Of a DNA stretch of 64,000 nt, positions 1-64,000 are shown piece after piece. Each line of letters begins with the position of its first letter. The first letter of the stretch is position 1. The notes under the pieces were generated by a model. The model was not told the DNA's origin. It was given only the letters and a program-made list of their open reading frames with translations, and did not search any database. The position numbers and the translations under genes are program-made. This DNA is from Candidatus Baltobacteraceae bacterium (GTDB taxonomy: Bacteria; Vulcanimicrobiota; Vulcanimicrobiia; Vulcanimicrobiales; Vulcanimicrobiaceae), in assembly GCA_036559195.1 (NCBI GenBank), contig DATBTN010000057.1, positions 62,001-126,000 of the forward strand, given 5' to 3'.

Positions 1-2
1 GC

Positions 3-347
3 GAGAATCTAAACGAGGCGCGCGCGCAGGCCAACCGCGTCGGCCTCGACTTCGCCTCGTTTCAGACGCAGCAAAACGGCAAGAAAGTCGGGCTGCTCGT
101 CGTCGTGATGGATCCGACGCTCGTGACGACGAAACTCGGTCCGGTTCTCGATCTCATCGGCAAATATCGACTGCTTCCAAGCGCCATGCGCGCCACCATC
201 GATTCGCGTGTGCAGGCGCGAATCGGCATGTCGGTCACGCAGGCGATGCAGCCGGATAGCCCCGTGGGCGCCGCGCTTTCGGCGCTCGATCAGTTCCAAC
301 ATACCAACGCGCGAGGCATCCTACTCATCGATGCGACCAAACAGTAA
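3..347 (+). CDS. C-terminal part of an unidentified protein (5' truncated)
   Basis: The reading frame is open from the left edge of the window to a TAA at 345-347, so this is the last ~114 residues of a gene that begins outside. The visible part has a short hydrophobic strand (GLLVVVMDPTLV), then a mixed helical/strand region ending GILLIDATKQ. No motif I recognise. The window shows no reason to prefer the internal GTG near 105 as a start, because the frame continues upstream without a stop. The next gene overlaps its end by 17 nt in another frame, suggesting they are co-transcribed. Confidence 0.55.
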   Translation, partial: ENLNEARAQANRVGLDFASFQTQQNGKKVGLLVVVMDPTLVTTKLGPVLDLIGKYRLLPSAMRATIDSRVQARIGMSVTQAMQPDSPVGAALSALDQFQHTNARGILLIDATKQ

Positions 348-1044
348 GGCCGCGCGGCTGCTCCTCTCGCTCGCACTCGCGGTTGCGCCCCCGCCGTTCT
401 ACTTGGGCGTTCAAGGCCTCGGCGTCACCGGCGTACATAGCGACGTCGGCGGAAGTCAACGCGGCGCCGGCGCCGGCGCATTGTTGGAAATAGGCGCGAC
501 CTTGCGGCGCTTGGGCGTGCATGTGGAGGGAATTCCGCCGGTGAGCCTGCCGCAACGCCCGTCGGCGTTCTACGGCCAAGCGACGCCGAAACTCTCGCTG
601 CTTAACGGCGCCGTGCGCTTTGCAGTCGATCCGCAATCGCGCCTCTGGCTGGGCATCGGGGCGACCGTGATCAATCAGGCGACGCCGCTTCCCAACATCT
701 TTCAAGTTGCCGGCTCGCGCCTGGCCGGCGTGCGTTACGAGGCGTTTTATCGCGCGCCGATGCGCGGGTCGCACTTTGCCGAGATCTTAATCGGCGGCGC
801 GCCGCGCCTCTACGGCGCGGACCATTTTATCTTTAGCGACGGCTCGCCGTCGGTCACGAAGGACGAGCGAGCCAGCGAAGTCGATGCGTCGGTCGCGGTG
901 GGAATACGTCACGCGCATTCCGAGGTGCTCTTCGGCCTGCGCACGATCAACTTTGCCGCGCAGTTTACGAAAATAGGCGAAGCCGCCGACCGCAATAACG
1001 GTGCGGGCGTGCTCGTGGAGTTGCGGCGCCTTATCGGACCGTAA
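331..1044 (+). CDS. Secreted or outer-membrane hypothetical protein
   Basis: A 237-residue protein when started at the ATG at 331, which gives a signal-peptide-like N-terminus (MRPNSKAARLLLSLALAVAPP); the frame extends further upstream but that part is a shadow of the preceding gene. After the signal come alternating short hydrophobic and polar stretches rich in Gly and aromatic residues (WLGIGATVI, VRYEAFYRAP, VLFGLRTINFAAQF), the pattern of a beta-rich exported or barrel-type protein. I do not recognise the family. It starts inside the end of the upstream gene and converges with the alkyltransferase-like gene, overlapping its 3' end by 14 nt. Confidence 0.5.
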   Translation: MRPNSKAARLLLSLALAVAPPPFYLGVQGLGVTGVHSDVGGSQRGAGAGALLEIGATLRRLGVHVEGIPPVSLPQRPSAFYGQATPKLSLLNGAVRFAVDPQSRLWLGIGATVINQATPLPNIFQVAGSRLAGVRYEAFYRAPMRGSHFAEILIGGAPRLYGADHFIFSDGSPSVTKDERASEVDASVAVGIRHAHSEVLFGLRTINFAAQFTKIGEAADRNNGAGVLVELRRLIGP

Positions 1045-1501
1045 CGCCCTCGAACGCGAGCAGCCGGCGCCGCATGGATCCGGGGGCGCTGCCTTTGATG
1101 CGTCCGTCCGCGCCGACCACGCGATGCGCGGGAATGAAGAGATCGAGCGGCGCCTTCCCCATGGCGGCAGCGACGCCGCGGTGCGAGAGCGGATGACCGA
1201 TCGCACGCGCGACCTCGCCGTATGAGATGAGTTCGCCGGCCTCGAGTTGCGATACGAGCCGCCACACCGCGATTTGAAACGGCGTCCCGCTAAACGCTAG
1301 CGGAAGATCGAATCGATGAAGGCGCTTGCGAAAGTACGCTGCGACCTGTGCGCTCGCTTCGGTCAGCAGCGCATCGCGCGCAGCCGGCGCGCGCGCGTGT
1401 GGTTTGGTATGCACGAAATCGCTTTCGACGATCGCGCTTCCATTCGAGACCAGACGCAACGCGATTCCGAGCGGCGTCGCGACGTGGCGGACGTGCTCCA
1501 C
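1031..1501 (-). CDS. Alkyltransferase-like (ATL) DNA-damage protein, MGMT family without the catalytic Cys
   Basis: The 156-residue protein has the architecture of O6-alkylguanine-DNA alkyltransferase: an N-terminal RNase-H-like domain (to ~70) and the DNA-binding C-terminal domain with FQIAVW, ISYGEVA, the arginine-finger region SHRGVAAAMGKAP and the active-site strand. The active site reads IPAHRVVGADG: the acceptor Cys of the PCHR motif is Ala (codon GCG), so the protein cannot transfer alkyl groups to itself. That change defines alkyltransferase-like proteins, which bind O6-alkylguanine lesions and flag them for nucleotide excision repair. Unlike the short ATLs (about 110-130 residues) it keeps the N-terminal domain. 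It is downstream of, and 3 nt from, a TonB-C-domain gene on the same strand. Confidence 0.85.
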   Translation of the reverse strand: MEHVRHVATPLGIALRLVSNGSAIVESDFVHTKPHARAPAARDALLTEASAQVAAYFRKRLHRFDLPLAFSGTPFQIAVWRLVSQLEAGELISYGEVARAIGHPLSHRGVAAAMGKAPLDLFIPAHRVVGADGRIKGSAPGSMRRRLLAFEGVTVR

Positions 1502-1504
1502 GCG

Positions 1505-2140
1505 CTATTTGCGAACCAGGCCGAAGCTCAGCAGGGCCGTTCCCGCGGCGGCTTTGCAATCGAGCATCGCCGGCACGTACGACGCTTTCGCGGCCACGGC
1601 GTACATCAGCGAATCGAAGGCGGCGTCGCCCGACGACGACACGATCGATGCCGTCTGCGGCTGTCCCGTCGCGTCGACGTTGACGGCAATCGTCGCCTTC
1701 AGCGGGAACGGTTTGGTGAACGTGTATCCCGCCGAATTCGGAGCCAGGATTTGCGTGACCGCAGCGGCGTGATTGCACGGATCCGTTTTGCCGTTCGAGA
1801 GGGCCGCGCCGCGAGGCGCAAAGACCGCGTGATACAGAAACGTTCCACCCACCGGCCGGCAGTCGACTTCCCCCGCTTGATACGACGACGCACTGGCCGC
1901 GTCCAACGCGGCTCGGTCAAACGCGGCGCTGCCGGTGGATTGATAGACCGATGTTTTCACGACCTTACCGCCGGCGTCGAGCGTTATTTTAATGAGGGCG
2001 CTCTCGACGCCGCGGCCCGCGTTGACTTCGCTATCGGGATAGACCGGCGCCACCGCATGCAACACCGATGCCTGGCGCGAGCAGTTCGGAGCGGCCGGCG
2101 CATTCGAGGTAGCCAAGGCGAGAACGAGCGGCAGAAGCAT
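1505..2140 (-). CDS. Exported protein with two TonB C-terminal-like domains
   Basis: A signal peptide (MLLPLVLALATSNAPAA) follows the ATG at 2140; a TTG six codons earlier is the alternative. Two tandem copies of the TonB C-terminal fold follow: the first around VAPVYPDSEVNAG...VKTSVYQSTGSAAFDRAALDAA, the second around QTASIVSSSGDAAFDSLMYAVAAKASYVPA, each with a Cys pair that may form a disulfide. There is no N-terminal membrane anchor or Pro-rich linker, so this is not a classical TonB that couples ExbBD to receptors; it is more likely a periplasmic protein of the same fold. Related domains occur in three more proteins at 55-60 kb. It probably heads a two-gene unit with the ATL gene. Confidence 0.65.
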   Translation of the reverse strand: MLLPLVLALATSNAPAAPNCSRQASVLHAVAPVYPDSEVNAGRGVESALIKITLDAGGKVVKTSVYQSTGSAAFDRAALDAASASSYQAGEVDCRPVGGTFLYHAVFAPRGAALSNGKTDPCNHAAAVTQILAPNSAGYTFTKPFPLKATIAVNVDATGQPQTASIVSSSGDAAFDSLMYAVAAKASYVPAMLDCKAAAGTALLSFGLVRK

Positions 2141-2199
2141 CCCCGATGGTTCGAGCAAATTCGGGGGGCAACCCTCGTCGTTTGGCCAAATGCCGCCGT

Positions 2200-2688
2200 A
2201 TGTGGTTGAACCGGTTACCGCCGGACTACCGGCGCCGATACTATACGAATTTGGCGATCTTTGCCGCGCTCGTCATTTTTTTCGTGGTCGTTGGGAAGCT
2301 GCCGCCCCGCGCGGGAACCGACGCCGTCCTAGGGCTCTTCGGTTTGCTCGTCGGGTTCATGTGCGTTTGGCCGTTCGTGCAACTCGCGCGGGCGGACCCG
2401 CGTCCACCCCGCAGCGCGTACGTTTTGTGCGGCGCATGGGTTGCGGCCTACGCGCTCGCCATCGCGGGGTTCTTCGTGCCGCCGCTGCTCCTGTTCACCT
2501 TGCCGGCACTGCTCGTAGGGCTCGTTCTCATGTTCGCGTCGATGATCGTCTACCGTCGCATCCTCCTGCCGAGTCTATTCAACGGCCAATACCGCGAGCG
2601 ATTTGCAGCCGCGATGGCGGCACGGCGAGCCGACAGAGAAGAGCTAAACGACGTCATCGCGTCGATCCATCGCAAAGACGACGCGTAA
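2200..2688 (+). CDS. Small integral membrane protein of unknown function
   Basis: The start is taken at the ATG at 2200 (MWLNRLPPDYRRR), leaving 60 bp to the divergent neighbour; upstream codons in frame are low-quality shadow. The 162-residue product has four hydrophobic segments (AIFAALVIFFVVVGKL; AVLGLFGLLVGFMCVWPFV; YVLCGAWVAAYALAIAGFF; LLLFTLPALLVGLVLMFASMIVY) and a charged C-terminal tail (ERFAAAMAARRADREELNDVI) that probably lies in the cytoplasm by the positive-inside rule. No catalytic motif is visible and I do not recognise the family. It precedes the tRNA-Ser gene. Confidence 0.6.
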   Translation: MWLNRLPPDYRRRYYTNLAIFAALVIFFVVVGKLPPRAGTDAVLGLFGLLVGFMCVWPFVQLARADPRPPRSAYVLCGAWVAAYALAIAGFFVPPLLLFTLPALLVGLVLMFASMIVYRRILLPSLFNGQYRERFAAAMAARRADREELNDVIASIHRKDDA

Positions 2689-2762
2689 GCCGAAGGCCGG
2701 CCTACGCCGCAGGGGTGTAAGCTTGGTATTCCCAATGCTTACGGCGGCACCGTTACCAATGC

Positions 2763-2849
2763 GGAGAGATGGCAGAGCGGTTTAATGCAGCGGTCTTGAA
2801 AACCGCAGAACCTTCACGGGTTCCGGGAGTTCGAATCTCCCTCTCTCCT
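2763..2849 (+). tRNA. tRNA-Ser (anticodon UGA)
   Basis: A full class II tRNA can be folded: acceptor stem GGAGAGA (2763-2769) with TCTCTCC (2842-2848), anticodon stem GCGGT/ACCGC around the loop CTTGAAA with anticodon TGA at 2797-2799, a long variable arm typical of Ser tRNAs, and a T-arm GGGAG/CTCCC (2825-2829 with 2837-2841) around TTCGAAT. The CCA end is not encoded. It would read UCA and related serine codons. The base in the discriminator position is T, whereas bacterial tRNA-Ser usually has G there; the paired acceptor stem leaves little room for another register. Confidence 0.95.
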
Positions 2850-2885
2850 AAGAAAATCACGCAGACTTGCTTGTGTTGTCAAGCT

Positions 2886-3174
2886 CCGTCCTTCGACAAA
2901 GCACTATCCTTCGACAAGCTTCCGTCCTTCGACAAGCTCAGGATGACAAGGGGGGCGGGCGCTGTTTTTTTTTGACCGGTTTAGGCAATAGGCTAGACCG
3001 GTCAAAGGGGCGGGCGTTTGTTCCTTGTCATGCTGAGCTTGTCGAAGCACGACGCGCGGCACGTTGCGTTCGTCGACGGGCTCGGCCCCCTCGACAGGCT
3101 CTGTCCTTCGACAGGCTCAGGATGACAAGGGGGCGGGCGTTTGTTTTTTGTCATGCTGAGCTTGTCGAAGCATG
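2886..3174. repeat. Cluster of TCATCCTGAG/CTTGTCGAAG dyad repeats
   Basis: Between the tRNA and hypB lie at least five partial or full copies of a repeat whose arms read CCTTCGACAAGCTCAGGATG and, inverted, CATGCTGAGCTTGTCGAAGC, separated by G-rich tracts (GGGGGCGGGCG). The same family recurs at 10.7 and 53 kb. The copies read in frame through the 3' end of hypB, so the repeat encodes the last ~20 residues of that protein. Arms in opposite orientation could fold into long RNA hairpins, as REP/BIME-type elements do. No transposase or RAYT gene is in the window. This stretch holds no independent gene; short frames across it give repeat-derived peptides. Confidence 0.85.
2972..3007. repeat. Near-perfect palindrome TTTGACCGGT ... 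ACCGGTCAAA
   Basis: A 10-bp perfect inverted repeat around a 16-nt loop that itself extends the pairing (TTAG/CTAG with one mismatch), immediately preceded by nine T residues. It is embedded in the repeat cluster. On neither strand is the hairpin followed by a U-tract in the direction of transcription, so it is not an obvious intrinsic terminator; it may be the remains of a miniature element or a protein-binding dyad. Confidence 0.5.
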
Positions 3175-3863
3175 GGTGCGGGGGTGGGGCGGTCTTCGGT
3201 TCGGCGTTTGCGGGTGATGTGGGTGGTTAGGAAGGCTAGCCAGAGGTCCATGCCGGCGCCGGTGCGGGCGGAGAGTTCGATGATGATGATGCCGGGGTGT
3301 ACCCGACGGATGTTCTCGAGTGCGGTGCTGCGGTCGAAACCGGTCGCTTCGGCGAGATCGGTTTTGGTGACGAGCGCGATATCGGCGGTGTTGAAGGCCA
3401 ACGGATACTTCAACGGCTTGTCTTCGCCTTCGGTCACCGAGAAAACGACGACGCGCAGGTCTTCGCCCAAGTCGTATTCGGCGGGACAAATGAGGTTGCC
3501 GACATTTTCGATGGCCAGTAAATCGGGCTCGCCCAAATCCCATCCGGCGAGCGCGCGTTCGATCATCTGAGCGTCGAGGCGGCACTCCGCGCCGGTGACG
3601 ATCTGTTTGACGGGCGCGCCGCTGCGCGCGAGCCGCACGGCATCGTTTTCCGTCGCTTGATCGCCGACCAATGCCGCCACGCGCAACGCCGGGCGCAGCG
3701 CGCCGAGCGTCGCTTCCAGCAGCGTCGTCTTGCCGGCACCGGGACTCGAGAGCAGGTTTACGACATATGTGCCGCTCTCTTTGAAGCGCTCGCGCAGCTC
3801 ACGTGCGAGCGTGCCGTTCTTCTTGAGTATCGACTGTTGAACGTCGATCAACCGCAGCGTCAT
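3117..3863 (-). CDS. hypB: Hydrogenase nickel-insertion GTPase HypB, C-terminus extended into a repeat
   Basis: HypB is the GTPase that, with HypA, delivers Ni to the hydrogenase large subunit in the cytoplasm. The P-loop SSPGAGKTT lies near residue 40, followed by the metal/G-domain segment (TGAECRLD, DLLAIENVGNLICPA) and the guanine-specificity segment TKTDLAEATG. The N-terminal His-rich or CxxCGC nickel store is absent. The start at 3863 is chosen because GGAGGTGG lies just upstream; it overlaps hypA by 65 nt. The natural C-terminus (LWLAFLTTHITRKRR) continues into PMLRQAQHDKKQTPAPLSS, which is the translation of the neighbouring DNA repeat, so a repeat insertion appears to have moved the stop codon. 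Divergent from the hydrogenase structural genes. Confidence 0.93.
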   Translation of the reverse strand: MTLRLIDVQQSILKKNGTLARELRERFKESGTYVVNLLSSPGAGKTTLLEATLGALRPALRVAALVGDQATENDAVRLARSGAPVKQIVTGAECRLDAQMIERALAGWDLGEPDLLAIENVGNLICPAEYDLGEDLRVVVFSVTEGEDKPLKYPLAFNTADIALVTKTDLAEATGFDRSTALENIRRVHPGIIIIELSARTGAGMDLWLAFLTTHITRKRRTEDRPTPAPMLRQAQHDKKQTPAPLSS

Positions 3864-4197
3864 CGTCCACCTCCATAGCGACAACATCCAGTTCGCGTCC
3901 GCGTACGATCGGGCAACCGACTGCCCCGCACGCGGGGCAAGCCAGCGGCGGGACGGGCGGACCGTCGTAGCCGCATTCGGGGCACTTTACGGCGACCGGT
4001 ACGTCCTCGATGAGCAGTCGCGCGCCCCGTGCGACCGTGCCTTCGGAAACCAATTCCCACGCAAACATCAGCGCATCTTTTTGGACGCCCGAAAAGGCGC
4101 CGATCCGCACGTGGACGGCCACCACCGTGCCAGGGCTCACGAGCGCTTGCTCGCTAACGCCGTCGATTATGGAGAGTGCTACCGATACTTCATGCAT
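3799..4197 (-). CDS. hypA: Hydrogenase nickel metallochaperone HypA
   Basis: The product starts MHEVSVALSI, with the invariant nickel-binding N-terminal Met-His(-Glu) of HypA, and carries the structural zinc site as two CxxC pairs (CPECGYDG and CPACGAVG). HypA binds Ni through the N-terminal His and hands it to the hydrogenase precursor together with HypB. It has 132 residues against the usual ~113-120; the extra acidic tail overlaps the start of hypB. The gene begins the leftward transcript from the ~226-bp AT-richer region it shares with hhyS. Confidence 0.93.
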   Translation of the reverse strand: MHEVSVALSIIDGVSEQALVSPGTVVAVHVRIGAFSGVQKDALMFAWELVSEGTVARGARLLIEDVPVAVKCPECGYDGPPVPPLACPACGAVGCPIVRGRELDVVAMEVDDDAAVDRRSTVDTQEERHART

Positions 4198-4224
4198 ACA
4201 GCGTGGTTGCTTGGAAAAATATAT

Positions 4225-4254
4225 TTGCCGTTCGTGTATCCAGGGACGTATAAT
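4225..4254 (+). promoter_or_regulatory. Probable promoter of the hydrogenase operon
   Basis: TTGCCG (4225-4230) and a perfect TATAAT (4249-4254) are separated by 18 nt in the AT-rich gap between hypA and hhyS. A start near 4261 would leave a ~160-nt leader before the hhyS ATG, which has a strong GGGAGGG ribosome site. The leader contains GTTGCAAC followed closely by TTGTAAC (4305-4319), a possible operator. The promoter match is by eye to sigma-70 consensus. Confidence 0.5.
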
Positions 4255-4423
4255 CGGATTCTATCAGAAGTCTGGTGCTTGAATCCAATAGTTAAGCCGA
4301 TTCGTTGCAACATTGTAACACTCGTTTTTGAAAATCGTACGTAACCGATAGACCGCTTCGCGCGCTCGCGAAACGCGCGACGGCGACCTACCGATGGGGC
4401 CTAAATCCTAACGGGAGGGTAGC

Positions 4424-5455
4424 ATGGCGTTCGATACCAAGTCCGATGTTCTCGTAAACGTGCTGTGGATAAATGCAGGCCTGAGTTGCGACGGCGATTC
4501 GGTCGCGTTGACCGCGGCGATGCAGCCGTCGATCGAAGAGATCGCACTGGGCGCATTGCCGGGACTTCCCAAGGTACGATTCTTCTGGCCGCTGATCGAT
4601 TACAACGAAGGCGACGCGTTCCTTAAAGCATTTTTTGACGCTCAAAAAGGCTTGATGGACCCGTTCGTGCTGGTCATCGAAGGGTCGATTCCAAACGAAG
4701 CGATCAAGAAAGAAGGCTACTGGTGCGGGTTTGGCAACAATCCCGATACCGGCCAGCCGATGACGACGAGCGAGTGGATCGACCGGCTCGCGCCCAAGGC
4801 GTTGGCCGTGCTCGCGGTCGGCACGTGTGCGACCTACGGCGGCATCCATGCGATGGCCGGCAATCCGACCGGCGCGATGGGCGTGCCCGATTATCTCGGC
4901 TGGGATTGGAAATCGCACGCCGGCATTCCGATCGTGTGCGTGCCGGGGTGCCCGACGCACCCGGATAATCTTTCGGAGACCATACTCTACTTGTTATGGC
5001 AGGCGGCCGGTCAAGCGCCGATGATTCCGCTCGACGATTGCCTGCGTCCGAAGTGGTTGTTCGGCGCCACCGTTCACGAGGGCTGCGATCGCGCCGGGTA
5101 CTACGAACAGGGCGATTTCGCGAAGGAATACGGCTCGCCGAAGTGTTTGGTTAAACTCGGGTGCTGGGGACCCGTCGTGAAATGCAACGTTCCTAAGCGC
5201 GGTTGGATGGGCGGCGTCGGCGGTTGTCCGAACGTCGGCGGCATTTGCATCGGCTGCACGATGCCGGGATTCCCCGATAAGTTCATGCCGTTCATGGACG
5301 AACCGCCCGGAGCGAACGTTTCGAGCTTCGCGAGCGGGCTCTACGGCAACGTCATCCGCCCGTTGCGCAAATACACCGCCGGCACGCTCGATCAAGAACC
5401 GAAGTGGCGGCACAAAGGCACGCAACTGACGACCGGCTACAAACCGCGCTACTAG
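4424..5455 (+). CDS. hhyS: [NiFe]-hydrogenase small subunit, group 1h
   Basis: The electron-transfer subunit of a high-affinity uptake hydrogenase, holding three FeS clusters that pass electrons from the H2-splitting site. The N-terminus reads WINAGLSCDGDSV: the usual CxxC of the proximal cluster is Cys22-x-x-Asp25, the 3Cys-1Asp ligation known for the actinobacterial-type (former group 5) enzyme. Other ligand regions are GTCATYGG, CVPGCPTHPDNL, HEGCDR, CLVKLGCWGP and CPNVGGICIGCTMPGFPDKF. There is no Tat signal peptide and no C-terminal membrane helix, as expected for group 1h enzymes. Start: ATG with GGGAGGG 6 nt upstream. First gene of the operon, 37 nt before hhyL. Confidence 0.96.
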   Translation: MAFDTKSDVLVNVLWINAGLSCDGDSVALTAAMQPSIEEIALGALPGLPKVRFFWPLIDYNEGDAFLKAFFDAQKGLMDPFVLVIEGSIPNEAIKKEGYWCGFGNNPDTGQPMTTSEWIDRLAPKALAVLAVGTCATYGGIHAMAGNPTGAMGVPDYLGWDWKSHAGIPIVCVPGCPTHPDNLSETILYLLWQAAGQAPMIPLDDCLRPKWLFGATVHEGCDRAGYYEQGDFAKEYGSPKCLVKLGCWGPVVKCNVPKRGWMGGVGGCPNVGGICIGCTMPGFPDKFMPFMDEPPGANVSSFASGLYGNVIRPLRKYTAGTLDQEPKWRHKGTQLTTGYKPRY

Positions 5456-5492
5456 CGCATCCTCACCTTCTTTCACCCTCAGAGGTAGCGGC

Positions 5493-7280
5493 ATGGCCAT
5501 CAAAGATATGCCGGGCTCTACGCAGGATACCGGCGGCAGCCGGCTTGTCGAGATGTCGTGGGATCCGATCACACGCATCGTCGGAAGCCTCGGCATTTAC
5601 ACGAAGATCGACTTCAAAGCCCGCAAGGTCGCCGAGTGCCACAGCACGTCGTCGGTCTTCCGCGGCTACAGTATCTTCATGAAAGGCAAGGACCCGCGCG
5701 ACGCGCACTTCATCACGAGCCGCATCTGCGGAATCTGCGGTGACAACCACGCGACTTGTTCGTGCTACGCGCAGAACATGGCGTTCAAGGTGAAGCCTCC
5801 CCACCTGGGCGAGTGGATCATCAACCTCGGCGAGGCCGCCGAGTACATGTTCGATCACAACATCTTCCAGGAGAACCTCGTCGGCGTCGACTTCTGCGAG
5901 ACGATGGTGCGCGAGACCAATCCGAGCGTGTGGGAAAAGGCCAAGAAGACCGAGGCGCCGCACGCGGCCGATCACGGATACCGCACGATCGCCGATATCA
6001 TGACGGCGCTCAATCCGTTCACCGGGGACTTCTACCGCGAAGCCTTGGTCATCAGCCGGTACACTCGCGAGATGTTCTGCCTCATGGAAGGGCGCCACGT
6101 TCATCCGTCGACCCTCTACGCCGGCGGAACGGGAACCGTTGCGACCATTCAGCTCTTTACCGACTACCTGACGCGGCTCATGCGCTATGTGGAGTACATG
6201 AAACGCTGCGTGCCGCTGCACGACGACCTCTTCGACTTTTTCTACGAGGCCTTGCCGGGCTACGAAGCGGTCGGGCAGCGTCGCATTCTGCTCGGCTGCT
6301 GGGGCAGTTTCCAAGACCCCGACTACTGTAATTTCGAATATAAAGATATGACCGATTGGGGCCGTCACATGTTCGTGACGCCCGGCGTCGTCGTGGACGG
6401 AAAGCTCGTCACCAACGATCTCGTGCAGATCAATCTCGGCATTCGCATCCTGCTCGGCAGTTCGTACTACAACGACTGGGAGAACCAGGAGACGTTCGTG
6501 CAACGCGACCCGCTAGGCAACCCGGTCGATCGGCGTCATCCGTGGAACATGCACACGCTGCCCACGCCGAAGAAACGCGACTTCAGCGGCGAGTACAGCT
6601 GGGTGATGTCCCCGCGCTGGTACGACGGCAAGGACTATCTCGCGCTCGATACGGGCGGCGGCGCCATCGCGCGGCTCTGGTCGACCGCGCTTTCGGGGCT
6701 CGTCGACATCGGCTACGTCAAGGCGACCGGCAACAGCGTCGTCATCAACCTTCCGGCCTCGGCAACCAAGCCGGCCAAGACGTTCGAATGGAAGGTTCCG
6801 AAGTGGAGCAACACGATTGAGCGCGATCGTGCGCGCACCTACTTCCAAGCGTATGCGGCCGGCTGCGCGCTGCACTTCCTCGACAAAGCGCTCGCCGAAA
6901 TCCGCGCCGGACACACGAAAACGTGGGAGCAGTTCAAGGTTCCCAAAGATGCGATCGGCTGCGGCTTTACCGAAGCGGTGCGCGGCGTGCTATCGCACCA
7001 CATGGTGATTCGCGACGGCAAAATCGCGAACTATCACCCGTGGCCGCCGACGCCGTGGAACGCGAATCCGCGCGACAGCTACGGCACCCCGGGGCCGTAC
7101 GAAGACGCCGTGCAAAACACGCCGCTCTTCGAAGAGAACGGGCCCGAGACTTTCAGAGGCATCGACATCATGCGCTCGGTGCGCAGCTTCGACCCCTGCC
7201 TGCCGTGCGGCGTGCACATGTGGCTGGGCGAAGGCAAGGTGCTCGAGCAAGTGCACTCGCCGTTCTATCCGATGGAATGA
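5493..7280 (+). CDS. hhyL: [NiFe]-hydrogenase large subunit, group 1h
   Basis: The catalytic subunit that splits H2 at the NiFe(CN)2CO centre. The L1 motif RICGICGDNHATC (Cys79, Cys82) and the L2 motif DPCLPCGVH (Cys569, Cys572, His575) supply the four cysteine ligands. The 20 residues after His575 (MWLGEGKVLEQV...) are the extension expected to be removed by the endopeptidase encoded at 10882 after Ni insertion. At 595 residues it has the usual length for group 1h, the type that oxidises atmospheric trace H2 in nutrient-starved cells. The stop overlaps the start of the NifU-like gene (ATGA). Confidence 0.97.
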   Translation: MAIKDMPGSTQDTGGSRLVEMSWDPITRIVGSLGIYTKIDFKARKVAECHSTSSVFRGYSIFMKGKDPRDAHFITSRICGICGDNHATCSCYAQNMAFKVKPPHLGEWIINLGEAAEYMFDHNIFQENLVGVDFCETMVRETNPSVWEKAKKTEAPHAADHGYRTIADIMTALNPFTGDFYREALVISRYTREMFCLMEGRHVHPSTLYAGGTGTVATIQLFTDYLTRLMRYVEYMKRCVPLHDDLFDFFYEALPGYEAVGQRRILLGCWGSFQDPDYCNFEYKDMTDWGRHMFVTPGVVVDGKLVTNDLVQINLGIRILLGSSYYNDWENQETFVQRDPLGNPVDRRHPWNMHTLPTPKKRDFSGEYSWVMSPRWYDGKDYLALDTGGGAIARLWSTALSGLVDIGYVKATGNSVVINLPASATKPAKTFEWKVPKWSNTIERDRARTYFQAYAAGCALHFLDKALAEIRAGHTKTWEQFKVPKDAIGCGFTEAVRGVLSHHMVIRDGKIANYHPWPPTPWNANPRDSYGTPGPYEDAVQNTPLFEENGPETFRGIDIMRSVRSFDPCLPCGVHMWLGEGKVLEQVHSPFYPME

Positions 7281-8131
7281 CGGAAGAGGCGATGCAAGAC
7301 CTTCGCACGCTCGGCGAGCGGATCGAATCGCTGCTCTCCAATTTCGACCGCGTATTGACGCCCGCACAAGCGCGCGGCAACGCGGAAGAATTGGTGAGCG
7401 GGCTGGTCCACCTCTACGGCAGCGGTCTGACGCGGGTGCTCGAGGCGGTCGACGAGTGCGCGGGGGAGGCCGCGCCCAGGGTCTTCGACCGCCTCTGCGG
7501 CGACGATCTGGTGGCGAGCCTGCTCGTGCTGCACGGGCTTCATCCGTTAAGTTTGGAGGAACGAATCGGACGCGCGCTCGACGGCGTGCGTCCGTATTTG
7601 AAGTCGCACGAAGGCAGCGTCGAAATCCTGCGCGTCGAGGACGGCGTCGTGCACCTGCGTTTGGGCGGCAGCTGCCACGGGTGTCCGTCGTCGACGGAGA
7701 CGGTGCGGCTCGCAATTCGCCGCGCGATTCTGGAGGCGGCGCCCGAGATCACCGACGTCGTGGCCGAAGGTGCGATCGCCGCGGAACCGGCTGCGACCAG
7801 CACGTTGCGCGTATTGAGCGATTGGATCGCGCTCGATTCGTTCCCCGAACTCGCCCCGGGCGCGTTTGCGGCGCTCGAAATCGGCGGCGCGCCGGTCCTG
7901 CTCGCCCGGTCGGACGAATCGCGCTATGCGTATCGCAACCAATGCCCGCGCTGTATGAGCGGTCTCGCGCAAGCGTCGCTCGACTGGCCGATCCTCACGT
8001 GTGCCGGATGTCGCGCGTCCTTCGACATCGTCAAAGCCGGGCGCGAGATCGGCGGGCCTGCGCATCTCGAGCCGGTGCCCATGGTCGAAGAGTCCGGGCG
8101 CTTTCGCCTCGCCATGCCGGCGCTCGCGTAG
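7277..8131 (+). CDS. NifU-like/four-Cys C-terminal domain protein of the hydrogenase operon
   Basis: The start is the ATG at 7277, overlapping the hhyL stop; the frame upstream of it is shadow. Domains: an N-terminal helical region (1-90), a NifU C-terminal-like domain (~95-165, GGSCHGCPSSTETVRLAI with Cys133 and Cys136), then a C-terminal beta domain (175-284) with CPRC (223/226) and CAGC (242/245). That last part sits where a Rieske-type domain is found in related proteins, but has two CxxC pairs instead of CxH/CxxH, so it would bind a rubredoxin- or ribbon-like metal site, not a Rieske cluster. Likely roles are FeS-cluster supply or electron transfer for HhySL; both are inference from position and motifs. 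Confidence 0.8.
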   Translation: MTEEAMQDLRTLGERIESLLSNFDRVLTPAQARGNAEELVSGLVHLYGSGLTRVLEAVDECAGEAAPRVFDRLCGDDLVASLLVLHGLHPLSLEERIGRALDGVRPYLKSHEGSVEILRVEDGVVHLRLGGSCHGCPSSTETVRLAIRRAILEAAPEITDVVAEGAIAAEPAATSTLRVLSDWIALDSFPELAPGAFAALEIGGAPVLLARSDESRYAYRNQCPRCMSGLAQASLDWPILTCAGCRASFDIVKAGREIGGPAHLEPVPMVEESGRFRLAMPALA

Positions 8132-8143
8132 GGTTGGTACGCG

Positions 8144-8770
8144 ATGCAGCCGCCGCTCGCGCGATTTCTCGGCGAACGAAAGGCCCCGGTTCCCGGGGAG
8201 CTGTGCGAACTCTGCGCGACGCCGCTCTTCGAAGCCCATTCGCATTTGGTCGATGCGAACGCGCGGCGATTGCTGTGCGCGTGCCGGCCGTGCTATCTGC
8301 TCTTCACGCCGAAGGGGGCCGCGCAGGGGCGGTACAAACCGGTGCCGGAACGCTATGTGGAACTCGGGGTCGAGTTGACCGGCGCGCAGTGGGACGAATT
8401 GCAGATTCCGATCAGTTTGGCGTTCTTCTTTTTTACGGCCGAATCCGAAAAGCTGACGGCCTTTTATCCGGGACCGTCGGGTGCGACCGAGTCGCTGCTG
8501 CCGCTCGACGTTTGGGATCGCCTATTTAAGCACGACCCCGTTCTCGCGACGATGGAAGCGGACGTGGAGGCACTGCTGGTCGCGCGCGATCGCGGGGGCG
8601 GCGGCCGCGCGCTCTTAGTGCCGATCGACGCCTGCTACGAACTCGTCGGCCTGATTCGCAAAACCTGGAAAGGCTTCGACGGCGGCGAAGACGCGCATGC
8701 CGCGATCGACGCGTTCTTCGAGCGTCTGCGCGAGCGCAGCACCGGAATGGTTACCGAGGCCCGGCGATGA
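8144..8770 (+). CDS. Hydrogenase-operon protein with Cys pairs (DUF5947-like)
   Basis: A 208-residue cytoplasmic protein with ELCELCATPL (Cys21, Cys24) and CACRPC (Cys45, Cys47, Cys50), the spacing of a metal or FeS site, followed by an alpha/beta region with a hydrophobic core (ISLAFFFFTAES) and a segment LLVPIDACYELVGLIRKTWKGF. Order and motifs match the uncharacterised DUF5947 proteins that I recall next to group 1h hydrogenases in actinobacteria; I could not check this. It lies between the NifU-like gene and a gene that overlaps its stop by 4 nt, so it is clearly part of the operon. Its function is unknown; a chaperone or redox partner for HhySL is plausible. Confidence 0.7.
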   Translation: MQPPLARFLGERKAPVPGELCELCATPLFEAHSHLVDANARRLLCACRPCYLLFTPKGAAQGRYKPVPERYVELGVELTGAQWDELQIPISLAFFFFTAESEKLTAFYPGPSGATESLLPLDVWDRLFKHDPVLATMEADVEALLVARDRGGGGRALLVPIDACYELVGLIRKTWKGFDGGEDAHAAIDAFFERLRERSTGMVTEARR

Positions 8771-9405
8771 GCGAGTTGTCGTTCGAGATCGTCGGCGTGC
8801 GAGCGGAACGGTATGCCGTAGCACCGGCGGTCGCGCTGCGTTTGCGCGTGCGCGAAGGCAGTGGGATCGAGGTCTCGTGTTTGTCGCTGCGCGTGCAAGT
8901 TCAAATCGAACCGCGACGCCGGCACTACGAAAAAACGGAAGAGGAGCGCCTGGTCGAACTCTTCGGCGAACCCGCGCGATGGGGCGAGACGCTGCGCACG
9001 GTGTTGTGGACGCACCTCTCCGTCTCGCTGCCAACCTTCACGAACGAAACCGAGATCGACCTGCTGCTGCCGTGCAGCTACGATTTCGACGTGTCGGCGA
9101 ACAAGTATCTTCAGGCGCTCGGCGACGGCGAGATTCCGGTCGCGCTGCTCTTTAGCGGAACGCTGTTCCAGCGCGCGCCGGCCGGTTTCTCCGCCGAGAT
9201 GGTTCCGTGGGAGAAAGAGGCCGGCTACCAGATTCCCGTGCACGTGTTTCGGGAAGCCGTCGACGCGCATTTCCCGAATACCGCATGGATACGCGTACGG
9301 CGCGACACCTTCGACGAACTCTATCGCTACAAGACGGGAGCCCAGCTCTCGGGTTGGGACGACGCAGTCGTGAGTCTTCTCGAACGAGCGAAGGAGCCGC
9401 AATGA
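8767..9405 (+). CDS. Hydrogenase-operon protein of unknown function (DUF6084-like)
   Basis: A 212-residue soluble protein with no Cys cluster. The N-terminal half is beta-rich (LSFEIVGVRAERYAVAPAVALRLRV, SLRVQVQIEPRRRHY), the centre carries TLWTHLSVSLPTFTNETEIDLLLPCSYDFDVSANKY-type strands, and the C-terminal half is mixed, ending WDDAVVSLLERAKEPQ. In layout it resembles DUF6084 proteins that I recall beside group 1h hydrogenases. ATGA overlaps join it to the genes on both sides, so stoichiometric co-expression is likely. The biochemical role is unknown. Confidence 0.68.
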   Translation: MSELSFEIVGVRAERYAVAPAVALRLRVREGSGIEVSCLSLRVQVQIEPRRRHYEKTEEERLVELFGEPARWGETLRTVLWTHLSVSLPTFTNETEIDLLLPCSYDFDVSANKYLQALGDGEIPVALLFSGTLFQRAPAGFSAEMVPWEKEAGYQIPVHVFREAVDAHFPNTAWIRVRRDTFDELYRYKTGAQLSGWDDAVVSLLERAKEPQ

Positions 9406-10661
9406 CGGCGTTCGACGGACTGCGTAAAATCGCCGATGCCGTGCTGTACGAGGGATACCTGCTCTACCCGTACACGGCATCGGCGGCCAAAAACCGCGTG
9501 CGCTGGCAGTTCGGCGTCGTCGTTCCGCGCGCGTACGCGCAGAATGAAACCGGCGAAAACGCGCACATGCAGACCGAAGTGCTCCTCGAGCCGCAACGGC
9601 AGACGCCGCACGTTGAAGTGCGAGTTCGCTTTTTGCACGTACGAGCGCGCACGGTCGAGCGCGCGTCGGGGGCGGCGTTCGAGCCGGTGGCGGAGCTCGC
9701 GGTCGACGGCACGCGTTACATCACGTTCGACGAAACGGTTGAAGAAGAGATCGCAATCCTACCGAGGCGCGGCCGCAGCGAGACGCCGATCGAGATCGCG
9801 GGCGCCGTCGAGATCGAACCGCTGTGCGACCGCGACGGAGTCACGGCCGGCCGCATCGTGCGTCGCCGCTGGCCATTGCGCGGCCGGATACTTGTGAAAC
9901 GCGAACCGGAAGGTTCGCTCGAAAAGGTGACCGTTCGGATTGAGAACGACTCGGAGGTCGTACCGGCGGCAGAACGCGCAACCGCGTTGCGCACGGCCTT
10001 CGTTTCGACCCACACGCTGCTGCGCGCCGAAGGCGGGCAGTTTCTCTCGCCGCTCGATCCGCCGCAGGTTGCGGCCGCTGCGGCCGCCTCGTGCACGAAC
10101 GAGCACACGTGGCCCGTACTCGCGGGCGTCGCCGGTCCCGATCCGCGATACGCCGCGCTCGTACTGTCGTCCCCGATCATCCTCTACGATTTTCCGCGTA
10201 CCGCGGAGCGCAGCGACGGCGATACATTCGACGGCACCGAGATCGACGAATTGCTCAAACTCAGCGTCCTCGCCATGAGCGATGCCGAGAAGGACGAGGC
10301 GCGCGCAACCGACCCGGCGGCCCGGGCGATCGTCGATCGCGCGGAGACGCTTTCATCCGACGAACTATTTGCGCTCCACGGCATCGTCACCACCGAGCCG
10401 TCGCCCGGATCGGGCCGGCTGGACGTTGCGGGCACCGTTGTAGCGAAGGGCTCGCGCGTGCGCTTGCACCCCAAACGTCGCGCCGACAGCTGGGATATGT
10501 TTCTGGCCGACCGGAGTGCGCGCGTGCAGGGAGTCTACGAAGATTTCGAAGGGTTAACGTACGTCGCAGTCACCGTCGACGACGATCCCGCCAGCGACCT
10601 GCACGAATGGTACGGCCGCTCGCTCTTTTTCTACCCCGAAGAAATCGAGCCACTCCGATGA
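9402..10661 (+). CDS. Large hydrogenase-operon protein of unknown function
   Basis: The start is the ATG at 9402, which overlaps the previous stop (ATGA). The 419-residue product begins MTAFDGLRKIADAVLYEGYLLYPYTASAAKNRVRWQFGVV and ends WYGRSLFFYPEEIEPL. Conspicuous are a conserved-looking aromatic N-terminus (YLLYPYT, RWQFG), a beta-rich middle, and an acidic helical segment (EIDELLKLSVLAMSDAEKDEARATDP). I see no known catalytic motif, signal peptide or membrane segment. Its position between two conserved hydrogenase-associated genes and the maturation protease argues for a role in assembly or electron transfer of the group 1h enzyme. Immediately downstream the operon is interrupted by ~210 bp of dyad repeats. 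Confidence 0.7.
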   Translation: MTAFDGLRKIADAVLYEGYLLYPYTASAAKNRVRWQFGVVVPRAYAQNETGENAHMQTEVLLEPQRQTPHVEVRVRFLHVRARTVERASGAAFEPVAELAVDGTRYITFDETVEEEIAILPRRGRSETPIEIAGAVEIEPLCDRDGVTAGRIVRRRWPLRGRILVKREPEGSLEKVTVRIENDSEVVPAAERATALRTAFVSTHTLLRAEGGQFLSPLDPPQVAAAAAASCTNEHTWPVLAGVAGPDPRYAALVLSSPIILYDFPRTAERSDGDTFDGTEIDELLKLSVLAMSDAEKDEARATDPAARAIVDRAETLSSDELFALHGIVTTEPSPGSGRLDVAGTVVAKGSRVRLHPKRRADSWDMFLADRSARVQGVYEDFEGLTYVAVTVDDDPASDLHEWYGRSLFFYPEEIEPLR

Positions 10662-10667
10662 CCCGCC

Positions 10668-10875
10668 CTTGTCATCCTGAGCTTGTCGAAGGGCAGAGCC
10701 GCTCGAAGGCCGAGCCTGTCGAGCAACGCGATGTACCGCGCTCCGTGCTTCGACAAGCTCAGCATGACAAAAAGAAGCCCGCGTTAACTCCCATTGTCAA
10801 CGTCGCAACAAAAACGCACCCCGCATTACGCCCCCCTGTCCGCGCTGCGTGCTTCGACAAGCTCAGCATGACAAG
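10668..10875. repeat. Dyad repeats inserted inside the hydrogenase operon
   Basis: Starting right after the TGA of the 419-residue gene and ending 6 nt before the protease ATG are CTTGTCATCCTGAGCTTGTC, then GTGCTTCGACAAGCTCAGCA, then a third arm CTTCGACAAGCTCAGCATGA. This is the same family as at 2.9 and 53 kb. All other genes of the operon overlap or lie within ~40 nt of each other, so this is by far the longest gap in it. The opposed arms could form an mRNA hairpin between the upstream and downstream halves of the operon. Confidence 0.85.
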
Positions 10876-10881
10876 ACGCCC

Positions 10882-11364
10882 ATGCGCACGTTGATTGCGG
10901 GGGTAGGCAACATCTTTTTCGGCGACGACGGATTCGGCGTCGAGGTCGCTCGGCGGCTTGCTTTGGAACGGCTGCCGCACCACGTGAAAGTCGCCGACTA
11001 CGGCATTCGGGGCGTTCACCTGGCCTTCGAACTGGTCTCGGGCTACGACCGCGCGATCGTGATCGACGCCGTTCCACGCGGGGGGCAAGCGGGTACGCTC
11101 TATGTCATCGAACCCGACTTGAACGCGCTCGCACCGGCGCCCGATTCCCACAGCATGGAGCTTGCGAACGTCTTTGCATTCATGAAACGGCTCGAGGGAC
11201 CGCGGCCGGAGATCACGATCGTCGGTTGCGAACCGGCGAGTGCGATCGAGCGAATGGAGTTGAGCGAACCGGTACGGCGAGCGATCGAACCCGCCGTCGC
11301 GCTGGTGCGCAGCCTGCTCGCACGCGAAACGACCTTACCGCTCACACAGGAGACGACCACATGA
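10882..11364 (+). CDS. Hydrogenase maturation endopeptidase (HyaD/HupD family)
   Basis: A 160-residue protease that trims the C-terminal extension of HhyL once nickel is in place. The N-terminus TLIAGVGNIFFGDDGFGVEVA has the family's GN...DDGFG motif with the first metal-sensing acidic residue; AIVIDAVPRGGQAGTL supplies the second, and DSHSMELANVFA the conserved His. The start is the ATG at 10882; an in-frame ATG 33 nt upstream would add MLRQAQHDK-, which is just repeat sequence. No clear ribosome site precedes 10882, because the repeat abuts the start. The stop overlaps the next ATG. Confidence 0.93.
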   Translation: MRTLIAGVGNIFFGDDGFGVEVARRLALERLPHHVKVADYGIRGVHLAFELVSGYDRAIVIDAVPRGGQAGTLYVIEPDLNALAPAPDSHSMELANVFAFMKRLEGPRPEITIVGCEPASAIERMELSEPVRRAIEPAVALVRSLLARETTLPLTQETTT

Positions 11365-11624
11365 GAAAACGAGTGATCCTCGGCGCCGTGGGCCTCGCAG
11401 CCGGATCGGTCCTCATCGCGCAGGCGTTGAGCGCGCGCCGGGAACTCAAGCGCTACAACAACTCGCGCGCGATGTCTGGCGAAGGGCCGTTCGAGCGCGA
11501 GGACCTTACGACCGTGCTGGACGAGATCGGACACAATTTTTCCAACAACTCCGGCGACGTGAAGAGTTTCTTTACGTCGATTCCCGAAGATGCGATGCGC
11601 TACGCGCGCATGAAGTCGATGTAG
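11361..11624 (+). CDS. Small single-pass membrane protein of the hydrogenase operon
   Basis: An 87-residue protein starting at the ATGA overlap with the protease gene. One N-terminal hydrophobic helix (VILGAVGLAAGSVLIAQAL, ~5-23) is followed by a positively charged stretch (SARRELKRYNNSR) and a polar tail that would lie in the cytoplasm. Very small membrane proteins of similar layout are found near group 1h hydrogenases elsewhere (I recall DUF6893), but I cannot confirm homology. HhySL itself has no membrane anchor, so this protein is a candidate for docking the enzyme at the membrane or quinone pool; that is inference. Confidence 0.65.
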   Translation: MRKRVILGAVGLAAGSVLIAQALSARRELKRYNNSRAMSGEGPFEREDLTTVLDEIGHNFSNNSGDVKSFFTSIPEDAMRYARMKSM

Positions 11625-11626
11625 CC

Positions 11627-11896
11627 ATGTGCCTTGCAATCCCCGGCCGGATCGTTGCTTTCGATGAAGAACAGCCGCTTTTGGCCAAAGTCGACGTGGC
11701 CGGGATCAAGCGCAACATCAACGTGGGGCTGCTCGTCGATCAACCGCTCGCGGTCGGCGATTGGATCCTCATTCACGTCGGTTTTGCGATGAGCAAAATC
11801 GAGGCGGAACAGGCCGAGGACCAGTTGCGCATGCTCAAGGCGCTCGGTGAGGATCGCCTCGCGATGGACGAGGTGCGAGGGTACGCTTTCGAATGA
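11627..11896 (+). CDS. hypC: Hydrogenase maturation chaperone HypC
   Basis: The 89-residue product starts MCLAIPGRIV, the HypC/HupF signature whose Cys2 binds the Fe(CN)2CO intermediate and docks on the large subunit and HypD. The rest folds as the short beta-barrel plus a C-terminal helix (SKIEAEQAEDQLRMLKAL). It carries the iron centre from the HypCD assembly complex to HhyL. The TGA overlaps the start of hypD by 4 nt. Confidence 0.97.
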   Translation: MCLAIPGRIVAFDEEQPLLAKVDVAGIKRNINVGLLVDQPLAVGDWILIHVGFAMSKIEAEQAEDQLRMLKALGEDRLAMDEVRGYAFE

Positions 11897-13023
11897 AGTA
11901 CGTAGATGAGTTCCGCGATCCGCAGCTGATACGAAACGTCGCCGGCGAAATCGCGCGTAGCGTCGATCCCAATCACGAATACCGGATCATGGAAGTCTGC
12001 GGCGGGCACACGCACGCGATCTATCGTCACGGACTGCAGGACGTGCTGCCGGAAAACCTGAGATTGGTGCACGGTCCCGGATGCCCCGTCTGCGTCTTGC
12101 CGACGGGCCGCGTAGACGACGGGCTGTCGATCGCCGAACATCCCGGCGTCATCCTCACGGCCTTCGGCGATATGATGCGCGTGCCGGGAACGCGCGGCAC
12201 GCCGCTTGAATTAAAGGCCCGCGGCGCGGATATTCGCATGGTCTACTCGCCCCTCGATGCACTGCGGCTCGCCCAAAACGAGCCAACCAAGCACGTCTGC
12301 TTCTTCGCGATCGGTTTCGAAACGACCGCACCCTCCACCGCGCTGACGCTGCTGCGCGCCAAGGCGTTGGGCGTGCGCAACTTTTCGATCTTCTGCAATC
12401 ACGTCACGATCGTGCCCGCCATCCGCGCAATTCTCGAATCGCCCGATATGCGGCTGGATGGGTTTATCGGCCCGGGCCACGTTTCGACGGTGAGCGGATG
12501 CCGCCCATACGAGTTCATCGCGCGCGATTACGGCAAGCCGGTGGTCGTTGCCGGCTTCGAACCGCTGGATCTGCTCGAAGCCATTCTGATGGTCGTGCGG
12601 CAGCTCAACGCCAAAGAGGCCAAAGTCGAAAACCAATATCGGCGCATCGTTCCGTGGGAAGGCAACATGCCGGCGCTGCGCGCGATGAGCGACGTCTTCG
12701 AATTGCGTCCGTACTTCGAATGGCGCGGCTTGGGCTTCATCTCGCAGTCCGCGCTCAAGCTGCTGCCGGCCTACGCCGCGTGGGATGCCGAAGTTCAATT
12801 CGAGATTCCCGGCGTACGCGTGACCGATCCGCGCGCGGCACAGTGCGGCGAAGTGCTCAAAGGCGTGTTGCGGCCGCCGCAATGCAAACTCTTCGGGAAA
12901 GAGTGCAATCCCGAGCATCCCGTCGGGGCCTTGATGGTCTCGAGCGAAGGCGCCTGCGCCGCGTATTATCGCTACGTGCGGTACGAGGACGACGCTGCGA
13001 ACGCACAACCGGTGACGAGTTGA
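11893..13023 (+). CDS. hypD: Hydrogenase maturation FeS protein HypD
   Basis: HypD is the scaffold on which Fe(CN)2CO is assembled with HypC and HypE. Seen here are MEVCGGHTHAIYRHG, the GPGCPVCVLP motif, FAIGFETTAP, GPGHVSTVSG and the C-terminal cysteine region for the [4Fe-4S] cluster (RAAQCGEVLKG...PPQCKLFGKECNPEHPVGALMVSSEGACAAYY). At 376 residues it is full length. It overlaps hypC and hypE by 4 and 1 nt. Confidence 0.97.
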   Translation: MKYVDEFRDPQLIRNVAGEIARSVDPNHEYRIMEVCGGHTHAIYRHGLQDVLPENLRLVHGPGCPVCVLPTGRVDDGLSIAEHPGVILTAFGDMMRVPGTRGTPLELKARGADIRMVYSPLDALRLAQNEPTKHVCFFAIGFETTAPSTALTLLRAKALGVRNFSIFCNHVTIVPAIRAILESPDMRLDGFIGPGHVSTVSGCRPYEFIARDYGKPVVVAGFEPLDLLEAILMVVRQLNAKEAKVENQYRRIVPWEGNMPALRAMSDVFELRPYFEWRGLGFISQSALKLLPAYAAWDAEVQFEIPGVRVTDPRAAQCGEVLKGVLRPPQCKLFGKECNPEHPVGALMVSSEGACAAYYRYVRYEDDAANAQPVTS

Positions 13024-14075
13024 TGGACATCCTTGAGCGGCCGCCAGGCGAGGTACGGTTCCGCGATCCGCAAATCGAGATGGCGCACGGCGCCGGTGGG
13101 AAACTCACGCGCCGGTTGATCGAAGGGCTCATTCTGCCGCTGCTGCGCAATCCCGTTCTGGCGCCGCTCTCCGATTCGGCGGTTTTCGACATGAACGGCG
13201 TCCGCGTCGCGACCACGGCGGATGCGTATGTGGTGAAACCCTTGCGCTTTGCAGGCGGTTCGATCGGCGAACTCGCCGTCAACGGGACCGTCAACGACCT
13301 CGCCGTGGCCGGAGCGCACCCCGTGGGCCTCATGGCGACGTTTATTTTGGAGGCCGGTCTGCGCGGCGACGATCTGCGTCTCGAAGTCGAGGCGGTGGCG
13401 TCGGCCGCACGCCGCGCGGGCGTTGCGATCTTCGGCGGCGACACGAAAGTGGTCGAGCACGGCTTCGCCGACGGAATGTACGTCTCGACGTTCGGCATCG
13501 GTACCGTCGATCCGCGCGCGCGACTCGACGCGCGTGCGGTGCGCGCGGGCGATCGGATCCTCCTCTCGGGACCGATCGGCGATCACGGGATCACGATCTT
13601 GCTCGCCCGCGGCGAACTCGATCTCGAAGCGGATACGCTCGTTTCGGATACGCGCTCCGTGCTGCCGTTCGTGGACGCCCTCTTGGATAGCGCCGCCGCC
13701 GGTTTGCGCTGGATGCGCGATCCGACGCGCGGCGGCGTCGCAACGGCGCTCAACGAGCTGGCATCGGAGTGCGCGCTCGGAATCGCGATTTTCGAGGACG
13801 CGATTCCGCTGCGCGACGAGGTTCGCGGCGCCTGCGAGATCCTCGGTCTGGATCCGCTGCATATCGCGAACGAGGGTCAGCTGCTCGCCGTCGTCGCAGC
13901 CGAAGAAGCCGATGTCGCGCTCGAAGCGATGCAGGCCGTGCCCGGCGGCGAACGTGCCGCGTGTATCGGCGAAGTCCGTACCGCACCCGCTAAGACCGTC
14001 CTCGCGCACAACGGCTACGGAGGGTCGCGGGCCGTCGACATGCTGGTCGGCGATCCGCTTCCGCGGATATGCTAA
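13023..14075 (+). CDS. hypE: Hydrogenase maturation factor HypE (carbamoyl dehydratase)
   Basis: The start is the ATG at 13023, sharing one base with the hypD stop; the longer frame is shadow. The 350-residue PurM-like ATP-dependent enzyme dehydrates the thiocarboxamide on its own C-terminal Cys to thiocyanate, the source of the CN ligands. The C-terminus is PLPRIC with the terminal Cys intact. The N-terminal AIR-synthase segments MAHGAGGKLTRRLIEG and VAIFGGDTKVVE match the family. Overlaps the SIS gene by 7 nt. Confidence 0.97.
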   Translation: MDILERPPGEVRFRDPQIEMAHGAGGKLTRRLIEGLILPLLRNPVLAPLSDSAVFDMNGVRVATTADAYVVKPLRFAGGSIGELAVNGTVNDLAVAGAHPVGLMATFILEAGLRGDDLRLEVEAVASAARRAGVAIFGGDTKVVEHGFADGMYVSTFGIGTVDPRARLDARAVRAGDRILLSGPIGDHGITILLARGELDLEADTLVSDTRSVLPFVDALLDSAAAGLRWMRDPTRGGVATALNELASECALGIAIFEDAIPLRDEVRGACEILGLDPLHIANEGQLLAVVAAEEADVALEAMQAVPGGERAACIGEVRTAPAKTVLAHNGYGGSRAVDMLVGDPLPRIC

Positions 14076-15262
14076 AGGTCTCCTCGCTCGATCTGCACCG
14101 GTTCGTTCTCGAAAGAATCGAGGAGCGCACGCGCGCGGCGCAGCGATTCTTTCCCGAGCAAGCGCGGCCCCTCGCGATCGCAACGCGAACGATGGCCGAG
14201 CGATTTTTGCAGGGTGGACGGCTGCTCGCATTCGGCAAGGGGCCGTATGCGACCGACGCGCAGCACGTCTCGGTCGAATTCCAGCATCCCGTACTCGTCG
14301 GCAAACGCGCGTTACCGGCGCTGGATGTGAGCATCGCGTTTCGCGATTGGGTTCCCGCGATTGCCGGACCGTACGACATGGTGATGGGATTCGGGCCGCC
14401 GGGCGGCGATCCGGAGATCACCGGTGCGTTGCGCGAAGCGGGCGCGCGCGGCGCAATGACGTTCGCGTTGCCGGGAAGCGATGGTGACTACGCGGTCGCG
14501 GCTCCCAGCGACGATCCGCACGTGCATCAGGAACTGATCGAGCTGCTCTGCCACGCGCTGTACGAGAGCGTACACGTCTTTCTCGAACATCGCGAATCCG
14601 GCCACGACGTCGGCGCCTCGACGTTTCTCTATCCGTTTTTAGGCGCTGCGCGGCAGCCGCTCGACGAGGTGGTCGACGAGGTCGCGGCGTCGATTCTCGA
14701 AAAATCGCGCGACGCGCAGCGCCTGCGCGAGGGGATCGCCGCGGGCGAGGGCATCGAGCAAATGCTTCGGGCGGCGATCGCGATTCGGGAACGGCTCGAC
14801 GCCGGCGGCAAGCTGCTCATCTTCGGCAACGGCGGCTCGGCGACCGACGCGACCGATTGGGCGCTGGATTGCGTGCTGCCGGAGGGCGGCATGAAACCGA
14901 TTCCCGCGATCTCGCTCGCGCTCGAACCCGCCTGCATCACCGCGATCGCCAACGACGTCGGTACCGACGTGATCTTTTTGCGCCAGCTCATCGCGCAGGC
15001 CCGGCCGGCCGACGTGGCCATCGCCTTGTCGACGAGCGGCGGTTCCAAGAACGTGATCGCCGCGCTGGAAGAAGCGCGCAAGCGCGGTCTGCTCACGGTC
15101 GCGCTCTTGGGATACGACGGCGGCGAGATCGCGCGCCGATCGCTGGTCGATTGCGCCATCGTCGCGGATTGCGATTACATTCCGCGCATTCAAGAGGTCC
15201 AGGCGCTGATCTATCACATCGTGCGCGAACTTCTGGAACGGCTGCGTCCGAATGCCGCTTGA
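14069..15262 (+). CDS. Two-SIS-domain protein (GmhA-like C-terminal half) in the hydrogenase operon
   Basis: A 397-residue protein made of two sugar-isomerase (SIS) folds. The C-terminal half has the phosphosugar site of GmhA-type isomerases: LLIFGNGGSATDATDWA, then ANDVGTDVIF, then IALSTSGGSKNVIAALEEA. The N-terminal half is a diverged copy (GGRLLAFGKGPYATDAQHVSVEFQHPVLVGKRALPAL). SIS genes next to hypF and the hyp genes are a recurring feature of group 1h clusters, but no sugar step is known in hydrogenase maturation, so its role there is open. It overlaps hypE and the glutaredoxin-like gene, so it is made with them. Confidence 0.82.
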   Translation: MLKVSSLDLHRFVLERIEERTRAAQRFFPEQARPLAIATRTMAERFLQGGRLLAFGKGPYATDAQHVSVEFQHPVLVGKRALPALDVSIAFRDWVPAIAGPYDMVMGFGPPGGDPEITGALREAGARGAMTFALPGSDGDYAVAAPSDDPHVHQELIELLCHALYESVHVFLEHRESGHDVGASTFLYPFLGAARQPLDEVVDEVAASILEKSRDAQRLREGIAAGEGIEQMLRAAIAIRERLDAGGKLLIFGNGGSATDATDWALDCVLPEGGMKPIPAISLALEPACITAIANDVGTDVIFLRQLIAQARPADVAIALSTSGGSKNVIAALEEARKRGLLTVALLGYDGGEIARRSLVDCAIVADCDYIPRIQEVQALIYHIVRELLERLRPNAA

Positions 15263-15482
15263 ACTCTACGGGTCGCGTACGTGTCCGTACACCGCGCTGA
15301 TGCGCGACGACCTGGAATGGAACGGCGAGCCGTTCGTCGAGTTCGACGTCGATGCGGACTCATCGGCGCGCGCGCGCATGCTCGATCTCGTCGACGATTC
15401 CGCCATGCTGCCGGTGCTCGTGCTCGACGGCAAGATCGAACGAATCGGGTGGCAGGGTCGCGGATGTTACGTGAAGCGATAG
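15252..15482 (+). CDS. Glutaredoxin-like protein, CPYT active site (Uxx-star-like)
   Basis: A 76-residue thioredoxin fold protein: LELYGSRTCPYTALMRDDLEWNG gives a redox CPYT site (Cys11), MLPVLVLDGK the cis-Pro loop, and the end reads IGWQGRGCYVKR with a second Cys. The CPYT start plus the GWQGRGC ending resemble the Uxx-star glutaredoxin-like family, whose members often carry selenocysteine at the first position; here it is Cys (TGT). It overlaps both the SIS gene and hypF, so a role in thiol handling during hydrogenase maturation is likely but unproven. Confidence 0.8.
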   Translation: MPLELYGSRTCPYTALMRDDLEWNGEPFVEFDVDADSSARARMLDLVDDSAMLPVLVLDGKIERIGWQGRGCYVKR

Positions 15483-17716
15483 TCGTCGGCCGTCGCCTCC
15501 AGATTCGAGGCGTCGTGCAAGGCGTAGGTTTTCGGCCCTTCGTCTACCGTCTGGCTCGCGAGTACGGTATCCGCGGCTGGGTCTGCAACGGCGAGCGCGG
15601 GGTCGAGATTCACGCCGAGGGCGAGCCGGGCGCGCTCGATGCGTTCGCGCGCGCGATCGAAACGAGACCGCCGCCGGCCGCACGCGTCGCGACGGTGCAA
15701 TCGGCGCCGGCAACGGTCGAAAACTTCGCCGGGTTCGAAATCCGTGCGAGCGAGAAACAAGACGTTCCGACGGTGCGCATCTCGCCCGACCTGCCGGTCT
15801 GCGCCGCATGTCTGCGCGAATTGTTCGACCCGGCCGACCGCCGCTTCGAGTATCCGTACATCAACTGTACCGATTGCGGACCCCGTTACAGCATCATTCT
15901 GGGCCTTCCGTACGACCGGCCGAACACGACGATGCGCGATTGGCCGATGTGCGAGGCGTGCGCCGCCGAGTATCACGATCCCGCGAACCGGCGCTTCCAC
16001 GCGCAGCCGGTCGCGTGCGCGCAATGCGGCCCGAACGTCGTGCTGGAGGCCGGTGGTTCCGCGCGGCATGGCGGCTCCGCGGCCATTCGCGAAGCTGCGG
16101 CGCTCCTGCGTGACGGCGCGATCGTGGCCGTCAAAGGGTTGGGCGGCTATCATCTGGCGTGCGACGCGCGAAACTCGCGCGCGGTGACGGCGCTGCGCGA
16201 GCGCAAGTATCGCAAGGAACGCCCGTTCGCCGTGATGGCGCGCGACCCGGATGTCGCGTGCGAGTACGTGACGCTGGATGCCGAGTCGATGCGTCTGCTC
16301 GCCTCGATTCGGCGGCCGATCGTGCTGGCCGAGTCGCGCGTCGATCTCGACGGCGTAGCGCCCGATAATCGCGAGCTCGGCATCATGCTTCCGTACACGC
16401 CGCTGCAGCATTTGCTCTATGCGTTCGGTGCGCCGGAACTGCTCGTGATGACGAGCGCGAACCGCTCGAACGAACCGATCGCCTACACCGATGCGGATGC
16501 GTTCGAGCGTTTGGGCGGTATCGCGGACGCTTTCCTGATCGGCGAACGCGAGATCGCGCGGCGAATCGACGATTCGGTGGCGCGCGCGACGAAGCGAGGC
16601 CCCGTAGTCGTGCGGCACTCGCGCGGGTTCGCGCCCGAATCGGTCGCCACGCTTCCGGTTACGGAGCCGATCCTCGCGGTCGGAGCCGACCTCAAGAATG
16701 CGATTACGCTCGTCGTATCGGGGGAAGCATTTTCGAGTCAGCACATCGGCGACCTCGACCACTTTGCCGCCTTCGAAGCGTTCCGTGCGACGATCGCCGA
16801 TCTGTGCGCGATGTACGAAGTCCGGATGGAAGATCTGCTGGTGGTACACGACGCACATCCGGAATATGCCTCGACGCTGTACGCGCGCTCGCTGCCGGGG
16901 AGGCACCTGGCGGTGCAGCATCATCGCGCGCACGTAGCGAGCGTGCTCGCGGAACGCGGATGCTGGGACGAACGGGTTATCGGCGTAGCCTTCGACGGCA
17001 CCGGGTACGGCGACGATGGAAGTATCTGGGGCGGCGAAATCTTTGAAGGCAGCGTACGCGCCGGATTTCGGCGCGCCGCGCATTTGCGCACGGCACTCCT
17101 CCCGGGCGGTGACGCCGCGGCGCGCTTTCCGGTGCAGGCGGCGGCGGGCTTCCTCGAGCAGATCGACGGATTGCCCGATCTCACCGCGCCGCCGTTCGTT
17201 TTTCCCGCCGCGCGGTATCGCGGCGCGCTCGAGCTCGCGCGCAAACGGATCCGCACGTTTCCAACGACATCGGTGGGGCGCTTGTTCGATACGGTCGCGG
17301 CGCTGCTGGGCTTTACGCGCGAAACGACGTTCGAAGGACAGGCGGCGATGTGGGTCGAGCACCTCGCTCGCGCAAGCGCCCCGGCTGCGCCCTATGCGTT
17401 TCCGGTGTGCGAGAGTGAGCTGGACTTTCGTCCGACGCTCGCGGCGATCGTTGCCGATCGTCTGCGCGGGCGCGGCGCGAACGAGATCGCGGCCGCGTTT
17501 CACGCGGGGCTTGCCGATGCGATCTGCGAGGCGTGCGCCGCGTTTGAGCCGCACCGGATCGTCGCATCGGGCGGCGTCTTCCAAAATACGTTATTGCTCG
17601 AGCTGCTCGACGCGCGACTCGGCGACCGGCTGTGGACCAACGCCGTCGTTCCGGCCAACGACGGCGGCATCAGCCTCGGTCAAGCCGCAATCGCCGCTTT
17701 AACGGCCGGCGTCTAA
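15464..17716 (+). CDS. hypF: Carbamoyltransferase HypF
   Basis: HypF converts carbamoyl phosphate and ATP to a carbamoyl group loaded on the HypE Cys, the first step to the CN ligands. The ATG at 15464 starts a 750-residue protein of normal length; the longer frame upstream is shadow of the glutaredoxin-like gene. Domains in order: acylphosphatase (QIRGVVQGVGFRPFVYRLA), two zinc fingers (CAACLRELFD...CTDCGP and CEACAAEYHD...CAQCGP), YrdC-like, and the Kae1-like C-terminal half (QHHRAHVASVLAERG, FDGTGYGDDGSIWGGE, ASGGVFQN). Last gene of the operon; its stop overlaps the convergent phosphatase gene by 4 nt, so no terminator separates them. Confidence 0.97.
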   Translation: MLREAIVVGRRLQIRGVVQGVGFRPFVYRLAREYGIRGWVCNGERGVEIHAEGEPGALDAFARAIETRPPPAARVATVQSAPATVENFAGFEIRASEKQDVPTVRISPDLPVCAACLRELFDPADRRFEYPYINCTDCGPRYSIILGLPYDRPNTTMRDWPMCEACAAEYHDPANRRFHAQPVACAQCGPNVVLEAGGSARHGGSAAIREAAALLRDGAIVAVKGLGGYHLACDARNSRAVTALRERKYRKERPFAVMARDPDVACEYVTLDAESMRLLASIRRPIVLAESRVDLDGVAPDNRELGIMLPYTPLQHLLYAFGAPELLVMTSANRSNEPIAYTDADAFERLGGIADAFLIGEREIARRIDDSVARATKRGPVVVRHSRGFAPESVATLPVTEPILAVGADLKNAITLVVSGEAFSSQHIGDLDHFAAFEAFRATIADLCAMYEVRMEDLLVVHDAHPEYASTLYARSLPGRHLAVQHHRAHVASVLAERGCWDERVIGVAFDGTGYGDDGSIWGGEIFEGSVRAGFRRAAHLRTALLPGGDAAARFPVQAAAGFLEQIDGLPDLTAPPFVFPAARYRGALELARKRIRTFPTTSVGRLFDTVAALLGFTRETTFEGQAAMWVEHLARASAPAAPYAFPVCESELDFRPTLAAIVADRLRGRGANEIAAAFHAGLADAICEACAAFEPHRIVASGGVFQNTLLLELLDARLGDRLWTNAVVPANDGGISLGQAAIAALTAGV

Positions 17717-19014
17717 GTCGGAACCCGCAGAACGAGGATGGCGATGTCATCGCTCGCTTCACCTTGCGAGAACTGCAGGGCGGTTTCTTCGATCTCCCGC
17801 GCGAGTTCGGCCGCATCACACGATTCGTCGGACGATGCGATCAGGCCCAGCAGCGCATCTTCGCCGAAGAACAGTTTGCCGTTGCGCGCCTCGTTCACGC
17901 CGTCGGTATACGCGACGAGCGCGTCGCCCCGCTCGAGCCGCAGGTCGACCGACTCGATGCTGAAGTTCGGCAGAATCCCCACGAGCGGACCGCCGGCCGC
18001 AACGCGTACCGCGTCACCTCCGGCTTTTCGAAGGATTGCCGGCACGTGTCCAGCGCACGCGATCCGCACGTAGCAGGTTCCGTCGCGCTGGGGAGCGAGC
18101 GTGCCGTAGAGGGCGGTCAAGAACATGTCGGGCGCCGGGCTGCGTGCGATCATCGTTTCGTTGAGCCACGATAAAACGTCGGCGGGGTCGGCGCCCTTGA
18201 TCGCGGCCGCTCCGACGGTATGGCGGGCGAGCGTGGCGATCTTGGCGGCTTCGACGCCTTTCCCGCATACGTCGCCGACGAGGAACGCCCACCGGCCGGG
18301 GCCGGTTGCAAACACATCGTAAAAGTCACCGGCGAGTTCGACGCCGTGGCCGGCTGGGTGAAAGCGCGCGGCGATATCGAGCCCGGAAATCGTCGGCAGC
18401 ATCGGCGGCATCAAGCTCTCTCGGAGTGTTTGGGCGAACGCTTCGGCCTGGGTGCGGGCTACTCGCTCGTTCGCTACCGCACCGCGTAGCGCGATCTCGC
18501 GCGCGGCTGCGTCGGCGAGCGTTCGAACCACCTCGATGTCGCGCGACGTCCACTCGCGCGGAACGACGTCGACGATACAGAACGATCCGAGCACTTCGCC
18601 GCCCGGTGCGACGAGCGGAAAGCCGAGCCACGCGCGCACGCCCATCGAAACCACCGAAGGGTTCGCGCGCGTTCGTTCATCGATCGCCGCGTCGGCGACG
18701 ATCAATTCGCGGCGCGACCGCACGACGTACTGGCAGAATGACTCCTCGACCGTGTTCTGGTGCGGCATATCCAGCGGGATGCCGAAGCAGCTTTTCCAGA
18801 ACGAACGCGCGTCGTCAACGACCGTCGCGAAGGCAAACGGAGCGTTCAAAAGCGTCGCCGCCAGCCGCGTCAAGTCGTCGAAAGGCGCTTCGGGCTCCGT
18901 GTCGAGCAGTCCCGAAGCTAGCACCGCCGTCAAACGCGCCGGGTCGTAGATCGGATCGACCGGGAGCGCTTCGCTGACCGTTTTTACCATCTGCGCCTGA
19001 CAATACGGATCCAA
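17713..19014 (-). CDS. GAF domain-PP2C (SpoIIE/RsbU-type) serine phosphatase
   Basis: A 433-residue cytoplasmic signalling protein: a GAF-type sensor domain (~30-175; FCQYVVRSRRELIVADA, WLGFPLVAPGGEVLGSFCIVD), a linker coiled region, and a PPM/SpoIIE phosphatase domain (~205-433) with the metal-binding Asp residues in ELAGDFYDVF and LVGDVCGKG, then YTDGVNEARN and ASDDIAILVLR. Such enzymes dephosphorylate STAS anti-anti-sigma factors in partner-switching stress control; a STAS protein is encoded at 26.7 kb. No signal peptide or membrane segment. It lies 10 nt downstream of the SARP regulator on the same strand. Confidence 0.88.
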   Translation of the reverse strand: MDPYCQAQMVKTVSEALPVDPIYDPARLTAVLASGLLDTEPEAPFDDLTRLAATLLNAPFAFATVVDDARSFWKSCFGIPLDMPHQNTVEESFCQYVVRSRRELIVADAAIDERTRANPSVVSMGVRAWLGFPLVAPGGEVLGSFCIVDVVPREWTSRDIEVVRTLADAAAREIALRGAVANERVARTQAEAFAQTLRESLMPPMLPTISGLDIAARFHPAGHGVELAGDFYDVFATGPGRWAFLVGDVCGKGVEAAKIATLARHTVGAAAIKGADPADVLSWLNETMIARSPAPDMFLTALYGTLAPQRDGTCYVRIACAGHVPAILRKAGGDAVRVAAGGPLVGILPNFSIESVDLRLERGDALVAYTDGVNEARNGKLFFGEDALLGLIASSDESCDAAELAREIEETALQFSQGEASDDIAILVLRVPT

Positions 19015-19023
19015 CCCGCAAAG

Positions 19024-21900
19024 TCATGCCCGCGGCGGCGCCCGCTTTTTGCGGGCTGCCTGCGACCGAATGCGGTCTGAAAAATCGTGAACGGCCGCCG
19101 AGCACAGCGCATCCATCGGGGCCTCGCGCAGCCACTGCACCCCGGTTTCGATCTCGCGGCTCAAGCGTGCCGTTCCGAGCGTCCCGGTAATGGCCCGTAC
19201 GGTTGCGTCGTGCGAGCGCTGCCACTGGGGGAGGAGAGCCTGGGCCGTGCGCTTGCGCAGGGCTTGTTCGGCTCCTAGAAACCGGGCGGCGAGTTCGGCG
19301 CTGCCCGCGTGCTGCAGGCACCAGGCAAACCCTTCAAAGCAGCCAGCGACGATACGCTCGTTGTGCTGCTCCAATCCGCGTTCCGCGCACTGCGCGAAAA
19401 GTTCGAAGGCGGCCTCCGGATCCTCGTCGTAACGCGCGATCGCGAGATTGAGCCGCCAGAACGTTCCTTGGAACGTTTCACCCGCACGCTCGGAAAGGTC
19501 GACGCTATCCTGGAGCGCCTCGATGCTCGCCCGGCGATCGCCGCAAACGGCCGCATACACGCCGTAGCCGCCGCGGGCGTAGGCCCGCAGCCAAAGATCG
19601 TCGGCGAAGCTTTCGGTCTCGGCGCTCGCGCTCTCGAGGTAGCGCGCGGCGGCCGCCCGATCGTTGCAAAAGAGCGCCGCAATCCCGGCGTGGATCCGTG
19701 TGATGACCGCGTCGCGCTCTTCGCCGATACGAGCGTACATCGTAAGGGCGCGCTCGAGGGCCTCGCCGGCCTCGACCACCGCGCCCTGCTGCAACGTGCA
19801 CAGACCGTAGGTACTTAAGGCGCGCGCGCCGGCGCGCGACGCCTCGGCCGGCGCCGCTCGCAGGATCTGCTCGCAATACGCCGATCCCTCGGCGAGCAGT
19901 CCGCGAAACCAATAGTACCAGCGCAGCGCGCCGAGCAATCGAAGGCGCCATTCGCGCACCTCCGAATCTTCGGTGCTCCATTCGAGGGCCGCGCGCAGGT
20001 TGTCGTTCTCCTGACTTAAGAGCGCCATCGCATGCGATTGACGATTCGTCGTCAGTTCCGATTCCAAACGTTCGGCAAGCAGCGCGAAGTATTCCAAATG
20101 TCGTCGCTGCGCGATGCGCTCTTCGTTCAAGTCGGCGAGTTTTTCGAGCAGATACTCCCGAATCGATTCGAGTAGACCGTAGCGGTTGTCATCGGCTCGC
20201 GGCACGGTGGTCACGAACGACTTGTCGACCAATCGTTCGAAAACGGCGAGCGCCTGCGTCGCATCGGCGTTCTCGGCACTGACCGAGATGGCGGCCTCGA
20301 GCGAAAAATGCCCGCGAAAAACGGCTAGCGACCGAAGCATGCGCGCTTCGTCCTCGACGAGCCGCTCGTAGCTCCAATCGATCGTTCCGCGCAGCGTTCT
20401 CTGATGCGGAACGGCGACCGGCGACGTACTTTTGAGCAACGCGAAGCGATCGTCCAGGTGTTCGAGAATCTGCCCCGGGCTGAGCGCGCGAGCGTGCGAG
20501 GCGGCGAGTTCGATCGCGAGCGGGATGCCGTCGAGTCTGCGCGTGATATCGCCGATGAGCGAAGCGTTCTGCTCCGTGAGCCGAAACTGCGGGTAGACGG
20601 CCGCTACTCGCTGGCAGAGCAACCGGACCGCGTCGTATTCGATAAGCTGCGGGCCGCCCGTTTCTTCTGGTTCCGGGACGCGCAGCGGGCGAACCTCGTA
20701 CACGACGCCGCCGGGAACGCCGAGCGATTCGCGGCTCGTCGCGAGGATCGTAACCTCACCCGCGGTCGTCAGCACGCGTTCGGCAAACTCCGAGCATGGA
20801 GCGATCATGCGCTCGCAATTATCCAGCACCAAGAGCACGTGTGCGTCGGCGAGTTCTTCGGCGATTCGCGCGTGGAGGTCGCGGTTCTCTACGTCGGCCA
20901 GACCCAGCGCGCTCGCAACCGTCGGAAGAAAGAACGCCTCCTGCGTGACGGGCGCGATCTCGATGAGGCGCACCCCGTCGCGATAGCGCTCGAGGCTGCG
21001 GCGCGCGAATTCGAATCCCAAGCGCGTCTTTCCAACGCCGGCCGGCCCGACCAGCGTGACGAGCCGCGCGGTTTCAAAGAGCGCGCCGATCTCTTCGAGT
21101 TCGGCGACTCGTCCCACGAACGTACTGATCGATGGAGGGATCGAGTGCGATCTCGTTTTTCGAACGTGTGAGACGTGTGGCACCGCACCCGCCCGCACGC
21201 GAACCATCGAGAGTACCGCCGCAGTCTCCGGCATCGGCTCCACGCCGATCTCGCGCTGCAGCGTTTCAGCAAACGTGCGATATTCTCGGACGGCGCCCGC
21301 GCGGTCGCCGCTCGCCGAGCGCAGTTCGATGAGGCCGCGAACGAAGTCCTCGCGCCACGGATCGCAGCGCAACGCCGTTTTCGCATACTCGATGGCGCGC
21401 GCGTAATCGCCGCTCGCGCGAGCGTTTTCTACGAGCGCACCGAGCGATTGGAGATGAAGTCCGCGCAGACGCTCGCGGCGATCGTTCAACCACTCTCCCT
21501 CGGTGGTCGCCATGAGGTCTCCCGCGTACAACGGCACCGCACTTGCCGCGTTGCCCTCGGCGACGTACCGCTCGTATTCGCGAACGTCGAACCAATACGG
21601 GGCATCGCGGTTCCACGAAATCGATCGCCGCTCGCTGATCAGCCACTCGGCTTCGGTGCGCGGCAGCGCGCGCTGCAAGAGATACACGGTTCGGCGCAGG
21701 TTGGCGCGCGCGTCCTCTTCGGGGTCGTCGGGCCAAAGCGCGAACGCGACCTCGTCACGAGGGATCGCCGCATTGCCGGCGAGCAGCAAAAAGGCGACGA
21801 CCGCGAGTCCGTTGGGCGGCAGCCGAAGCTCCGCCGGCGGCGAGCCGCTCGCGATCGAGCCCGCCCCGAAAAGGCGTATGGCCAGCCCCGGCAATTGCAT
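19024..21900 (-). CDS. SARP/AfsR-like regulator: BTAD, NB-ARC ATPase and TPR domains
   Basis: A 958-residue STAND-type transcription regulator. N-terminal OmpR/SARP winged helix (residues ~5-100, IRLFGAGSIASGSPPAELRLPP...LRRTVYLLQRALP), bacterial transcriptional activation domain (~105-240), NB-ARC ATPase with Walker A GPAGVGKT at 285-292 and Walker B VLLVLDNCE near 350, then a long TPR-like helical array to the C-terminus (RALSTYGLCTLQQGAVVEAGEAL). Such proteins act as ATP-dependent switches, often for secondary metabolite genes. It is transcribed divergently from the YcaO peptide locus across a 151-bp gap and is the obvious candidate regulator for it; that link is inference. Confidence 0.9.
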   Translation of the reverse strand: MQLPGLAIRLFGAGSIASGSPPAELRLPPNGLAVVAFLLLAGNAAIPRDEVAFALWPDDPEEDARANLRRTVYLLQRALPRTEAEWLISERRSISWNRDAPYWFDVREYERYVAEGNAASAVPLYAGDLMATTEGEWLNDRRERLRGLHLQSLGALVENARASGDYARAIEYAKTALRCDPWREDFVRGLIELRSASGDRAGAVREYRTFAETLQREIGVEPMPETAAVLSMVRVRAGAVPHVSHVRKTRSHSIPPSISTFVGRVAELEEIGALFETARLVTLVGPAGVGKTRLGFEFARRSLERYRDGVRLIEIAPVTQEAFFLPTVASALGLADVENRDLHARIAEELADAHVLLVLDNCERMIAPCSEFAERVLTTAGEVTILATSRESLGVPGGVVYEVRPLRVPEPEETGGPQLIEYDAVRLLCQRVAAVYPQFRLTEQNASLIGDITRRLDGIPLAIELAASHARALSPGQILEHLDDRFALLKSTSPVAVPHQRTLRGTIDWSYERLVEDEARMLRSLAVFRGHFSLEAAISVSAENADATQALAVFERLVDKSFVTTVPRADDNRYGLLESIREYLLEKLADLNEERIAQRRHLEYFALLAERLESELTTNRQSHAMALLSQENDNLRAALEWSTEDSEVREWRLRLLGALRWYYWFRGLLAEGSAYCEQILRAAPAEASRAGARALSTYGLCTLQQGAVVEAGEALERALTMYARIGEERDAVITRIHAGIAALFCNDRAAAARYLESASAETESFADDLWLRAYARGGYGVYAAVCGDRRASIEALQDSVDLSERAGETFQGTFWRLNLAIARYDEDPEAAFELFAQCAERGLEQHNERIVAGCFEGFAWCLQHAGSAELAARFLGAEQALRKRTAQALLPQWQRSHDATVRAITGTLGTARLSREIETGVQWLREAPMDALCSAAVHDFSDRIRSQAARKKRAPPRA

Positions 21901-22051
21901 GCGCTGCTCCTCGACCTCACGATACGCTAGCCCTCGGAGCCGGTCAACCCGAATCGAAATCGGATTGAATTCGGACGGTAACGCGACGGGCCAAGGACGC
22001 CGCGTTTGCTACGCTAGCTCCATCGAACACCAATCGTTGTAGGAGATCACC

Positions 22052-22186
22052 GTGGAACTGAAGTTGAATCGCAAAGAGCAGACCAGCGAACGGATCGCAC
22101 AGCCGGACGACCTTCGCACGCATCTCGTTCATCGGGCCGGCGCCGCTGGATCGGGACTCTTTCCGGGATGGGGCCCGAAGCTTTGA
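22052..22186 (+). CDS. Candidate RiPP precursor peptide (44 residues)
   Basis: A GTG at 22052 preceded by AGGAG with 6-nt spacing, the best ribosome site in this part of the window, opens a 44-codon frame ending TGA at 22184-22186. The peptide has a charged, leader-like N-terminal half (MELKLNRKEQTSERIAQPDD) and a Gly/Pro/aromatic C-terminal half (AGAAGSGLFPGWGPKL). It is followed by a 9-bp hairpin, an unknown 105-residue protein and a YcaO enzyme. Size, charge split, strong translation signal and neighbours fit a modified-peptide precursor. The putative core has one Ser, no Cys and no Thr, so azoline formation is limited to Ser33; backbone thioamide or amidine chemistry is the alternative. 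The frame could still be a fortuitous ORF. Confidence 0.6.
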   Translation: MELKLNRKEQTSERIAQPDDLRTHLVHRAGAAGSGLFPGWGPKL

Positions 22187-22198
22187 TCGGAAGGACTT

Positions 22199-22234
22199 GC
22201 GGACGGGGTGGCATCGGACTTACGTCCCGTCCGC
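22199..22234 (+). terminator. Hairpin after the peptide gene (possible attenuator)
   Basis: GCGGACGGG (22199-22207) pairs perfectly with CCCGTCCGC (22226-22234) around an 18-nt loop, 13 nt after the peptide stop. It is followed by only TTTGG, so it is a weak intrinsic terminator at best. Partial termination or mRNA stabilisation here would give more precursor than enzyme transcript, as seen in many RiPP operons. Confidence 0.45.
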
Positions 22235-22319
22235 TTTGGTGCGATGATCCTCTTCCGTAGCGGCCGCATAGGAGTGCGCCGGGGCGGCGTCATAGGCGAG
22301 ATGACGGAGGGTTCTACGC

Positions 22320-22637
22320 ATGCCCTTAACATCGGATCAAGTGCGCGACTACGCGCAGAACTACGTCGGCGCGATGCTGCTCGATAAGCGCGTTCGCGAC
22401 GACGTCAACGCCGCCGGCGATCACGATGCGCCGGACTACCACAAGAAGCTCGCGACTGCGCTCGGGCGGCATCTGCAGCCAAAGGCCGCTTTTAGCGAGG
22501 ACGACGCCGCATCGATCTGCCGCTACGCGGGCGAACATCTGCAAGACTTCCGCCGGCATCTGGAGAGCGTCGCACCCGGTGCGGCGGAGTCGATCGGGCC
22601 GTACGTCGACGGGTTTCACGCTCAGACGCGGGAGTGA
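22320..22637 (+). CDS. Unknown 105-residue helical protein paired with YcaO
   Basis: The ATG at 22320 has GGAGGG 8 nt upstream. The product is mainly helical, acidic and soluble (VRDYAQNYVGAMLLDKRVRDDVNAAGDHDAPDYHKKLATALGRHL; DDAASICRYAGEHLQDFRRHLESV), with six His and one Cys, no signal peptide and no membrane segment. I do not recognise it. Its stop overlaps the YcaO start (GTGA), implying translational coupling and probably a physical partnership. It is too acidic and long to look like a second precursor; it may replace the E1-like/ocin-ThiF or TfuA partner that many YcaO enzymes need, neither of which is nearby. Confidence 0.7.
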   Translation: MPLTSDQVRDYAQNYVGAMLLDKRVRDDVNAAGDHDAPDYHKKLATALGRHLQPKAAFSEDDAASICRYAGEHLQDFRRHLESVAPGAAESIGPYVDGFHAQTRE

Positions 22638-23839
22638 GTTCGCGCGCTCTCGACGAGGCGCTGGCGCGCCTGCCGGAACTTCGGCGGCGATTTGACATTA
22701 CGCGCGTTTGCGAGACCACTCGTTTGGATCGAGCGTGCGTCCCGATGATGAGCGCGATCGTTCCCAACTCGCCCGACGACGTGAGCGTGTATAACGGGCG
22801 GGGCCGCACCCGCGATGAGGCGCTCGTCGGAGCGGTGATGGAGGCCGTCGAGCGCCAGACGGCGGCGCGCTGCGAATTAGCGCAGCGTACGATGAGACCG
22901 GATGCGATCGAAGGCGGTCTCGATCTGCGCGCCGCCGGCCTGCGCTCCGGCTACGCGGGCGTCGAGATGCCGTTCGTCCGCGGCCTGGACGTTGCGAACG
23001 GCGAAACGGTTTTCGTCCCCACCGCACTCGTGCAGATGCCGTGGCGCGGCCTTCCCGCGTTCGCGACCACGCATACGAACGGACTGGCGGCCGCTTTTTC
23101 GAAAATCGATGCGATTCGCCGCGCGTTGCTCGAACTTCTCGAACGGCATCTTTGGGCGCTCACGCACGCCGGAGCGCACCTGCGTCCGAAGCGGATTCTG
23201 CGCGCGTCCTTACGGTGCGATCTCGCCTTCGTCGACGATCCGGTTGACGAGTTGGTCTTGCCGTGCGGCGACGAGCGAGTCGATGACCTCGCGCTGCGTA
23301 TTCGGGCGGCAGGCCTGACGCTGCGCGTGGTGGTGATGCGGGCTCACGGTCTGCCGCTTGCAATGTGCGCGACCGTGCGCGAAAGCGAGACGGGGATCGA
23401 ACGCGCTCACACGGGGTTGGGCGCCGCATGGTGCCCTGCCGATGCGGCGGTGCGGGCGATCACCGAGGCCATGCAGGCGCGGGTGGCCGACACCCAAGCG
23501 GCGCGCGAAAATATTCTGCGCGCAGGTGACGAACGAGGATCGTTCTCGGAGCACACGCGTCGCGGGCGCGCCCCCGCGTATGGACGCTGGTACTTCGACG
23601 GACCGACGTCGCCGGTCGATCTGGGTGCGCTCGAAGATTCGAGCGGTCCGGATATAGCCGGCGAAACGCGCAGACTCATCGCCGCCGTGAAGCGGCTGGC
23701 CGCCCGAATCGTGGTGGTAGACCTTTCGCCGCCGGATGGCGGCTACGCGGTCGTGCGCGCGATCGTGCCCGAATTGGAGACGACGCTAATCGACGGCAGA
23801 ATCGGCTCCCTCGCCAAGCACGTCGTTGCGGGCGCGTAG
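22634..23839 (+). CDS. YcaO-family ATP-dependent peptide-backbone modifying enzyme
   Basis: YcaO enzymes activate backbone amides with ATP to make azolines, thioamides or amidines in ribosomal peptides. The three ATP/Mg-binding helices are recognisable: GAVMEAVERQTAARCE, THTNGLAAAFSKIDAIRRALLELLERHLWAL, and ADAAVRAITEAMQARVADTQAARE, followed by the typical C-terminal strand GYAVVRAIVPELE. The protein has 401 residues and ends AGA, without the PxPxP tail of many azoline cyclodehydratases. The GTG start at 22634 overlaps the upstream stop. No E1-like, ThiF or TfuA gene is adjacent. Convergent with, and overlapping by 54 bp, the nitronate monooxygenase gene. The substrate is probably the peptide at 22052 (inference). 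Confidence 0.88.
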   Translation: MSSRALDEALARLPELRRRFDITRVCETTRLDRACVPMMSAIVPNSPDDVSVYNGRGRTRDEALVGAVMEAVERQTAARCELAQRTMRPDAIEGGLDLRAAGLRSGYAGVEMPFVRGLDVANGETVFVPTALVQMPWRGLPAFATTHTNGLAAAFSKIDAIRRALLELLERHLWALTHAGAHLRPKRILRASLRCDLAFVDDPVDELVLPCGDERVDDLALRIRAAGLTLRVVVMRAHGLPLAMCATVRESETGIERAHTGLGAAWCPADAAVRAITEAMQARVADTQAARENILRAGDERGSFSEHTRRGRAPAYGRWYFDGPTSPVDLGALEDSSGPDIAGETRRLIAAVKRLAARIVVVDLSPPDGGYAVVRAIVPELETTLIDGRIGSLAKHVVAGA

Positions 23840-24877
23840 ACTCTCCGCGACCAGACGCCGTACCAGTGCGGCTGCGGATTGGCGGCGGGCGAGGCGCGGC
23901 GCCTGGCCGGACCAAAGCGAGAGATAGTCGGTACGGCCATCGGCCCCGGCTTTCGCGCGCATCGCTCGAGTCAAGGCGTTCTGCATCGGATAGGGCGCGA
24001 TCGCACCCGAGGCTTCGATCTCGCGCATCGCCCGATTGACCAGACCGCGAGCCGGGCGCCCGGAGAACGCGCGCGTGATCGCCGTGCCGTCCTCGGACGC
24101 GGCGAGAATCGCGTCTTTGTACGCTTGCGGAAGACCCGATTCGTCACACGTCAGAAACGCCGTCCCTAATTGCGCGCCGGCCGCGCCCAATACGCGTGAC
24201 GCGACGATTCCCCGCCCGTCCATGATGCCGCCGGAAGCGATGACCGCAACCGAGACCGCGTCGACGATCTGCGGTACGAGCGCGAGCGTGCCGATCATCG
24301 CGGATTCGAACGGCCCTAAAAACGTGCCGCGATGGCCGCCCGCCTCGCTGCCTTGCGCGACGATGGCATCGACGCCGGCATCTTCGAGGGCACGCGCCTC
24401 CGCCACGGTCGTAGCGGTTCCGATCGTACGGATTCCGCGCGATCGCAATCTCTGCAGCGCCGCCGGCGGCACAATGCCGAAGGTGAAACTAAAAATCGGT
24501 GCGCCGGACTCGATAACCGCATCGAGTTGCGCATCGAACGCGGCGCGCGACGAATACACTGGCGGCACGCTCGGGGCGGGCATTCCGAGTTCGGCGTGAT
24601 AGTGCGAAAGCAGTTCGATCATCGCCGTGAGGTCCGCGTCCGGCGGATCGGGCAACGGCGAGAAGAGATTGAACGCAAACGGTTTCTCCGTGCGCTCGCG
24701 CACCGCCGCCGCCGCATCGAGAATCTGCTGCGGCGTCATAGACGCGGCGCCGAACGACCCCAGAGCTCCGCTCTGCGAAACGGCCGCTACGAGCTCGACC
24801 GTCGTCGCGCCGCCGGCCATCGGCGCCTGGACGATAGGGTGTTCGATTCCCAGCAGCGCTTCGAAATCACGTCGCAT
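23786..24877 (-). CDS. Nitronate monooxygenase (2-nitropropane dioxygenase family)
   Basis: A 363-residue FMN-dependent TIM barrel that oxidises toxic alkyl nitronates. Family markers are the N-terminal IEHPIVQAPMAGGATTVELVAAVSQSGALGSFGAA, the phosphate/FMN loop IVAQGSEAGGHRGTF with the catalytic-region His, VAVIASGGIMDGRG and LGAAGAQLGTAFLTCDES. Alternatively an enoyl-reductase-like FabK relative, but the SEAGGHRG motif favours nitronate monooxygenase. It overlaps the antiporter gene upstream by 11 nt and runs 54 nt into the YcaO gene on the other strand. Confidence 0.88.
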   Translation of the reverse strand: MRRDFEALLGIEHPIVQAPMAGGATTVELVAAVSQSGALGSFGAASMTPQQILDAAAAVRERTEKPFAFNLFSPLPDPPDADLTAMIELLSHYHAELGMPAPSVPPVYSSRAAFDAQLDAVIESGAPIFSFTFGIVPPAALQRLRSRGIRTIGTATTVAEARALEDAGVDAIVAQGSEAGGHRGTFLGPFESAMIGTLALVPQIVDAVSVAVIASGGIMDGRGIVASRVLGAAGAQLGTAFLTCDESGLPQAYKDAILAASEDGTAITRAFSGRPARGLVNRAMREIEASGAIAPYPMQNALTRAMRAKAGADGRTDYLSLWSGQAPRLARRQSAAALVRRLVAESLRARNDVLGEGADSAVD

Positions 24878-26399
24878 GCGACGCCCCGATGTGTTCCGGA
24901 TCGAAACGCGGATAGCGCGGTCCGTGCGCGCCGAACTCGTACATTTCGACGGTAGACGGCATACGTACGTGCGCGTCCGGCCACCGTTCGGAAGGAGCGA
25001 ATACCACGTAGCGGGCGTTGCGCTCGCGCACCAGCGAGACGATTCGGCCGCCGTCCTCCGCGATCTCGGCCTCTACATCGTTGGCGCGCGCGAATGCGAC
25101 GGCACTCTCGTCCCGATCGACCAGCAGCGCGCGGTGGCCGCGGTCGATGAGCCGGCGGGCGGCATCGAGGGTGAGCGGCGAGATGCCGGCGATAATGAGC
25201 GAGGGCATAGCCAAGCCGAAGATACGCGTCACCGCGATCGCCGCGGCGGTGGAAACGACGATCGTGATCATGATGATAAGAAAGAGTACGCCCGCGAGAA
25301 CGCCGCCGCCGCGCAAGCCCCAGGCAGGCAACTGGGTCGCGTAATAGGTTGCGAGCGATACGGCGACGATACCGCGGGGGAAGATCGTCATCATCAGCAA
25401 TCGTTCGGGCCACGAGTAGCGGCCGCTCGTCGTTGCGAGCAGCACGGTCACGATGCGAAAGGCGATCAATACGCCGACGATTGCCGCGGATGGCAGGACG
25501 AGCGCGCCGAGTTTCGCGATCTCGATCTGCGACGCAAGCAGAACGAAAACGGTCGAAAGCGCGAGCATCGAGAGGTCCTCTTTGAACGAGCGCAGCAAAC
25601 GTTCGTGCGGAATCGCCTTTAGCTCCACGATCATGCCGCAGACGACTACGGCCACTAGGCCGCTCTCGTGCGAAAGATATTCCGCCAGCGCGTACGCACC
25701 AAAGCCCAAAAGCAGGACGTAGATTTTGCTGATGTCGCTCGACGAGCGCGTCGCGAGGCCGATCGTTTGCCTGCCCAAGATGCCTAATGCCAGGCCCACG
25801 ACGAGACCCGTCCCGATGCGCAACGTCGCGTGTAATCCGGTGACGAACGGCGCACCGGGACGCGTCGTAAACGAAGCGAAAACGGCGGCCGCGATGATGA
25901 CGCCGATGGCGTCGAGCACGAGCCCTTCGGTTTCGAGGAGGTGCGAGAGCAAGACCCGCAGCCGCAGCCGCGCGAGCAGCGGTCCCGTAACGGTCGGTCC
26001 GGTGACCACGCAGACCGCGGCCACCATAATCGCTACCAGCGGCGTCAGGCCGAAGTGGCGTCCCACGCTCGGTAATGCCGCAAGCGTGAGCGCCGGGCCG
26101 ACGATGGCCAAAAGTCCGATCGTCGCCTTCGGCATGTGGCGCAAATCGATTCGCAGCGTTGCCTCGAAAAGAACGACGACGACCGCGAGCGAGAGCAGCG
26201 CGCGCGCTCCGGGCTGGGTCAAATCTAGGCGGAGCCAGCCGATCCCGCTGGGGCCGGCGGCCAAACCGCAAGCCAGCAGCGTAATGATCGACGGCACCCC
26301 GAATCGGCGGAGCAGGATGCGCGCGAGCAACGCGGCGCCCAGTACCAGGACGGTGCCGAATTCTACGGACAGCGTTGCGGGATGTGGCGGAAAACCCAT
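24867..26399 (-). CDS. Monovalent cation/proton antiporter (CPA family) with nucleotide-binding tail
   Basis: About 12-13 hydrophobic helices span residues 1-400 (e.g. FGTVLVLGAALLARILL, VVTGPTVTGPLLARL, LETEGLVLDAIGVIIAAAVFA with the ion-binding Asp of CPA exchangers, LLMMTIFPRGIVAVSLATYYA). The C-terminus (SLIIAGISPLTLDAARRLIDRGHRALLVDRDESAVAFA) resembles a TrkA-N/Rossmann regulatory domain. It probably exchanges Na+ or K+ for H+ at the inner membrane. I prefer the ATG at 26399 over one 42 nt upstream, because it leaves 77 bp for the divergent promoter; the difference is only a few N-terminal residues. Confidence 0.85.
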   Translation of the reverse strand: MGFPPHPATLSVEFGTVLVLGAALLARILLRRFGVPSIITLLACGLAAGPSGIGWLRLDLTQPGARALLSLAVVVVLFEATLRIDLRHMPKATIGLLAIVGPALTLAALPSVGRHFGLTPLVAIMVAAVCVVTGPTVTGPLLARLRLRVLLSHLLETEGLVLDAIGVIIAAAVFASFTTRPGAPFVTGLHATLRIGTGLVVGLALGILGRQTIGLATRSSSDISKIYVLLLGFGAYALAEYLSHESGLVAVVVCGMIVELKAIPHERLLRSFKEDLSMLALSTVFVLLASQIEIAKLGALVLPSAAIVGVLIAFRIVTVLLATTSGRYSWPERLLMMTIFPRGIVAVSLATYYATQLPAWGLRGGGVLAGVLFLIIMITIVVSTAAAIAVTRIFGLAMPSLIIAGISPLTLDAARRLIDRGHRALLVDRDESAVAFARANDVEAEIAEDGGRIVSLVRERNARYVVFAPSERWPDAHVRMPSTVEMYEFGAHGPRYPRFDPEHIGASHAT

Positions 26400-26476
26400 G
26401 AAGTCGGCGCTTCTCTTCAAACGCAGAATTTCTTGGTACAATGATGCGACGCCGCATTTTTTCGCAGAGGGCTCAC

Positions 26477-26749
26477 ATGGATTTTATTGGAGCGATCGAC
26501 CCCGCGAGCGTAGACGGTAAAGAGCCGATCGCGCAATCGGATCAATTCGCGATCTACGCGCTAGGCAGCGGAGCGTATCTTCTCGTACAGCGGCACGCCG
26601 GGACGCCGTGGATGGGGCTGCGCCTCTCCGGCGACGGCGTTTTCCGCGTCGGATCGCTGATCGTGGAAGCGATGCGGCATCTCTACCGCGATGTCGCTTC
26701 GCACCTTTCGCCTAGCCGCGTTGATGACGGACAGGAGTCGTGGCGATAA
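26477..26749 (+). CDS. Hypothetical 90-residue protein
   Basis: The ATG at 26477 has AGAGGG upstream, and TACAAT at 26437-26442 is a plausible -10. The product (MDFIGAIDPASVDGKEPIAQSDQFAIYALGSGAYLLVQRHAG...) is soluble, with a small beta-rich centre and a helical C-terminus (LIVEAMRHLYRDVASHL). Not recognised. It converges with the STAS gene and overlaps its 3' end by 38 bp, so the last residues could be questioned. Confidence 0.5.
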   Translation: MDFIGAIDPASVDGKEPIAQSDQFAIYALGSGAYLLVQRHAGTPWMGLRLSGDGVFRVGSLIVEAMRHLYRDVASHLSPSRVDDGQESWR

Positions 26750-27071
26750 CCTCCGGTGCGGGCGAGAGTAACGCATCGTGGATTTCGAAGCGTTTGTCGA
26801 GACCGGTTATCCGCAGTAGGCGGCGGACGTTCGGTTGCACCTGGATCATCCGAACGACGGCCGGTCCGGTCAGGCGTTCTTTGAGCCGGATCAGTTCGGT
26901 AAGCGCGGTCGCGTCCATAAAGGTTACGTCGCGCATGTCGAGCGTCGCCCGTTCGGTAAACGGCGCTTCGCGCAACCGCAACCGCAATTCTTCGCGCCGA
27001 GTGAGATCGTATTCGCCGGACAATCGCAGAACGAAAATCAAATCGTCATTGGCCGCGAGTGGATCTTGCAT
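26712..27071 (-). CDS. STAS-domain anti-anti-sigma factor-like protein
   Basis: A 119-residue SpoIIAA/RsbV-type STAS domain: LIFVLRLSGEYDLTRREELRLRLRE, TLDMRDVTFMDATALTELIRLKERL, VRRLLRITGLDKRFEI. In partner switching the central Ser is phosphorylated by an anti-sigma kinase and dephosphorylated by a PP2C enzyme such as the one at 17.7 kb. Here the phosphosite region reads FMDATALTEL, so Thr takes the usual Ser place. Start at the ATG at 27071; a TTG at 27152 would add 27 residues, but TATACT near 27144 looks like the -10 of this gene's promoter. Confidence 0.8.
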   Translation of the reverse strand: MQDPLAANDDLIFVLRLSGEYDLTRREELRLRLREAPFTERATLDMRDVTFMDATALTELIRLKERLTGPAVVRMIQVQPNVRRLLRITGLDKRFEIHDALLSPAPEVIATTPVRHQRG

Positions 27072-27194
27072 AGGTCTCTGTTCCGAATTGGTACCAAAAA
27101 CGCGCAACGCAAAAGCTGCGAAACGGTCTTCATGGGTTAAAGTATACGCCAAAACCGCCGCCCGTGCACCCGTGGTCGGGGTAGTCCGGGGCGG

Positions 27195-28376
27195 CTAGCG
27201 GCGGCGGCGAGGGGTATAGGTTACCAAACGCGGAGCTTGTTTGGCTACGAACTCCGGAAGTTCCGGATTCTTCGAGCGATCGAGCCGTTTGCCGAGCGAT
27301 CGTTCGATCTGTGCGAAGAGCGACTCTTCTTCGGCGGAGACGAACGTGATCGCGTCGCCGGTGCGTTTCGCGCGCGCGGTGCGGCCGATGCGGTGAACGT
27401 AATCTTCTGGAATCATCGGAACGTCGTAGTTGACGACGTGGCCGAGTTCGGCGATGTCGATGCCGCGCGCGGCGATGTCCGTCGCAACCAGAACGCGGTA
27501 TTTTCCGCGTTTGAATCCATCGAGGGCTTGCGTGCGCTGCGCTTGCGAGCGATCCCCGTGAATGCGCTCCGAAGCGACGTTGTGTTTGGCGAGCGCCGCG
27601 GCTAGGCGATTGGCGCGCGCTTTCGTTCGCGTAAACGCTATCGCGCTGCCGATCGAGCTATCTTTGAGCAGTTCGACGAGCAAATCGGTCTTGCGCAACT
27701 GATCGATGGAATAGACCGTTTGAGTGAGCCCATCGACCGCCGAGTTCGTCGGCGCGAGATTGACTCGCACCGGGTCGCGGAGCATCTCGCGGGTCAGGGC
27801 GGCGATTGCCGGCGGAATCGTGGCGGAGAAGAAGAGCGTCTGGCGTTTGGCGGAGACGAGTTTGGCTATACGCCGCACGACGGGCAGGAAACCCATATCG
27901 AGCATCCGGTCGCCTTCGTCGAGAACGAAGAGCGAGACCTCGCCGAGTTTCGCCGTTCCCTGCGTGACGTGATCGAGCAGGCGTCCCGGGGTCGCGACGA
28001 TGATATCGTCCCCGCGTGCGAAGGCGCCAGCCTGTTTGCCGAAGCCCACGCCGCCGTAGACGGCGCTGACCCGAATCTTCGTATGGCGCGCGAGTTCGCC
28101 GAGATGCGTCGCGATCTGCGCGGCGAGTTCGCGCGTCGGAGCGAGAATCAGCGCGCGCGTTTTGCCGCGCGGCAGATCGATTAGCGCGTTGAGGATCGGC
28201 AGGCCGAACGCTGCGGACTTGCCGCTGCCGGTCGCCGCGCTCGCGAGCACGTCGCGCCCTTCGAGCGCGGGCGGGATCGCCGCGGTTTGAACCGGAGTGG
28301 GTTCGGTGTAGTGGAGGTCGCGTACCGCGCGCAGCAGCGCCGGGTGCAGACCGAGTGTGTCAAAACTGTTGATGAT
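27195..28376 (-). CDS. DEAD-box RNA helicase (RhlE-like), DEGD variant, apparent ATC start
   Basis: An ATP-dependent RNA helicase of the short RhlE type (about 393 residues). Q motif FDTLGLHPALLRAVRDLHYTEPTPVQ, motif I ATGSGKS, Ib ATPGRLLDH, II VLDEGDRMLDMGF (DEGD, not DEAD), III FFSATIPP, IV AIAFTRTKARANRLA, V VLVATDIAARGIDI, VI YVHRIGRTARA, then a short basic tail ending PRRRR. No ATG, GTG or TTG exists upstream of the Q motif; the first usable one is a GTG inside motif I (28250), which would destroy the protein. ATC codons at 28371-28376 just before the FD of the Q motif are the likely start. It lies 32 nt downstream of its paralogue. Confidence 0.85.
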   Translation of the reverse strand: MINSFDTLGLHPALLRAVRDLHYTEPTPVQTAAIPPALEGRDVLASAATGSGKSAAFGLPILNALIDLPRGKTRALILAPTRELAAQIATHLGELARHTKIRVSAVYGGVGFGKQAGAFARGDDIIVATPGRLLDHVTQGTAKLGEVSLFVLDEGDRMLDMGFLPVVRRIAKLVSAKRQTLFFSATIPPAIAALTREMLRDPVRVNLAPTNSAVDGLTQTVYSIDQLRKTDLLVELLKDSSIGSAIAFTRTKARANRLAAALAKHNVASERIHGDRSQAQRTQALDGFKRGKYRVLVATDIAARGIDIAELGHVVNYDVPMIPEDYVHRIGRTARAKRTGDAITFVSAEEESLFAQIERSLGKRLDRSKNPELPEFVAKQAPRLVTYTPRRRR

Positions 28377-28408
28377 CGTGTCTTTCGTGAACGTACGTGG
28401 GAGTCGGA

Positions 28409-29593
28409 CTAGCGGCGTCGCGGTCGCGAGCGATAGACGACTTGGGGTTTGGGCGCTTCGATGCTCGCTTCGGGAGAGAGCGGATTCTTCGTGCGAACGA
28501 GCGGCTTGCCCAGCGCGTACTCGATCTGTTTGATCAGCGGTTCTTCGTCGGCCGAAACGAACGTGATCGCATCGCCGGTTGCCTTCGCGCGCGCCGTGCG
28601 GCCGATGCGATGCATGTAGTCTTCGGCGGCGTGCGGTACGTCGTAATTGACCACGTGACCGAGTTCGGCGATATCGATGCCGCGTGCGGCGATGTCGGTC
28701 GCGACCAAAACGCGATACTTTCCGCGCTTAAAGTTTTCGAGCGCGCGAGTACGCTGCGATTGCGAGCGATCGCCGTGGATCAGCTCGGTGGGGATCCGAT
28801 GCTTTTCGAGCGTCGCCGCCAGCCGGTCCGCGCGCGCTTTCGTGCGCGTGAAAGCGATGGCGGAAAAAATCGTGTTGTCCTTGAGCAATTCCAGGAGCAG
28901 ATCGGTCTTTTTATCTTGCGCGACCGCGTAGAGCGTTTGGGTCAGGCCGTCGACGGGCGACGCTTTGGCCGCGAGCTCTACGCGCACCGGGTTATCGAGC
29001 ATGTCGCGGATCAGCGCCGAGATCGCCGCCGGCAGCGTTGCCGAGAAAAAGAAGGTCTGGCGCTGCGTTGCCACGCGCGTGATGATCTTGCGGACCGCCG
29101 GCAAAAAGCCCATGTCGAGCATGCGGTCGGCTTCGTCGAGCACGAGCATCGAAACGCGATCGAGTTTGGCCGTGCCGCGCTGCACGTGGTCGAGTAACCG
29201 CCCCGGCGTGGCCACGACGATGTCGGTGCCGCGTTTGAATGCGGTTACCTGCGGGCCGAAACCGACCCCGCCGTAGACGGCCGCGACCGTCACCGTCGTA
29301 TATTTAGCGAGCTCGGTGAGGTGTTGGGCGATCTGCTCGGCGAGCTCTCGCGTCGGCGCTAGAATCAGCGCGCGCGTCGTTCCGCGCGGCTGGTCCATCA
29401 GTGCCTGGAGAAGCGGAAGTCCGAAAGCGGCCGATTTACCGCTGCCGGTCTCGGCGCTGGCCAAGACGTCGCGGCCTTCGAGCGCCGGCGGAATGGAGAG
29501 TTGTTGAATCTGGGTGGGTTCGGTGAATTTAAGGTCGCGCACGGCGCGAAGCAACTCCGGCTGCAAGCCGAGTTCGTCAAACGTACTGATAAT
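28409..29593 (-). CDS. DEAD-box RNA helicase (RhlE-like), apparent ATT start
   Basis: A close paralogue of the next gene, about 394 residues: Q motif FDELGLQPELLRAVRDLKFTEPTQIQ, motif I AETGSGKS, II VLDEADRMLDMGF, III FFSATLPAA, VI YMHRIGRTARA, ending RSRPRRR. Such helicases unwind structured RNA in ribosome assembly and mRNA decay. In frame, no ATG, GTG or TTG lies upstream of the TTG at 29566, which is within the Q motif. ATT at 29591-29593, giving (M)ISTFDELGLQ, is the best start. The two paralogues share the context CGAAAGA just before AT(T/C)ATCA. The two helicases form one leftward transcript. Confidence 0.87.
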   Translation of the reverse strand: MISTFDELGLQPELLRAVRDLKFTEPTQIQQLSIPPALEGRDVLASAETGSGKSAAFGLPLLQALMDQPRGTTRALILAPTRELAEQIAQHLTELAKYTTVTVAAVYGGVGFGPQVTAFKRGTDIVVATPGRLLDHVQRGTAKLDRVSMLVLDEADRMLDMGFLPAVRKIITRVATQRQTFFFSATLPAAISALIRDMLDNPVRVELAAKASPVDGLTQTLYAVAQDKKTDLLLELLKDNTIFSAIAFTRTKARADRLAATLEKHRIPTELIHGDRSQSQRTRALENFKRGKYRVLVATDIAARGIDIAELGHVVNYDVPHAAEDYMHRIGRTARAKATGDAITFVSADEEPLIKQIEYALGKPLVRTKNPLSPEASIEAPKPQVVYRSRPRRR

Positions 29594-29761
29594 GGACGAT
29601 CTTTCGAAGGAGAGCGCGGCTCGATCGCATTTCGAAAGATCGCGCAGGGTGGCCCTCAGTATTGCACGGCTTCCCCTCCGGAGTCAAATGGAAGAGTCGC
29701 AGGAGGGGTCGGCCACGCGTCCCTAAGGCCTTCCTCAGGCATGAGATGGTACGATATCGCG

Positions 29762-30292
29762 ATGTTACGAGGTTTTATCGCCGGCGTAACGGTCACGGTC
29801 GCAATCGTGCTGCTCGCCGGATACGCGGGGATCGTCACCGGCACGCTCGTTCCGGCCAACGCCGATGCCAAACCGGGCAAATTCGAAGAATGGGCGGCGA
29901 AAACGTCGCTGCGCGCGAGCGTACGGCGCGCCGCGACGCCGGCCGCGATCCCGCTCGCGGCAAGCGATCGCAACCTGCTTGCGGGCATCAAACTTTACGG
30001 CGAAAACTGCGCCGTCTGTCACGGAACCGCCGGCGGCGTCAAGAGCGAGACGAAGATCGCAAAGGGTCTCTACCAAAAGCCGCCGCAGCTCGGCGGCAAG
30101 CACGGCGTCGAAGACGATCCCGGCGGCGAGACGTTTTGGAAAATCAAGCACGGAATTCGCTTGACCGGCATGCCGGCGTTTGGGTCCACGCTCAGCGACG
30201 CGCAGATCTGGCAGATGTCGTTATTTTTGAAGCAAATGGATCGCTTGCCACCCGTGCCGGAGCGCGCGTGGCAAGCGATGAGGACGCCGTAG
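29762..30292 (+). CDS. Membrane-anchored c-type cytochrome
   Basis: A 176-residue protein starting at the ATG at 29762 (MLRGFIAGVTVTVAIVLLAGYAGIVTG), whose N-terminal helix serves as signal or anchor. One haem c site CAVCH near residue 82 (LYGENCAVCHGTAGG) and the Met ligand in GMPAFGSTLSDAQIWQMSLFL define a class I monohaem domain on the outer side of the inner membrane. It would carry electrons to a terminal oxidase or reductase, none of which is in the window. Convergent with the next gene, which ends 1 nt away. Confidence 0.9.
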   Translation: MLRGFIAGVTVTVAIVLLAGYAGIVTGTLVPANADAKPGKFEEWAAKTSLRASVRRAATPAAIPLAASDRNLLAGIKLYGENCAVCHGTAGGVKSETKIAKGLYQKPPQLGGKHGVEDDPGGETFWKIKHGIRLTGMPAFGSTLSDAQIWQMSLFLKQMDRLPPVPERAWQAMRTP

Positions 30293-30293
30293 T

Positions 30294-30689
30294 TTAGAGG
30301 AGCGGGTGGTCTTCCGGGGTGGCCGTGAAGCGATACTCGGTCGCGGTTTCGTCGATCGCCGTACCGACAATCTTGCCGCGTTCGAGACTTCCGCGAATCT
30401 GGATCGCGCCGTTCGGACCGATATCGAGCCAGATATCTTTGCCGCTGCGGCCGCCGGTAACGGTGACGAAGGGCCCCTGGCCGTCTTCGGCGCGGTAGTA
30501 GCCGCTGATGATGTTATCGGGCGATATCCGCAGTTGGAGCGTTCCGCTATAGGGACCGGGAGAACCGTATAGTTGTACGAACTGGGTCGTGTAATAGGTC
30601 GCGGCGTTCGAGGGCGATGCGGCTACTCCGGCCGGGGCGCCGGCTAGGAGCGCAGCGGCGACCAATGTTTGAAGGGTGTACTTGTTCAT
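30294..30689 (-). CDS. Secreted hypothetical protein
   Basis: A 131-residue protein with a clear signal peptide (MNKYTLQTLVAAALLAGAPAGVAAS) and a mature part that looks all-beta (GPYSGTLQLRISPDNIISGYYRAEDGQGPFVTVTGGRSGKDIWLDIG, IQIRGSLERGKIVGTAID). No cysteines and no known motif. Probably a small periplasmic or surface beta-barrel/lipocalin-like domain. Divergent from the Crp-type regulator with an 86-bp gap. Confidence 0.65.
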   Translation of the reverse strand: MNKYTLQTLVAAALLAGAPAGVAASPSNAATYYTTQFVQLYGSPGPYSGTLQLRISPDNIISGYYRAEDGQGPFVTVTGGRSGKDIWLDIGPNGAIQIRGSLERGKIVGTAIDETATEYRFTATPEDHPLL

Positions 30690-30775
30690 GTCTGCTTCTT
30701 ACTACCGCGCGCGAGCGGTAACGGTTCCACGCGAAATGAAACTGCGGTTTACATACAGAACGCTTGGCTGTGTTC

Positions 30776-31702
30776 ATGAGTGACCAACGGATCGATCTGC
30801 GCCCGTTTCCGATTTGGGACCGCAGCGTCGCGATGTACGATGCGTTCGACGCTCTCGCCGAAGGGCAGATGCTCACGTTCGTTACCAACAACGATCCGCG
30901 CGCGTTGATGACGCGCATCGACCAGATGCGACCCAAGCAAGCTCGCTGGCACTATCGCCGGGTCGGCGAACGCGAATGGCACTTCACGCTGACGCGCCTC
31001 GAAGCGGATCTCGCCGAGACCGCAATGCAATCGCTCTTGCGCCGCTCGTTTGTTTTTTCGATGCTGGACGATCGATCGAGGAACGTGCTCGCGGCCGCCG
31101 CGATCGAGCGCACCGCGCGTAAAAACGACGTCGTCGCCGGCGAGGATACCGATTTTCCGGCGATCGGTATCGTACGCGAAGGCGTGCTCGCACTTACCTC
31201 GGGCAGCGGCGGGCGCGAACGCCTGCTGCACGAAATTTTTCCATACGAGGCGTTCGGGGAAGCGCTCTTTTTCGATGAAGGCCACACCACCGGCCGTATC
31301 GTCGCGCTCTCGAAGATCGCGCGTTACGTGCTCGTTCCGCGGGCCGTCGTGCGAGAGATCGCGCGCCAGGAACCGGCGTTACTCCTCGCCATCGGCGAGT
31401 GCTGCGCTCAACGGCTTCGGATGCTGGCCGAAGATTTGGGCGCGCAGTCGGCACAGCCGATCGTGGTGCGCGTCGCCGCGTCGCTGCTCTCGTATGCCGT
31501 TGCGGAACGAGGGCTCGTACCTTCGCTCGCTCCGCTCGCGCAGATGACGCAAGCGCAATTGGCGGCTTCGGCCGGCACCGTCAAAGAAGTCGCCGCCCGA
31601 GCGATCGCCGAACTCGAAGCGCGGGGCGCGCTCAGACGCGAACGCGGACACATCCGCTATTTGGATCGCTCGAAACTCTTGGAGATCGTGAACGACCCGT
31701 GA
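30776..31702 (+). CDS. DUF2249-Crp/Fnr fusion transcription regulator
   Basis: A 308-residue protein from the ATG at 30776. Residues 1-75 match a DUF2249 domain (IDLRPFPIWDRSVAMYDAFDALAEGQMLTFVTNNDPRALM...WHYRRVGEREWHFTLTR), found in proteins of nitrogen-oxide and respiratory metabolism. Residues ~85-200 form a Crp-type effector domain (VVAGEDTDFPAIGIVREGVLAL, YEAFGEALFFDEGHTTGRIVAL), and the rest a winged HTH of the Crp family (LAQMTQAQLAASAGTVKEVAARAIAELEARGAL). There is no FNR-like Cys cluster. It could sense a redox or NO-linked signal through the extra domain; target genes are unknown, but a cytochrome c gene lies just upstream. Confidence 0.85.
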   Translation: MSDQRIDLRPFPIWDRSVAMYDAFDALAEGQMLTFVTNNDPRALMTRIDQMRPKQARWHYRRVGEREWHFTLTRLEADLAETAMQSLLRRSFVFSMLDDRSRNVLAAAAIERTARKNDVVAGEDTDFPAIGIVREGVLALTSGSGGRERLLHEIFPYEAFGEALFFDEGHTTGRIVALSKIARYVLVPRAVVREIARQEPALLLAIGECCAQRLRMLAEDLGAQSAQPIVVRVAASLLSYAVAERGLVPSLAPLAQMTQAQLAASAGTVKEVAARAIAELEARGALRRERGHIRYLDRSKLLEIVNDP

Positions 31703-31715
31703 TCGCCCGCGAGCG

Positions 31716-32060
31716 ATGAGTTTTATTTTGAAGTGGCTGCGAATCGAGAAACCGTCGGGCGCGTCGCTGCGCCCGTCGCGCGTCGTCGAGGTTCCGCGCG
31801 CTTACGACGCGGCCTTCGATCGATGCGTCGATGGGATCGAACGCGTGTTGGGCGGCGTCGTTCGCGAAAGCGATCGAGCGGCCGGCACGGTGGAGGCGAC
31901 GTTCGGGCTGACGTTTTCAGAGCGCCTCACCTGTTCGCTCGATCCCCTCGATGCCCAACGCACGCGCGCTCGCATCGAGAGTCGCCGCGGAGCGCAGCCG
32001 CAGGCTCGCGTGCGATCCGATTACGTCGATCGGCTCGCCGAGTATCTGACGAACGATTAA
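31716..32060 (+). CDS. Hypothetical 114-residue protein
   Basis: A soluble basic protein (MSFILKWLRIEKPSGASLRPSRVVEVPRAYDAAFDRCVDGIERVLGGVV...) starting 14 nt after the Crp-type gene. The central part (AGTVEATFGLTFSERLTCSLDPLDAQRTRARIESRR) is beta-rich, and the end YVDRLAEYLTND helical. The layout resembles small DUF1499-like or SRPBCC-like domains, but I see no diagnostic motif. Its stop overlaps that of the convergent serS by 4 nt. Confidence 0.5.
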   Translation: MSFILKWLRIEKPSGASLRPSRVVEVPRAYDAAFDRCVDGIERVLGGVVRESDRAAGTVEATFGLTFSERLTCSLDPLDAQRTRARIESRRGAQPQARVRSDYVDRLAEYLTND

Positions 32061-33340
32061 CGCAGCGTGTCGGTCTCGAGGTATTTTTGGAGCGCGGAGG
32101 GCACGCGGACGCTCCCGTCGGCTTGCTGATAGTTTTCGAGTACCGCAAGTAACGTGCGTCCGATGGCAAGGCCGGATCCGTTAAGCGTGTGGAGAAGCTC
32201 CGGTTTACTCTTCGCATCGCGTCGAAATCGGATCGCGCCGCGCCGCGCCTGGAAATCCGTGCAGTTGGAGCACGAACTGATCTCGCGATAGGTTCGAGCG
32301 CTTGGGAGCCAGACTTCAAGATCGTAGGTCTTGGCCGCGTTGAAACTAACGTCGGCGGAACAAAGCGAGAGCACGCGATACGGCAATTCGAGTTCGCGCA
32401 GCAAGGCTTCGGCATTGCGCGTGAGTTCTTCGAGGGCCTCAGCCGATCGTTCGGGCAGCGCGAGCCACACCAGTTCGACTTTTTCGAATTGATGTTGGCG
32501 CACGAGCCCGCGCGTGTCTTTGCCGGCGGCGCCCGCCTCCTTGCGAAAGCACGGCGTGTAGGCCGCATATTTTCGCGGCAGCGAATCGGCATTCAATATC
32601 TCGTCGCCGTGAAGGGCGGTGAGCGGAACCTCGGCCGTTGGAATGAGAAAGAGATCCGCGTCCTGATCCTGGAACATCGCGTCGGAAAACTTGGTGAGCT
32701 GCCCCGTCGACCACATCGTCGCGCGGGAAACCAAGAGCGGCGGAGCCACCTCCGTATAGCCCGCGGCGTGCGCCCGATCGAGGAAGAACTGCGCGATCGC
32801 GCGCGAGAGTCGCGCGCCGTTGCCCATAAGCACGGAGAAGCGGCTGCCGGAGAGTTTCGTCGCGCGTTCGAAATCGAGGATTCCGAGCGCTTCGCCGATC
32901 TCCCAGTGCGGTTTCGGGGTGAAGTCAAAGACGGCCGGCACGCCGACGCTTCGGACCACCGCGTTGTCGCGTTCGCTCGTGCCGTCGGGAACCGAATCGT
33001 CGAGCAGATTCGGCGACTCCGCGAGCAGCGCGCGCAACGGGGAATCCGGCGAGTCCGGCGCGAGCGCCCTCGCGCGAACGTCGGCGCTATCGATGCGCGC
33101 GGAAAGATCGTCGAGCTGGGGTCGAAGCTGTGCCGCGATCGCCGCCCGATCGGCGGCTTTGCCGATGGTGGAGGAAAGGCGATTTTTTTCGGCTTTTGCC
33201 GCCTCGACTTCGCTCAAGTTCGAGCGGTACTCCGCATCCAAGCGCAGAACTTCGTCAACGAACGACGGGTCGAGTCCGCGACGCTGCGCCGAGCGTTTTA
33301 CGCGTTCGGGGTCACGGCGAACGACGACAATATCTAACAT
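32057..33340 (-). CDS. serS: Serine-tRNA ligase
   Basis: Class II aminoacyl-tRNA synthetase that charges tRNA-Ser. The N-terminal coiled-coil arm (~25-105, VDEVLRLDAEYRSNLSEVEAAKAEKNRLSSTIGKA) that grips the long variable arm of tRNA-Ser is followed by the catalytic domain: motif 1 in SRAIAQFFLDRAHAAGYTEVAPP, motif 2 CFRKEAGAAGKDTRGLVRQHQFEKVEL, and motif 3 NGSGLAIGRTLLAVLENYQ. At 427 residues it is full length. It shares an ~17-bp divergent gap with moeA. Confidence 0.97.
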   Translation of the reverse strand: MLDIVVVRRDPERVKRSAQRRGLDPSFVDEVLRLDAEYRSNLSEVEAAKAEKNRLSSTIGKAADRAAIAAQLRPQLDDLSARIDSADVRARALAPDSPDSPLRALLAESPNLLDDSVPDGTSERDNAVVRSVGVPAVFDFTPKPHWEIGEALGILDFERATKLSGSRFSVLMGNGARLSRAIAQFFLDRAHAAGYTEVAPPLLVSRATMWSTGQLTKFSDAMFQDQDADLFLIPTAEVPLTALHGDEILNADSLPRKYAAYTPCFRKEAGAAGKDTRGLVRQHQFEKVELVWLALPERSAEALEELTRNAEALLRELELPYRVLSLCSADVSFNAAKTYDLEVWLPSARTYREISSCSNCTDFQARRGAIRFRRDAKSKPELLHTLNGSGLAIGRTLLAVLENYQQADGSVRVPSALQKYLETDTLR

Positions 33341-33357
33341 TGGAGAAGCGCCGCATT

Positions 33358-34611
33358 ATGCGAGGTACAAACGCACTCCTACCCGGAGGCGGATTCGACG
33401 TCGATCGTTTACTCGCGCCGGAGCAGGCGTTAGTCGCGTATTTCGCTCGCGCGAAGCTCGCCGCGCCGCGCCGCGAACGCGTGCCCTTGGCCGACGCGCG
33501 CGGACGCGTGCTGGCCGAGCGCATCGTTGCCGACCGGGATTATCCGATCGCCGGGCGCTCGTCGATGGATGGGTTTGCGATCGCCTCGGCGCGCGCACCG
33601 GGAACGTTTACGATAGCCGGCGAGATCCGCATGGGCGGCACCTGGCCGGCGCGTCTGCACGCCGAAAGCGCGCTGCGCATCCCAACCGGCGGGATCCTCC
33701 CCGCCGGCGCCGATGCGGTCGTGCCGATCGAGGACGCGCGCGTCGAAGGCGATCGGGTCTCGATCGACGGGCGGATTCGCAGCGGCGATTGCGTCGTTCC
33801 GGCCGGCGCCGACATGCGTGCGGGCGAGACGCAGCTGGAACCGGGGCGCATCATTGCGGCCGCGGAGCTAGGCGTGCTGGCGACGCTCGGGGTGGTCGAC
33901 GTGCCGGTCTTCCGCCGGCCGGTCTTTGCCGTGCTCTCCAGCGGCGACGAACTGATCGAGCCGCACCGTCAACCGGAAGCCGGCCAGGTGCGGGATTCCA
34001 ATCGATGGGCGATTGGGGCGGCCCTCGAACTGCTCGGGGCACGCGTGCTCCATCTTCCGATCGTCCCAGACGATCGCGAGGCCTACGAAATGGCCCTGCG
34101 CGAGGGGCTCGAGCGGGCCGACGGCGTCGTGCTGACCGGAGGGTCGTCGGTCGGCGCGCGCGATCTCACGCCGGCGACGATCGACGCCCTCGGCGATCCG
34201 GGGGTCATCGTTCACGGGCTGCGCGTGAAGCCCGGCAAACCCACGGTTCTCGGGGCGGTCAACGGCAAGCCGATCATTGGTTTGCCCGGTAACCCGGTCT
34301 CGGCGTTGACGATCCTGACCGCCGTCGCGGCCCCGATCGTCGGCGCACTCGTTGGGGCGCTGCCTCCGCCCGCGACGGTCTACGGGGTGCTGGCCGCGCC
34401 CTTCGAGAAGCGGCCGGGCTGGACGTGGTTCGTGCCGGTCACCATCGACGACCGGGCGGATCCGCCGCTGATCCGGGCGACCGCCGTCGCTTCGGGTTCG
34501 GTCAGCCTGCTCGCGCGCGCCGATGGCTTTAGCGTCTTCGACGAAGCGGTATCATCCCTACCCGCCGGCGCCCCGATACGCGCCACGCGGTTTTCAGCCG
34601 GAGGAACGTAA
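33358..34611 (+). CDS. moeA: Molybdopterin molybdenumtransferase MoeA
   Basis: A 417-residue enzyme that inserts molybdate into adenylated molybdopterin to give Mo cofactor. Markers: PLADARGRVLAERIVADRDYPIAGRSSMDGFAI, IPTGGILPAGADAVVPIED, the MPT-binding domain DGVVLTGGSSVGARDLTP, and GLPGNPVSALTILTAVAAPIV. The start is the ATG at 33358; the longer frame is a shadow inside serS. One-base overlap (TAATG) with the next gene. No other moa/mob genes are nearby. Confidence 0.94.
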   Translation: MRGTNALLPGGGFDVDRLLAPEQALVAYFARAKLAAPRRERVPLADARGRVLAERIVADRDYPIAGRSSMDGFAIASARAPGTFTIAGEIRMGGTWPARLHAESALRIPTGGILPAGADAVVPIEDARVEGDRVSIDGRIRSGDCVVPAGADMRAGETQLEPGRIIAAAELGVLATLGVVDVPVFRRPVFAVLSSGDELIEPHRQPEAGQVRDSNRWAIGAALELLGARVLHLPIVPDDREAYEMALREGLERADGVVLTGGSSVGARDLTPATIDALGDPGVIVHGLRVKPGKPTVLGAVNGKPIIGLPGNPVSALTILTAVAAPIVGALVGALPPPATVYGVLAAPFEKRPGWTWFVPVTIDDRADPPLIRATAVASGSVSLLARADGFSVFDEAVSSLPAGAPIRATRFSAGGT

Positions 34612-35147
34612 TGTTGCGGATCGTCCGCCTCGCCCCAATCGCAGTTCTCGCACTCTTGTGCGCGTGTTCGGCCGCCCAGCAGCGGCAGGCGCAGGGCACG
34701 GCCCAAGATGCCCTCATCGCCACGGGGGTTAGCTCGAAACTCACCTCGATCGATCTGGACGCCTCGACAAACGTGCACGTCGCGGTTCGAAACGGGGCCG
34801 TGACGCTGAGCGGTCAGGCTCGCTCTGTTTCCGAGCGCAACCAGTACGCCGGTGCCGCTCGCGGAATAGACGGCGTGAGCTCGGTTACCAACGACCTGAC
34901 GGTCGATCCGCACCTCCACGGCGCCCAGGAATCGGTCGACGATGCCGCGCTCGCGGCGAAAGTGACCGGAGCCTTGGCCGCGCAAACCGGGGTCAACGCC
35001 TTCCACGTCAAACCTAGCGTTCGCGGCGGTGTCGTCACGTTGAACGGCACCGTCGATTCGTCGTCCGTCAAAGCGACGATGCTTGCGGCGGTGCGCAAAC
35101 TGAACGGGGTGAAACGAGTCGTGGATAATATCGAGGTCAAACCGTAG
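34611..35147 (+). CDS. Lipoprotein with two BON domains
   Basis: A 178-residue protein with a lipoprotein signal (MLRIVRLAPIAVLALLCACS; lipobox LCAC) and two BON repeats: DALIATGVSSKLTSIDLDASTNVHVAVRNGAVTLSGQARS and DDAALAAKVTGALAAQTGVNAFHVKPSVRGGVVTLNGTVDS. BON proteins such as OsmY and DolP bind phospholipid and protect the envelope. It would be anchored in the inner leaflet of the outer membrane or the outer face of the inner membrane. The stop overlaps the start of the following GTG. Confidence 0.85.
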   Translation: MLRIVRLAPIAVLALLCACSAAQQRQAQGTAQDALIATGVSSKLTSIDLDASTNVHVAVRNGAVTLSGQARSVSERNQYAGAARGIDGVSSVTNDLTVDPHLHGAQESVDDAALAAKVTGALAAQTGVNAFHVKPSVRGGVVTLNGTVDSSSVKATMLAAVRKLNGVKRVVDNIEVKP

Positions 35148-36280
35148 TGTCCGTTTCCGCCAAGCCGCCGGCGAACGACGAGGAGTTTCTCGCCGCGCCG
35201 CACATCGAAGCGATTCCGCTTACGACGCCCTTCGTTGGCCCCGAGCAGTTGATGCGCGAAGGCGGCCACGGCGCGCTCTTGCGCTTGGGTGCCAACGAAA
35301 GCGCGTTCGGACCGTCGCCTCGCGCCGTGGCCGCGATGACCGCGGAGTTGCCGCGTCTGTGCTGGTATGGCGACCCGGAATCGTACGACTTGCGCGCGGC
35401 TTTGGCGGTCAAGCACGGGTGCGCGATCGAGAACGTCAGCGTCGGTTCGGGCATCGACGACATCATGGGCTTAGCGGTGCGCGCGTTTCTGGCCCCGGGC
35501 GCGCTCGCGCTGACGACCCGCGGAACCTATCCCACCTTCAACTACCACGTGACCGGTTTCGGCGGCACCCTCGCTACCGTCGACTACGCTGCCGACGGCC
35601 GCGTCGACGTCGATGCGCTGATCGCGACGGCCCGCGCTCGCAAACCGGCGATCGTCTACCTCGCGAATCCGGATAATCCGAGCGGCACGCTGCTTCCGCC
35701 GGCGGACGTGCTGCGGCTCTTCGAAGGTCTTCCGCGCGAGTCGCTGTTGTTCTTGGACGAGGCGTATGCGGATTTCGTGGATGACGACGAGCTGCTGCCG
35801 AATTTTACGCACGCCCGGATTCTGCGGGCGCGCACGTTTTCAAAGGCCTACGGCATGGCCGGCGCGCGCATCGGGTATGCGCTCGCGAACGCGCGCAACG
35901 TGCGAACGTTTCAAAAGATCCGCCTTCATTACGGCGTCAATCGTAACGCGCAAATCGGCGCGCTCGCCTCGCTCGCCGACGAATCGTTTCGGATGCGCGT
36001 CGTAACCGACGTTGCCGCCGGGCGGGCGGATTACTACGCCATCGCACGATCGCTCGGCCGCCCCTACCTCGAATCGCGCGCGAATTTCGTCTGCATCGAC
36101 TTCGAGGACAACGCGCGCGCGACGACGGTGATGAACGAGTTGATAAAACGCGGCGTCTTCATCCGTAAGCCCGGGGCCGCTCCGCTCGATCGATTCGTAC
36201 GAGTCAGCGTTGGAACCCCGGACGAACGCCGGGAGTTCGCCACGCGTCTGCGGGCGACGCTCGCGGAGATCGATTCGTGA
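35147..36280 (+). CDS. PLP-dependent aminotransferase (HisC-like)
   Basis: A 377-residue class I/II aminotransferase in the histidinol-phosphate subfamily: LRLGANESAFGPSPRAVAAM, YLANPDNPSGTLLPP, LLFLDEAYADFVDDD, and the PLP lysine in RTFSKAYGMAGARIGYAL, with the Arg of FVRVSVGTPDERREF near the end. No other his genes are present, so the substrate could also be an aromatic keto acid or cobalamin/arginine-type compound. I leave the gene symbol empty. GTG start overlapping the upstream TAG; 4-nt overlap with the phosphoesterase. Confidence 0.88.
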   Translation: MSVSAKPPANDEEFLAAPHIEAIPLTTPFVGPEQLMREGGHGALLRLGANESAFGPSPRAVAAMTAELPRLCWYGDPESYDLRAALAVKHGCAIENVSVGSGIDDIMGLAVRAFLAPGALALTTRGTYPTFNYHVTGFGGTLATVDYAADGRVDVDALIATARARKPAIVYLANPDNPSGTLLPPADVLRLFEGLPRESLLFLDEAYADFVDDDELLPNFTHARILRARTFSKAYGMAGARIGYALANARNVRTFQKIRLHYGVNRNAQIGALASLADESFRMRVVTDVAAGRADYYAIARSLGRPYLESRANFVCIDFEDNARATTVMNELIKRGVFIRKPGAAPLDRFVRVSVGTPDERREFATRLRATLAEIDS

Positions 36281-37002
36281 AGTACGCGATCTTCTCCGAC
36301 ATTCACGGGAATCTCGAATCGCTGCGAGCGGCGTTCGCCCTTGTCGAAGAGGGCGATCGGATACTCTGTTTGGGCGATACGGTCGGGTACGGCCCGAACC
36401 CGAACGAATGTGTCGAGCTGATCCGCGAGCGCGCGAGTCTGACCATCCTCGGCAACCACGACGTCGCGGCGATCGATAACTTCGGCGTCGAATACTTCAA
36501 CGATGCGGCCAAAGCGGCGATCCATTGGACGCAGGGCGTCATCGACAAAGCGAATATCGAATGGCTCAACGGCTTGGGGTACGAGATCCGTCAGCCGGAA
36601 TTTTTGCTGGTGCACGGCGCACCGGTCAACTATTTCGAGTACATTCTCGATAAACGTACGGCGGCCAAAGCGTTCGAGCGGACCGACGCGCCGATCGTGT
36701 TCGTCGGTCACACGCATATCGCCGAGTATTATTGTCTCGAACCCGACGGGAGCATTTCGCACGCGCACATGCAGCACGGCGGCGAACTGCAGCTCGAAGC
36801 GGACAAGCGTTACATCATCGACGTTGGAAGTATCGGGCAGCCGCGCGATCTCAATCCTCAAGCCAGCTTCGTGCGTTACGATTCCGATGCCAGGATCGCG
36901 CGCTGGATCCGGTACGATTATTCGATCGAGGCCGTTCAAGCGAAGATGCGCGAAGTCGAATTACCCCCGGCGCTCGCTCGACGATTAGAGATCGGCCGTT
37001 GA
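36277..37002 (+). CDS. Calcineurin-like metallophosphoesterase (YfcE/MJ0936-like)
   Basis: A 241-residue cytoplasmic phosphoesterase with the full set of metal ligands: SDIHGN (Asp8, His10), GDTVGYGPNP, GNHDVAAID, and GHTHIAEY. These enzymes hydrolyse phosphodiesters or phosphomonoesters with two Mn or Fe ions; the physiological substrate is not predictable. In one run with the aminotransferase and a thioesterase (start and stop codons overlap or adjoin). Confidence 0.9.
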   Translation: MKYAIFSDIHGNLESLRAAFALVEEGDRILCLGDTVGYGPNPNECVELIRERASLTILGNHDVAAIDNFGVEYFNDAAKAAIHWTQGVIDKANIEWLNGLGYEIRQPEFLLVHGAPVNYFEYILDKRTAAKAFERTDAPIVFVGHTHIAEYYCLEPDGSISHAHMQHGGELQLEADKRYIIDVGSIGQPRDLNPQASFVRYDSDARIARWIRYDYSIEAVQAKMREVELPPALARRLEIGR

Positions 37003-37439
37003 TGCCGCTCGATGACGGACATTGTTTCGCCTGCGGCCCCGACAATCCGATCGGCCTGCACCTGCGGTTCGAGCCCGACGCTGATGCGGGCGTGCGCGCG
37101 CGGATCTCGCTCGGCCCGGATTTTCAAGGCTGGAAAGGGATCGCGCACGGGGGCATCGCGATGGCGCTGCTCGACGAAGCGATGGCGCACGCCGCCGGGG
37201 CCGCCGGTCATCGGGGGGTGACCGCCAGCATGAACGCGCGGTTTCGCAAACCGATCCCGGTGGGTGAACCGCTCGAAATCACGGGCGGGGTCGTGTGGAC
37301 GCGCCGAAACGTCCTCGGCCTGGTCGCTCGCGTACGCGATTCGCGCGGGACGCTCTTGGTCGAAGGCGAGGGCAGCTTCGTTTCGATGGGTCCGATCGAA
37401 GCGATTGCCGATCGCCGTAATCCTGCGGCAAACTCCTAA
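37002..37439 (+). CDS. PaaI-type hotdog thioesterase
   Basis: A 145-residue hotdog-fold acyl-CoA thioesterase. The N-terminus DGHCFACGPDNPIGLHLRF is typical of this PaaI subgroup, followed by the helix motif KGIAHGGIAMALLDEAMAHAA and the strand TASMNARFRKPIPVGEPLEI. It may hydrolyse aryl- or acyl-CoA thioesters. Starts at the ATG at 37002, which overlaps the preceding stop; the longer frame is shadow. Confidence 0.88.
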   Translation: MPLDDGHCFACGPDNPIGLHLRFEPDADAGVRARISLGPDFQGWKGIAHGGIAMALLDEAMAHAAGAAGHRGVTASMNARFRKPIPVGEPLEITGGVVWTRRNVLGLVARVRDSRGTLLVEGEGSFVSMGPIEAIADRRNPAANS

Positions 37440-37445
37440 GAGCAC

Positions 37446-37934
37446 ATGGCCAAATCAAAGCAGCTGCGCGTCGCCGAGAAGGCGGCCTCGAAGAACACGT
37501 CGCCGACGATCGACAATCGGCGAGCCCGGCACGAGTATTTCATCATGGAATCGATGGAAGCGGGGCTGGTCTTGAGCGGCACCGAGATCAAGTCGATTCG
37601 TCAGGGCGGCGTGAGTTTGAACGAGGCGTACGCGCGCTTGCGCGATGGCGAGTTGTGGCTGCTCGGCATGCACGTGCCGCCATATAAAGAAGGCAGCTTC
37701 TCAAATCACGAACCGAACCGGCCGCGCAAGCTGCTGCTGCACAAAGAGCAGATCGAACGGCTCGGCCAGCGCGCCGCCGAGAAAGGCTTGACGCTCGTCG
37801 CGCTGCGCCTCTATTTTACGCGTGGAAAAGTAAAGGTGGAGATCGGTTTGGCGCGCGGTAAGAAACTCTGGGACAAACGCGAGTCCTCGGCCAAACGGGA
37901 CGTCGAACGCGAGATCGCGCGCCACACGCGATGA
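37446..37934 (+). CDS. smpB: SsrA-binding protein SmpB
   Basis: A 162-residue partner of tmRNA that rescues stalled ribosomes. Conserved segments: NRRARHEYFIMESMEAGLVLSGTEIKSIRQGGVSLNEAYA, PYKEGSFSNHEPNRPRKLLLHKEQI, and the basic tail GLARGKKLWDKRESSAKRDVEREIAR that inserts in the empty A site. No tmRNA gene was seen nearby. Overlaps tilS by 4 nt. Confidence 0.97.
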   Translation: MAKSKQLRVAEKAASKNTSPTIDNRRARHEYFIMESMEAGLVLSGTEIKSIRQGGVSLNEAYARLRDGELWLLGMHVPPYKEGSFSNHEPNRPRKLLLHKEQIERLGQRAAEKGLTLVALRLYFTRGKVKVEIGLARGKKLWDKRESSAKRDVEREIARHTR

Positions 37935-38821
37935 GGGGCGCGCGGCCGGAGCGGGCGATTGCCCAGGCGATCGAGGGCGACGGGGTGATTCGTCCGGGAG
38001 AGTCCGTACTGATCGCCTGTAGTGGCGGCCCCGATTCGATCGCGCTCGCGGCAATTCTGGCCGGCATCGCCAAACCGATGGAGTTGCGGCTGGTCTTGGG
38101 GCACGTCAATCACGGGGTCCGCCGCTCGGCCTGGCAAGACGAAGCGGTGGTGCTGCGCGCGAGCGCCGCGCTCGGCTTACCCGTAAAGATCGTCGGGCTC
38201 GATCCGCCGGCGAGGGCCGACGAAGCGAGCTTGCGCCTAGCGCGGTACGCCGCGCTGAGCGCGATGGCGCGCGAAGCGGGCGCCGGCGCGGTCGCCACGG
38301 CGCACAATGCCGAGGATCAAACCGAGACGCTGCTGTTGGCGTTGTTTCGAGGAACGGGACCGCAGGGGCTCGCGGGGATGCCCGCTCGGCGGCGGCTCGC
38401 CGAAGGGGTCGATTTGGCGCGTCCCGTGCTGCGCTGGGAGCGGGCAGCGCTCTTAGGCTGCGTTCAGGCTGCGGGGCTACCCTACGCCTTGGACCCCACC
38501 AACGAGGACCCGGCCTATCGGCGCAACGCCGTTCGAGCGGCCCTCTCCGCGCTGCGGCCGCTCTTTCCAGGGCTCGATGCGGCGGTGGCGCGGGCGGCCA
38601 GCCTCGTCGGAGCGGAGCTCGGCGGCCACGAAGAAGCGGGCTTGCGCAAGCAGGTGCGCGAGACCCTGCGCGAGCAGGAAGCGCTGCGGGACGTGGATTT
38701 CGGACACGTCGAAGCGGCCGTCCGGGCGCTGCGAAGCGGCGGTTCCGGGCGTTTTCACATGAAGGACGGCATCGAACTGGCGATTGAGAAAGGCGCGTTG
38801 ACGGTACACCAAAAGAAGTGA
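37931..38821 (+). CDS. tilS: tRNA(Ile)-lysidine synthetase TilS
   Basis: A 296-residue N-type ATP pyrophosphatase that modifies C34 of tRNA-Ile(CAU) to lysidine. PP-loop ACSGGPDSIALAAILAG, the HVNHGVRRSAWQDEAVV segment, and GAVATAHNAEDQTETLLLALFRGTGPQGLAGM. It is at the short end of the family, lacking the extra C-terminal TilS domains. The trio tilS-hpt-ftsH is a widely conserved order. GTGA overlap with hpt. Confidence 0.94.
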   Translation: MRGARPERAIAQAIEGDGVIRPGESVLIACSGGPDSIALAAILAGIAKPMELRLVLGHVNHGVRRSAWQDEAVVLRASAALGLPVKIVGLDPPARADEASLRLARYAALSAMAREAGAGAVATAHNAEDQTETLLLALFRGTGPQGLAGMPARRRLAEGVDLARPVLRWERAALLGCVQAAGLPYALDPTNEDPAYRRNAVRAALSALRPLFPGLDAAVARAASLVGAELGGHEEAGLRKQVRETLREQEALRDVDFGHVEAAVRALRSGGSGRFHMKDGIELAIEKGALTVHQKK

Positions 38822-39419
38822 CGATTCAGAAAGACGACGCCTACGGCCAAGCCATCGAGCGCGTGCTCTTTAGCAAAACCGAGATCGCGGCGGCGATCGA
38901 TCGGCTCGCCGTTCGTATCGCCTCCGACTACTCCGGGCAACCGCTGCTGCTCCTGGGGGTGTTGAAGGGTGCGCTCTACGTCACGGTCGATCTCGCGCGA
39001 GCGATCTCGCGTCTGCCCGACGGGCCGAGCAGCATCGAGGTCGAGTATCTCGCCGTTTCCAGTTACGGCAACGCCGTCCGCTCGAGCGGCGAAGTCCGTT
39101 TGTTAAAGGATACCAACGAAAACATTACGGCCAAACACGTGCTCGTCGTTGAGGATATCGTCGATAACGGCCTCACGCTGCAGTATCTTCGGTCGTTAGT
39201 GGGTGGGCGCAATCCCGCCAGCCTCGCCGCCTGCGTGCTCTTCGACAAACCGTACCATCGGAGCGTTGACGTGCCGCTGGAGTACGTGGGTCTGGTCGCA
39301 CCCGACACCTTCGTCGTAGGGTACGGTTTGGATTACCAAGAAAAATATCGGAATCTGCCGTACCTCGCGCAGCTCCGTTCCTTCGTATTTTCAGAGGATA
39401 AGGTTGTTATAAAAACATC

Positions 39420-39423
<4 letters not shown>
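38818..39423 (+). CDS. hpt: Hypoxanthine phosphoribosyltransferase
   Basis: A 201-residue purine-salvage enzyme, GTG start. The PRPP-binding loop is VLVVEDIVDNGLTLQYL (with Asn in place of the more usual Thr), with LLGVLKGALYVTVDLARAI, VEYLAVSSYGN and VGYGLDYQEKYRNLPYLA, the typical HPRT C-terminal. Converts hypoxanthine and guanine to IMP and GMP. Its GTG overlaps the tilS stop and its stop overlaps the ftsH GTG. Confidence 0.95.
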
Positions 39424-41329
<1,906 letters not shown>

Positions 41330-41333
<4 letters not shown>

Positions 41334-42670
41334 CCTATTCGAAGATCGCGGCAACGGCGATATGCGCAGGCATATCGCTGTTCGCGTCTTTGCCGCTTCA
41401 CGCCGGCGCTGCCGCCGAGGTTTCTTCGCCGCAGCGTAACGGCGCGCTGCCGGGCGGCGGGACGTACGTCGTGCATCGCGACGCGACCGTGGGCAACGCC
41501 GTCGTCGAGTTGTGGTTTCGCGCGCCCGGTGCCGGGTACGACTCCGCCGCCCCCGGACTCTCGCGTTTGGCTCTTACCGCCGTCGCCGCTTCGCGGCCCG
41601 CACCGCACGATACGTCGTTTGCCGAAGCCGTACGCCTCGCTGGCGGTCGCCTCTCGATCAACGCCTATCCGGATATCGTCGAAGTCGGCGCGAGCGTACC
41701 CGCCGCATCGGCTGCGGCGATCGTTCGCGCGATGACGCGCGCGTATTTTCGCGCGACGATCGGTGCGGACGGTTTTAAGAGCGCGCAGCGCGACGTCGCC
41801 CTCGCAGCCGCCGAAAAACATTTCTCGGCCGACCGCACCGTGCACGATCTACTGATGACGCAGCTCTTCACCGGCGGGCCCGCGCACTATCCGCCGACGC
41901 CGGATTCGGTTGCCTCTCTCGGCAGACTTACGCTGGCTCAAACTCAAGCCTTCGCGCAGCGCGCGTTTCGCGAAGCGAATGCCGTCTTGAGTATTGCCGG
42001 CAACGCCGGCCCCGCCGCCGTTGCGGCCGCGTGGCATCCGGCCGGCGCCGCGAGCGGCGCCCCGGTCTCGGATCCCCCGTTCGATTCGACGCCCGCGCGC
42101 GACCTCGGCGACGCCGTCGCGGCCGCACCGATCGCCGGAGCAGGTCTCGCGTGGCTGGGACCGGGCATCGCCAAGACCCGCGCGGCAACGGCGCTCGACT
42201 TCGTCGCCGACTATCTCTTTAACGCCGATAACGGCGTCGTAACCGCCGCCGCCGACTCCATCGATCCCGACTCGGTCGTGAACGGACAGTTCATCACGCT
42301 GCACGAGCCCGGCGTCTTGCTCGTTACGATCAGCAGCCAAAAACAGGCCGGCGCGCTGCGTGCGGAAACGCTCGCCGCCGTCGATCGGCTGCGAAGCCCG
42401 CTCGACGCGCGCGCGTTTGCCGCCGCGCGCAAAGCATTTGAATATCACATCTTGAGCGCCGTGCAGACGCCGGTCAACGCGGCCGATAATTTCGGCTGGT
42501 TCGCCGTAGAAGGCGACGCCGCGTACGCCCCGGGAGACGTATCGGGCACCTACGTGCGCGACGTTGAATCGCTCGATCCGCGATTCGTCGCGAGCGTCGT
42601 GCGAGCGTATCTCGCGCACCCCGCGACGGTCGAACTGACGCAGTCGCACTCGCAGGAAGCCTCACAATGA
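41330..42670 (+). CDS. M16-like exported protein lacking the zinc motif (copy 1)
   Basis: The start is the GTG at 41330 overlapping the ftsH stop; signal peptide KIAATAICAGISLFASLPLHAGA. The 446-residue protein has the two-lobe pitrilysin/processing-peptidase pattern (VVELWFRAPGAGYDSAAPGLSRLALTAVAA; RLAGGRLSINAYPDIVEVGASVPA; LAQTQAFAQRAFREANAVLSIAGN). Where active M16 peptidases have HxxEH this one reads GLSRLALTAVA, so it cannot bind zinc there. It probably forms a periplasmic complex with copy 2 at 42667. The stop overlaps the next ATG by 4 nt. Confidence 0.75.
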
Positions 42671-43998
42671 AGTATAGCTCGCTCGTTACGCTGGGTCTGC
42701 TCGCGTGCGGGGCGCTCGGTACCGGCGCGAGCGCGGCGACGGTACCCGCCGCGGTTCCGGCGCCGGTCGTGACGCGCTACGCGAACGCGACGATCGTCGA
42801 GCAGCCCGACGCGCAGAGTCCGCTGGTCGGAACCGAACTCTTCATCCCGGCCGGTCTCGACCGGCAGCGACCCCAGCAGAGCGGCCTCGCCGCGCTGGTT
42901 GCCGAGGCGATCTTGGAGACGCCGGTCGGCGCCGGCGGCCAGCCGTTGCGCGCGGCCGTTGCAGCCAACGGCGGTTCGGTCGGCTACACCGTCGACGGAC
43001 GCGACGTGCGTTTCTATCTCGAAGGACTCAAAAGCGGATATGCGAGTACGTTGCTGCCGCTCGTGCGCGACGCGCTTGCCAAACCGGATTTTAGCGCGCC
43101 GGCGCTCGATCGCGCGCGCGCCGAACTCGATAAGAAGATCGGGCAAAACGAACGCGTCGCGCTTACGGTCGGAATCGAGATGCTCGACGGCGCGTTCTTT
43201 CCGAATTCCGGCGCCGGACTGCCCGAATACGGCATTCCCGAAACGCTGATCGCGCAGGACTCGCAAGCCGCGCAGACGTTTTTTGCCGCAAATTATCGGC
43301 GCGATCGCACCGTGGTGAGCGTCGTCGGCGATGCGTCTGCCGTAAACGCAGACGACTACCGCCGGTTGCTCGACGTGCTGCCGCCCGGTTCGTCGAGCCC
43401 GGTACGAATCGCCGCGGCCGTATTGCGGGGAAGCTCGCGCCAACTCGTCACGCATCGCGACGTCCCGGCACCGTGGCTGATCGCACAGTATCCGGCGCCG
43501 GCGCTTGGAAGCGCCGACTTCGGGCCGATGCTCGTGTTGACCGCGTTCTTGCAGCGCACGCTGGCCGACGTTTCGGAGTTACCGACGGTCGCCACAAAAT
43601 CGTTCGTGGATCAAGGCGTCGGCGCGCTCTACAACTTCGATCAGCGTCCGGCCAACGTCGTCGTTTACGTCGACGGCGGTCTGGGCGATCCGTCGCGTAC
43701 GTTTGGAACGGCGATGACCGTCGTGAACGTCTTAGGTGCGGCGAAGCTGCAAGGCAACATCGATGAGATGAAGGCGCTGGCCGCAGGGCAATTCGTGAAC
43801 GGCGCGACCACCCTCGAGGACCGCGCCTGGCTCGCGGGTGTCTTCGCGATGCAGAATAGCTCGCCCGACTATCTCAACCGAGCCGTGGCCGCGATCGGCG
43901 AGACCTCGGCGGCCGACCTGCAGCGGGTCGCTCGCAAATATCTCGGTTCGCCGACCGTCGCCTTCGTATTGCCGCGCGCGGCCCCGTCTTCAATCTGA
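42667..43998 (+). CDS. M16-like exported protein lacking the zinc motif (copy 2)
   Basis: A 443-residue paralogue with its own signal peptide (MKYSSLVTLGLLACGALGTGASAA). The M16 pattern is again clear (TELFIPAGLDRQRPQQSGLAALVAEAILETPVGAGGQPL; AANGGSVGYTVDGRDVRFYLEGL; FAANYRRDRTVVSVVGDA), but HxxEH is replaced (GLAALVAEAIL). In many bacteria one active and one inactive M16 gene are paired; here neither carries the zinc ligands. Role unknown, perhaps a periplasmic chaperone or assembly factor. Its TGA overlaps the CTG start of the glycosyltransferase. Confidence 0.75.
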   Translation: MKYSSLVTLGLLACGALGTGASAATVPAAVPAPVVTRYANATIVEQPDAQSPLVGTELFIPAGLDRQRPQQSGLAALVAEAILETPVGAGGQPLRAAVAANGGSVGYTVDGRDVRFYLEGLKSGYASTLLPLVRDALAKPDFSAPALDRARAELDKKIGQNERVALTVGIEMLDGAFFPNSGAGLPEYGIPETLIAQDSQAAQTFFAANYRRDRTVVSVVGDASAVNADDYRRLLDVLPPGSSSPVRIAAAVLRGSSRQLVTHRDVPAPWLIAQYPAPALGSADFGPMLVLTAFLQRTLADVSELPTVATKSFVDQGVGALYNFDQRPANVVVYVDGGLGDPSRTFGTAMTVVNVLGAAKLQGNIDEMKALAAGQFVNGATTLEDRAWLAGVFAMQNSSPDYLNRAVAAIGETSAADLQRVARKYLGSPTVAFVLPRAAPSSI

Positions 43999-45074
43999 AC
44001 CGGGTCGCGCTCGTTCACGACTACCTCAATCAGCGTGGCGGAGCCGAGCGCGTCTTCGCGCATATCGCGCGGGCGTATCCCGACGCACCCGTCTACACCG
44101 CGCTCTTCGATCCGAAGGCCACCGGCGATCTCGTCGATCCGGCGCGCGTGCGGACCTCGTACCTCGCGCGCATCCCGGGTGCGAACCGCATCTTCCGCTA
44201 CTTAGCGCCGTTCTACCCGCGCGCGTTCGAGGCGTTCGACCTCTCCGGCTACGACACGGTCGTGAGTTCGACGACCGCATGGGCGAAGGGCGTGATCGTG
44301 CGCCCGGATGCCGTTCACGTGTGTTACATCAACACGGTGAGCCGCTTTGCGTTCGCGTACGACCGATACGTCGGCGGACTGGGGGCGAAGCGGCTCGTGC
44401 GGCCCGTCGTCGCATCGCTCGTTGCGTGGGACAAACGCGCCGCGCAGCGGCCGACGCTCTTCGTTGCGAACTCCCGCAACGTTGCGGATCGGATCGCTCG
44501 CTACTACGATCGCGACGCCACGGTGCTACCGTGTCCCGTCGACGTCGATCGCTTCACCGTCGGCGCCGGTACGGGCGAGTATTTTCTGATCGCTTCGCGG
44601 CTGCTGCCGTACAAGCGCATCGACCTTGCGATCGAAGCCTCGCGGCTAGCGAACGTTCCGCTTTTGATTGCGGGCACGGGCCCCGACGAAGCGCGACTGC
44701 GCGCGCTCGCGGAACGTACCTCGACCGCGCGTCTGCTCGGCTACGTGAGCGACGAGAAACTCGACGGACTGCTGGGCAACGCGCGGGCGGCAATTCTACC
44801 GGGCGAAGAAGATTTCGGACTCGTGCCGCTCGAGGCGGCGGCTTCCGGACGGCCGACCATCGCCTACCGTGCGGGCGGCGCGCTCGAGACGATCGTGGAA
44901 GGCGAAACCGGCGAATACTTCGACGAAGCGACGCCGCAATCGCTCGCGGACGCTCTACGCGGCTTCGATTCCTCGCGTTACGAGGCGAGACGGTTGCGAG
45001 CGCACGCCGAGGAATTCTCGCCGCCGCGTTTTATCGAACGCCTGCGCGCAATCGTTGCAGCAGCTCGAGCGTAA
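43995..45074 (+). CDS. GT4-family glycosyltransferase with apparent CTG start
   Basis: The first ATG/GTG/TTG in frame is a GTG at 44148, but the conserved GT4 N-terminus (RVALVHDYLNQRGGAERVFAHIARAYPDAPVYTALFD) lies upstream in the same frame. It can only begin at CTG 43995, which overlaps the previous stop as CTGA, like the ATGA/GTGA junctions elsewhere in this run. The 359-residue product has the nucleotide-sugar domain (YFLIASRLLPYKRIDLAIEASR, LLIAGTGPDEARL, ILPGEEDFGLVPLEAAASGRPTIAYRAGG). Probably a mannosyl- or similar transferase for envelope polysaccharide. It overlaps the convergent glycosyltransferase by 44 nt. Confidence 0.88.
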   Translation: MNRVALVHDYLNQRGGAERVFAHIARAYPDAPVYTALFDPKATGDLVDPARVRTSYLARIPGANRIFRYLAPFYPRAFEAFDLSGYDTVVSSTTAWAKGVIVRPDAVHVCYINTVSRFAFAYDRYVGGLGAKRLVRPVVASLVAWDKRAAQRPTLFVANSRNVADRIARYYDRDATVLPCPVDVDRFTVGAGTGEYFLIASRLLPYKRIDLAIEASRLANVPLLIAGTGPDEARLRALAERTSTARLLGYVSDEKLDGLLGNARAAILPGEEDFGLVPLEAAASGRPTIAYRAGGALETIVEGETGEYFDEATPQSLADALRGFDSSRYEARRLRAHAEEFSPPRFIERLRAIVAAARA

Positions 45075-46053
45075 TACTCGCGGGAGCGGCGCGATCGATG
45101 CGGGCCGCGCGCGCGAGCGAGCGCGCACGCAGATCGCGACGCAGCGCGTCGTCTTCGGCAATCGTACGCAGCGCGGCGCTCCAGGCGTCGCGATCGTTCG
45201 GCGGCAGCAGAACGGCGGCGCCGTCGCAGGCCTCCGGTAACGCCGCCGCATCGGCGGCCAGCACCGGCGCGCCGCAGGCCATCGCCTCGACCGCCATGAG
45301 GCCGTAGCCTTCGGCGAGCGAGGGAATCGCAACCGCATACGCGCCGCAGTAGAACTCGCGCAGCGCTTCGTCGTTCGGGCGAACGCGTTCGTGCACGACG
45401 TTCGAATCGCGCAGCGCCGCTTCGTCGGACGCGCGCAGGCTGCCGGCAACGAGCAGGCCAAGGTCGCCGTCGGGAAACGCGCGCTCGAACGCGGCGAAGA
45501 GCAGCGCGGCGTTCTTGCGTTCGTCGGGACCGGCAACGAAGAGAACGTACGGATGGCGAGGCAACGCGGGCTCGACCGGCTGCCAAAATGCGTCCGGTAC
45601 GGGCGACGCGATCGTAAAGCGGGCAACGTCGACTCCGGATGCGCGCGCGATCTGCGCGGCCGACCAGTTGGAGACGCTCGCGAACGCATCGGCAACCCGA
45701 AACGCCCGCTTGATGGGAGCCTGCTCGCGAAAACGGGCGATGAAGCCCGGAGCCGGATCGGTGAAAGCGAAGGCGTCGTGGATCGTTACGAGTTTCGGCG
45801 CAGCCGGCTCGAAACGTATGCCGTTCCACGGATACCAAATCGCATCGAAGCGTCGGGAGTCTGCGTCTCTTACACTCGCCGTTTCGAGAGAAAATTCATC
45901 GCGGAGCGGTTGTTCCTGCTCGCGTTCGCGAAACAGCAGCGTCGTCTCCACGTCTTCGCGTGCCGCGAGGTCGCGCAGGATGGCGCGCGCGTACCGGCCC
46001 ATGCCGCGGCGATCGGCGATCAGGTTGATCGCGTCGACCCCGATGCGCAGCAT
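45031..46053 (-). CDS. GT4-family glycosyltransferase
   Basis: A 340-residue retaining glycosyltransferase from the ATG at 46053 (MLRIGVDAINLIADRRGMGRYARAIL); the frame further upstream is shadow of the protease gene. The acceptor domain ends with LVTIHDAFAFTDP; the donor site includes YVLFVAGPDERKNAALLFAAFERAFP and AIPSLAEGYGLMAVEAMACGAPVLAADAAALPE. Likely acts on lipid-linked or surface polysaccharide together with the convergent gene. TAATG overlap with the CPBP gene. Confidence 0.88.
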   Translation of the reverse strand: MLRIGVDAINLIADRRGMGRYARAILRDLAAREDVETTLLFREREQEQPLRDEFSLETASVRDADSRRFDAIWYPWNGIRFEPAAPKLVTIHDAFAFTDPAPGFIARFREQAPIKRAFRVADAFASVSNWSAAQIARASGVDVARFTIASPVPDAFWQPVEPALPRHPYVLFVAGPDERKNAALLFAAFERAFPDGDLGLLVAGSLRASDEAALRDSNVVHERVRPNDEALREFYCGAYAVAIPSLAEGYGLMAVEAMACGAPVLAADAAALPEACDGAAVLLPPNDRDAWSAALRTIAEDDALRRDLRARSLARAARIDRAAPASITLELLQRLRAGVR

Positions 46054-46796
46054 TACTTCCCGACGATATTCGGTGCCAAAAACAGCCCCACAACGGAAAC
46101 GGCGTTGAAGAGACCGTGCGTGATCATCGACGACATGGCGTTGCCCGAGGTGAAGTAGACGCGGCAAAGCACGATCCCGCCGATGGCGAGCGGAATCGTC
46201 GTCGCGAGACCGGCGAGTGCGAACTGGTCGGTGTGCGCGAAGCCGAAGAGTACGCCGCTCACGATGGCGGCCGTCCAAAAACTCCACCGGCGCAGCGCAA
46301 AGTTGAAAACGAAGACGCGAAACGCGAGTTCTTCGGCGATCGGTGCGACGACGATAGCGAGGATGGCCGCGATCAATTTGTTCTCGGGGCTCTTAAGGAG
46401 GAGCAGCAGCTTGACCGCCATCTCCTGTTCTTTCGAATGAAAGAGCGTTTGCAGGAGCGTGCCGAGGCCGTTGACGATGACGACCATCACCAGCGCTCCG
46501 ACGACCGCGATACCGAGATCGCGCGCGCGCAGCGGGCGGAACCCAAGGCGTGTCAGGGGTTCGCGCGCTATCGCCGGCAGCACCAGCAAGAGATAGAACG
46601 CGGCGACCGCATCGAGTATGCCTTGAAAGACGAGTTGGAAGGCGGCGCCGCTCTGGGTTGCGATCAGTTGGTGACGTACCTGTCCGATGCAGGCCGGAAG
46701 GCCCGACCCCGCGTGCATGCAGAGACCGGCAACGTACCAGCCGGTACCGACGAGGGCAACGATAACGAGCAGCACGAGCAGGCCGATCGCGGCCAA
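46053..46796 (-). CDS. CPBP-family intramembrane metalloprotease
   Basis: An integral membrane protein with ~6-7 hydrophobic segments and the three CPBP/ABI (CAAX-protease-like) motifs: PIAEELAFRVFVFN (EExxxR), GVLFGFAHTDQ (FxxxH) and SSMITHGLFNAVS (HxxxN). Members cleave prenylated or membrane substrates or act in bacteriocin immunity. Start uncertain: the TTG at 46796 with GGGGA upstream is used because there is no ATG between the ksgA stop and the first membrane segment; the longer frame lies within ksgA. Confidence 0.78.
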   Translation of the reverse strand: MAAIGLLVLLVIVALVGTGWYVAGLCMHAGSGLPACIGQVRHQLIATQSGAAFQLVFQGILDAVAAFYLLLVLPAIAREPLTRLGFRPLRARDLGIAVVGALVMVVIVNGLGTLLQTLFHSKEQEMAVKLLLLLKSPENKLIAAILAIVVAPIAEELAFRVFVFNFALRRWSFWTAAIVSGVLFGFAHTDQFALAGLATTIPLAIGGIVLCRVYFTSGNAMSSMITHGLFNAVSVVGLFLAPNIVGK

Positions 46797-46821
46797 GATG
46801 CTGGATCCCCAGCGAAACCCG

Positions 46822-47658
46822 TTAGGGAACGAGTGCGTCGGTGAGGCGAGCGAAGTCGGCGATGCTGAGCTGTTCTCCACGGATCTCCGTATCGAGCCCG
46901 ATCCGTTCGAGTGCGTCGGCGACGTCGACGCGCCGCACACCGAGCGCCAGGGCCAAACTATTGGCGAGCGTTTTGCGCCGGTACGCGAACGCGCCGCGGA
47001 CGACCTGCCGAAAGCGCGTCAGATCGCGCACGGGTGCGGCGGGCCGTGCCAGTCGCGTGAGGCGCACGACCGTCGAATCCACTTTGGGACGCGGATAAAA
47101 AACGCCCGGGCCGAGCGTGAAAGCGCGTTCGATTCGCATGAGATACTGGGCGGCGACGCTCAAGCTTCCGTAAGCGGGCGTTCCGGGTTTGGCAATGAGG
47201 CGATCGGCGACGTCTTTTTGGATCATCGCAACGATCGTTTGCGGGCCGCCGTCCATCTCGACGAAATTCAAGACGAGCGGCGTGGCGACGTTGTACGGCA
47301 GGTTGCCCGCGACGCGCCACGGCCTGCCGGCTGCGAAGCGTGCGTAGTCGAAGGTCATGGCATCGGCGTGCTCGACCGGAACGTCGCGTAAATCTTCGCG
47401 CTCGCGAAGGATTCGCACCATGTCCGCATCGATCTCGATGACGGTGAGATCGGCATGCAGCGCGTGGAGTGCTAACGTGAGCGCTCCGGTTCCGGCGCCG
47501 ATTTCAAGAACGCGAAAATCCTCCGGTGTATCCGAAGGATTCTCGATCGTTAGGCGCGCGATACGGGCCGCCGCGCCGCCGTCCATTAAGAAGTTCTGTC
47601 CGAGGCGTTTCTTCGGCCGAAGATCGTAACGCCCCAGCAGTTCTCGCGGGTGAGGAAT
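46822..47658 (-). CDS. ksgA: 16S rRNA dimethyladenosine transferase KsgA/RsmA, apparent ATT start
   Basis: Methylates A1518 and A1519 of 16S rRNA late in 30S assembly. Markers: LRPKKRLGQNFLMDGGAAARIA, the SAM site VLEIGAGTGALTLALHA, VEHADAMTFDY, NLPYNVATPLVLNF, and FYPRPKVDSTVVRL. The conserved N-terminus (PHPRELLGRYDLRPKKRLGQNFL) is preceded by no ATG, GTG or TTG until well inside the upstream gene. ATT at 47656-47658, with GGAG 8 nt before it, gives (M)PHPRELLGRYDL and is the best start. 278 residues, normal length. Confidence 0.93.
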   Translation of the reverse strand: MPHPRELLGRYDLRPKKRLGQNFLMDGGAAARIARLTIENPSDTPEDFRVLEIGAGTGALTLALHALHADLTVIEIDADMVRILREREDLRDVPVEHADAMTFDYARFAAGRPWRVAGNLPYNVATPLVLNFVEMDGGPQTIVAMIQKDVADRLIAKPGTPAYGSLSVAAQYLMRIERAFTLGPGVFYPRPKVDSTVVRLTRLARPAAPVRDLTRFRQVVRGAFAYRRKTLANSLALALGVRRVDVADALERIGLDTEIRGEQLSIADFARLTDALVP

Positions 47659-47674
47659 TAAGCGCGCTCCGCTC

Positions 47675-48715
47675 TCATTGCAGTTCGTACACCTTGACGG
47701 TTCGGCGTCCGAAACGCAGCGCGTCGGAGAGTGAGTTGAATCCGAGATCGATGCGGTCGCCGCGAATCGCGCCGCCCGTATCGCCCGCAATAGCGGGGCC
47801 GTATCCCGGAATGTAGAGCTTGGTTCCCAGCGGGATAACGCGCGGGTCTACCGCGACGATGCCGTGCCCGGCGCGCTCGCCGGTGGCCGTCCATCCACTG
47901 CAGCCGGCGCATCCGGCGGTGTATGCCGTCGCTACCATACTGACGGCGTTCGAAGCGATATACGACGTTTTTTGGAGTCCGCGCTTCGCGAATTCCGCGA
48001 ATGCGGCCCACTCGCCGATGCCTTGTTCGATAACGCGATCTTTGGGTTTGCGCAGGATGTGCGATGCGACGATTTGCTTACGCAGGCGCCCGTTGCGCTG
48101 CGTGTAGCGTACCATCATCTCGCGCATTCCCGGCCGCCCCGACGATACGACTTTCGTTTTACCGGGGGGCAGCGTGAAACTGATCTTGCGGATCGTTTTC
48201 ATGGCGATGCTATGTTTTTCGTTGGCGACCCATTTGGAAACGCGAACCACGCGGATCGTCGAATTCGGAACGATGCGATCGGCGAGCGACGGGTGAACTT
48301 CGTCGTACTTTCCCAGGTCGATGTGTTGTTCTTCGAGTAACGCGCCGACGTCGCCGGCGGTGCTCGTTACGGTCGTTTTGCCTTTGGCGGTAATTAAATG
48401 CACCGGCACGGCGGCTTGATAATCGATCACCAGATTATCCGTAAGCGGCTGCTCGGCGCCGGGGTGAACGTAGTCTTTCGGATTTACCGTTATGCCGCGT
48501 TCGCGAAGGAATGCCGCGACGGTCGTCGCGGTGGTAACGTGCTGCGTGAGCGATCCGTCCGATTCGAACGAGATCACGTGCTGGATGGGACGCACGGCCA
48601 ACGCCGCCGCGAGGGCGGACGAGGGGTGCGTGGCAAACCCGGCCGTTACCAATCCGATAGTGAGAACGCTGACGGCAAGTAGATTGCTCGTCTTTGAAGG
48701 GCCGCGTCCTATCAA
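47675..48715 (-). CDS. YabE/Rpf-like exported protein: DUF348, G5 and 3D domains
   Basis: A 346-residue cell-wall protein: N-terminal helix (NLLAVSVLTIGLVTAGFATHPSSALAA), two DUF348 repeats (TTVAAFLRERGITVNPKDYVHPG; GDVGALLEEQHIDLGKYDEVHPS), a G5 domain (RKISFTLPPGKTKVVSSGRPGMREMMVRYTQRNG) and a C-terminal 3D domain (VATAYTAGCAGCSGWTATGERAG...GDTGGAIRGDRIDLGF) with the conserved Asp residues of MltA-like lytic transglycosylases. It probably cleaves peptidoglycan. TTG start at 48715 with AGGAAAGGAG just upstream. The yabE-ksgA order is as in Bacillus. Confidence 0.9.
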   Translation of the reverse strand: MIGRGPSKTSNLLAVSVLTIGLVTAGFATHPSSALAAALAVRPIQHVISFESDGSLTQHVTTATTVAAFLRERGITVNPKDYVHPGAEQPLTDNLVIDYQAAVPVHLITAKGKTTVTSTAGDVGALLEEQHIDLGKYDEVHPSLADRIVPNSTIRVVRVSKWVANEKHSIAMKTIRKISFTLPPGKTKVVSSGRPGMREMMVRYTQRNGRLRKQIVASHILRKPKDRVIEQGIGEWAAFAEFAKRGLQKTSYIASNAVSMVATAYTAGCAGCSGWTATGERAGHGIVAVDPRVIPLGTKLYIPGYGPAIAGDTGGAIRGDRIDLGFNSLSDALRFGRRTVKVYELQ

Positions 48716-49064
48716 GCCAACTCCTTTCCTGAGGATAGACGTGACGACCGGGCTAAGGCGACTTTACAAAGCACCTTCAAGCAGTGGGCGGAACGGCTAT
48801 CTTTAGAGGCGGTCTATTGGTTGACGGATCCGTTGTGGAAACGTCACGAACCGGTCACGGTTCACGCGGCTAGGCTGCTTGCTTGGCAGTCATGCCGCTA
48901 ATCAACTGACTCGGGCACTATATCACGCTGCCTGCGAAAGCGGAATACACCAAAAGTAGCACTTTTACGCAGGTCATACCTTTCGGCAGGGGGGCTTCCT
49001 CGTGCAGCAAGGGAGCGGCTCGCAGGCGCCGCCTCAGGCACAGTGAAAACAAGTCGCTTCAAGC
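48716..49064. other. 349-bp divergent intergenic region with several hairpins
   Basis: No gene is visible. It separates the YabE-like gene (-) from a glycosyltransferase (+). Strong dyads: GAACCG/CGGTTC at 48848-48863 and a nested hairpin at 48931-48973. The distance from any promoter to the TTG at 48715 could leave a long, structured leader, as is known for rpf/yabE-type genes controlled by c-di-AMP riboswitches; I do not see that riboswitch's conserved core. GGGGGGCTTCC at 48989-48999 recurs upstream of exbB. Confidence 0.5.
48931..48973. other. Nested stem-loop in the yabE-like/glycosyltransferase gap
   Basis: CCTGCG (48931-48936) pairs with CGCAGG (48968-48973), enclosing an inner perfect hairpin AAAAGT (48952-48957) / ACTTTT (48961-48966) with a 3-nt loop and a 15-nt unpaired bulge GGAATACACC region. 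It reads equally on both strands. It may be part of a structured RNA leader or a protein-binding dyad. Confidence 0.4.
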
Positions 49065-50210
49065 ATGCGCGTTGGTTTTTTTACGGAAGTATATCGTCCG
49101 GTCGTCAACGGGATCGTCGCATCGATTGACGGGCTAGCCGAAGGCTTGCGCGCGCACGGCCACGACGTGTACTGCTTCGCGCCCAGCTCGCCCGGCTACG
49201 TCGAATCCGACGGGCCGGTTTTCCGGATGCCGTCGCTCCCTTTGCCGACGTCGGCGCCGTACCGTCTCACCATTCCGCTCGTGAGCCGGCGCAATCGTAT
49301 CGGCATCATCAAACACCTCGACATCATTCACGCACATTCGCCGTTCGTAACGGGCTGGATGGGCTTGCGCTACGCGCGTCGCTACGGCATACCGTTCGTC
49401 TATACGTATCACACGCGGTTGGAAGAGTACGCGCACTATCTGCCGTTCGATCTTAATCTCACGCGTTACGCCGCAACGCAACTGACGCGCAACTTTGCAA
49501 ACCACGCCGCCGCGGTTATCGTGCCGACGCCCGCGATGCGCGAGCGGTTGCTCGAATTGGGAGTGGTGCGCCACGTCGAGGTCGTTCCCAGCGGCATCGA
49601 CCTGCGACTCTTCGGCGGCGGCGTGCGGCGCGAGGAACTGCGGCGGGAATTGGGCGTCGGCCCGGGCGAGCGACTCGTGCTGTTCGTATCGCGGCTGGCG
49701 CGCGAAAAAAACGTCGATCTGCTCTTCGAGGCCGTTGCGCTCTGCGCGGATCCGACGCTGCGTTTAATTCTCGCCGGCGACGGACCCGATCGCGCGGCAT
49801 TCGAGGAACGGGTCCGAGAGCTGGGAATTGTCGATCGCGTTCGCTTCGTCGGGGGCGTGCAGCGCAGCCACCTTCCAGATCTCTATGCGAGCGCCGATGC
49901 GTTCGTCTTCCCGAGCGTTTCGGAGACTCAAGGGCTGGTTCTCGCGGAGGCGCTGGCCGCCGGGGCGCTCGTCATCGCGGCCGACGCGCCGCAGAGCCGG
50001 GACGTCCTGGGCGCGGCGGGCTGGGTCGTGACCCCCGATGCGGCGGGATTCGCTGCGGCGCTCGCGGCGATTCCGTTCGAGCCCGACCGCTCCATTAGCG
50101 CCATGGCCCGCAGCTCGGCGGCCCGGTTCGGCATCGACGAGCAGGCGCAACGGGTCGAGGAACTCTACGCCCGCCTCCACTCGAAGGAGCCCGAAGCCGT
50201 CGGGAGTTGA
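49065..50210 (+). CDS. GT4 glycosyltransferase (diacylglycerol glucosyltransferase-like)
   Basis: A 381-residue enzyme starting MRVGFFTEVYRPVVNGIVASIDGLAEGLRAHGHDVYCFAP, the N-terminal signature of GT4 enzymes that glycosylate diacylglycerol or phosphatidylinositol; HAHSPFVTGWMGLRYARRYGIPFVYTYHTRLEEYAHYLP and the donor site LVLFVSRLAREKNVDLLFEA, SVSETQGLVLAEALAAGALVIAAD support this. It acts at the cytoplasmic face of the membrane. Lipid specificity cannot be decided from sequence. Its stop overlaps the -35 box of the SOS promoter that follows. Confidence 0.88.
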   Translation: MRVGFFTEVYRPVVNGIVASIDGLAEGLRAHGHDVYCFAPSSPGYVESDGPVFRMPSLPLPTSAPYRLTIPLVSRRNRIGIIKHLDIIHAHSPFVTGWMGLRYARRYGIPFVYTYHTRLEEYAHYLPFDLNLTRYAATQLTRNFANHAAAVIVPTPAMRERLLELGVVRHVEVVPSGIDLRLFGGGVRREELRRELGVGPGERLVLFVSRLAREKNVDLLFEAVALCADPTLRLILAGDGPDRAAFEERVRELGIVDRVRFVGGVQRSHLPDLYASADAFVFPSVSETQGLVLAEALAAGALVIAADAPQSRDVLGAAGWVVTPDAAGFAAALAAIPFEPDRSISAMARSSAARFGIDEQAQRVEELYARLHSKEPEAVGS

Positions 50211-50236
50211 CATCGAACATATGTTCGATCTATGAT
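50207..50236 (+). promoter_or_regulatory. Promoter with embedded LexA (SOS) box
   Basis: TTGACA (50207-50212) and TATGAT (50231-50236) with an 18-nt spacer, which contains CGAACATATGTTCG (50214-50227), part of a 16-bp perfect palindrome at 50213-50228. This matches the Gram-positive/actinobacterial LexA consensus CGAACRNRYGTTCG exactly. Bound LexA would block RNA polymerase between -35 and -10. The two genes downstream would therefore be induced by DNA damage; one is a DNA glycosylase, which supports the call. Confidence 0.85.
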
Positions 50237-50251
50237 GGGTACGTGGGAAGC

Positions 50252-50677
50252 ATGGCACAGCAGAAGACGTACTCCAAGGTTCAGGCCGCGGTCGGCTTCG
50301 CAGCCGACCCGGGCGGCTACGGTGTAGCCTACGCCCGGCTGAAGGGCGGCCGAGGCGAGCGGCTCGTTCGCGTCCCGTTTCGGGTCACGCGCTTTCCGGC
50401 ACTTTTGGATCGAGAGGTCGGGTACGCCGCACTTACGGCGGTTGCCGCGCATCTGCGCGAACGCGGGGTTGCCGCAATCGAGATCGCCGTGGACGACGCG
50501 CATCTCGCGACCGATCTGCGCGAGCGTCGCGAGCTGCCCCAAGCCCTCTCGCTCGCCTACGTTCGTTTGGGCTGCACGCTCAATCAATTTCGCGACTATT
50601 CGGTCGTCGACGGCGCTGGGACCGGCGATCTGACGGCCCGAGCGCGCGCAGAAGTGGCGATGCACGTCGCAGCCTAA
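50252..50677 (+). CDS. SOS-controlled hypothetical protein (RNase H-like fold?)
   Basis: A 141-residue protein from the ATG at 50252, 16 nt after the -10 box, leaving an almost leaderless transcript; the longer frame runs through the promoter. The pattern of strands and helices (VQAAVGFAADPGGYGVAYARLKG; VGYAALTAVAAHLRERGVAAIEIAVDDAHLATDLRERRELPQALSLAYVRLGCTLNQF; YSVVDG) is reminiscent of an RNase H-like domain, but the catalytic acidic set is not clearly present. I do not recognise the family. Position under a LexA box and before a DNA glycosylase suggests a part in the DNA-damage response. Confidence 0.7.
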   Translation: MAQQKTYSKVQAAVGFAADPGGYGVAYARLKGGRGERLVRVPFRVTRFPALLDREVGYAALTAVAAHLRERGVAAIEIAVDDAHLATDLRERRELPQALSLAYVRLGCTLNQFRDYSVVDGAGTGDLTARARAEVAMHVAA

Positions 50678-50717
50678 GCTGCAACGGATCGCACCCGGCG
50701 AGCTTCCCATCGGAACG

Positions 50718-51269
50718 ATGCGACTCGCCAAAGCGCTCATCGGCTGCGTGCTCGTCCGAGACTGCCCGGACGGGCGCGCGGCTGGGCGCATCGTCGAAGC
50801 CGAAGCCTACACCCCGCTCGACCCGGCATCGCATACCTACCGCGGGAAAACGGCACGCAACGCGACGATGTTCGGTCTCCCGTTCCGGGCCTACGTCTAC
50901 CGCATCTATGGAACGTCGTTTTGTTTGAACGTCACGAGCGAGGCTGAAGGGGTCGGCGCCGCGGTGCTCTTGCGCGCGCTCGAACCGCTCGAAGGCCTAC
51001 GTTTGATGGAAACGCGACGCCGAACGGCGCGAGTCCGCGATCTGTGCCGGGGGCCGGGCCGGCTTTGCGAAGCGCTGGCAATCGACCGGGGATGCGACGG
51101 AGTCGATCTGTTGGAAGATGGGAGCCTCTGGATCGCGCGCGGGCCGCGCCTGCCGGGAGCCGTCGGCGTTAGCGCCCGTATCGGCCTGACCAAGGCGGCC
51201 GAGCGGCTCCGACGCTTCTACGAGGCCGAGAGCCCGTTCGTGAGCGGCCCACGATCGTTATCGCCGTGA
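50718..51269 (+). CDS. DNA-3-methyladenine glycosylase (AAG/MPG family)
   Basis: A monofunctional base-excision enzyme that removes alkylated purines. Family motifs: GRIVEAEAYTPLDPASHTYRGKTARNATMFG with the catalytic Glu, VYRIYGTSFCLNVTSEAEG, LLRALEPLEG, and LCRGPGRLCEALAIDRGCDG. 183 residues from ATG 50718; the family usually has ~12 more N-terminal residues, and the frame stays open upstream (ATCGCACCCGGCGAG...) to a CTG at 50679, so the real start may be non-ATG and further upstream. Second gene of the SOS unit. Confidence 0.9.
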   Translation: MRLAKALIGCVLVRDCPDGRAAGRIVEAEAYTPLDPASHTYRGKTARNATMFGLPFRAYVYRIYGTSFCLNVTSEAEGVGAAVLLRALEPLEGLRLMETRRRTARVRDLCRGPGRLCEALAIDRGCDGVDLLEDGSLWIARGPRLPGAVGVSARIGLTKAAERLRRFYEAESPFVSGPRSLSP

Positions 51270-51272
51270 GCC

Positions 51273-51302
51273 TTGATGCCGCCACCGTGCCTGTGTTATA
51301 GT
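51273..51302 (+). promoter_or_regulatory. Probable rho promoter
   Basis: TTGATG (51273-51278) and TATAGT (51297-51302) with an 18-nt spacer lie just after the glycosylase stop. A start near 51309 falls at the foot of a strong hairpin (CGTCGCG...CGCGACG, 51308-51345, with inner AGTCTT/AAGACT). The remaining ~240 nt before the rho ATG are a long leader, in keeping with the autoregulation of rho by attenuation known in other bacteria. Confidence 0.45.
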
Positions 51303-51588
51303 TTGTTCGTCGCGAAGGCAGTCTTTCCAAAAGACTTCCGCGACGCATGACATCCCCAAACGCCTACGTCTCACATAAACTACAGGCAGCCCCGCCGGTA
51401 CGTTTTGCATAACCTGACGTACGCGACTCTACGAGAGAGACAGTCAGCTGCAACTCGATAATCGTCCCAACAATGGCCCCAACGGTGGCGGTGGCCGCCG
51501 TCGCCGCTCACGCCGGCATCGCAATTTTCCGAACCCGCAACAGCATCACAACGAGCAGTTCCCGCAGGCAGAGGCCGCCGGTCCGCCG

Positions 51589-52878
51589 ATGTTGACGGCG
51601 GCGCAGCTCGGCGAAAAAACCAAAGCGGAGCTTAACGAGCTCGCCAAAGAGTTCGAGATCCCGACGCCGCTCAAACTGAAGAAGGATGAGCTGATTCCGC
51701 GGATCCTCGAGGTGCAGTCGGCGCGCTCGGGCCTCGAGATCGCCAACGGCGTGCTCGACATCCTCCCCGAAGGCTACGGCTTCTTGCGCCGCGACGGCTA
51801 CGTGATCGGCGACGACGACATCTACGTCAGCCAATCGCAGATCCGCCGCTTCGAACTGCGGCGCGGCGATCTGGTCGAGGGGCAAGTTCGCCGCCCCAAA
51901 GAGAGCGAAAAATACTACGGCCTCATTCGGGTCGATCAGATCAACGGATACGATCCCGAGGCGATCAAGGGTCGTAGCTTCTTTGAAAAAGGAACGCCGA
52001 TCTATCCGCAGGAGCGCTTCAAGCTCGAAGTGCGTTCCACGCAGCTCTCGACGCGCCTCATCGATCTCTTTTGCCCCATCGGTAAGGGCCAGCGCGCGCT
52101 GATCGTCGCGCCGCCGAAAGCCGGCAAGACGACGCTGCTCAAGAATATCGCGAATGCGATTTCGATCAACCATCCCGAAGCACACATCATCGCGCTGCTC
52201 GTCGACGAGCGGCCCGAAGAAGTCACCGACATGCAGCGCACGATCGACGGCGAAGTCGTCGCCTCGACCTTTGACGAGCATCCCGAGAATCACACGGCGG
52301 TCTCGGAGCTAGCGATGGAACGCGCGAAGCGACTCGTCGAACATGGCAAGGACGTCGTGATCCTGCTCGACTCGATCACGCGTTTGGCTCGTGCGTACAA
52401 TCAAGTGATTCCAAATTCGGGGCGTACGCTTTCGGGCGGCCTCGACACGGCCTCGCTTCATAAGCCGAAACGGTTCTTCGGCGCGGCCCGCAAGATCGAA
52501 GAAGGCGGCTCGCTCACGATCATCGCCACGGCGCTCATCGAGACCGGCTCCAAGATGGACGACATCATCTTCGAAGAGTTCAAAGGCACCGGCAACATGG
52601 AACTCAATCTCACGCGTAAGCTCGCCGAGTCGCGCGTATTCCCGGCCGTGGACATCAAGCGCTCGGGCACGCGTCACGAAGAGCTGTTGCTCAGCGAGAT
52701 CGAGATGCGCAAGATCTGGATGCTGCGTCGCGCCACGAGCGTTCTCAACACCGGCGACATCACCGAGATCATCCTCGACAAGATGGCCCAGACGCGCACG
52801 AACGACGAGTTCCTGCAGTCGGTCACCAAAGAAGCGCTCTCGATGTCACGCGGCTACGACGACAACAACAAACGATAA
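51589..52878 (+). CDS. rho: Transcription termination factor Rho (possible N-terminal extension)
   Basis: Hexameric RNA-dependent ATPase that ends transcription. From the ATG at 51589: Rho N-terminal domain ([37 protein letters not shown]), RNA-binding OB fold ([33 protein letters not shown]), Walker [14 protein letters not shown], Walker B region [18 protein letters not shown], and the R/Q loops, 429 residues. The frame is open upstream for 57 codons back to a TGA at 51415 and encodes an Asn/Gly/Arg-rich stretch (LDNRPNNGPNGGGGRRRRSRR...) with coding-like GC3; it holds no ATG, GTG or TTG, so a CTG at 51448 is the candidate for a longer protein. Confidence 0.95.
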
Positions 52879-52904
52879 CCCGAACGCAACAAAGCGCTCA
52901 TGCT

Positions 52905-53460
52905 TCGACAAGCTCATGCTTCGACAAGCTCAGCATGACAAATGGCAACGACGCCCCTCTTGTCATCCTGAGCTTGTCGAAGGACGCCGCGCCAAACACC
53001 CCAATGCTCGACAACCTCATACGTCGACAAGCTCCGCATGACAATGGCCACAACAACAGCCCCCTCTTGTCATCCTGAGCTTGTCGAAGGACGCCGCGCC
53101 GAACACCCCAATGCTTCGACAACCTCATACGTCGACAAGCTCCGCATGACAATGGCCACAACAACAGCCCCTCTTGTCATCCTGAGCTTGTCGAAGGACG
53201 CCGCGCCGAACACCCCAATGTTTCGACAACCTCGTACTTCGACAAGCTCAGCATGACAAAATGGCAGCAGCGACCCCCCTGTTGTCATCCTGAGCTTGTC
53301 GAAGGACGCCGCGCCAAACACCCCAATGTTTCGACAACCTCATACTTCGACAAGCTCAGCATGACAAATGGCAACGACGCCCCTGTTGTCATCCTGAGCT
53401 TGTCGAAGGACGCCGCGCCAAACACCCAATGCTTCGACAAGCTCCGCATGACAATGGCAC
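52905..53460. repeat. Tandem array of ~107-bp dyad repeats
   Basis: The 619-bp gap between rho and the pseudouridine synthase holds five tandem units; successive TTGTCATCCTGAGCTTGTC cores begin at 52960, 53067, 53174, 53282 and 53386 (periods 107, 107, 108, 104). Each unit runs core, GAAGGACGCCGCGCC, AACACCCCAATG, TTCGACAACCTCATAC, TTCGACAAGCTCAGCATGAC and a short variable spacer, so each has inverted arms. Units differ by a few bases. No separate gene is supported; frames across it give the low-complexity repeat peptides typical of this family. It is too long-period and dyad-rich to be a CRISPR. Confidence 0.9.
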
Positions 53461-53497
53461 CAGGCGCGCGCTCTTTTGTTTTTTTGTGATTTGAATT

Positions 53498-54265
53498 ATG
53501 CCGGCAAACGATAAGATTCGTCTTCAGAAATTTCTGGCGCATGCGGGCGTCGCGTCGCGGCGTGCGGCTGAGGAATTGATCGCCCGCGGGAAGGTGCGCG
53601 TCAACGGGAAGATCGTTCGCGAACTCGGCACGAGCGTCGGACCTGAGGATCGCGTCGACGTGAGCGGCACGCCCGTGGCACTGCAAACCGAGGCCACGTA
53701 TTTGGTGCTCAACAAGCCGTTCGGCGTGATGACGACGATGTACGATCCGCAGGGACGCCGCACCGTCGCCGATCTCATTCCTAAGGGCGTCCCGCGAGTC
53801 GTTCCGGTTGGTAGACTCGATTACGATACGGGCGGCGTGCTGTTGCTCACCAACGACGGCGAACTCGCCAACGTCTTGACCCATCCGCGCTTCGGCGTCG
53901 AGAAGCTGTACCGGGCGATCATTCAAGGACGTTTGCTTCCCGACGAGGTGGCGCGACTTCAGAGCGGCGTGCTCCTCGACGACTCGCGAGCCGCCGGCGC
54001 GCTCTTGCGCGTGGTTGCGGCCCGGCGCGAGACCTCGGTCGTCGATATCACCGTGCACGAGGGCAAGAACCGTCAGGTGCGGCGCATGTTCGAAGCCGTG
54101 GGTCACGAGGTGATCTCGCTGACCCGCCTGCACTTCGGGCCGATCAAACTCGGCGATCTCGCTCCCGGCGACACACGCCCGCTGCTGCCGCGTGAACTCT
54201 CGGCACTTCGGACCCTCGGCGACGCCGCGCGGCGGCCGCGAACGTCGCAGGCCCCGCCGGCGTAA
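53498..54265 (+). CDS. Pseudouridine synthase RluB/RsuA family
   Basis: A 255-residue RNA-modifying enzyme: N-terminal S4 domain (IRLQKFLAHAGVASRRAAEELIARGKVRVNGKIV) and catalytic domain with the Asp motif VGRLDYDTGGVLLLTNDGELA, YRAIIQGRL, and HEGKNRQVRRMFEAVGHEVISLTRLHFGP. It most likely makes Psi2605 of 23S rRNA (RluB); the paralogues RluE/F or RsuA cannot be excluded. ATG start 37 nt after the repeat array. Confidence 0.92.
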   Translation: MPANDKIRLQKFLAHAGVASRRAAEELIARGKVRVNGKIVRELGTSVGPEDRVDVSGTPVALQTEATYLVLNKPFGVMTTMYDPQGRRTVADLIPKGVPRVVPVGRLDYDTGGVLLLTNDGELANVLTHPRFGVEKLYRAIIQGRLLPDEVARLQSGVLLDDSRAAGALLRVVAARRETSVVDITVHEGKNRQVRRMFEAVGHEVISLTRLHFGPIKLGDLAPGDTRPLLPRELSALRTLGDAARRPRTSQAPPA

Positions 54266-54286
54266 TCTGCTACGATAGGCTCTACC

Positions 54287-55150
54287 GTGGAACGACTCAC
54301 CGCTCTCACCGATGCCCATAAGCTGGTTCGCCGCGACGCGCGAGCGGTGCCTTCGAGCGTACGCTTGCCCAACGGCGCGACCTTCGGCGGCGATCGTCTT
54401 GCGATCTGCGCCGGTCCGTGCAGCGTCGAATCCTTCGAACAGATCGAAGCGACCGCCAAAGCGGTCGCCGCGCTCGGTGCGAACGTGTTGCGTGGCGGCG
54501 CGTTCAAACCCCGTACGTCGCCGTACGCATTCCAGGGGCTCGGCAAAGACGGACTCGCGTTGATGCGCGCCGCCGCCGATCGCAACGGGCTAGCGGTGGT
54601 CACCGAGGTGCTCGATCCGCGCGACGTCGAGCTGGTGGCGGGCTATGCCGACATGCTGCAGATCGGCGCGCGCAACATGCAAAACTTCAGCTTGCTTCGC
54701 GAAGTGGGCGAGAGCGGGCGGCCGGTGCTGCTCAAACGCGGACTCTCGGCGACCGTGGACGAGTGGCTCATGGCGGCCGAATATCTGCTGCTAGCGGGTA
54801 ACGATCGGGTCGTCATGTGCGAGCGCGGCGTGCGCTCGTTCGACTCGGCAACGCGCAACGTCCTAGACTTGGCCGTCGTGCCGCTGCTGCGCGCACTCAC
54901 GCATCTGCCCGTGGTGGTCGATCCGTCCCATGGAACCGGCATCGCGCGTCTGGTGGCGCCCATGGCGCTCGCCGCCGTTGCGGCCGGCGCCGACGGGCTG
55001 GTGGTGGAAGTCCATCCGGATCCCGCGAACGCCGCCTCGGACGGGCCTCAATCGCTGACCTTCCAGGAATTCGGGACGCTGATGGCCGACCTTCCGGCGA
55101 TCGCCCAAGCGGTCGGACGGCGGCTTCCGGTCGCCTCGCTTGCCGTCTAA
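54287..55150 (+). CDS. 3-deoxy-7-phosphoheptulonate (DAHP) synthase, KDOPS-like type
   Basis: The first enzyme of the shikimate pathway, condensing PEP and erythrose 4-phosphate. 287 residues: ICAGPCSVESFEQIEATAKAVAALGANVLRGGAFKPRTSPYAFQGLG (PEP and metal site), MLQIGARNMQNFSLLREVG, LLKRGLSAT, VVVDPSHGTG and EVHPDPANAASDGPQSL. It resembles the AroA/AroF type of Thermotoga and Bacillus but lacks both the N-terminal ferredoxin-like and the chorismate mutase regulatory domains, so feedback control would be absent or separate. GTG start at 54287. Confidence 0.92.
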   Translation: MERLTALTDAHKLVRRDARAVPSSVRLPNGATFGGDRLAICAGPCSVESFEQIEATAKAVAALGANVLRGGAFKPRTSPYAFQGLGKDGLALMRAAADRNGLAVVTEVLDPRDVELVAGYADMLQIGARNMQNFSLLREVGESGRPVLLKRGLSATVDEWLMAAEYLLLAGNDRVVMCERGVRSFDSATRNVLDLAVVPLLRALTHLPVVVDPSHGTGIARLVAPMALAAVAAGADGLVVEVHPDPANAASDGPQSLTFQEFGTLMADLPAIAQAVGRRLPVASLAV

Positions 55151-55181
55151 CCAAAACAAGTAACTCCCCGCTGCTGCCGCG

Positions 55182-55199
55182 AACGGGACTAATCCCGTT
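55182..55199 (+). terminator. Hairpin after the DAHP synthase gene
   Basis: AACGGGA (55182-55188) pairs with TCCCGTT (55193-55199) around CTAA, 32 nt after the stop. It is followed by only TCAAG, so it is a weak intrinsic terminator or could block 3' exonucleases. Two smaller hairpins (TCGGT/ACCGA; AACCG/CGGTT) and a T-rich/A-rich dyad follow before the next gene, giving a structured leader there. Confidence 0.4.
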
Positions 55200-55302
55200 T
55201 CAAGTACGTTTATCGGTGGTACAACCGAGGCGCTCGAACCGTCCGGTTACCGCCTTCTTTTTTCCTAAAAAAAGAACCACCGCAAGAGGTAGCAATTACA
55301 CG

Positions 55303-56640
55303 ATGAATCACGTCACACGATTGGCCGCCGCGGCCAGCGCGTTCGCTTTCGCCGCCGCGCTCGCCGTGCCGGCTTCGGCGCAGTACGCCAACCAGTACAC
55401 GCCGCCGAAGTTGCTTAGCACCGGGAGCACCTCGCACGGCATCGCCGGCTCGGGCACCGTAGTCGTTCAGGTCCAGGTCAACGCCGACGGCAGCCACAAG
55501 GTGATCCGCGTGCTGCATTCCACCAATTCGGGCGATAACGCCGCCGCGATGGATATTGCAAGCCATTCGACGTACCGCGTGGGTACCCGCGGCAAGGCGA
55601 AAGTGACGGCGTTTTACGACTTTACGCTGCGCTTTAAGGGAAAATCGGTCGCGTCGAGCGATAGCGGCTCGTCGGGCTCGGGCCCGACGGTGCAGATCGC
55701 GCGGATGATTCGCGCCGGCAACTATGCGGGAGCGAAGGCGCAAGCGACGTCGTACCTGGCAACCAATCCAAGCGACGCCATCGCCGCTCAGGAACTGGGC
55801 ACCGCCGAATACTTCCTCAACGACTATGCTTCGTCGGCGGCGGCATTTGCCAAGGCCAGCTCGATCCGGTCGGAATACAAAGGCGTCGCGGCGCATGCCT
55901 ACGCGGCAGCGGCGGTCGCCCTGCAGCAGAGCAACCCCGCGCAAGCGCTCGCCTATGCGAAGTCGGCTGCGGCCCTCGAGGCCAGCGCCAACTCGTACTA
56001 CGCCCTGGGGTCGGCCGAACTTGCCGGCAAAAACTATCCGGCAGCGGTAGCCGATTTAAAGAAGGCTCGCGACCTCGCATTCGCCGATCGCAAGACCGAC
56101 ACGAAAGCGAAAGTCAATCTCGATGCGGCGCTGCTGACCGCGTACGTTGATAACAACGATCAGACCGCCGCCAAGGCCACCGCCGCCGAGATCAAGCGGC
56201 TCGATCCAACGTCAACGATCGCCGACCGGATGGAGGGCAACTCCGAGCTAGCCGCGGCGCAGGCCGCCGCTAAAGCCGGGAACCACGATCAAGCGGTAAC
56301 GCTGTACGAAGGCATCGCGCAGAAGACGAGCGACCGCCAGGTGCAAGTCACAGCCTATACCTCCGCCGCGTTTGAAGAGAGCCTGGCGACCAAGCCCGAT
56401 TACGCAAAGATGAAGAGCCTCGCCGATAAAGCGGTGGCGCTGAGTCCGAACGATCCGCAAGTGAATTTTGCGGAAGGGGTCGCACTCGCCGGTCAATACA
56501 TCACCGGCGGCAACAAAGACGCGAATCTCAAGGCCCAGGCTATGACGACGCTCAACAAGGCGGATTCGCTTGCAAAGGCGGCGGGGAGCACGGCGCTCGC
56601 ACTCAACATCGAGAACTTCATTAAGAACACGTTCAAATAA
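55303..56640 (+). CDS. Exported protein: TonB C-terminal-like domain plus TPR array
   Basis: A 445-residue protein from the ATG at 55303 with AAGAGGT upstream; the long frame before it is shadow of the DAHP synthase gene. Signal peptide LAAAASAFAFAAALAVPASA, then a TonB-C-like domain (SGTVVVQVQVNADGSHKVIRVLHSTNSGDNAAAMDIASHSTYRVGTRG; ~45-110), a Ser/Gly linker, and TPR-like repeats (IAAQELGTAEYFLNDYASSAAAFAKAS; ANSYYALGSAELAGKNYPAAVADLKKARDLA). It lies directly before exbB, so it probably belongs to the same envelope system as a periplasmic adaptor; it has no membrane anchor of its own. Confidence 0.8.
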   Translation: MNHVTRLAAAASAFAFAAALAVPASAQYANQYTPPKLLSTGSTSHGIAGSGTVVVQVQVNADGSHKVIRVLHSTNSGDNAAAMDIASHSTYRVGTRGKAKVTAFYDFTLRFKGKSVASSDSGSSGSGPTVQIARMIRAGNYAGAKAQATSYLATNPSDAIAAQELGTAEYFLNDYASSAAAFAKASSIRSEYKGVAAHAYAAAAVALQQSNPAQALAYAKSAAALEASANSYYALGSAELAGKNYPAAVADLKKARDLAFADRKTDTKAKVNLDAALLTAYVDNNDQTAAKATAAEIKRLDPTSTIADRMEGNSELAAAQAAAKAGNHDQAVTLYEGIAQKTSDRQVQVTAYTSAAFEESLATKPDYAKMKSLADKAVALSPNDPQVNFAEGVALAGQYITGGNKDANLKAQAMTTLNKADSLAKAAGSTALALNIENFIKNTFK

Positions 56641-56730
56641 TCGAGAACACGTTCAAACTGGATAGAAACCCGCACGATTTTCTACCAGGACTTTCCGTGG
56701 AGGTGGGCCAAAAGACGGCCTTCACGGGAC

Positions 56731-56745
56731 GGGGGGCTTCCCCCC
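56731..56745 (+). other. Perfect G6/C6 hairpin in the leader of exbB
   Basis: GGGGGG-CTT-CCCCCC lies 68 nt before the exbB GTG and is followed by ATAGTTTCTTACTG, so it is not a clean terminator. The 11-mer GGGGGGCTTCC also occurs in the 48.7-49.1 kb gap. It may limit read-through from the TPR gene or act in the leader. Nearby, AGAACACGTTCAAA is duplicated across the TPR stop codon (56621-56657). Confidence 0.35.
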
Positions 56746-56812
56746 ATAGTTTCTTACTGTCCAACCAAGCTAATGCACAGCGTTCCCGTCAACGGGAGGG
56801 GTCGAAAGAATA

Positions 56813-57508
56813 GTGGGAGTTTTCAGCGGTTTCATTTCACTGATGGACAAGGGCGGCTTTGCCATGTACCTCTTGCTCATCTGCTCGATCGTCGCAATCG
56901 CGATCGTGATCGAGCGCCTCGTGTTCTTCTCAACGCAACATGGCGACACGAAGGGCCTCCTTCGCCAGCTCGGTCAACGCATCGCTGCCGACGACGTGGA
57001 CGGCGCCATCAAGGTTTGCCGTCAAAACAAAGGCATGCTGCCGCGGATCCTCGAGTTCGGTCTTCTTCGTGGTGAGAAGAATCGCGCCGACATCACCGAC
57101 GCGCTCTCGATCGCTCTTATGGAGCATCTCAACGCCCTCGAGCGCAACCTCGGCGTTATCGGTACGATCGCGGTTATCGCCCCGTTCGTCGGGCTCTCCG
57201 GTACCGTGCTCGGTATTATCAAGGCCTTCAACGATATCGCCCTCAAGGGCAACTCGTCTCCGGCCGTCGTGGCCGCGGGCGTTTCGGAAGCGTTGATCAC
57301 GACCTTCGCCGGCCTGATCGTCGCCATCGTTTCGGTTATTTTCTTCAACTATTTCAAGACGCGCATCAAAGCGTACAACCAAGAGATGATCGTTGCGGCG
57401 AATCAACTCGCCGAGATGCTGCACTTCCACAACACGGGCGCGCCGATTCCGACCGAGCTCTATCAGCCCGTCGGTACCAAAGCAGCTTCTGCACCGGCTG
57501 CGAAGTAA
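56813..57508 (+). CDS. exbB: ExbB/TolQ-family proton channel protein
   Basis: A 231-residue inner-membrane protein with three helices (FAMYLLLICSIVAIAIVIERLVFF; LGVIGTIAVIAPFVGLSGTVLGIIKAFNDI; EALITTFAGLIVAIVSVIFFNYF), the MotA/TolQ/ExbB pattern. With ExbD it forms the proton-driven motor that energises TonB. GTG start at 56813 after GGGAGGG. It is followed after 20 nt by two exbD genes. Confidence 0.92.
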   Translation: MGVFSGFISLMDKGGFAMYLLLICSIVAIAIVIERLVFFSTQHGDTKGLLRQLGQRIAADDVDGAIKVCRQNKGMLPRILEFGLLRGEKNRADITDALSIALMEHLNALERNLGVIGTIAVIAPFVGLSGTVLGIIKAFNDIALKGNSSPAVVAAGVSEALITTFAGLIVAIVSVIFFNYFKTRIKAYNQEMIVAANQLAEMLHFHNTGAPIPTELYQPVGTKAASAPAAK

Positions 57509-57528
57509 AGCAGCAGTAGGAGAAGTCC

Positions 57529-57942
57529 GTGAGTCTCCTGTCGTCGCAGCAAGACCAAGAGGTCATGGCAGAGATCAACATCACGCCGTTCACCGACGTG
57601 TTGCTGGTATTGCTCATTATCTTCATCATCCTCGCAGCGATTCAAACGCCGCCCGGATTCGAAAAAGAGCTGCCGAACAACAATAACAACCCGAATACCA
57701 TTCAGCCGAAGAACAAGACCGACATCGAGGTCGACGTCAACAATCGCGGCAAGATTCTGGTCGATGGCGTGGTGGCCGATCAGCAGAGCGTGTATAGCGT
57801 CATGGCTCAAGCGAAGGCCAAAAAAGGCAATAAGCACGTTTCTATCGTTGCCGATGCGAAGGCGCCGTACGGAATCATCATTCGGGTCCTCGATGCTGCG
57901 AAACAAGCCGGGCTCGACGATGTCGGGTTCGTCACGTCATAA
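57529..57942 (+). CDS. exbD: ExbD/TolR-family protein (copy 1)
   Basis: A 137-residue protein with a short cytoplasmic N-terminus, one helix (FTDVLLVLLIIFIILAAI) carrying the essential Asp of TM segment (PFTDVLL), and a periplasmic domain (DIEVDVNNRGKILVDGVVADQQSVYSVMAQAKAKKG). It supplies the proton-carrying Asp of the ExbBD motor. GTG start 20 nt after exbB. The Asn-rich PNNNNNPN insertion after the helix is unusual for the family. Confidence 0.9.
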   Translation: MSLLSSQQDQEVMAEINITPFTDVLLVLLIIFIILAAIQTPPGFEKELPNNNNNPNTIQPKNKTDIEVDVNNRGKILVDGVVADQQSVYSVMAQAKAKKGNKHVSIVADAKAPYGIIIRVLDAAKQAGLDDVGFVTS

Positions 57943-57961
57943 GGTGGAGGTTCAGTAACTC

Positions 57962-58375
57962 GTGGCCGTTTCAACCGGTCAAGGCGAAGAAGAGGTCATG
58001 TCGACCATCAATATCACGCCCTTCACGGACGTGCTGCTGGTCCTGCTGATCATCTTCATCATCCTTGCCTCAGTTACGAAAGAGCCGAAACTTCCGCTGG
58101 CATATAACCGCGAGAAGGTTCAGCCGTCGCAGATCGTCGTGATCATCGATGCCAAGGACAACATTCAAATTGGCTCGACGTTGGTAACTATCCAACAGGC
58201 GAAGGACACGTTCCAATCGCTTCAGGATAATACCGGCCATAAGTTTAGGAGCGTCATCATTAAAGCCGATCCGGCCGCCAACTACGGCACGGTTCTTCAG
58301 GTGATGGACGCGGCGAAGTCAACGGACCTCATCGACTTCGGCTTGGCGAACAAAATCGAGGGAAGCAAGACCTAA
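57962..58375 (+). CDS. exbD: ExbD/TolR-family protein (copy 2)
   Basis: A second 137-residue ExbD whose N-terminal half is almost identical to copy 1 (EEVMSTINITPFTDVLLVLLIIFIILASV), while the periplasmic domain differs (PKLPLAYNREKVQPSQIVVIIDAKDNIQIGSTLVTIQQAKDTF). Paired ExbDs probably form a heteromeric centre within the ExbB pentamer. GTG start, 3 nt before tonB. Confidence 0.9.
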   Translation: MAVSTGQGEEEVMSTINITPFTDVLLVLLIIFIILASVTKEPKLPLAYNREKVQPSQIVVIIDAKDNIQIGSTLVTIQQAKDTFQSLQDNTGHKFRSVIIKADPAANYGTVLQVMDAAKSTDLIDFGLANKIEGSKT

Positions 58376-58378
58376 ACG

Positions 58379-59125
58379 ATGGCAGAAAATAAGAACGACT
58401 CGCCCTATCTAACGACGGGCGAACGGGTCCGCAATTTCCTCGGCTGGGCATTTTTGATCTCGCTCGCGATCCACTTCATCGTGGCACCGTTTCTTCCGAA
58501 TTTGCAGAAGAGCCACGAAGACAATACGACCGAGAAAGTCTCGGTCACGAAGAAGATCAAGGTGAAGGTCCCGACGCCCCCGCCGCCATCGCCGACGCCG
58601 CCGCCGACGCCGACGCCGCCGCCTCAGGCGACGCCGCCGCCGCACCAGCAGCAGAAGGCGCCCCCCAAGCTCAAGCTCAACGTGCCGAAGACGACGAGCA
58701 AGAACTCATCGTCGGCAAACAGCCAGCCCAAGTACGTTCCCCCGCCGGTCGGTTCGCAGAACGGCGTTCCGAACGGTCAAGGTACGAATCCGCCGGCAAC
58801 TCCGGTGCCGCAACCGGTCGTGACGGCGAAGCCCGCGTGCAAAGTACCGTTTCAAGACGCGACGGTGACCAACGAAGTCCCGCCTGAGTATCCCGACAGC
58901 GCGCGATCGCTCGGTCTCGGAACGGTGACGGTGCTCGTTAAAGTTGCAGTCGGCCCGAGCGGCTCGCTGCAAAACGCAACGGTCTACCAAAGTTCGAACA
59001 ATTTGGCGATCGATCAATCCGCGCTCTCCGCCGCACGCCAATCGACGTACGCGCCGAAGATCGTGAATTGCCAGCCGACCTCCGGAGACTATCTCTTCCG
59101 CGCCCAATTCGACCCCAGCAATTAA
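58379..59125 (+). CDS. tonB: TonB-family energy transducer
   Basis: A 248-residue protein with the three TonB parts: an N-terminal membrane anchor (FLGWAFLISLAIHFIVAPFLP, ~18-38), a Pro/Thr/Lys-rich linker (~60-150, VKVPTPPPPSPTPPPTPTPPP) that spans the periplasm, and the C-terminal domain (~155-248, VTNEVPPEYPDSARSLGLGTVTVLVKVAVGPSGSLQNATVYQSS). It couples the ExbBD motor to outer-membrane receptors, none of which is in the window. An intrinsic terminator follows at 59148. Confidence 0.92.
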   Translation: MAENKNDSPYLTTGERVRNFLGWAFLISLAIHFIVAPFLPNLQKSHEDNTTEKVSVTKKIKVKVPTPPPPSPTPPPTPTPPPQATPPPHQQQKAPPKLKLNVPKTTSKNSSSANSQPKYVPPPVGSQNGVPNGQGTNPPATPVPQPVVTAKPACKVPFQDATVTNEVPPEYPDSARSLGLGTVTVLVKVAVGPSGSLQNATVYQSSNNLAIDQSALSAARQSTYAPKIVNCQPTSGDYLFRAQFDPSN

Positions 59126-59147
59126 GGGCTAGCGCGAGCCCGGCACG

Positions 59148-59181
59148 AGACGCTCCCGGAAGGGGGCGTCTTTTGTTTTTT
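59148..59181 (+). terminator. Intrinsic terminator after tonB
   Basis: AGACGCTCCC (59148-59157) pairs with GGGGGCGTCT (59162-59171) around GGAA, followed by TTTGTTTTTT (59172-59181). A clean Rho-independent terminator closing the exbB-exbD-exbD-tonB operon. Confidence 0.92.
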
Positions 59182-59198
59182 GTAAGCTGTGATGGGCC

Positions 59199-59873
59199 AT
59201 GCAAATGACGCGAATGCGCCGCGTGCTGCTGATCGCGTTTGCGATCTCGCTGCTCGTCCATCTGGTCGTCGCGTATTTCTTGCGATTCACGCTCAATCCG
59301 CGCAACGACCGGCCCGAGGCCGTCTCGGTCGAACGAACGGTCGTGACGATCGTGCGGGCCACTCCGCGCGCAATCGCTCGGCTTCGCCCCACGCCGCACC
59401 CGATCTCTGCGCCGCCGCCCGCAAAGCGTTCCACGCAGAAGGTTCGTCCGCACCCGGTGCTCTCGGCCGCTCCGGGGAAAGGCGCGTCCTCGGGATCTGC
59501 GGGCAACGGTCCGAAGTCAGGCGGCGCGCGCCCGTCACGGCCGGCACCATCGGCGCCGCCCTCGGCCGTGCCGAGCCCCGCCGCCGGCTGCCCGCGCCCC
59601 GAGGCCTCTCCCGCAGTGCTGGTGCCGCCGGAGCCGCCGGATATCGCGCCGCAGGTACGCGCCGCCGGCGCCGGCGGCATCGCGGCGATCGATGTGAAGC
59701 TCGATTCGAAGGGGAGTGTTTTGGCGGCGACCGTCTCGCACAGCACGGGGAACGGCGATCTCGATGCGGTCGCCGTTTCGATGGCGCGCGGCGCCACCTA
59801 CGCGCCGGGATACGTCGCCTGCAGGGCGGTCGCGGGCGACTACATCTTCAGCGTGAAATTCATCGCCTGGTAG
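59199..59873 (+). CDS. Second TonB-like protein
   Basis: A 224-residue protein with an N-terminal helix (VLLIAFAISLLVHLVVAYFLRF), a Pro-rich linker (~55-130) and a TonB-C-like domain (~135-224, IAAIDVKLDSKGSVLAATVSHSTGNGDLDAVAVSMARGATYAPGYVACRAVAGDYIF). It is separated from tonB by a terminator, so it has its own promoter. The shorter linker and divergent C-terminal domain suggest a different partner set. Confidence 0.82.
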   Translation: MQMTRMRRVLLIAFAISLLVHLVVAYFLRFTLNPRNDRPEAVSVERTVVTIVRATPRAIARLRPTPHPISAPPPAKRSTQKVRPHPVLSAAPGKGASSGSAGNGPKSGGARPSRPAPSAPPSAVPSPAAGCPRPEASPAVLVPPEPPDIAPQVRAAGAGGIAAIDVKLDSKGSVLAATVSHSTGNGDLDAVAVSMARGATYAPGYVACRAVAGDYIFSVKFIAW

Positions 59874-59880
59874 GTGGGTT

Positions 59881-60273
59881 CTAAAGAACGCCCATATCGC
59901 GCAAAAGCCGCAGCGTATCGATGTAGCGAAGCAAGTCGCCGTGCGTACGCTCGTCCACATCGACGAAGGCAACGCCGGTGCGGTAGCGTTGGAGGAGCGG
60001 GTCGAAGCGCGACCAGCGAACCATACCGTGCACGCGTATGACGGGACGCGTGTCGCCCCGCAGTTCGAGCTGAACCTCGATGGGCGCGTCTCTGAGTAAC
60101 TCGGCATTGGTGATCATGGCCATGCCGCCCAGAGCGATGTCGTACGTTTCTGTAAACTCGGGCGCAAACTCTTCGGAGATGCTGTACGAAACCAACAGCG
60201 TATCGCCGACGCGCTCGAATTCGCGCTTGTGACCGTACTGCGAATCCACACTCGTCGCCTTAGGCCGCTCCAA
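59881..60273 (-). CDS. PilZ-domain (c-di-GMP receptor) protein
   Basis: A small protein with the PilZ signature: KREFERVGDTLLV (RxxxR-type motif) and TYDIALGGMAMI in the D/NxSxxG position, followed by the beta-barrel strands (VQLELRGDTRPVIRVHGMVRW, TGVAFVDV). It probably binds cyclic di-GMP and passes the signal to an unknown target. Start taken as the TTG at 60273 with GGAAGGA 7 nt upstream; the first ATG/GTG (60321) would overlap the divergent uppP start by 15 nt. About 130 residues. Confidence 0.82.
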   Translation of the reverse strand: MERPKATSVDSQYGHKREFERVGDTLLVSYSISEEFAPEFTETYDIALGGMAMITNAELLRDAPIEVQLELRGDTRPVIRVHGMVRWSRFDPLLQRYRTGVAFVDVDERTHGDLLRYIDTLRLLRDMGVL

Positions 60274-60306
60274 GGAGCAATCCTTCCGGCGCCGTAACCT
60301 CGGTGC

Positions 60307-61167
60307 GTGACTTTTGCCCAAGCCCTACTACTCGCGCTCCTCCAAGGGGTGAGCGAACTCTTCCCCGTCAGTAGCCTCGGGCACACGATTCTCGTTCCGG
60401 CGCTCTTGCATTGGAACAACATCGATCGGGCCGACCCAACGTTTCTAGCATTCGTCGTGGTGCTCCATCTGGGCACGGCCATCGCGCTCGTCCTCTTTTA
60501 CTGGCGCGACTGGGTGGCACTCGTTGGAGCCGTGATTCGCAGCGTGGTGCGTGGCAAACTCAGCAACGATCGCGACGAGCGAATCGGCTGGCTGCTCGTC
60601 ATCGCGACGATCCCGGTTGGATTGCTCGGGCTGCTCTTCCAGGAGAAGGTACAGGGGCTCTTCGCGACCGTTATGCCCGCCGCGATCTTCCTGATCGTCA
60701 ACGGCGTCATCATGTTCTTCGGTGAGGCGCTGCGAAAACGCCAGCATGCAAACAGCGAGCGGTCGTACAAGCGCCTGGAGCAGATTTCGTGGCCCCAGAG
60801 CGTCTTCGTTGGCTTCGCGCAATCGCTCGCGCTCTTTCCCGGCATCTCGCGATCCGGTGCGTCGATCGTGGGCGGCTTGCTTATCGATCTCGACCACGAA
60901 GATGCGGCGAAATACTCGTTCCTGCTGGCCACCCCGGTGATTCTCGCGGCCTCGCTACTGAAGATCCCCGAGTTGTTCGGACCAGGCGCGCACGTCGTGT
61001 TGGTCCAAGCTATCGTAGGCGGCGTCGTCGCCGGCATCGCGGCGTACTTCTCGGTCGCGTTCCTTACCCGGTATTTTCGCTCGAACGATCTGCGCCCGTT
61101 CGGCTGGTATTGCGTCCTGTTCGGCGCGCTTTGCTTCGTCCTCGCACGTATGGGGGTTATCCATTGA
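60307..61167 (+). CDS. uppP: Undecaprenyl-diphosphatase UppP (BacA)
   Basis: A 286-residue polytopic inner-membrane enzyme that recycles the lipid carrier for peptidoglycan and O-antigen. The catalytic motifs are GVSELFPVSSLGHTIL (Glu and the PxSSxxH variant) and QSLALFPGISRSGASIVGGLL (PGxSRSG). Multiple helices follow. GTG start at 60307. The stop overlaps the TTG of the next gene. Confidence 0.93.
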   Translation: MTFAQALLLALLQGVSELFPVSSLGHTILVPALLHWNNIDRADPTFLAFVVVLHLGTAIALVLFYWRDWVALVGAVIRSVVRGKLSNDRDERIGWLLVIATIPVGLLGLLFQEKVQGLFATVMPAAIFLIVNGVIMFFGEALRKRQHANSERSYKRLEQISWPQSVFVGFAQSLALFPGISRSGASIVGGLLIDLDHEDAAKYSFLLATPVILAASLLKIPELFGPGAHVVLVQAIVGGVVAGIAAYFSVAFLTRYFRSNDLRPFGWYCVLFGALCFVLARMGVIH

Positions 61168-61361
61168 AAAATCTCGCTCTCGGTCTCGCGATTCTCTTCG
61201 TCATCCTCGCTATTTTGACGGCCACCGGCATCGCGTCGTTTTTCCCGGCGATCGGCCTCAACGGGCATCCGCACATGAAACACACCATCATGTACGTCAT
61301 TCTCGCGGTGTTGTGCTTCATCTGGATGCGTTTCGCCGCCAACGCATCGCCCGCGCGCTAG
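61164..61361 (+). CDS. Small two-helix membrane protein downstream of uppP
   Basis: A 65-residue protein starting at TTG 61164, overlapping the uppP stop as TTGA. Two hydrophobic segments (LALGLAILFVILAILTATGIASFF and HTIMYVILAVLCFIWMRFAA) separated by a short polar loop with His residues. No known motif; coupled to uppP and perhaps a structural partner or a small transporter-like protein. The longer upstream frame is shadow of uppP. Confidence 0.6.
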   Translation: MKNLALGLAILFVILAILTATGIASFFPAIGLNGHPHMKHTIMYVILAVLCFIWMRFAANASPAR

Positions 61362-61377
61362 GAAGCGGCGCCGCATC

Positions 61378-62025
61378 ATGAACGATATTATCGAACTCTT
61401 GCGCCTGCCGTCGCCGGCGCCGCGTCCCCAAGCGTTAGCGTACGACGGTCAGTCGCTCTGGATGGGGTCGCTCGGAACGAGCCGGCTCTACGCGATCGAC
61501 ACGACGCATTGGACCGTGCGCGAAGAGGCCGCGGCGCCCGGACTGCCCTACGGCGCGACGGTCGTGGGCGACGAACTGCGCGTGCTCTTGAGCGAAGGCG
61601 CCGACGATCGTCGCGTGATCCGCCGCTTCGTTCCCGGTCACGGCTTTCGCGATGACGATGCGATCGATTGTCCCGACGATACCGGTTCGCAACTCGGTTA
61701 CGACGGCGATCGCCTCTACGTGAGCCAGTGGTACAACAAGAAAGTGATCTCGTTAGGCGATCGTGGCGAAGTCGGCACCGTCATCGACGTTCCGCGCGGC
61801 ATCTGCGGACAGGTCGTCGTCGACGGCTGCTTTTACCTGGTAACGACCGATGACGAAGAGTCGAACGAATACTTTCTCACGCACGTCGACGCGCGTAACG
61901 GCGCTCCAAAAATCAAGGACGTCGCGCGAATCGGTTTTGCCGCTCGGGCACTCGCCTTCGACGGCGAGCGGTTTTGGACCAACCATCGCGAGCGGCACGA
62001 AACGGTCGCGTTCAAGCTCGCTTAA
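61378..62025 (+). CDS. Beta-propeller-like protein
   Basis: A 215-residue cytoplasmic protein with repeated beta-propeller blades: PQALAYDGQSLWMGSLGTSRLYAIDTTHW, GSQLGYDGDRLYVSQWYNKKVISLGDRGEVGTVIDVP, ARALAFDGERFWTNHRERHETVAFKLA. It resembles YncE/NHL-type propellers, but has too few blades for a closed propeller on its own, so it may dimerise or be partial. No signal peptide. Converges with the methylase-like gene, overlapping by 4 nt. Confidence 0.65.
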   Translation: MNDIIELLRLPSPAPRPQALAYDGQSLWMGSLGTSRLYAIDTTHWTVREEAAAPGLPYGATVVGDELRVLLSEGADDRRVIRRFVPGHGFRDDDAIDCPDDTGSQLGYDGDRLYVSQWYNKKVISLGDRGEVGTVIDVPRGICGQVVVDGCFYLVTTDDEESNEYFLTHVDARNGAPKIKDVARIGFAARALAFDGERFWTNHRERHETVAFKLA

Positions 62026-62936
62026 AGCGTACCGATCGCGTACATTTCCTGCGGGTCCGGGGCGACGATCTCGATCTTCCGGCCCGCGGTACGTAATTGC
62101 GGCTCCATTTCGGCGAGCCGCTTTTCGTTGGTTTGGATGATGACGACCCGGTAGTCGTTGGCACTTGCCAGAACGCTCGTGAGCGCGCGCGCGTATGCGG
62201 CCTCATCGGCGCTGCTGCGGCCGAAAAGCGAATCGCGGTACGTGTGCTCGATGTTGAAGTACGGGTTACCCTGCCACCAGGCTTCCCACATCCAAATGCG
62301 TGCGTCGGCGCTGCGAAACGCATTGCGTGCGGGTGGCGAAAGGAAGAGTGCGTCGGCCCTCTGCGCGGCGATCGTGCTTAAGACGTCGGCTTGGCGCACG
62401 GTGTTGCGCTGGCGATTGCTCGTTACCCACTTTTCCGTCTGGCGAATGTACGACCAAGCGAGTTCGCTCGGCGGAACGTCTGCCATATCGTCGGGATATT
62501 GCGCCTTTTGCAGCCAGTAGCAGAGGACGAACCACAACCCGAGAATCGCAAGCCCCGTCTGTCCGTCGCTGCGCAAGTTGCGAACGTTATCTTGCCAGAC
62601 GCCCAGATAGATACACTGTTCCTCGGTGAAGAAGACGCCTTCCCAAGCCTTGAACATGTCGACCGAGTAGATGCGCCCGGGCAGCATCTCGACGATCTCG
62701 GCGACCTCACTATCGCGTAGGATCGTGAAATCGTTGGCGATGAGACCCTCGCCCGCGCGGACGAACCATTCGACCAAATCTCCGCCGTGCACGGCGACGT
62801 CGTGGCGCTTGAGATAATTCAGATGCGTCGGCACGCCCATGAACGGGTCGACGAGGCTGCGGCAGTCGAAGCGCTCGAGCAACTCGTGCAGCCGCGACGC
62901 GGTGATGCGTCGCGTGCGTTCGTGAAGTTCGATCAC
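62022..62936 (-). CDS. DNA adenine-methylase-like protein (D12/Rossmann SAM fold)
   Basis: A 304-residue protein from the GTG at 62936 (overlapping the upstream stop as GTGA); the frame further upstream is shadow. The SAM motif LVDPFMGVPTHLNYLKRHDVAVHGGDL is typical of N6-adenine methyltransferases, and LFLSPPARNAFRS occupies the place of the DPPY motif, but with SPPA; an aromatic residue is expected at the last position. The middle carries an insertion rich in Trp and Tyr. Either a diverged DNA methyltransferase or a degenerate relative. It is co-transcribed with the HD-GYP-like gene. Confidence 0.6.
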   Translation of the reverse strand: MIELHERTRRITASRLHELLERFDCRSLVDPFMGVPTHLNYLKRHDVAVHGGDLVEWFVRAGEGLIANDFTILRDSEVAEIVEMLPGRIYSVDMFKAWEGVFFTEEQCIYLGVWQDNVRNLRSDGQTGLAILGLWFVLCYWLQKAQYPDDMADVPPSELAWSYIRQTEKWVTSNRQRNTVRQADVLSTIAAQRADALFLSPPARNAFRSADARIWMWEAWWQGNPYFNIEHTYRDSLFGRSSADEAAYARALTSVLASANDYRVVIIQTNEKRLAEMEPQLRTAGRKIEIVAPDPQEMYAIGTL

Positions 62937-64000
62937 GCGCGCACCCGCACGCACTTCGCGAGCGCGCGAATCACGACCGGGTCGAACTGCGTGCCGGCCG
63001 CGGTCTCCAGCGCTTCGATCGGCGATTGTTTGGCGCTTCCGGCACGGCTGCGCGCGCGTTCGGCGAGTTCGTCGTACGCGATGCACGCGGCTACTATCTG
63101 GGCGGTTACCGGAATCGCCTCGTGTCGCAGTGCGTCGGGACGGCCCGTGCCATCGTACCATTCTCCGATCGCGCGCAGTTGCGGTGCGAGGGCATGCAGT
63201 AACGGCGATCCGGCGATCACTTCGGCGGCGGCGACGGCGTTCGCGGCGCGCGGCGCGATCCCGAGCCGTGCCAGCGGGTCGAAACGGCGCGCATCGCTTC
63301 CCTGCTCGGCGATTTCACCGATGCCGAAGAGCATGGCCATCGGTTCCACCGTTCCGTTCGCGTTCTCGGCCGGCTGCGCGAGCGCGCCGGCCACGGCGAC
63401 GGCGAGAGCGCCCACGCGCCGCCAGCGATTCGGCGTGCCGTTGTGTTCGTCCACGCGATCGGCGAGCAGTTCGAACGTGCGACGCTCCTTCATTGCATCG
63501 CGGCGCAACGAATCGGCCGGCGCCGGCCGCGGCGCGATCTCACCGCCGTAGGTGTGAAACCAGCGCACGAAAACGCGCGCCCGTTCGGGCGAGAACCCCC
63601 GGCCGCTCGATGCGACCATCGCCGCGAGCGTCTCTTCCGGCTCGTTGCGCGAGGTCGCGTACGCGATCGCGACGTGCAAGGTTTGCGCGGCCGCCGGTAT
63701 TCCGAGCCACCGCAGCTGATCTGGGAACCCGGTGCCGTCCCAACATTCGGCTTGCCAGCGAACGAAATCGGCGGTTCGATCCGGGAGCACGCCGATGGTT
63801 TCGATGAGGCGGGCGCCCTGCGCCGGAATATCCCAGCGTGCCGTCATGGCCTCGCGCTCCGGCAAGCGGTCGCCCGAGCGCAGCGCCGCATTGCCCAACG
63901 CTCCGAGATTGCGCAAGATTGCAGCCCAATAGAGCGCGTCGCATTCCGGGCTCGAGAAGTTGTCGAGCTCGGCGAGCGCGCCGGCGAGCGAGGCGATCTG
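62933..64000 (-). CDS. Degenerate HD-GYP-like protein with two modules (5' truncated)
   Basis: The frame is open to the right edge, so the N-terminus lies outside the window. Two HD-GYP-type modules are seen; the GYP parts survive as WDGTGFPDQLRWLGIP and YDGTGRPDALRHEAIPVTAQIVA. The HD residues are lost: the first reads LYWAAILRNLGALG where a working enzyme has LHDIGKIG, and the second LFGIGEIAEQG where LHDIGELA would be expected. It therefore probably cannot hydrolyse c-di-GMP and may be a sensor or scaffold. Its stop overlaps the methylase-like start by 4 nt. Confidence 0.72.
   Translation of the reverse strand, partial: QIASLAGALAELDNFSSPECDALYWAAILRNLGALGNAALRSGDRLPEREAMTARWDIPAQGARLIETIGVLPDRTADFVRWQAECWDGTGFPDQLRWLGIPAAAQTLHVAIAYATSRNEPEETLAAMVASSGRGFSPERARVFVRWFHTYGGEIAPRPAPADSLRRDAMKERRTFELLADRVDEHNGTPNRWRRVGALAVAVAGALAQPAENANGTVEPMAMLFGIGEIAEQGSDARRFDPLARLGIAPRAANAVAAAEVIAGSPLLHALAPQLRAIGEWYDGTGRPDALRHEAIPVTAQIVAACIAYDELAERARSRAGSAKQSPIEALETAAGTQFDPVVIRALAKCVRVRA

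Follow-up and report, generated by a model that had tools for sequence, protein, structure and literature searches.

A probable reduced YcaO/TfuA-type RiPP locus in an Eremiobacterota genome, with a divergent precursor and a separate family of short peptides

Described systems related to the locus

The closest described systems are the YcaO/TfuA pathways for thioamide RiPPs such as thioviridamide and the thiovarsolins (PMC6511847; PMC8120280). The locus considered here shares with them the presence of a YcaO and a TfuA in one genome, fused in several of its relatives, and a precursor with a C-terminal core, repeated in one relative. It differs from them in its leader, which is about 80 residues long, predicted to be folded and undetected in Pfam, NCBIfam, the PDB and loci outside the phylum, and also in that TfuA does not stand next to the YcaO gene. 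Thioamide-forming YcaOs receive their sulphur with the help of TfuA (PMC13063428).

A long, helical and independently folded leader followed by a short variable core has also been described for nitrile hydratase-like and Nif11 precursors (PMC2887384; PMC12455567), and a YcaO is known to use leaders of this kind (PMC12455567). That enzyme, however, forms azolines and carries a recognition domain. The YcaO studied here has no such domain, and its putative precursor gave neither a profile match nor a PDB fold match to these leaders. The archaeal YcaO/TfuA system for thioamidation of a McrA glycine (PMC5589413) provides the closest solved structures as well as the NCBIfam profiles that YcaO and TfuA match best. 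Nevertheless, the scores fall under the curated cut-offs, and a dedicated small precursor is the likely substrate instead of McrA. A fourth comparison concerns the YtrA-type GntR/ABC transporter operons, since most peptides of the FxGWGPK(L/F)-stop kind treated below are encoded by the first ORF in an operon of this type. No peptide ORF of this kind was described for these operons in the papers searched, and the peptide considered here adjoins a SARP-type regulator instead.

Organization of the locus

The window, meaning the whole 64-kb stretch of DNA that was analysed, belongs to a draft genome of 2.48 Mb that is 97% complete. The features of the locus are as follows.

19024-21900, minus strand: BTAD (SARP-type)/AAA/TPR regulator of 958 aa (Pfam), divergent from the small genes
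22052-22186, plus strand: gene for a 44-aa peptide (GTG start, 44 codons), with the ribosome site GTAGGAGATCACC ahead
22199-22234, plus strand: hairpin of 12 bp between the 44-mer and precursor genes
22320-22637, plus strand: ORF of 105 codons (ATG start, GGAGG ahead), the most likely precursor peptide
22593-22634, plus strand: putative C-terminal core IGPYVDGFHAQTRE, about residues 92-105 of the 105-aa protein
22634-23839, plus strand: YcaO enzyme gene (GTG start, 401 aa, PF02624)
23090-23122, plus strand: altered ATP/Mg motif of the YcaO, residues 153-163, from comparison of clade positions

The original prediction of three ORFs with ribosome sites and a coupled YcaO was confirmed in its coordinates and starts, and the YcaO start overlaps the stop of the 105-aa ORF by 4 nt (GTGA). 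The proposed identities of the two large proteins were equally upheld: the YcaO matches PF02624 with 140.5 bits (cut-off 25.7) over residues 54-382 and the catalytic domain is present, while the 958-aa protein, named a SARP/NB-ARC regulator, shows BTAD, AAA and weak NB-ARC matches in Pfam. Per-codon codon-usage scores resemble those of long genes, and because the 44-mer, the 105-aa ORF and YcaO each have homologues, none of the three is a chance ORF. The hairpin of 12 bp is present on the plus strand, but the stretch folds with an energy that does not surpass that of shuffled versions of its GC-rich sequence (z=-0.4 and 0.07). The region also yielded nothing credible in Rfam, and on these two grounds a role as attenuator was rejected.

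The annotated flanking genes encode a nitronate monooxygenase, an Na/H exchanger, a SpoIIE/GAF protein and the BTAD regulator; neither an E1-like/ocin-ThiF partner nor a fused recognition domain was found in them or in the YcaO. Within the 64-kb window there is no homologue of the relatives' TfuA, methyltransferase, LuxR-type regulator or solute-binding protein. The single TfuA of this genome is located at C13:10781-11425, apart from both YcaO loci, of which the second, a conventional YcaO/precursor locus, lies on contig C66. TfuA is likewise found on a separate contig in one relative (G013).

A precursor family that accompanies the YcaO clade

As predicted, the 105-aa protein matches no family in Pfam or NCBIfam, and a single-sequence search with it found no match in 59 relatives; its family was detectable only via YcaO neighbourhoods combined with a profile. 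Genes were called in 20 YcaO neighbourhoods of relatives, in which an ORF of 89-101 aa with a strong ribosome site recurs near YcaO and usually faces a LuxR-type AAA regulator. TfuA occurs in these loci either as a separate gene or fused to YcaO, adjoining or fused in most relatives, and methyltransferases are found nearby. A profile of 22 such precursor ORFs, built without the window protein (leave-one-out), matched the 105-aa protein with E=1.2e-6, the sole hit among 459 window ORFs (next 2.9).

Among 98 Eremiobacterota genomes searched, the YcaO clade (38-46% identity) and the precursor family are present in the identical 20, own genome counted, and neither was found in the other 78. The precursor adjoins YcaO in all 20, although these genomes are related and hence do not represent 20 independent events. 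TfuA is present in each of them and additionally in two distant genomes. A GTDB scan with a single YcaO query gave no match; the scan with a YcaO alignment revealed the precursor family in 16/16 Eremiobacterota loci and in 0/64 loci outside the phylum. The idea of a YcaO-dependent RiPP-type locus is supported, with a conserved small ORF beside this YcaO clade in 20/20 genomes. In contrast, the term 'new class' was too strong, as the relatives are YcaO/TfuA clusters, some of them fused, of a known kind with an undescribed precursor family. The 105-aa protein, earlier proposed as a new partner of YcaO, turns out to be homologous to the precursor peptides of these clusters.

In the alignment, precursor-family ORFs have a common leader of ~75-80 residues and then a short variable end, often ..AP..VG....MQQ. 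The 105-aa protein is predicted to be all-helical (AF2, pLDDT 86.7), with the helix of the model continuing to the C-terminal end at falling confidence. For the precursor of a typical relative, AF2 models residues 3-78 confidently and the last 16 at low pLDDT, a pattern that would correspond to a folded leader and a flexible core. Fold searches of the PDB with the window precursor and with that of the typical relative gave no match at E<=0.001. Leaders of the NHLP or Nif11 type were considered and rejected, neither the window ORF nor its relatives giving a profile match at E<=1 or a PDB fold match. Weak PDB sequence matches of the leader to protein A repeats were judged to be helical-bundle artefacts.

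A further member of the family is the precursor of G033 (L040:6097-6564), a protein of 155 aa that adjoins TfuA and two YcaO genes and carries five tandem HVGxxFVVQ units with xDAPS linkers between them. Relatives with a single core end in the motif ..AP..VG....MQQ, similar to these units. Since the five repeats are hard to explain otherwise, they argue for the C-terminus being the product-forming core. The core of the window protein shows no close likeness to those of the relatives, and a leader-core precursor beside YcaO is recognized here by homology alone. The 105-aa protein is a divergent member of the family and most likely the precursor here, comprising a predicted all-helical, folded leader (~80 residues; about 1-85) and a short C-terminal core, which would be placed at about residues 92-105.

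Two further precursor variants, at L125:7150-7443 and L126:7148-7468, have longer Asn/Gly-rich ends (NPICIFNGANGPAND).

Proposed function of the locus

The window probably holds a reduced YcaO/TfuA (thioamide-type) RiPP locus, consisting of the 105-aa precursor and a co-translated YcaO, with TfuA in trans and the 44-mer as a separate module. We infer that the YcaO binds and recognizes the long folded leader, and it would then modify the peptide backbone of the short C-terminal core. Because the enzyme is related to TfuA-linked and archaeal YcaOs, thioamidation would be the most likely reaction, and the product would be a thioamide. Sulphur would be supplied by the single TfuA encoded on contig C13, whereas methylation, cleavage and export would depend on genes elsewhere, and the SARP-type protein together with the WGPKL peptide possibly regulates the locus. 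Counting against this proposal, TfuA, the methyltransferase and the LuxR-type regulator, all standard in relatives, are missing at the window locus.

Systems of this kind have been described before. What looks new, as far as the searched libraries and papers go, is the precursor family and the arrangement with TfuA in trans; subscription journals and preprint servers were incompletely covered. The precursor leader family is absent from the profile libraries searched, and the locus provides a testable set of precursor, enzyme and sulphur donor for a YcaO/TfuA peptide family in the poorly studied phylum Eremiobacterota.

The 44-mer and the FxGWGPK(L/F) peptides

The 44-mer ends in LFPGWGPKL and has no match in Pfam or NCBIfam. 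One clear homologue was found among the relatives, in G028 (44% identity, pairwise E=6e-13), together with many short ORFs that are alike only at the end. The family is defined here as ORFs of 34-52 aa with a ribosome site and FxGWGPK(L/F) directly at the stop, to which the 44-mer belongs (loci L083-L112 and L194-L206, e.g. L083:1411-1521 and L194:7014-7151, besides 22052-22186 of the window). Of 149 genomes from the phylum, 43 contain the GWGPK(L/F)-stop pattern and 1 contains the reversed control pattern, and no FxGWGPK pattern was found in viral contigs. Sampling gave 41 distinct peptides of 34-52 aa, one of them truncated where its contig ends. Of the 41, 31 stop 3-51 nt ahead of a YtrA-like GntR gene, followed by an ABC transporter in the cases read; DUF4097, PadR-like or ECF-like genes come after others, and a few are followed by no gene. 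Third codon positions vary, indicating that amino acids rather than codons are conserved, and the conservation covers no more than about the last 8 residues. The peptides form a separate family that looks new within the same libraries and papers, with the same incomplete coverage of subscription journals and preprint servers. The family is found phylum-wide; its members are very short, their C-terminus is strictly conserved, and automated annotation is likely to miss them.

At L196:803-940, a second peptide with the end VFGGWGVRI-stop lies ~1.1 kb before a GWGPKL-stop peptide, suggesting that the C-terminal motif may have variants missed by the pattern search.

The 44-mer and the regulator are paired in evolution. 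In the genomes searched, the protein most closely related to the window regulator is encoded on contig C99 of G028 (48% identity, 556 bits). It lies 91 nt upstream of the nearest 44-mer homologue, while the YcaO of G028 sits on another contig. As the closest relatives of 44-mer and regulator adjoin each other and not the YcaO, the 44-mer is tied to the regulator. It forms a separate module with the SARP-type regulator, serving perhaps as a peptide signal for it or as a short ORF with a regulatory role ahead of the precursor/YcaO genes. A broader, tentative suggestion is that the FxGWGPK(L/F)-stop peptides are new phylum-wide regulatory peptides, acting as nascent chains or released signals with GntR/ABC, SARP-type and other operons, and that the window 44-mer and the SARP/STAND-type regulator control an unusual TfuA-in-trans YcaO RiPP pathway. 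Should ribosomes or STAND-type regulators be the targets of these peptides, a new control linking short ORFs to transporters and peptide biosynthesis would be implied.

It is possible, if on balance doubtful, that the 44-mer serves specifically as a short regulatory ORF within the transcript of precursor and YcaO, and that its conserved C-terminus would alter downstream translation as a nascent chain at termination; this would be compatible with the reduced YcaO/TfuA locus proposed above. The short distances to the GntR genes, the position of other family members just ahead of DUF4097, PadR-like and ECF-like genes, and the conservation of amino acids over only the last residues are consistent with such a role. 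However, the gap to the next gene in the window is 134 nt, the hairpin within it is not significant against shuffles, and in G028, G043 and G051 no gene follows on the strand of the peptide, so that not every copy can be a leader.

The YcaO enzyme and alternative readings

A maximum-likelihood tree places the window YcaO inside the precursor-linked clade of Eremiobacterota with support 100/100, and its neighbours are the f2-family enzymes (97/81). Its branch of 1.16 is the longest in the clade, and it departs from the clade at 13 of 82 conserved positions, compared with 0-7 in 19 relatives. Several of the changes fall in the motif with which YcaOs bind ATP/Mg, where otherwise invariant residues are lost: SGN..E..YH of the clade reads AAF..D..RR in the window enzyme. 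Given the longest branch and these substitutions, the activity of the YcaO is uncertain. The motif change is no proof of inactivity, since the M. kandleri YcaO, a TfuA-independent thioamidating enzyme (PMC6511847), is also without the Asn and has Arg at its position.

These data bear on the view that the locus in the window has diverged as a paralogue and is in the course of losing or altering its function, with the ATP-dependent reaction lost or altered and the C66 copy keeping the original activity. The divergence of the enzyme, the absence of TfuA, methyltransferase and LuxR-type regulator, and the conventional second locus in the same genome all speak for this view. Nevertheless, it is considered unlikely: the reading frames of the 105-aa protein and YcaO are both unbroken and show the codon usage of genes, their translational coupling is retained, the other conserved Glu residues of the YcaO (70, 73, 167 and 170) are kept, and the M. 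kandleri enzyme has Arg at the Asn position of the motif.

The original reading, in which the 44-mer is the substrate and the 105-aa protein a new type of YcaO partner, is now quite improbable. In its favour, the three genes are adjacent with strong ribosome sites, and the 44-mer is a real, conserved peptide. Yet the homologues of the 105-aa protein are precursors with a leader and a core, including one with several cores. The check proposed for co-occurrence succeeded for the 105-aa family, which goes together with YcaO in 20/98 genomes, but failed for the 44-mer family, whose members stand beside GntR/ABC, DUF4097, PadR-like and other genes, also in the many genomes without this YcaO clade. 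Even the closest relative of the 44-mer adjoins the regulator homologue and not the YcaO of that genome. The 44-mer is thus probably not the YcaO substrate.

Although YcaOs that modify ribosomal proteins exist (PMC13063428), action on a large cellular protein such as uL16 or S12 instead of a peptide deserves hardly any weight, as a dedicated small ORF accompanies the YcaO gene in every case and TfuA, reported in that paper not to be found with uL16-type YcaOs, co-occurs here. The clade profile best matches MJ1094 among PDB entries (E=6e-55), with the M. kandleri YcaO also close and E. coli YcaO the weakest match (E=3e-5). The enzyme is accordingly nearest to the archaeal thioamide type and not to the E. 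coli S12/uL16 type; clustering with the latter kind had been named as evidence against a peptide substrate. The best NCBIfam profile, that of the McrA-glycine thioamidation YcaO (TIGR03266), gave 130.5 bits, under its cut-off of 365, and the SagD profile scored far under its own.

Fusion of TfuA to the N-terminus of YcaO is observed at L033-L037, L041 and L042 (~650-aa ORFs), followed by a methyltransferase gene. In the subclade of the window enzyme (L029, the C66 locus of the same genome, and L030-L032), a family-5 solute-binding protein is encoded near YcaO and overlaps the YcaO start in L029; it possibly serves in sensing or uptake of the peptide.
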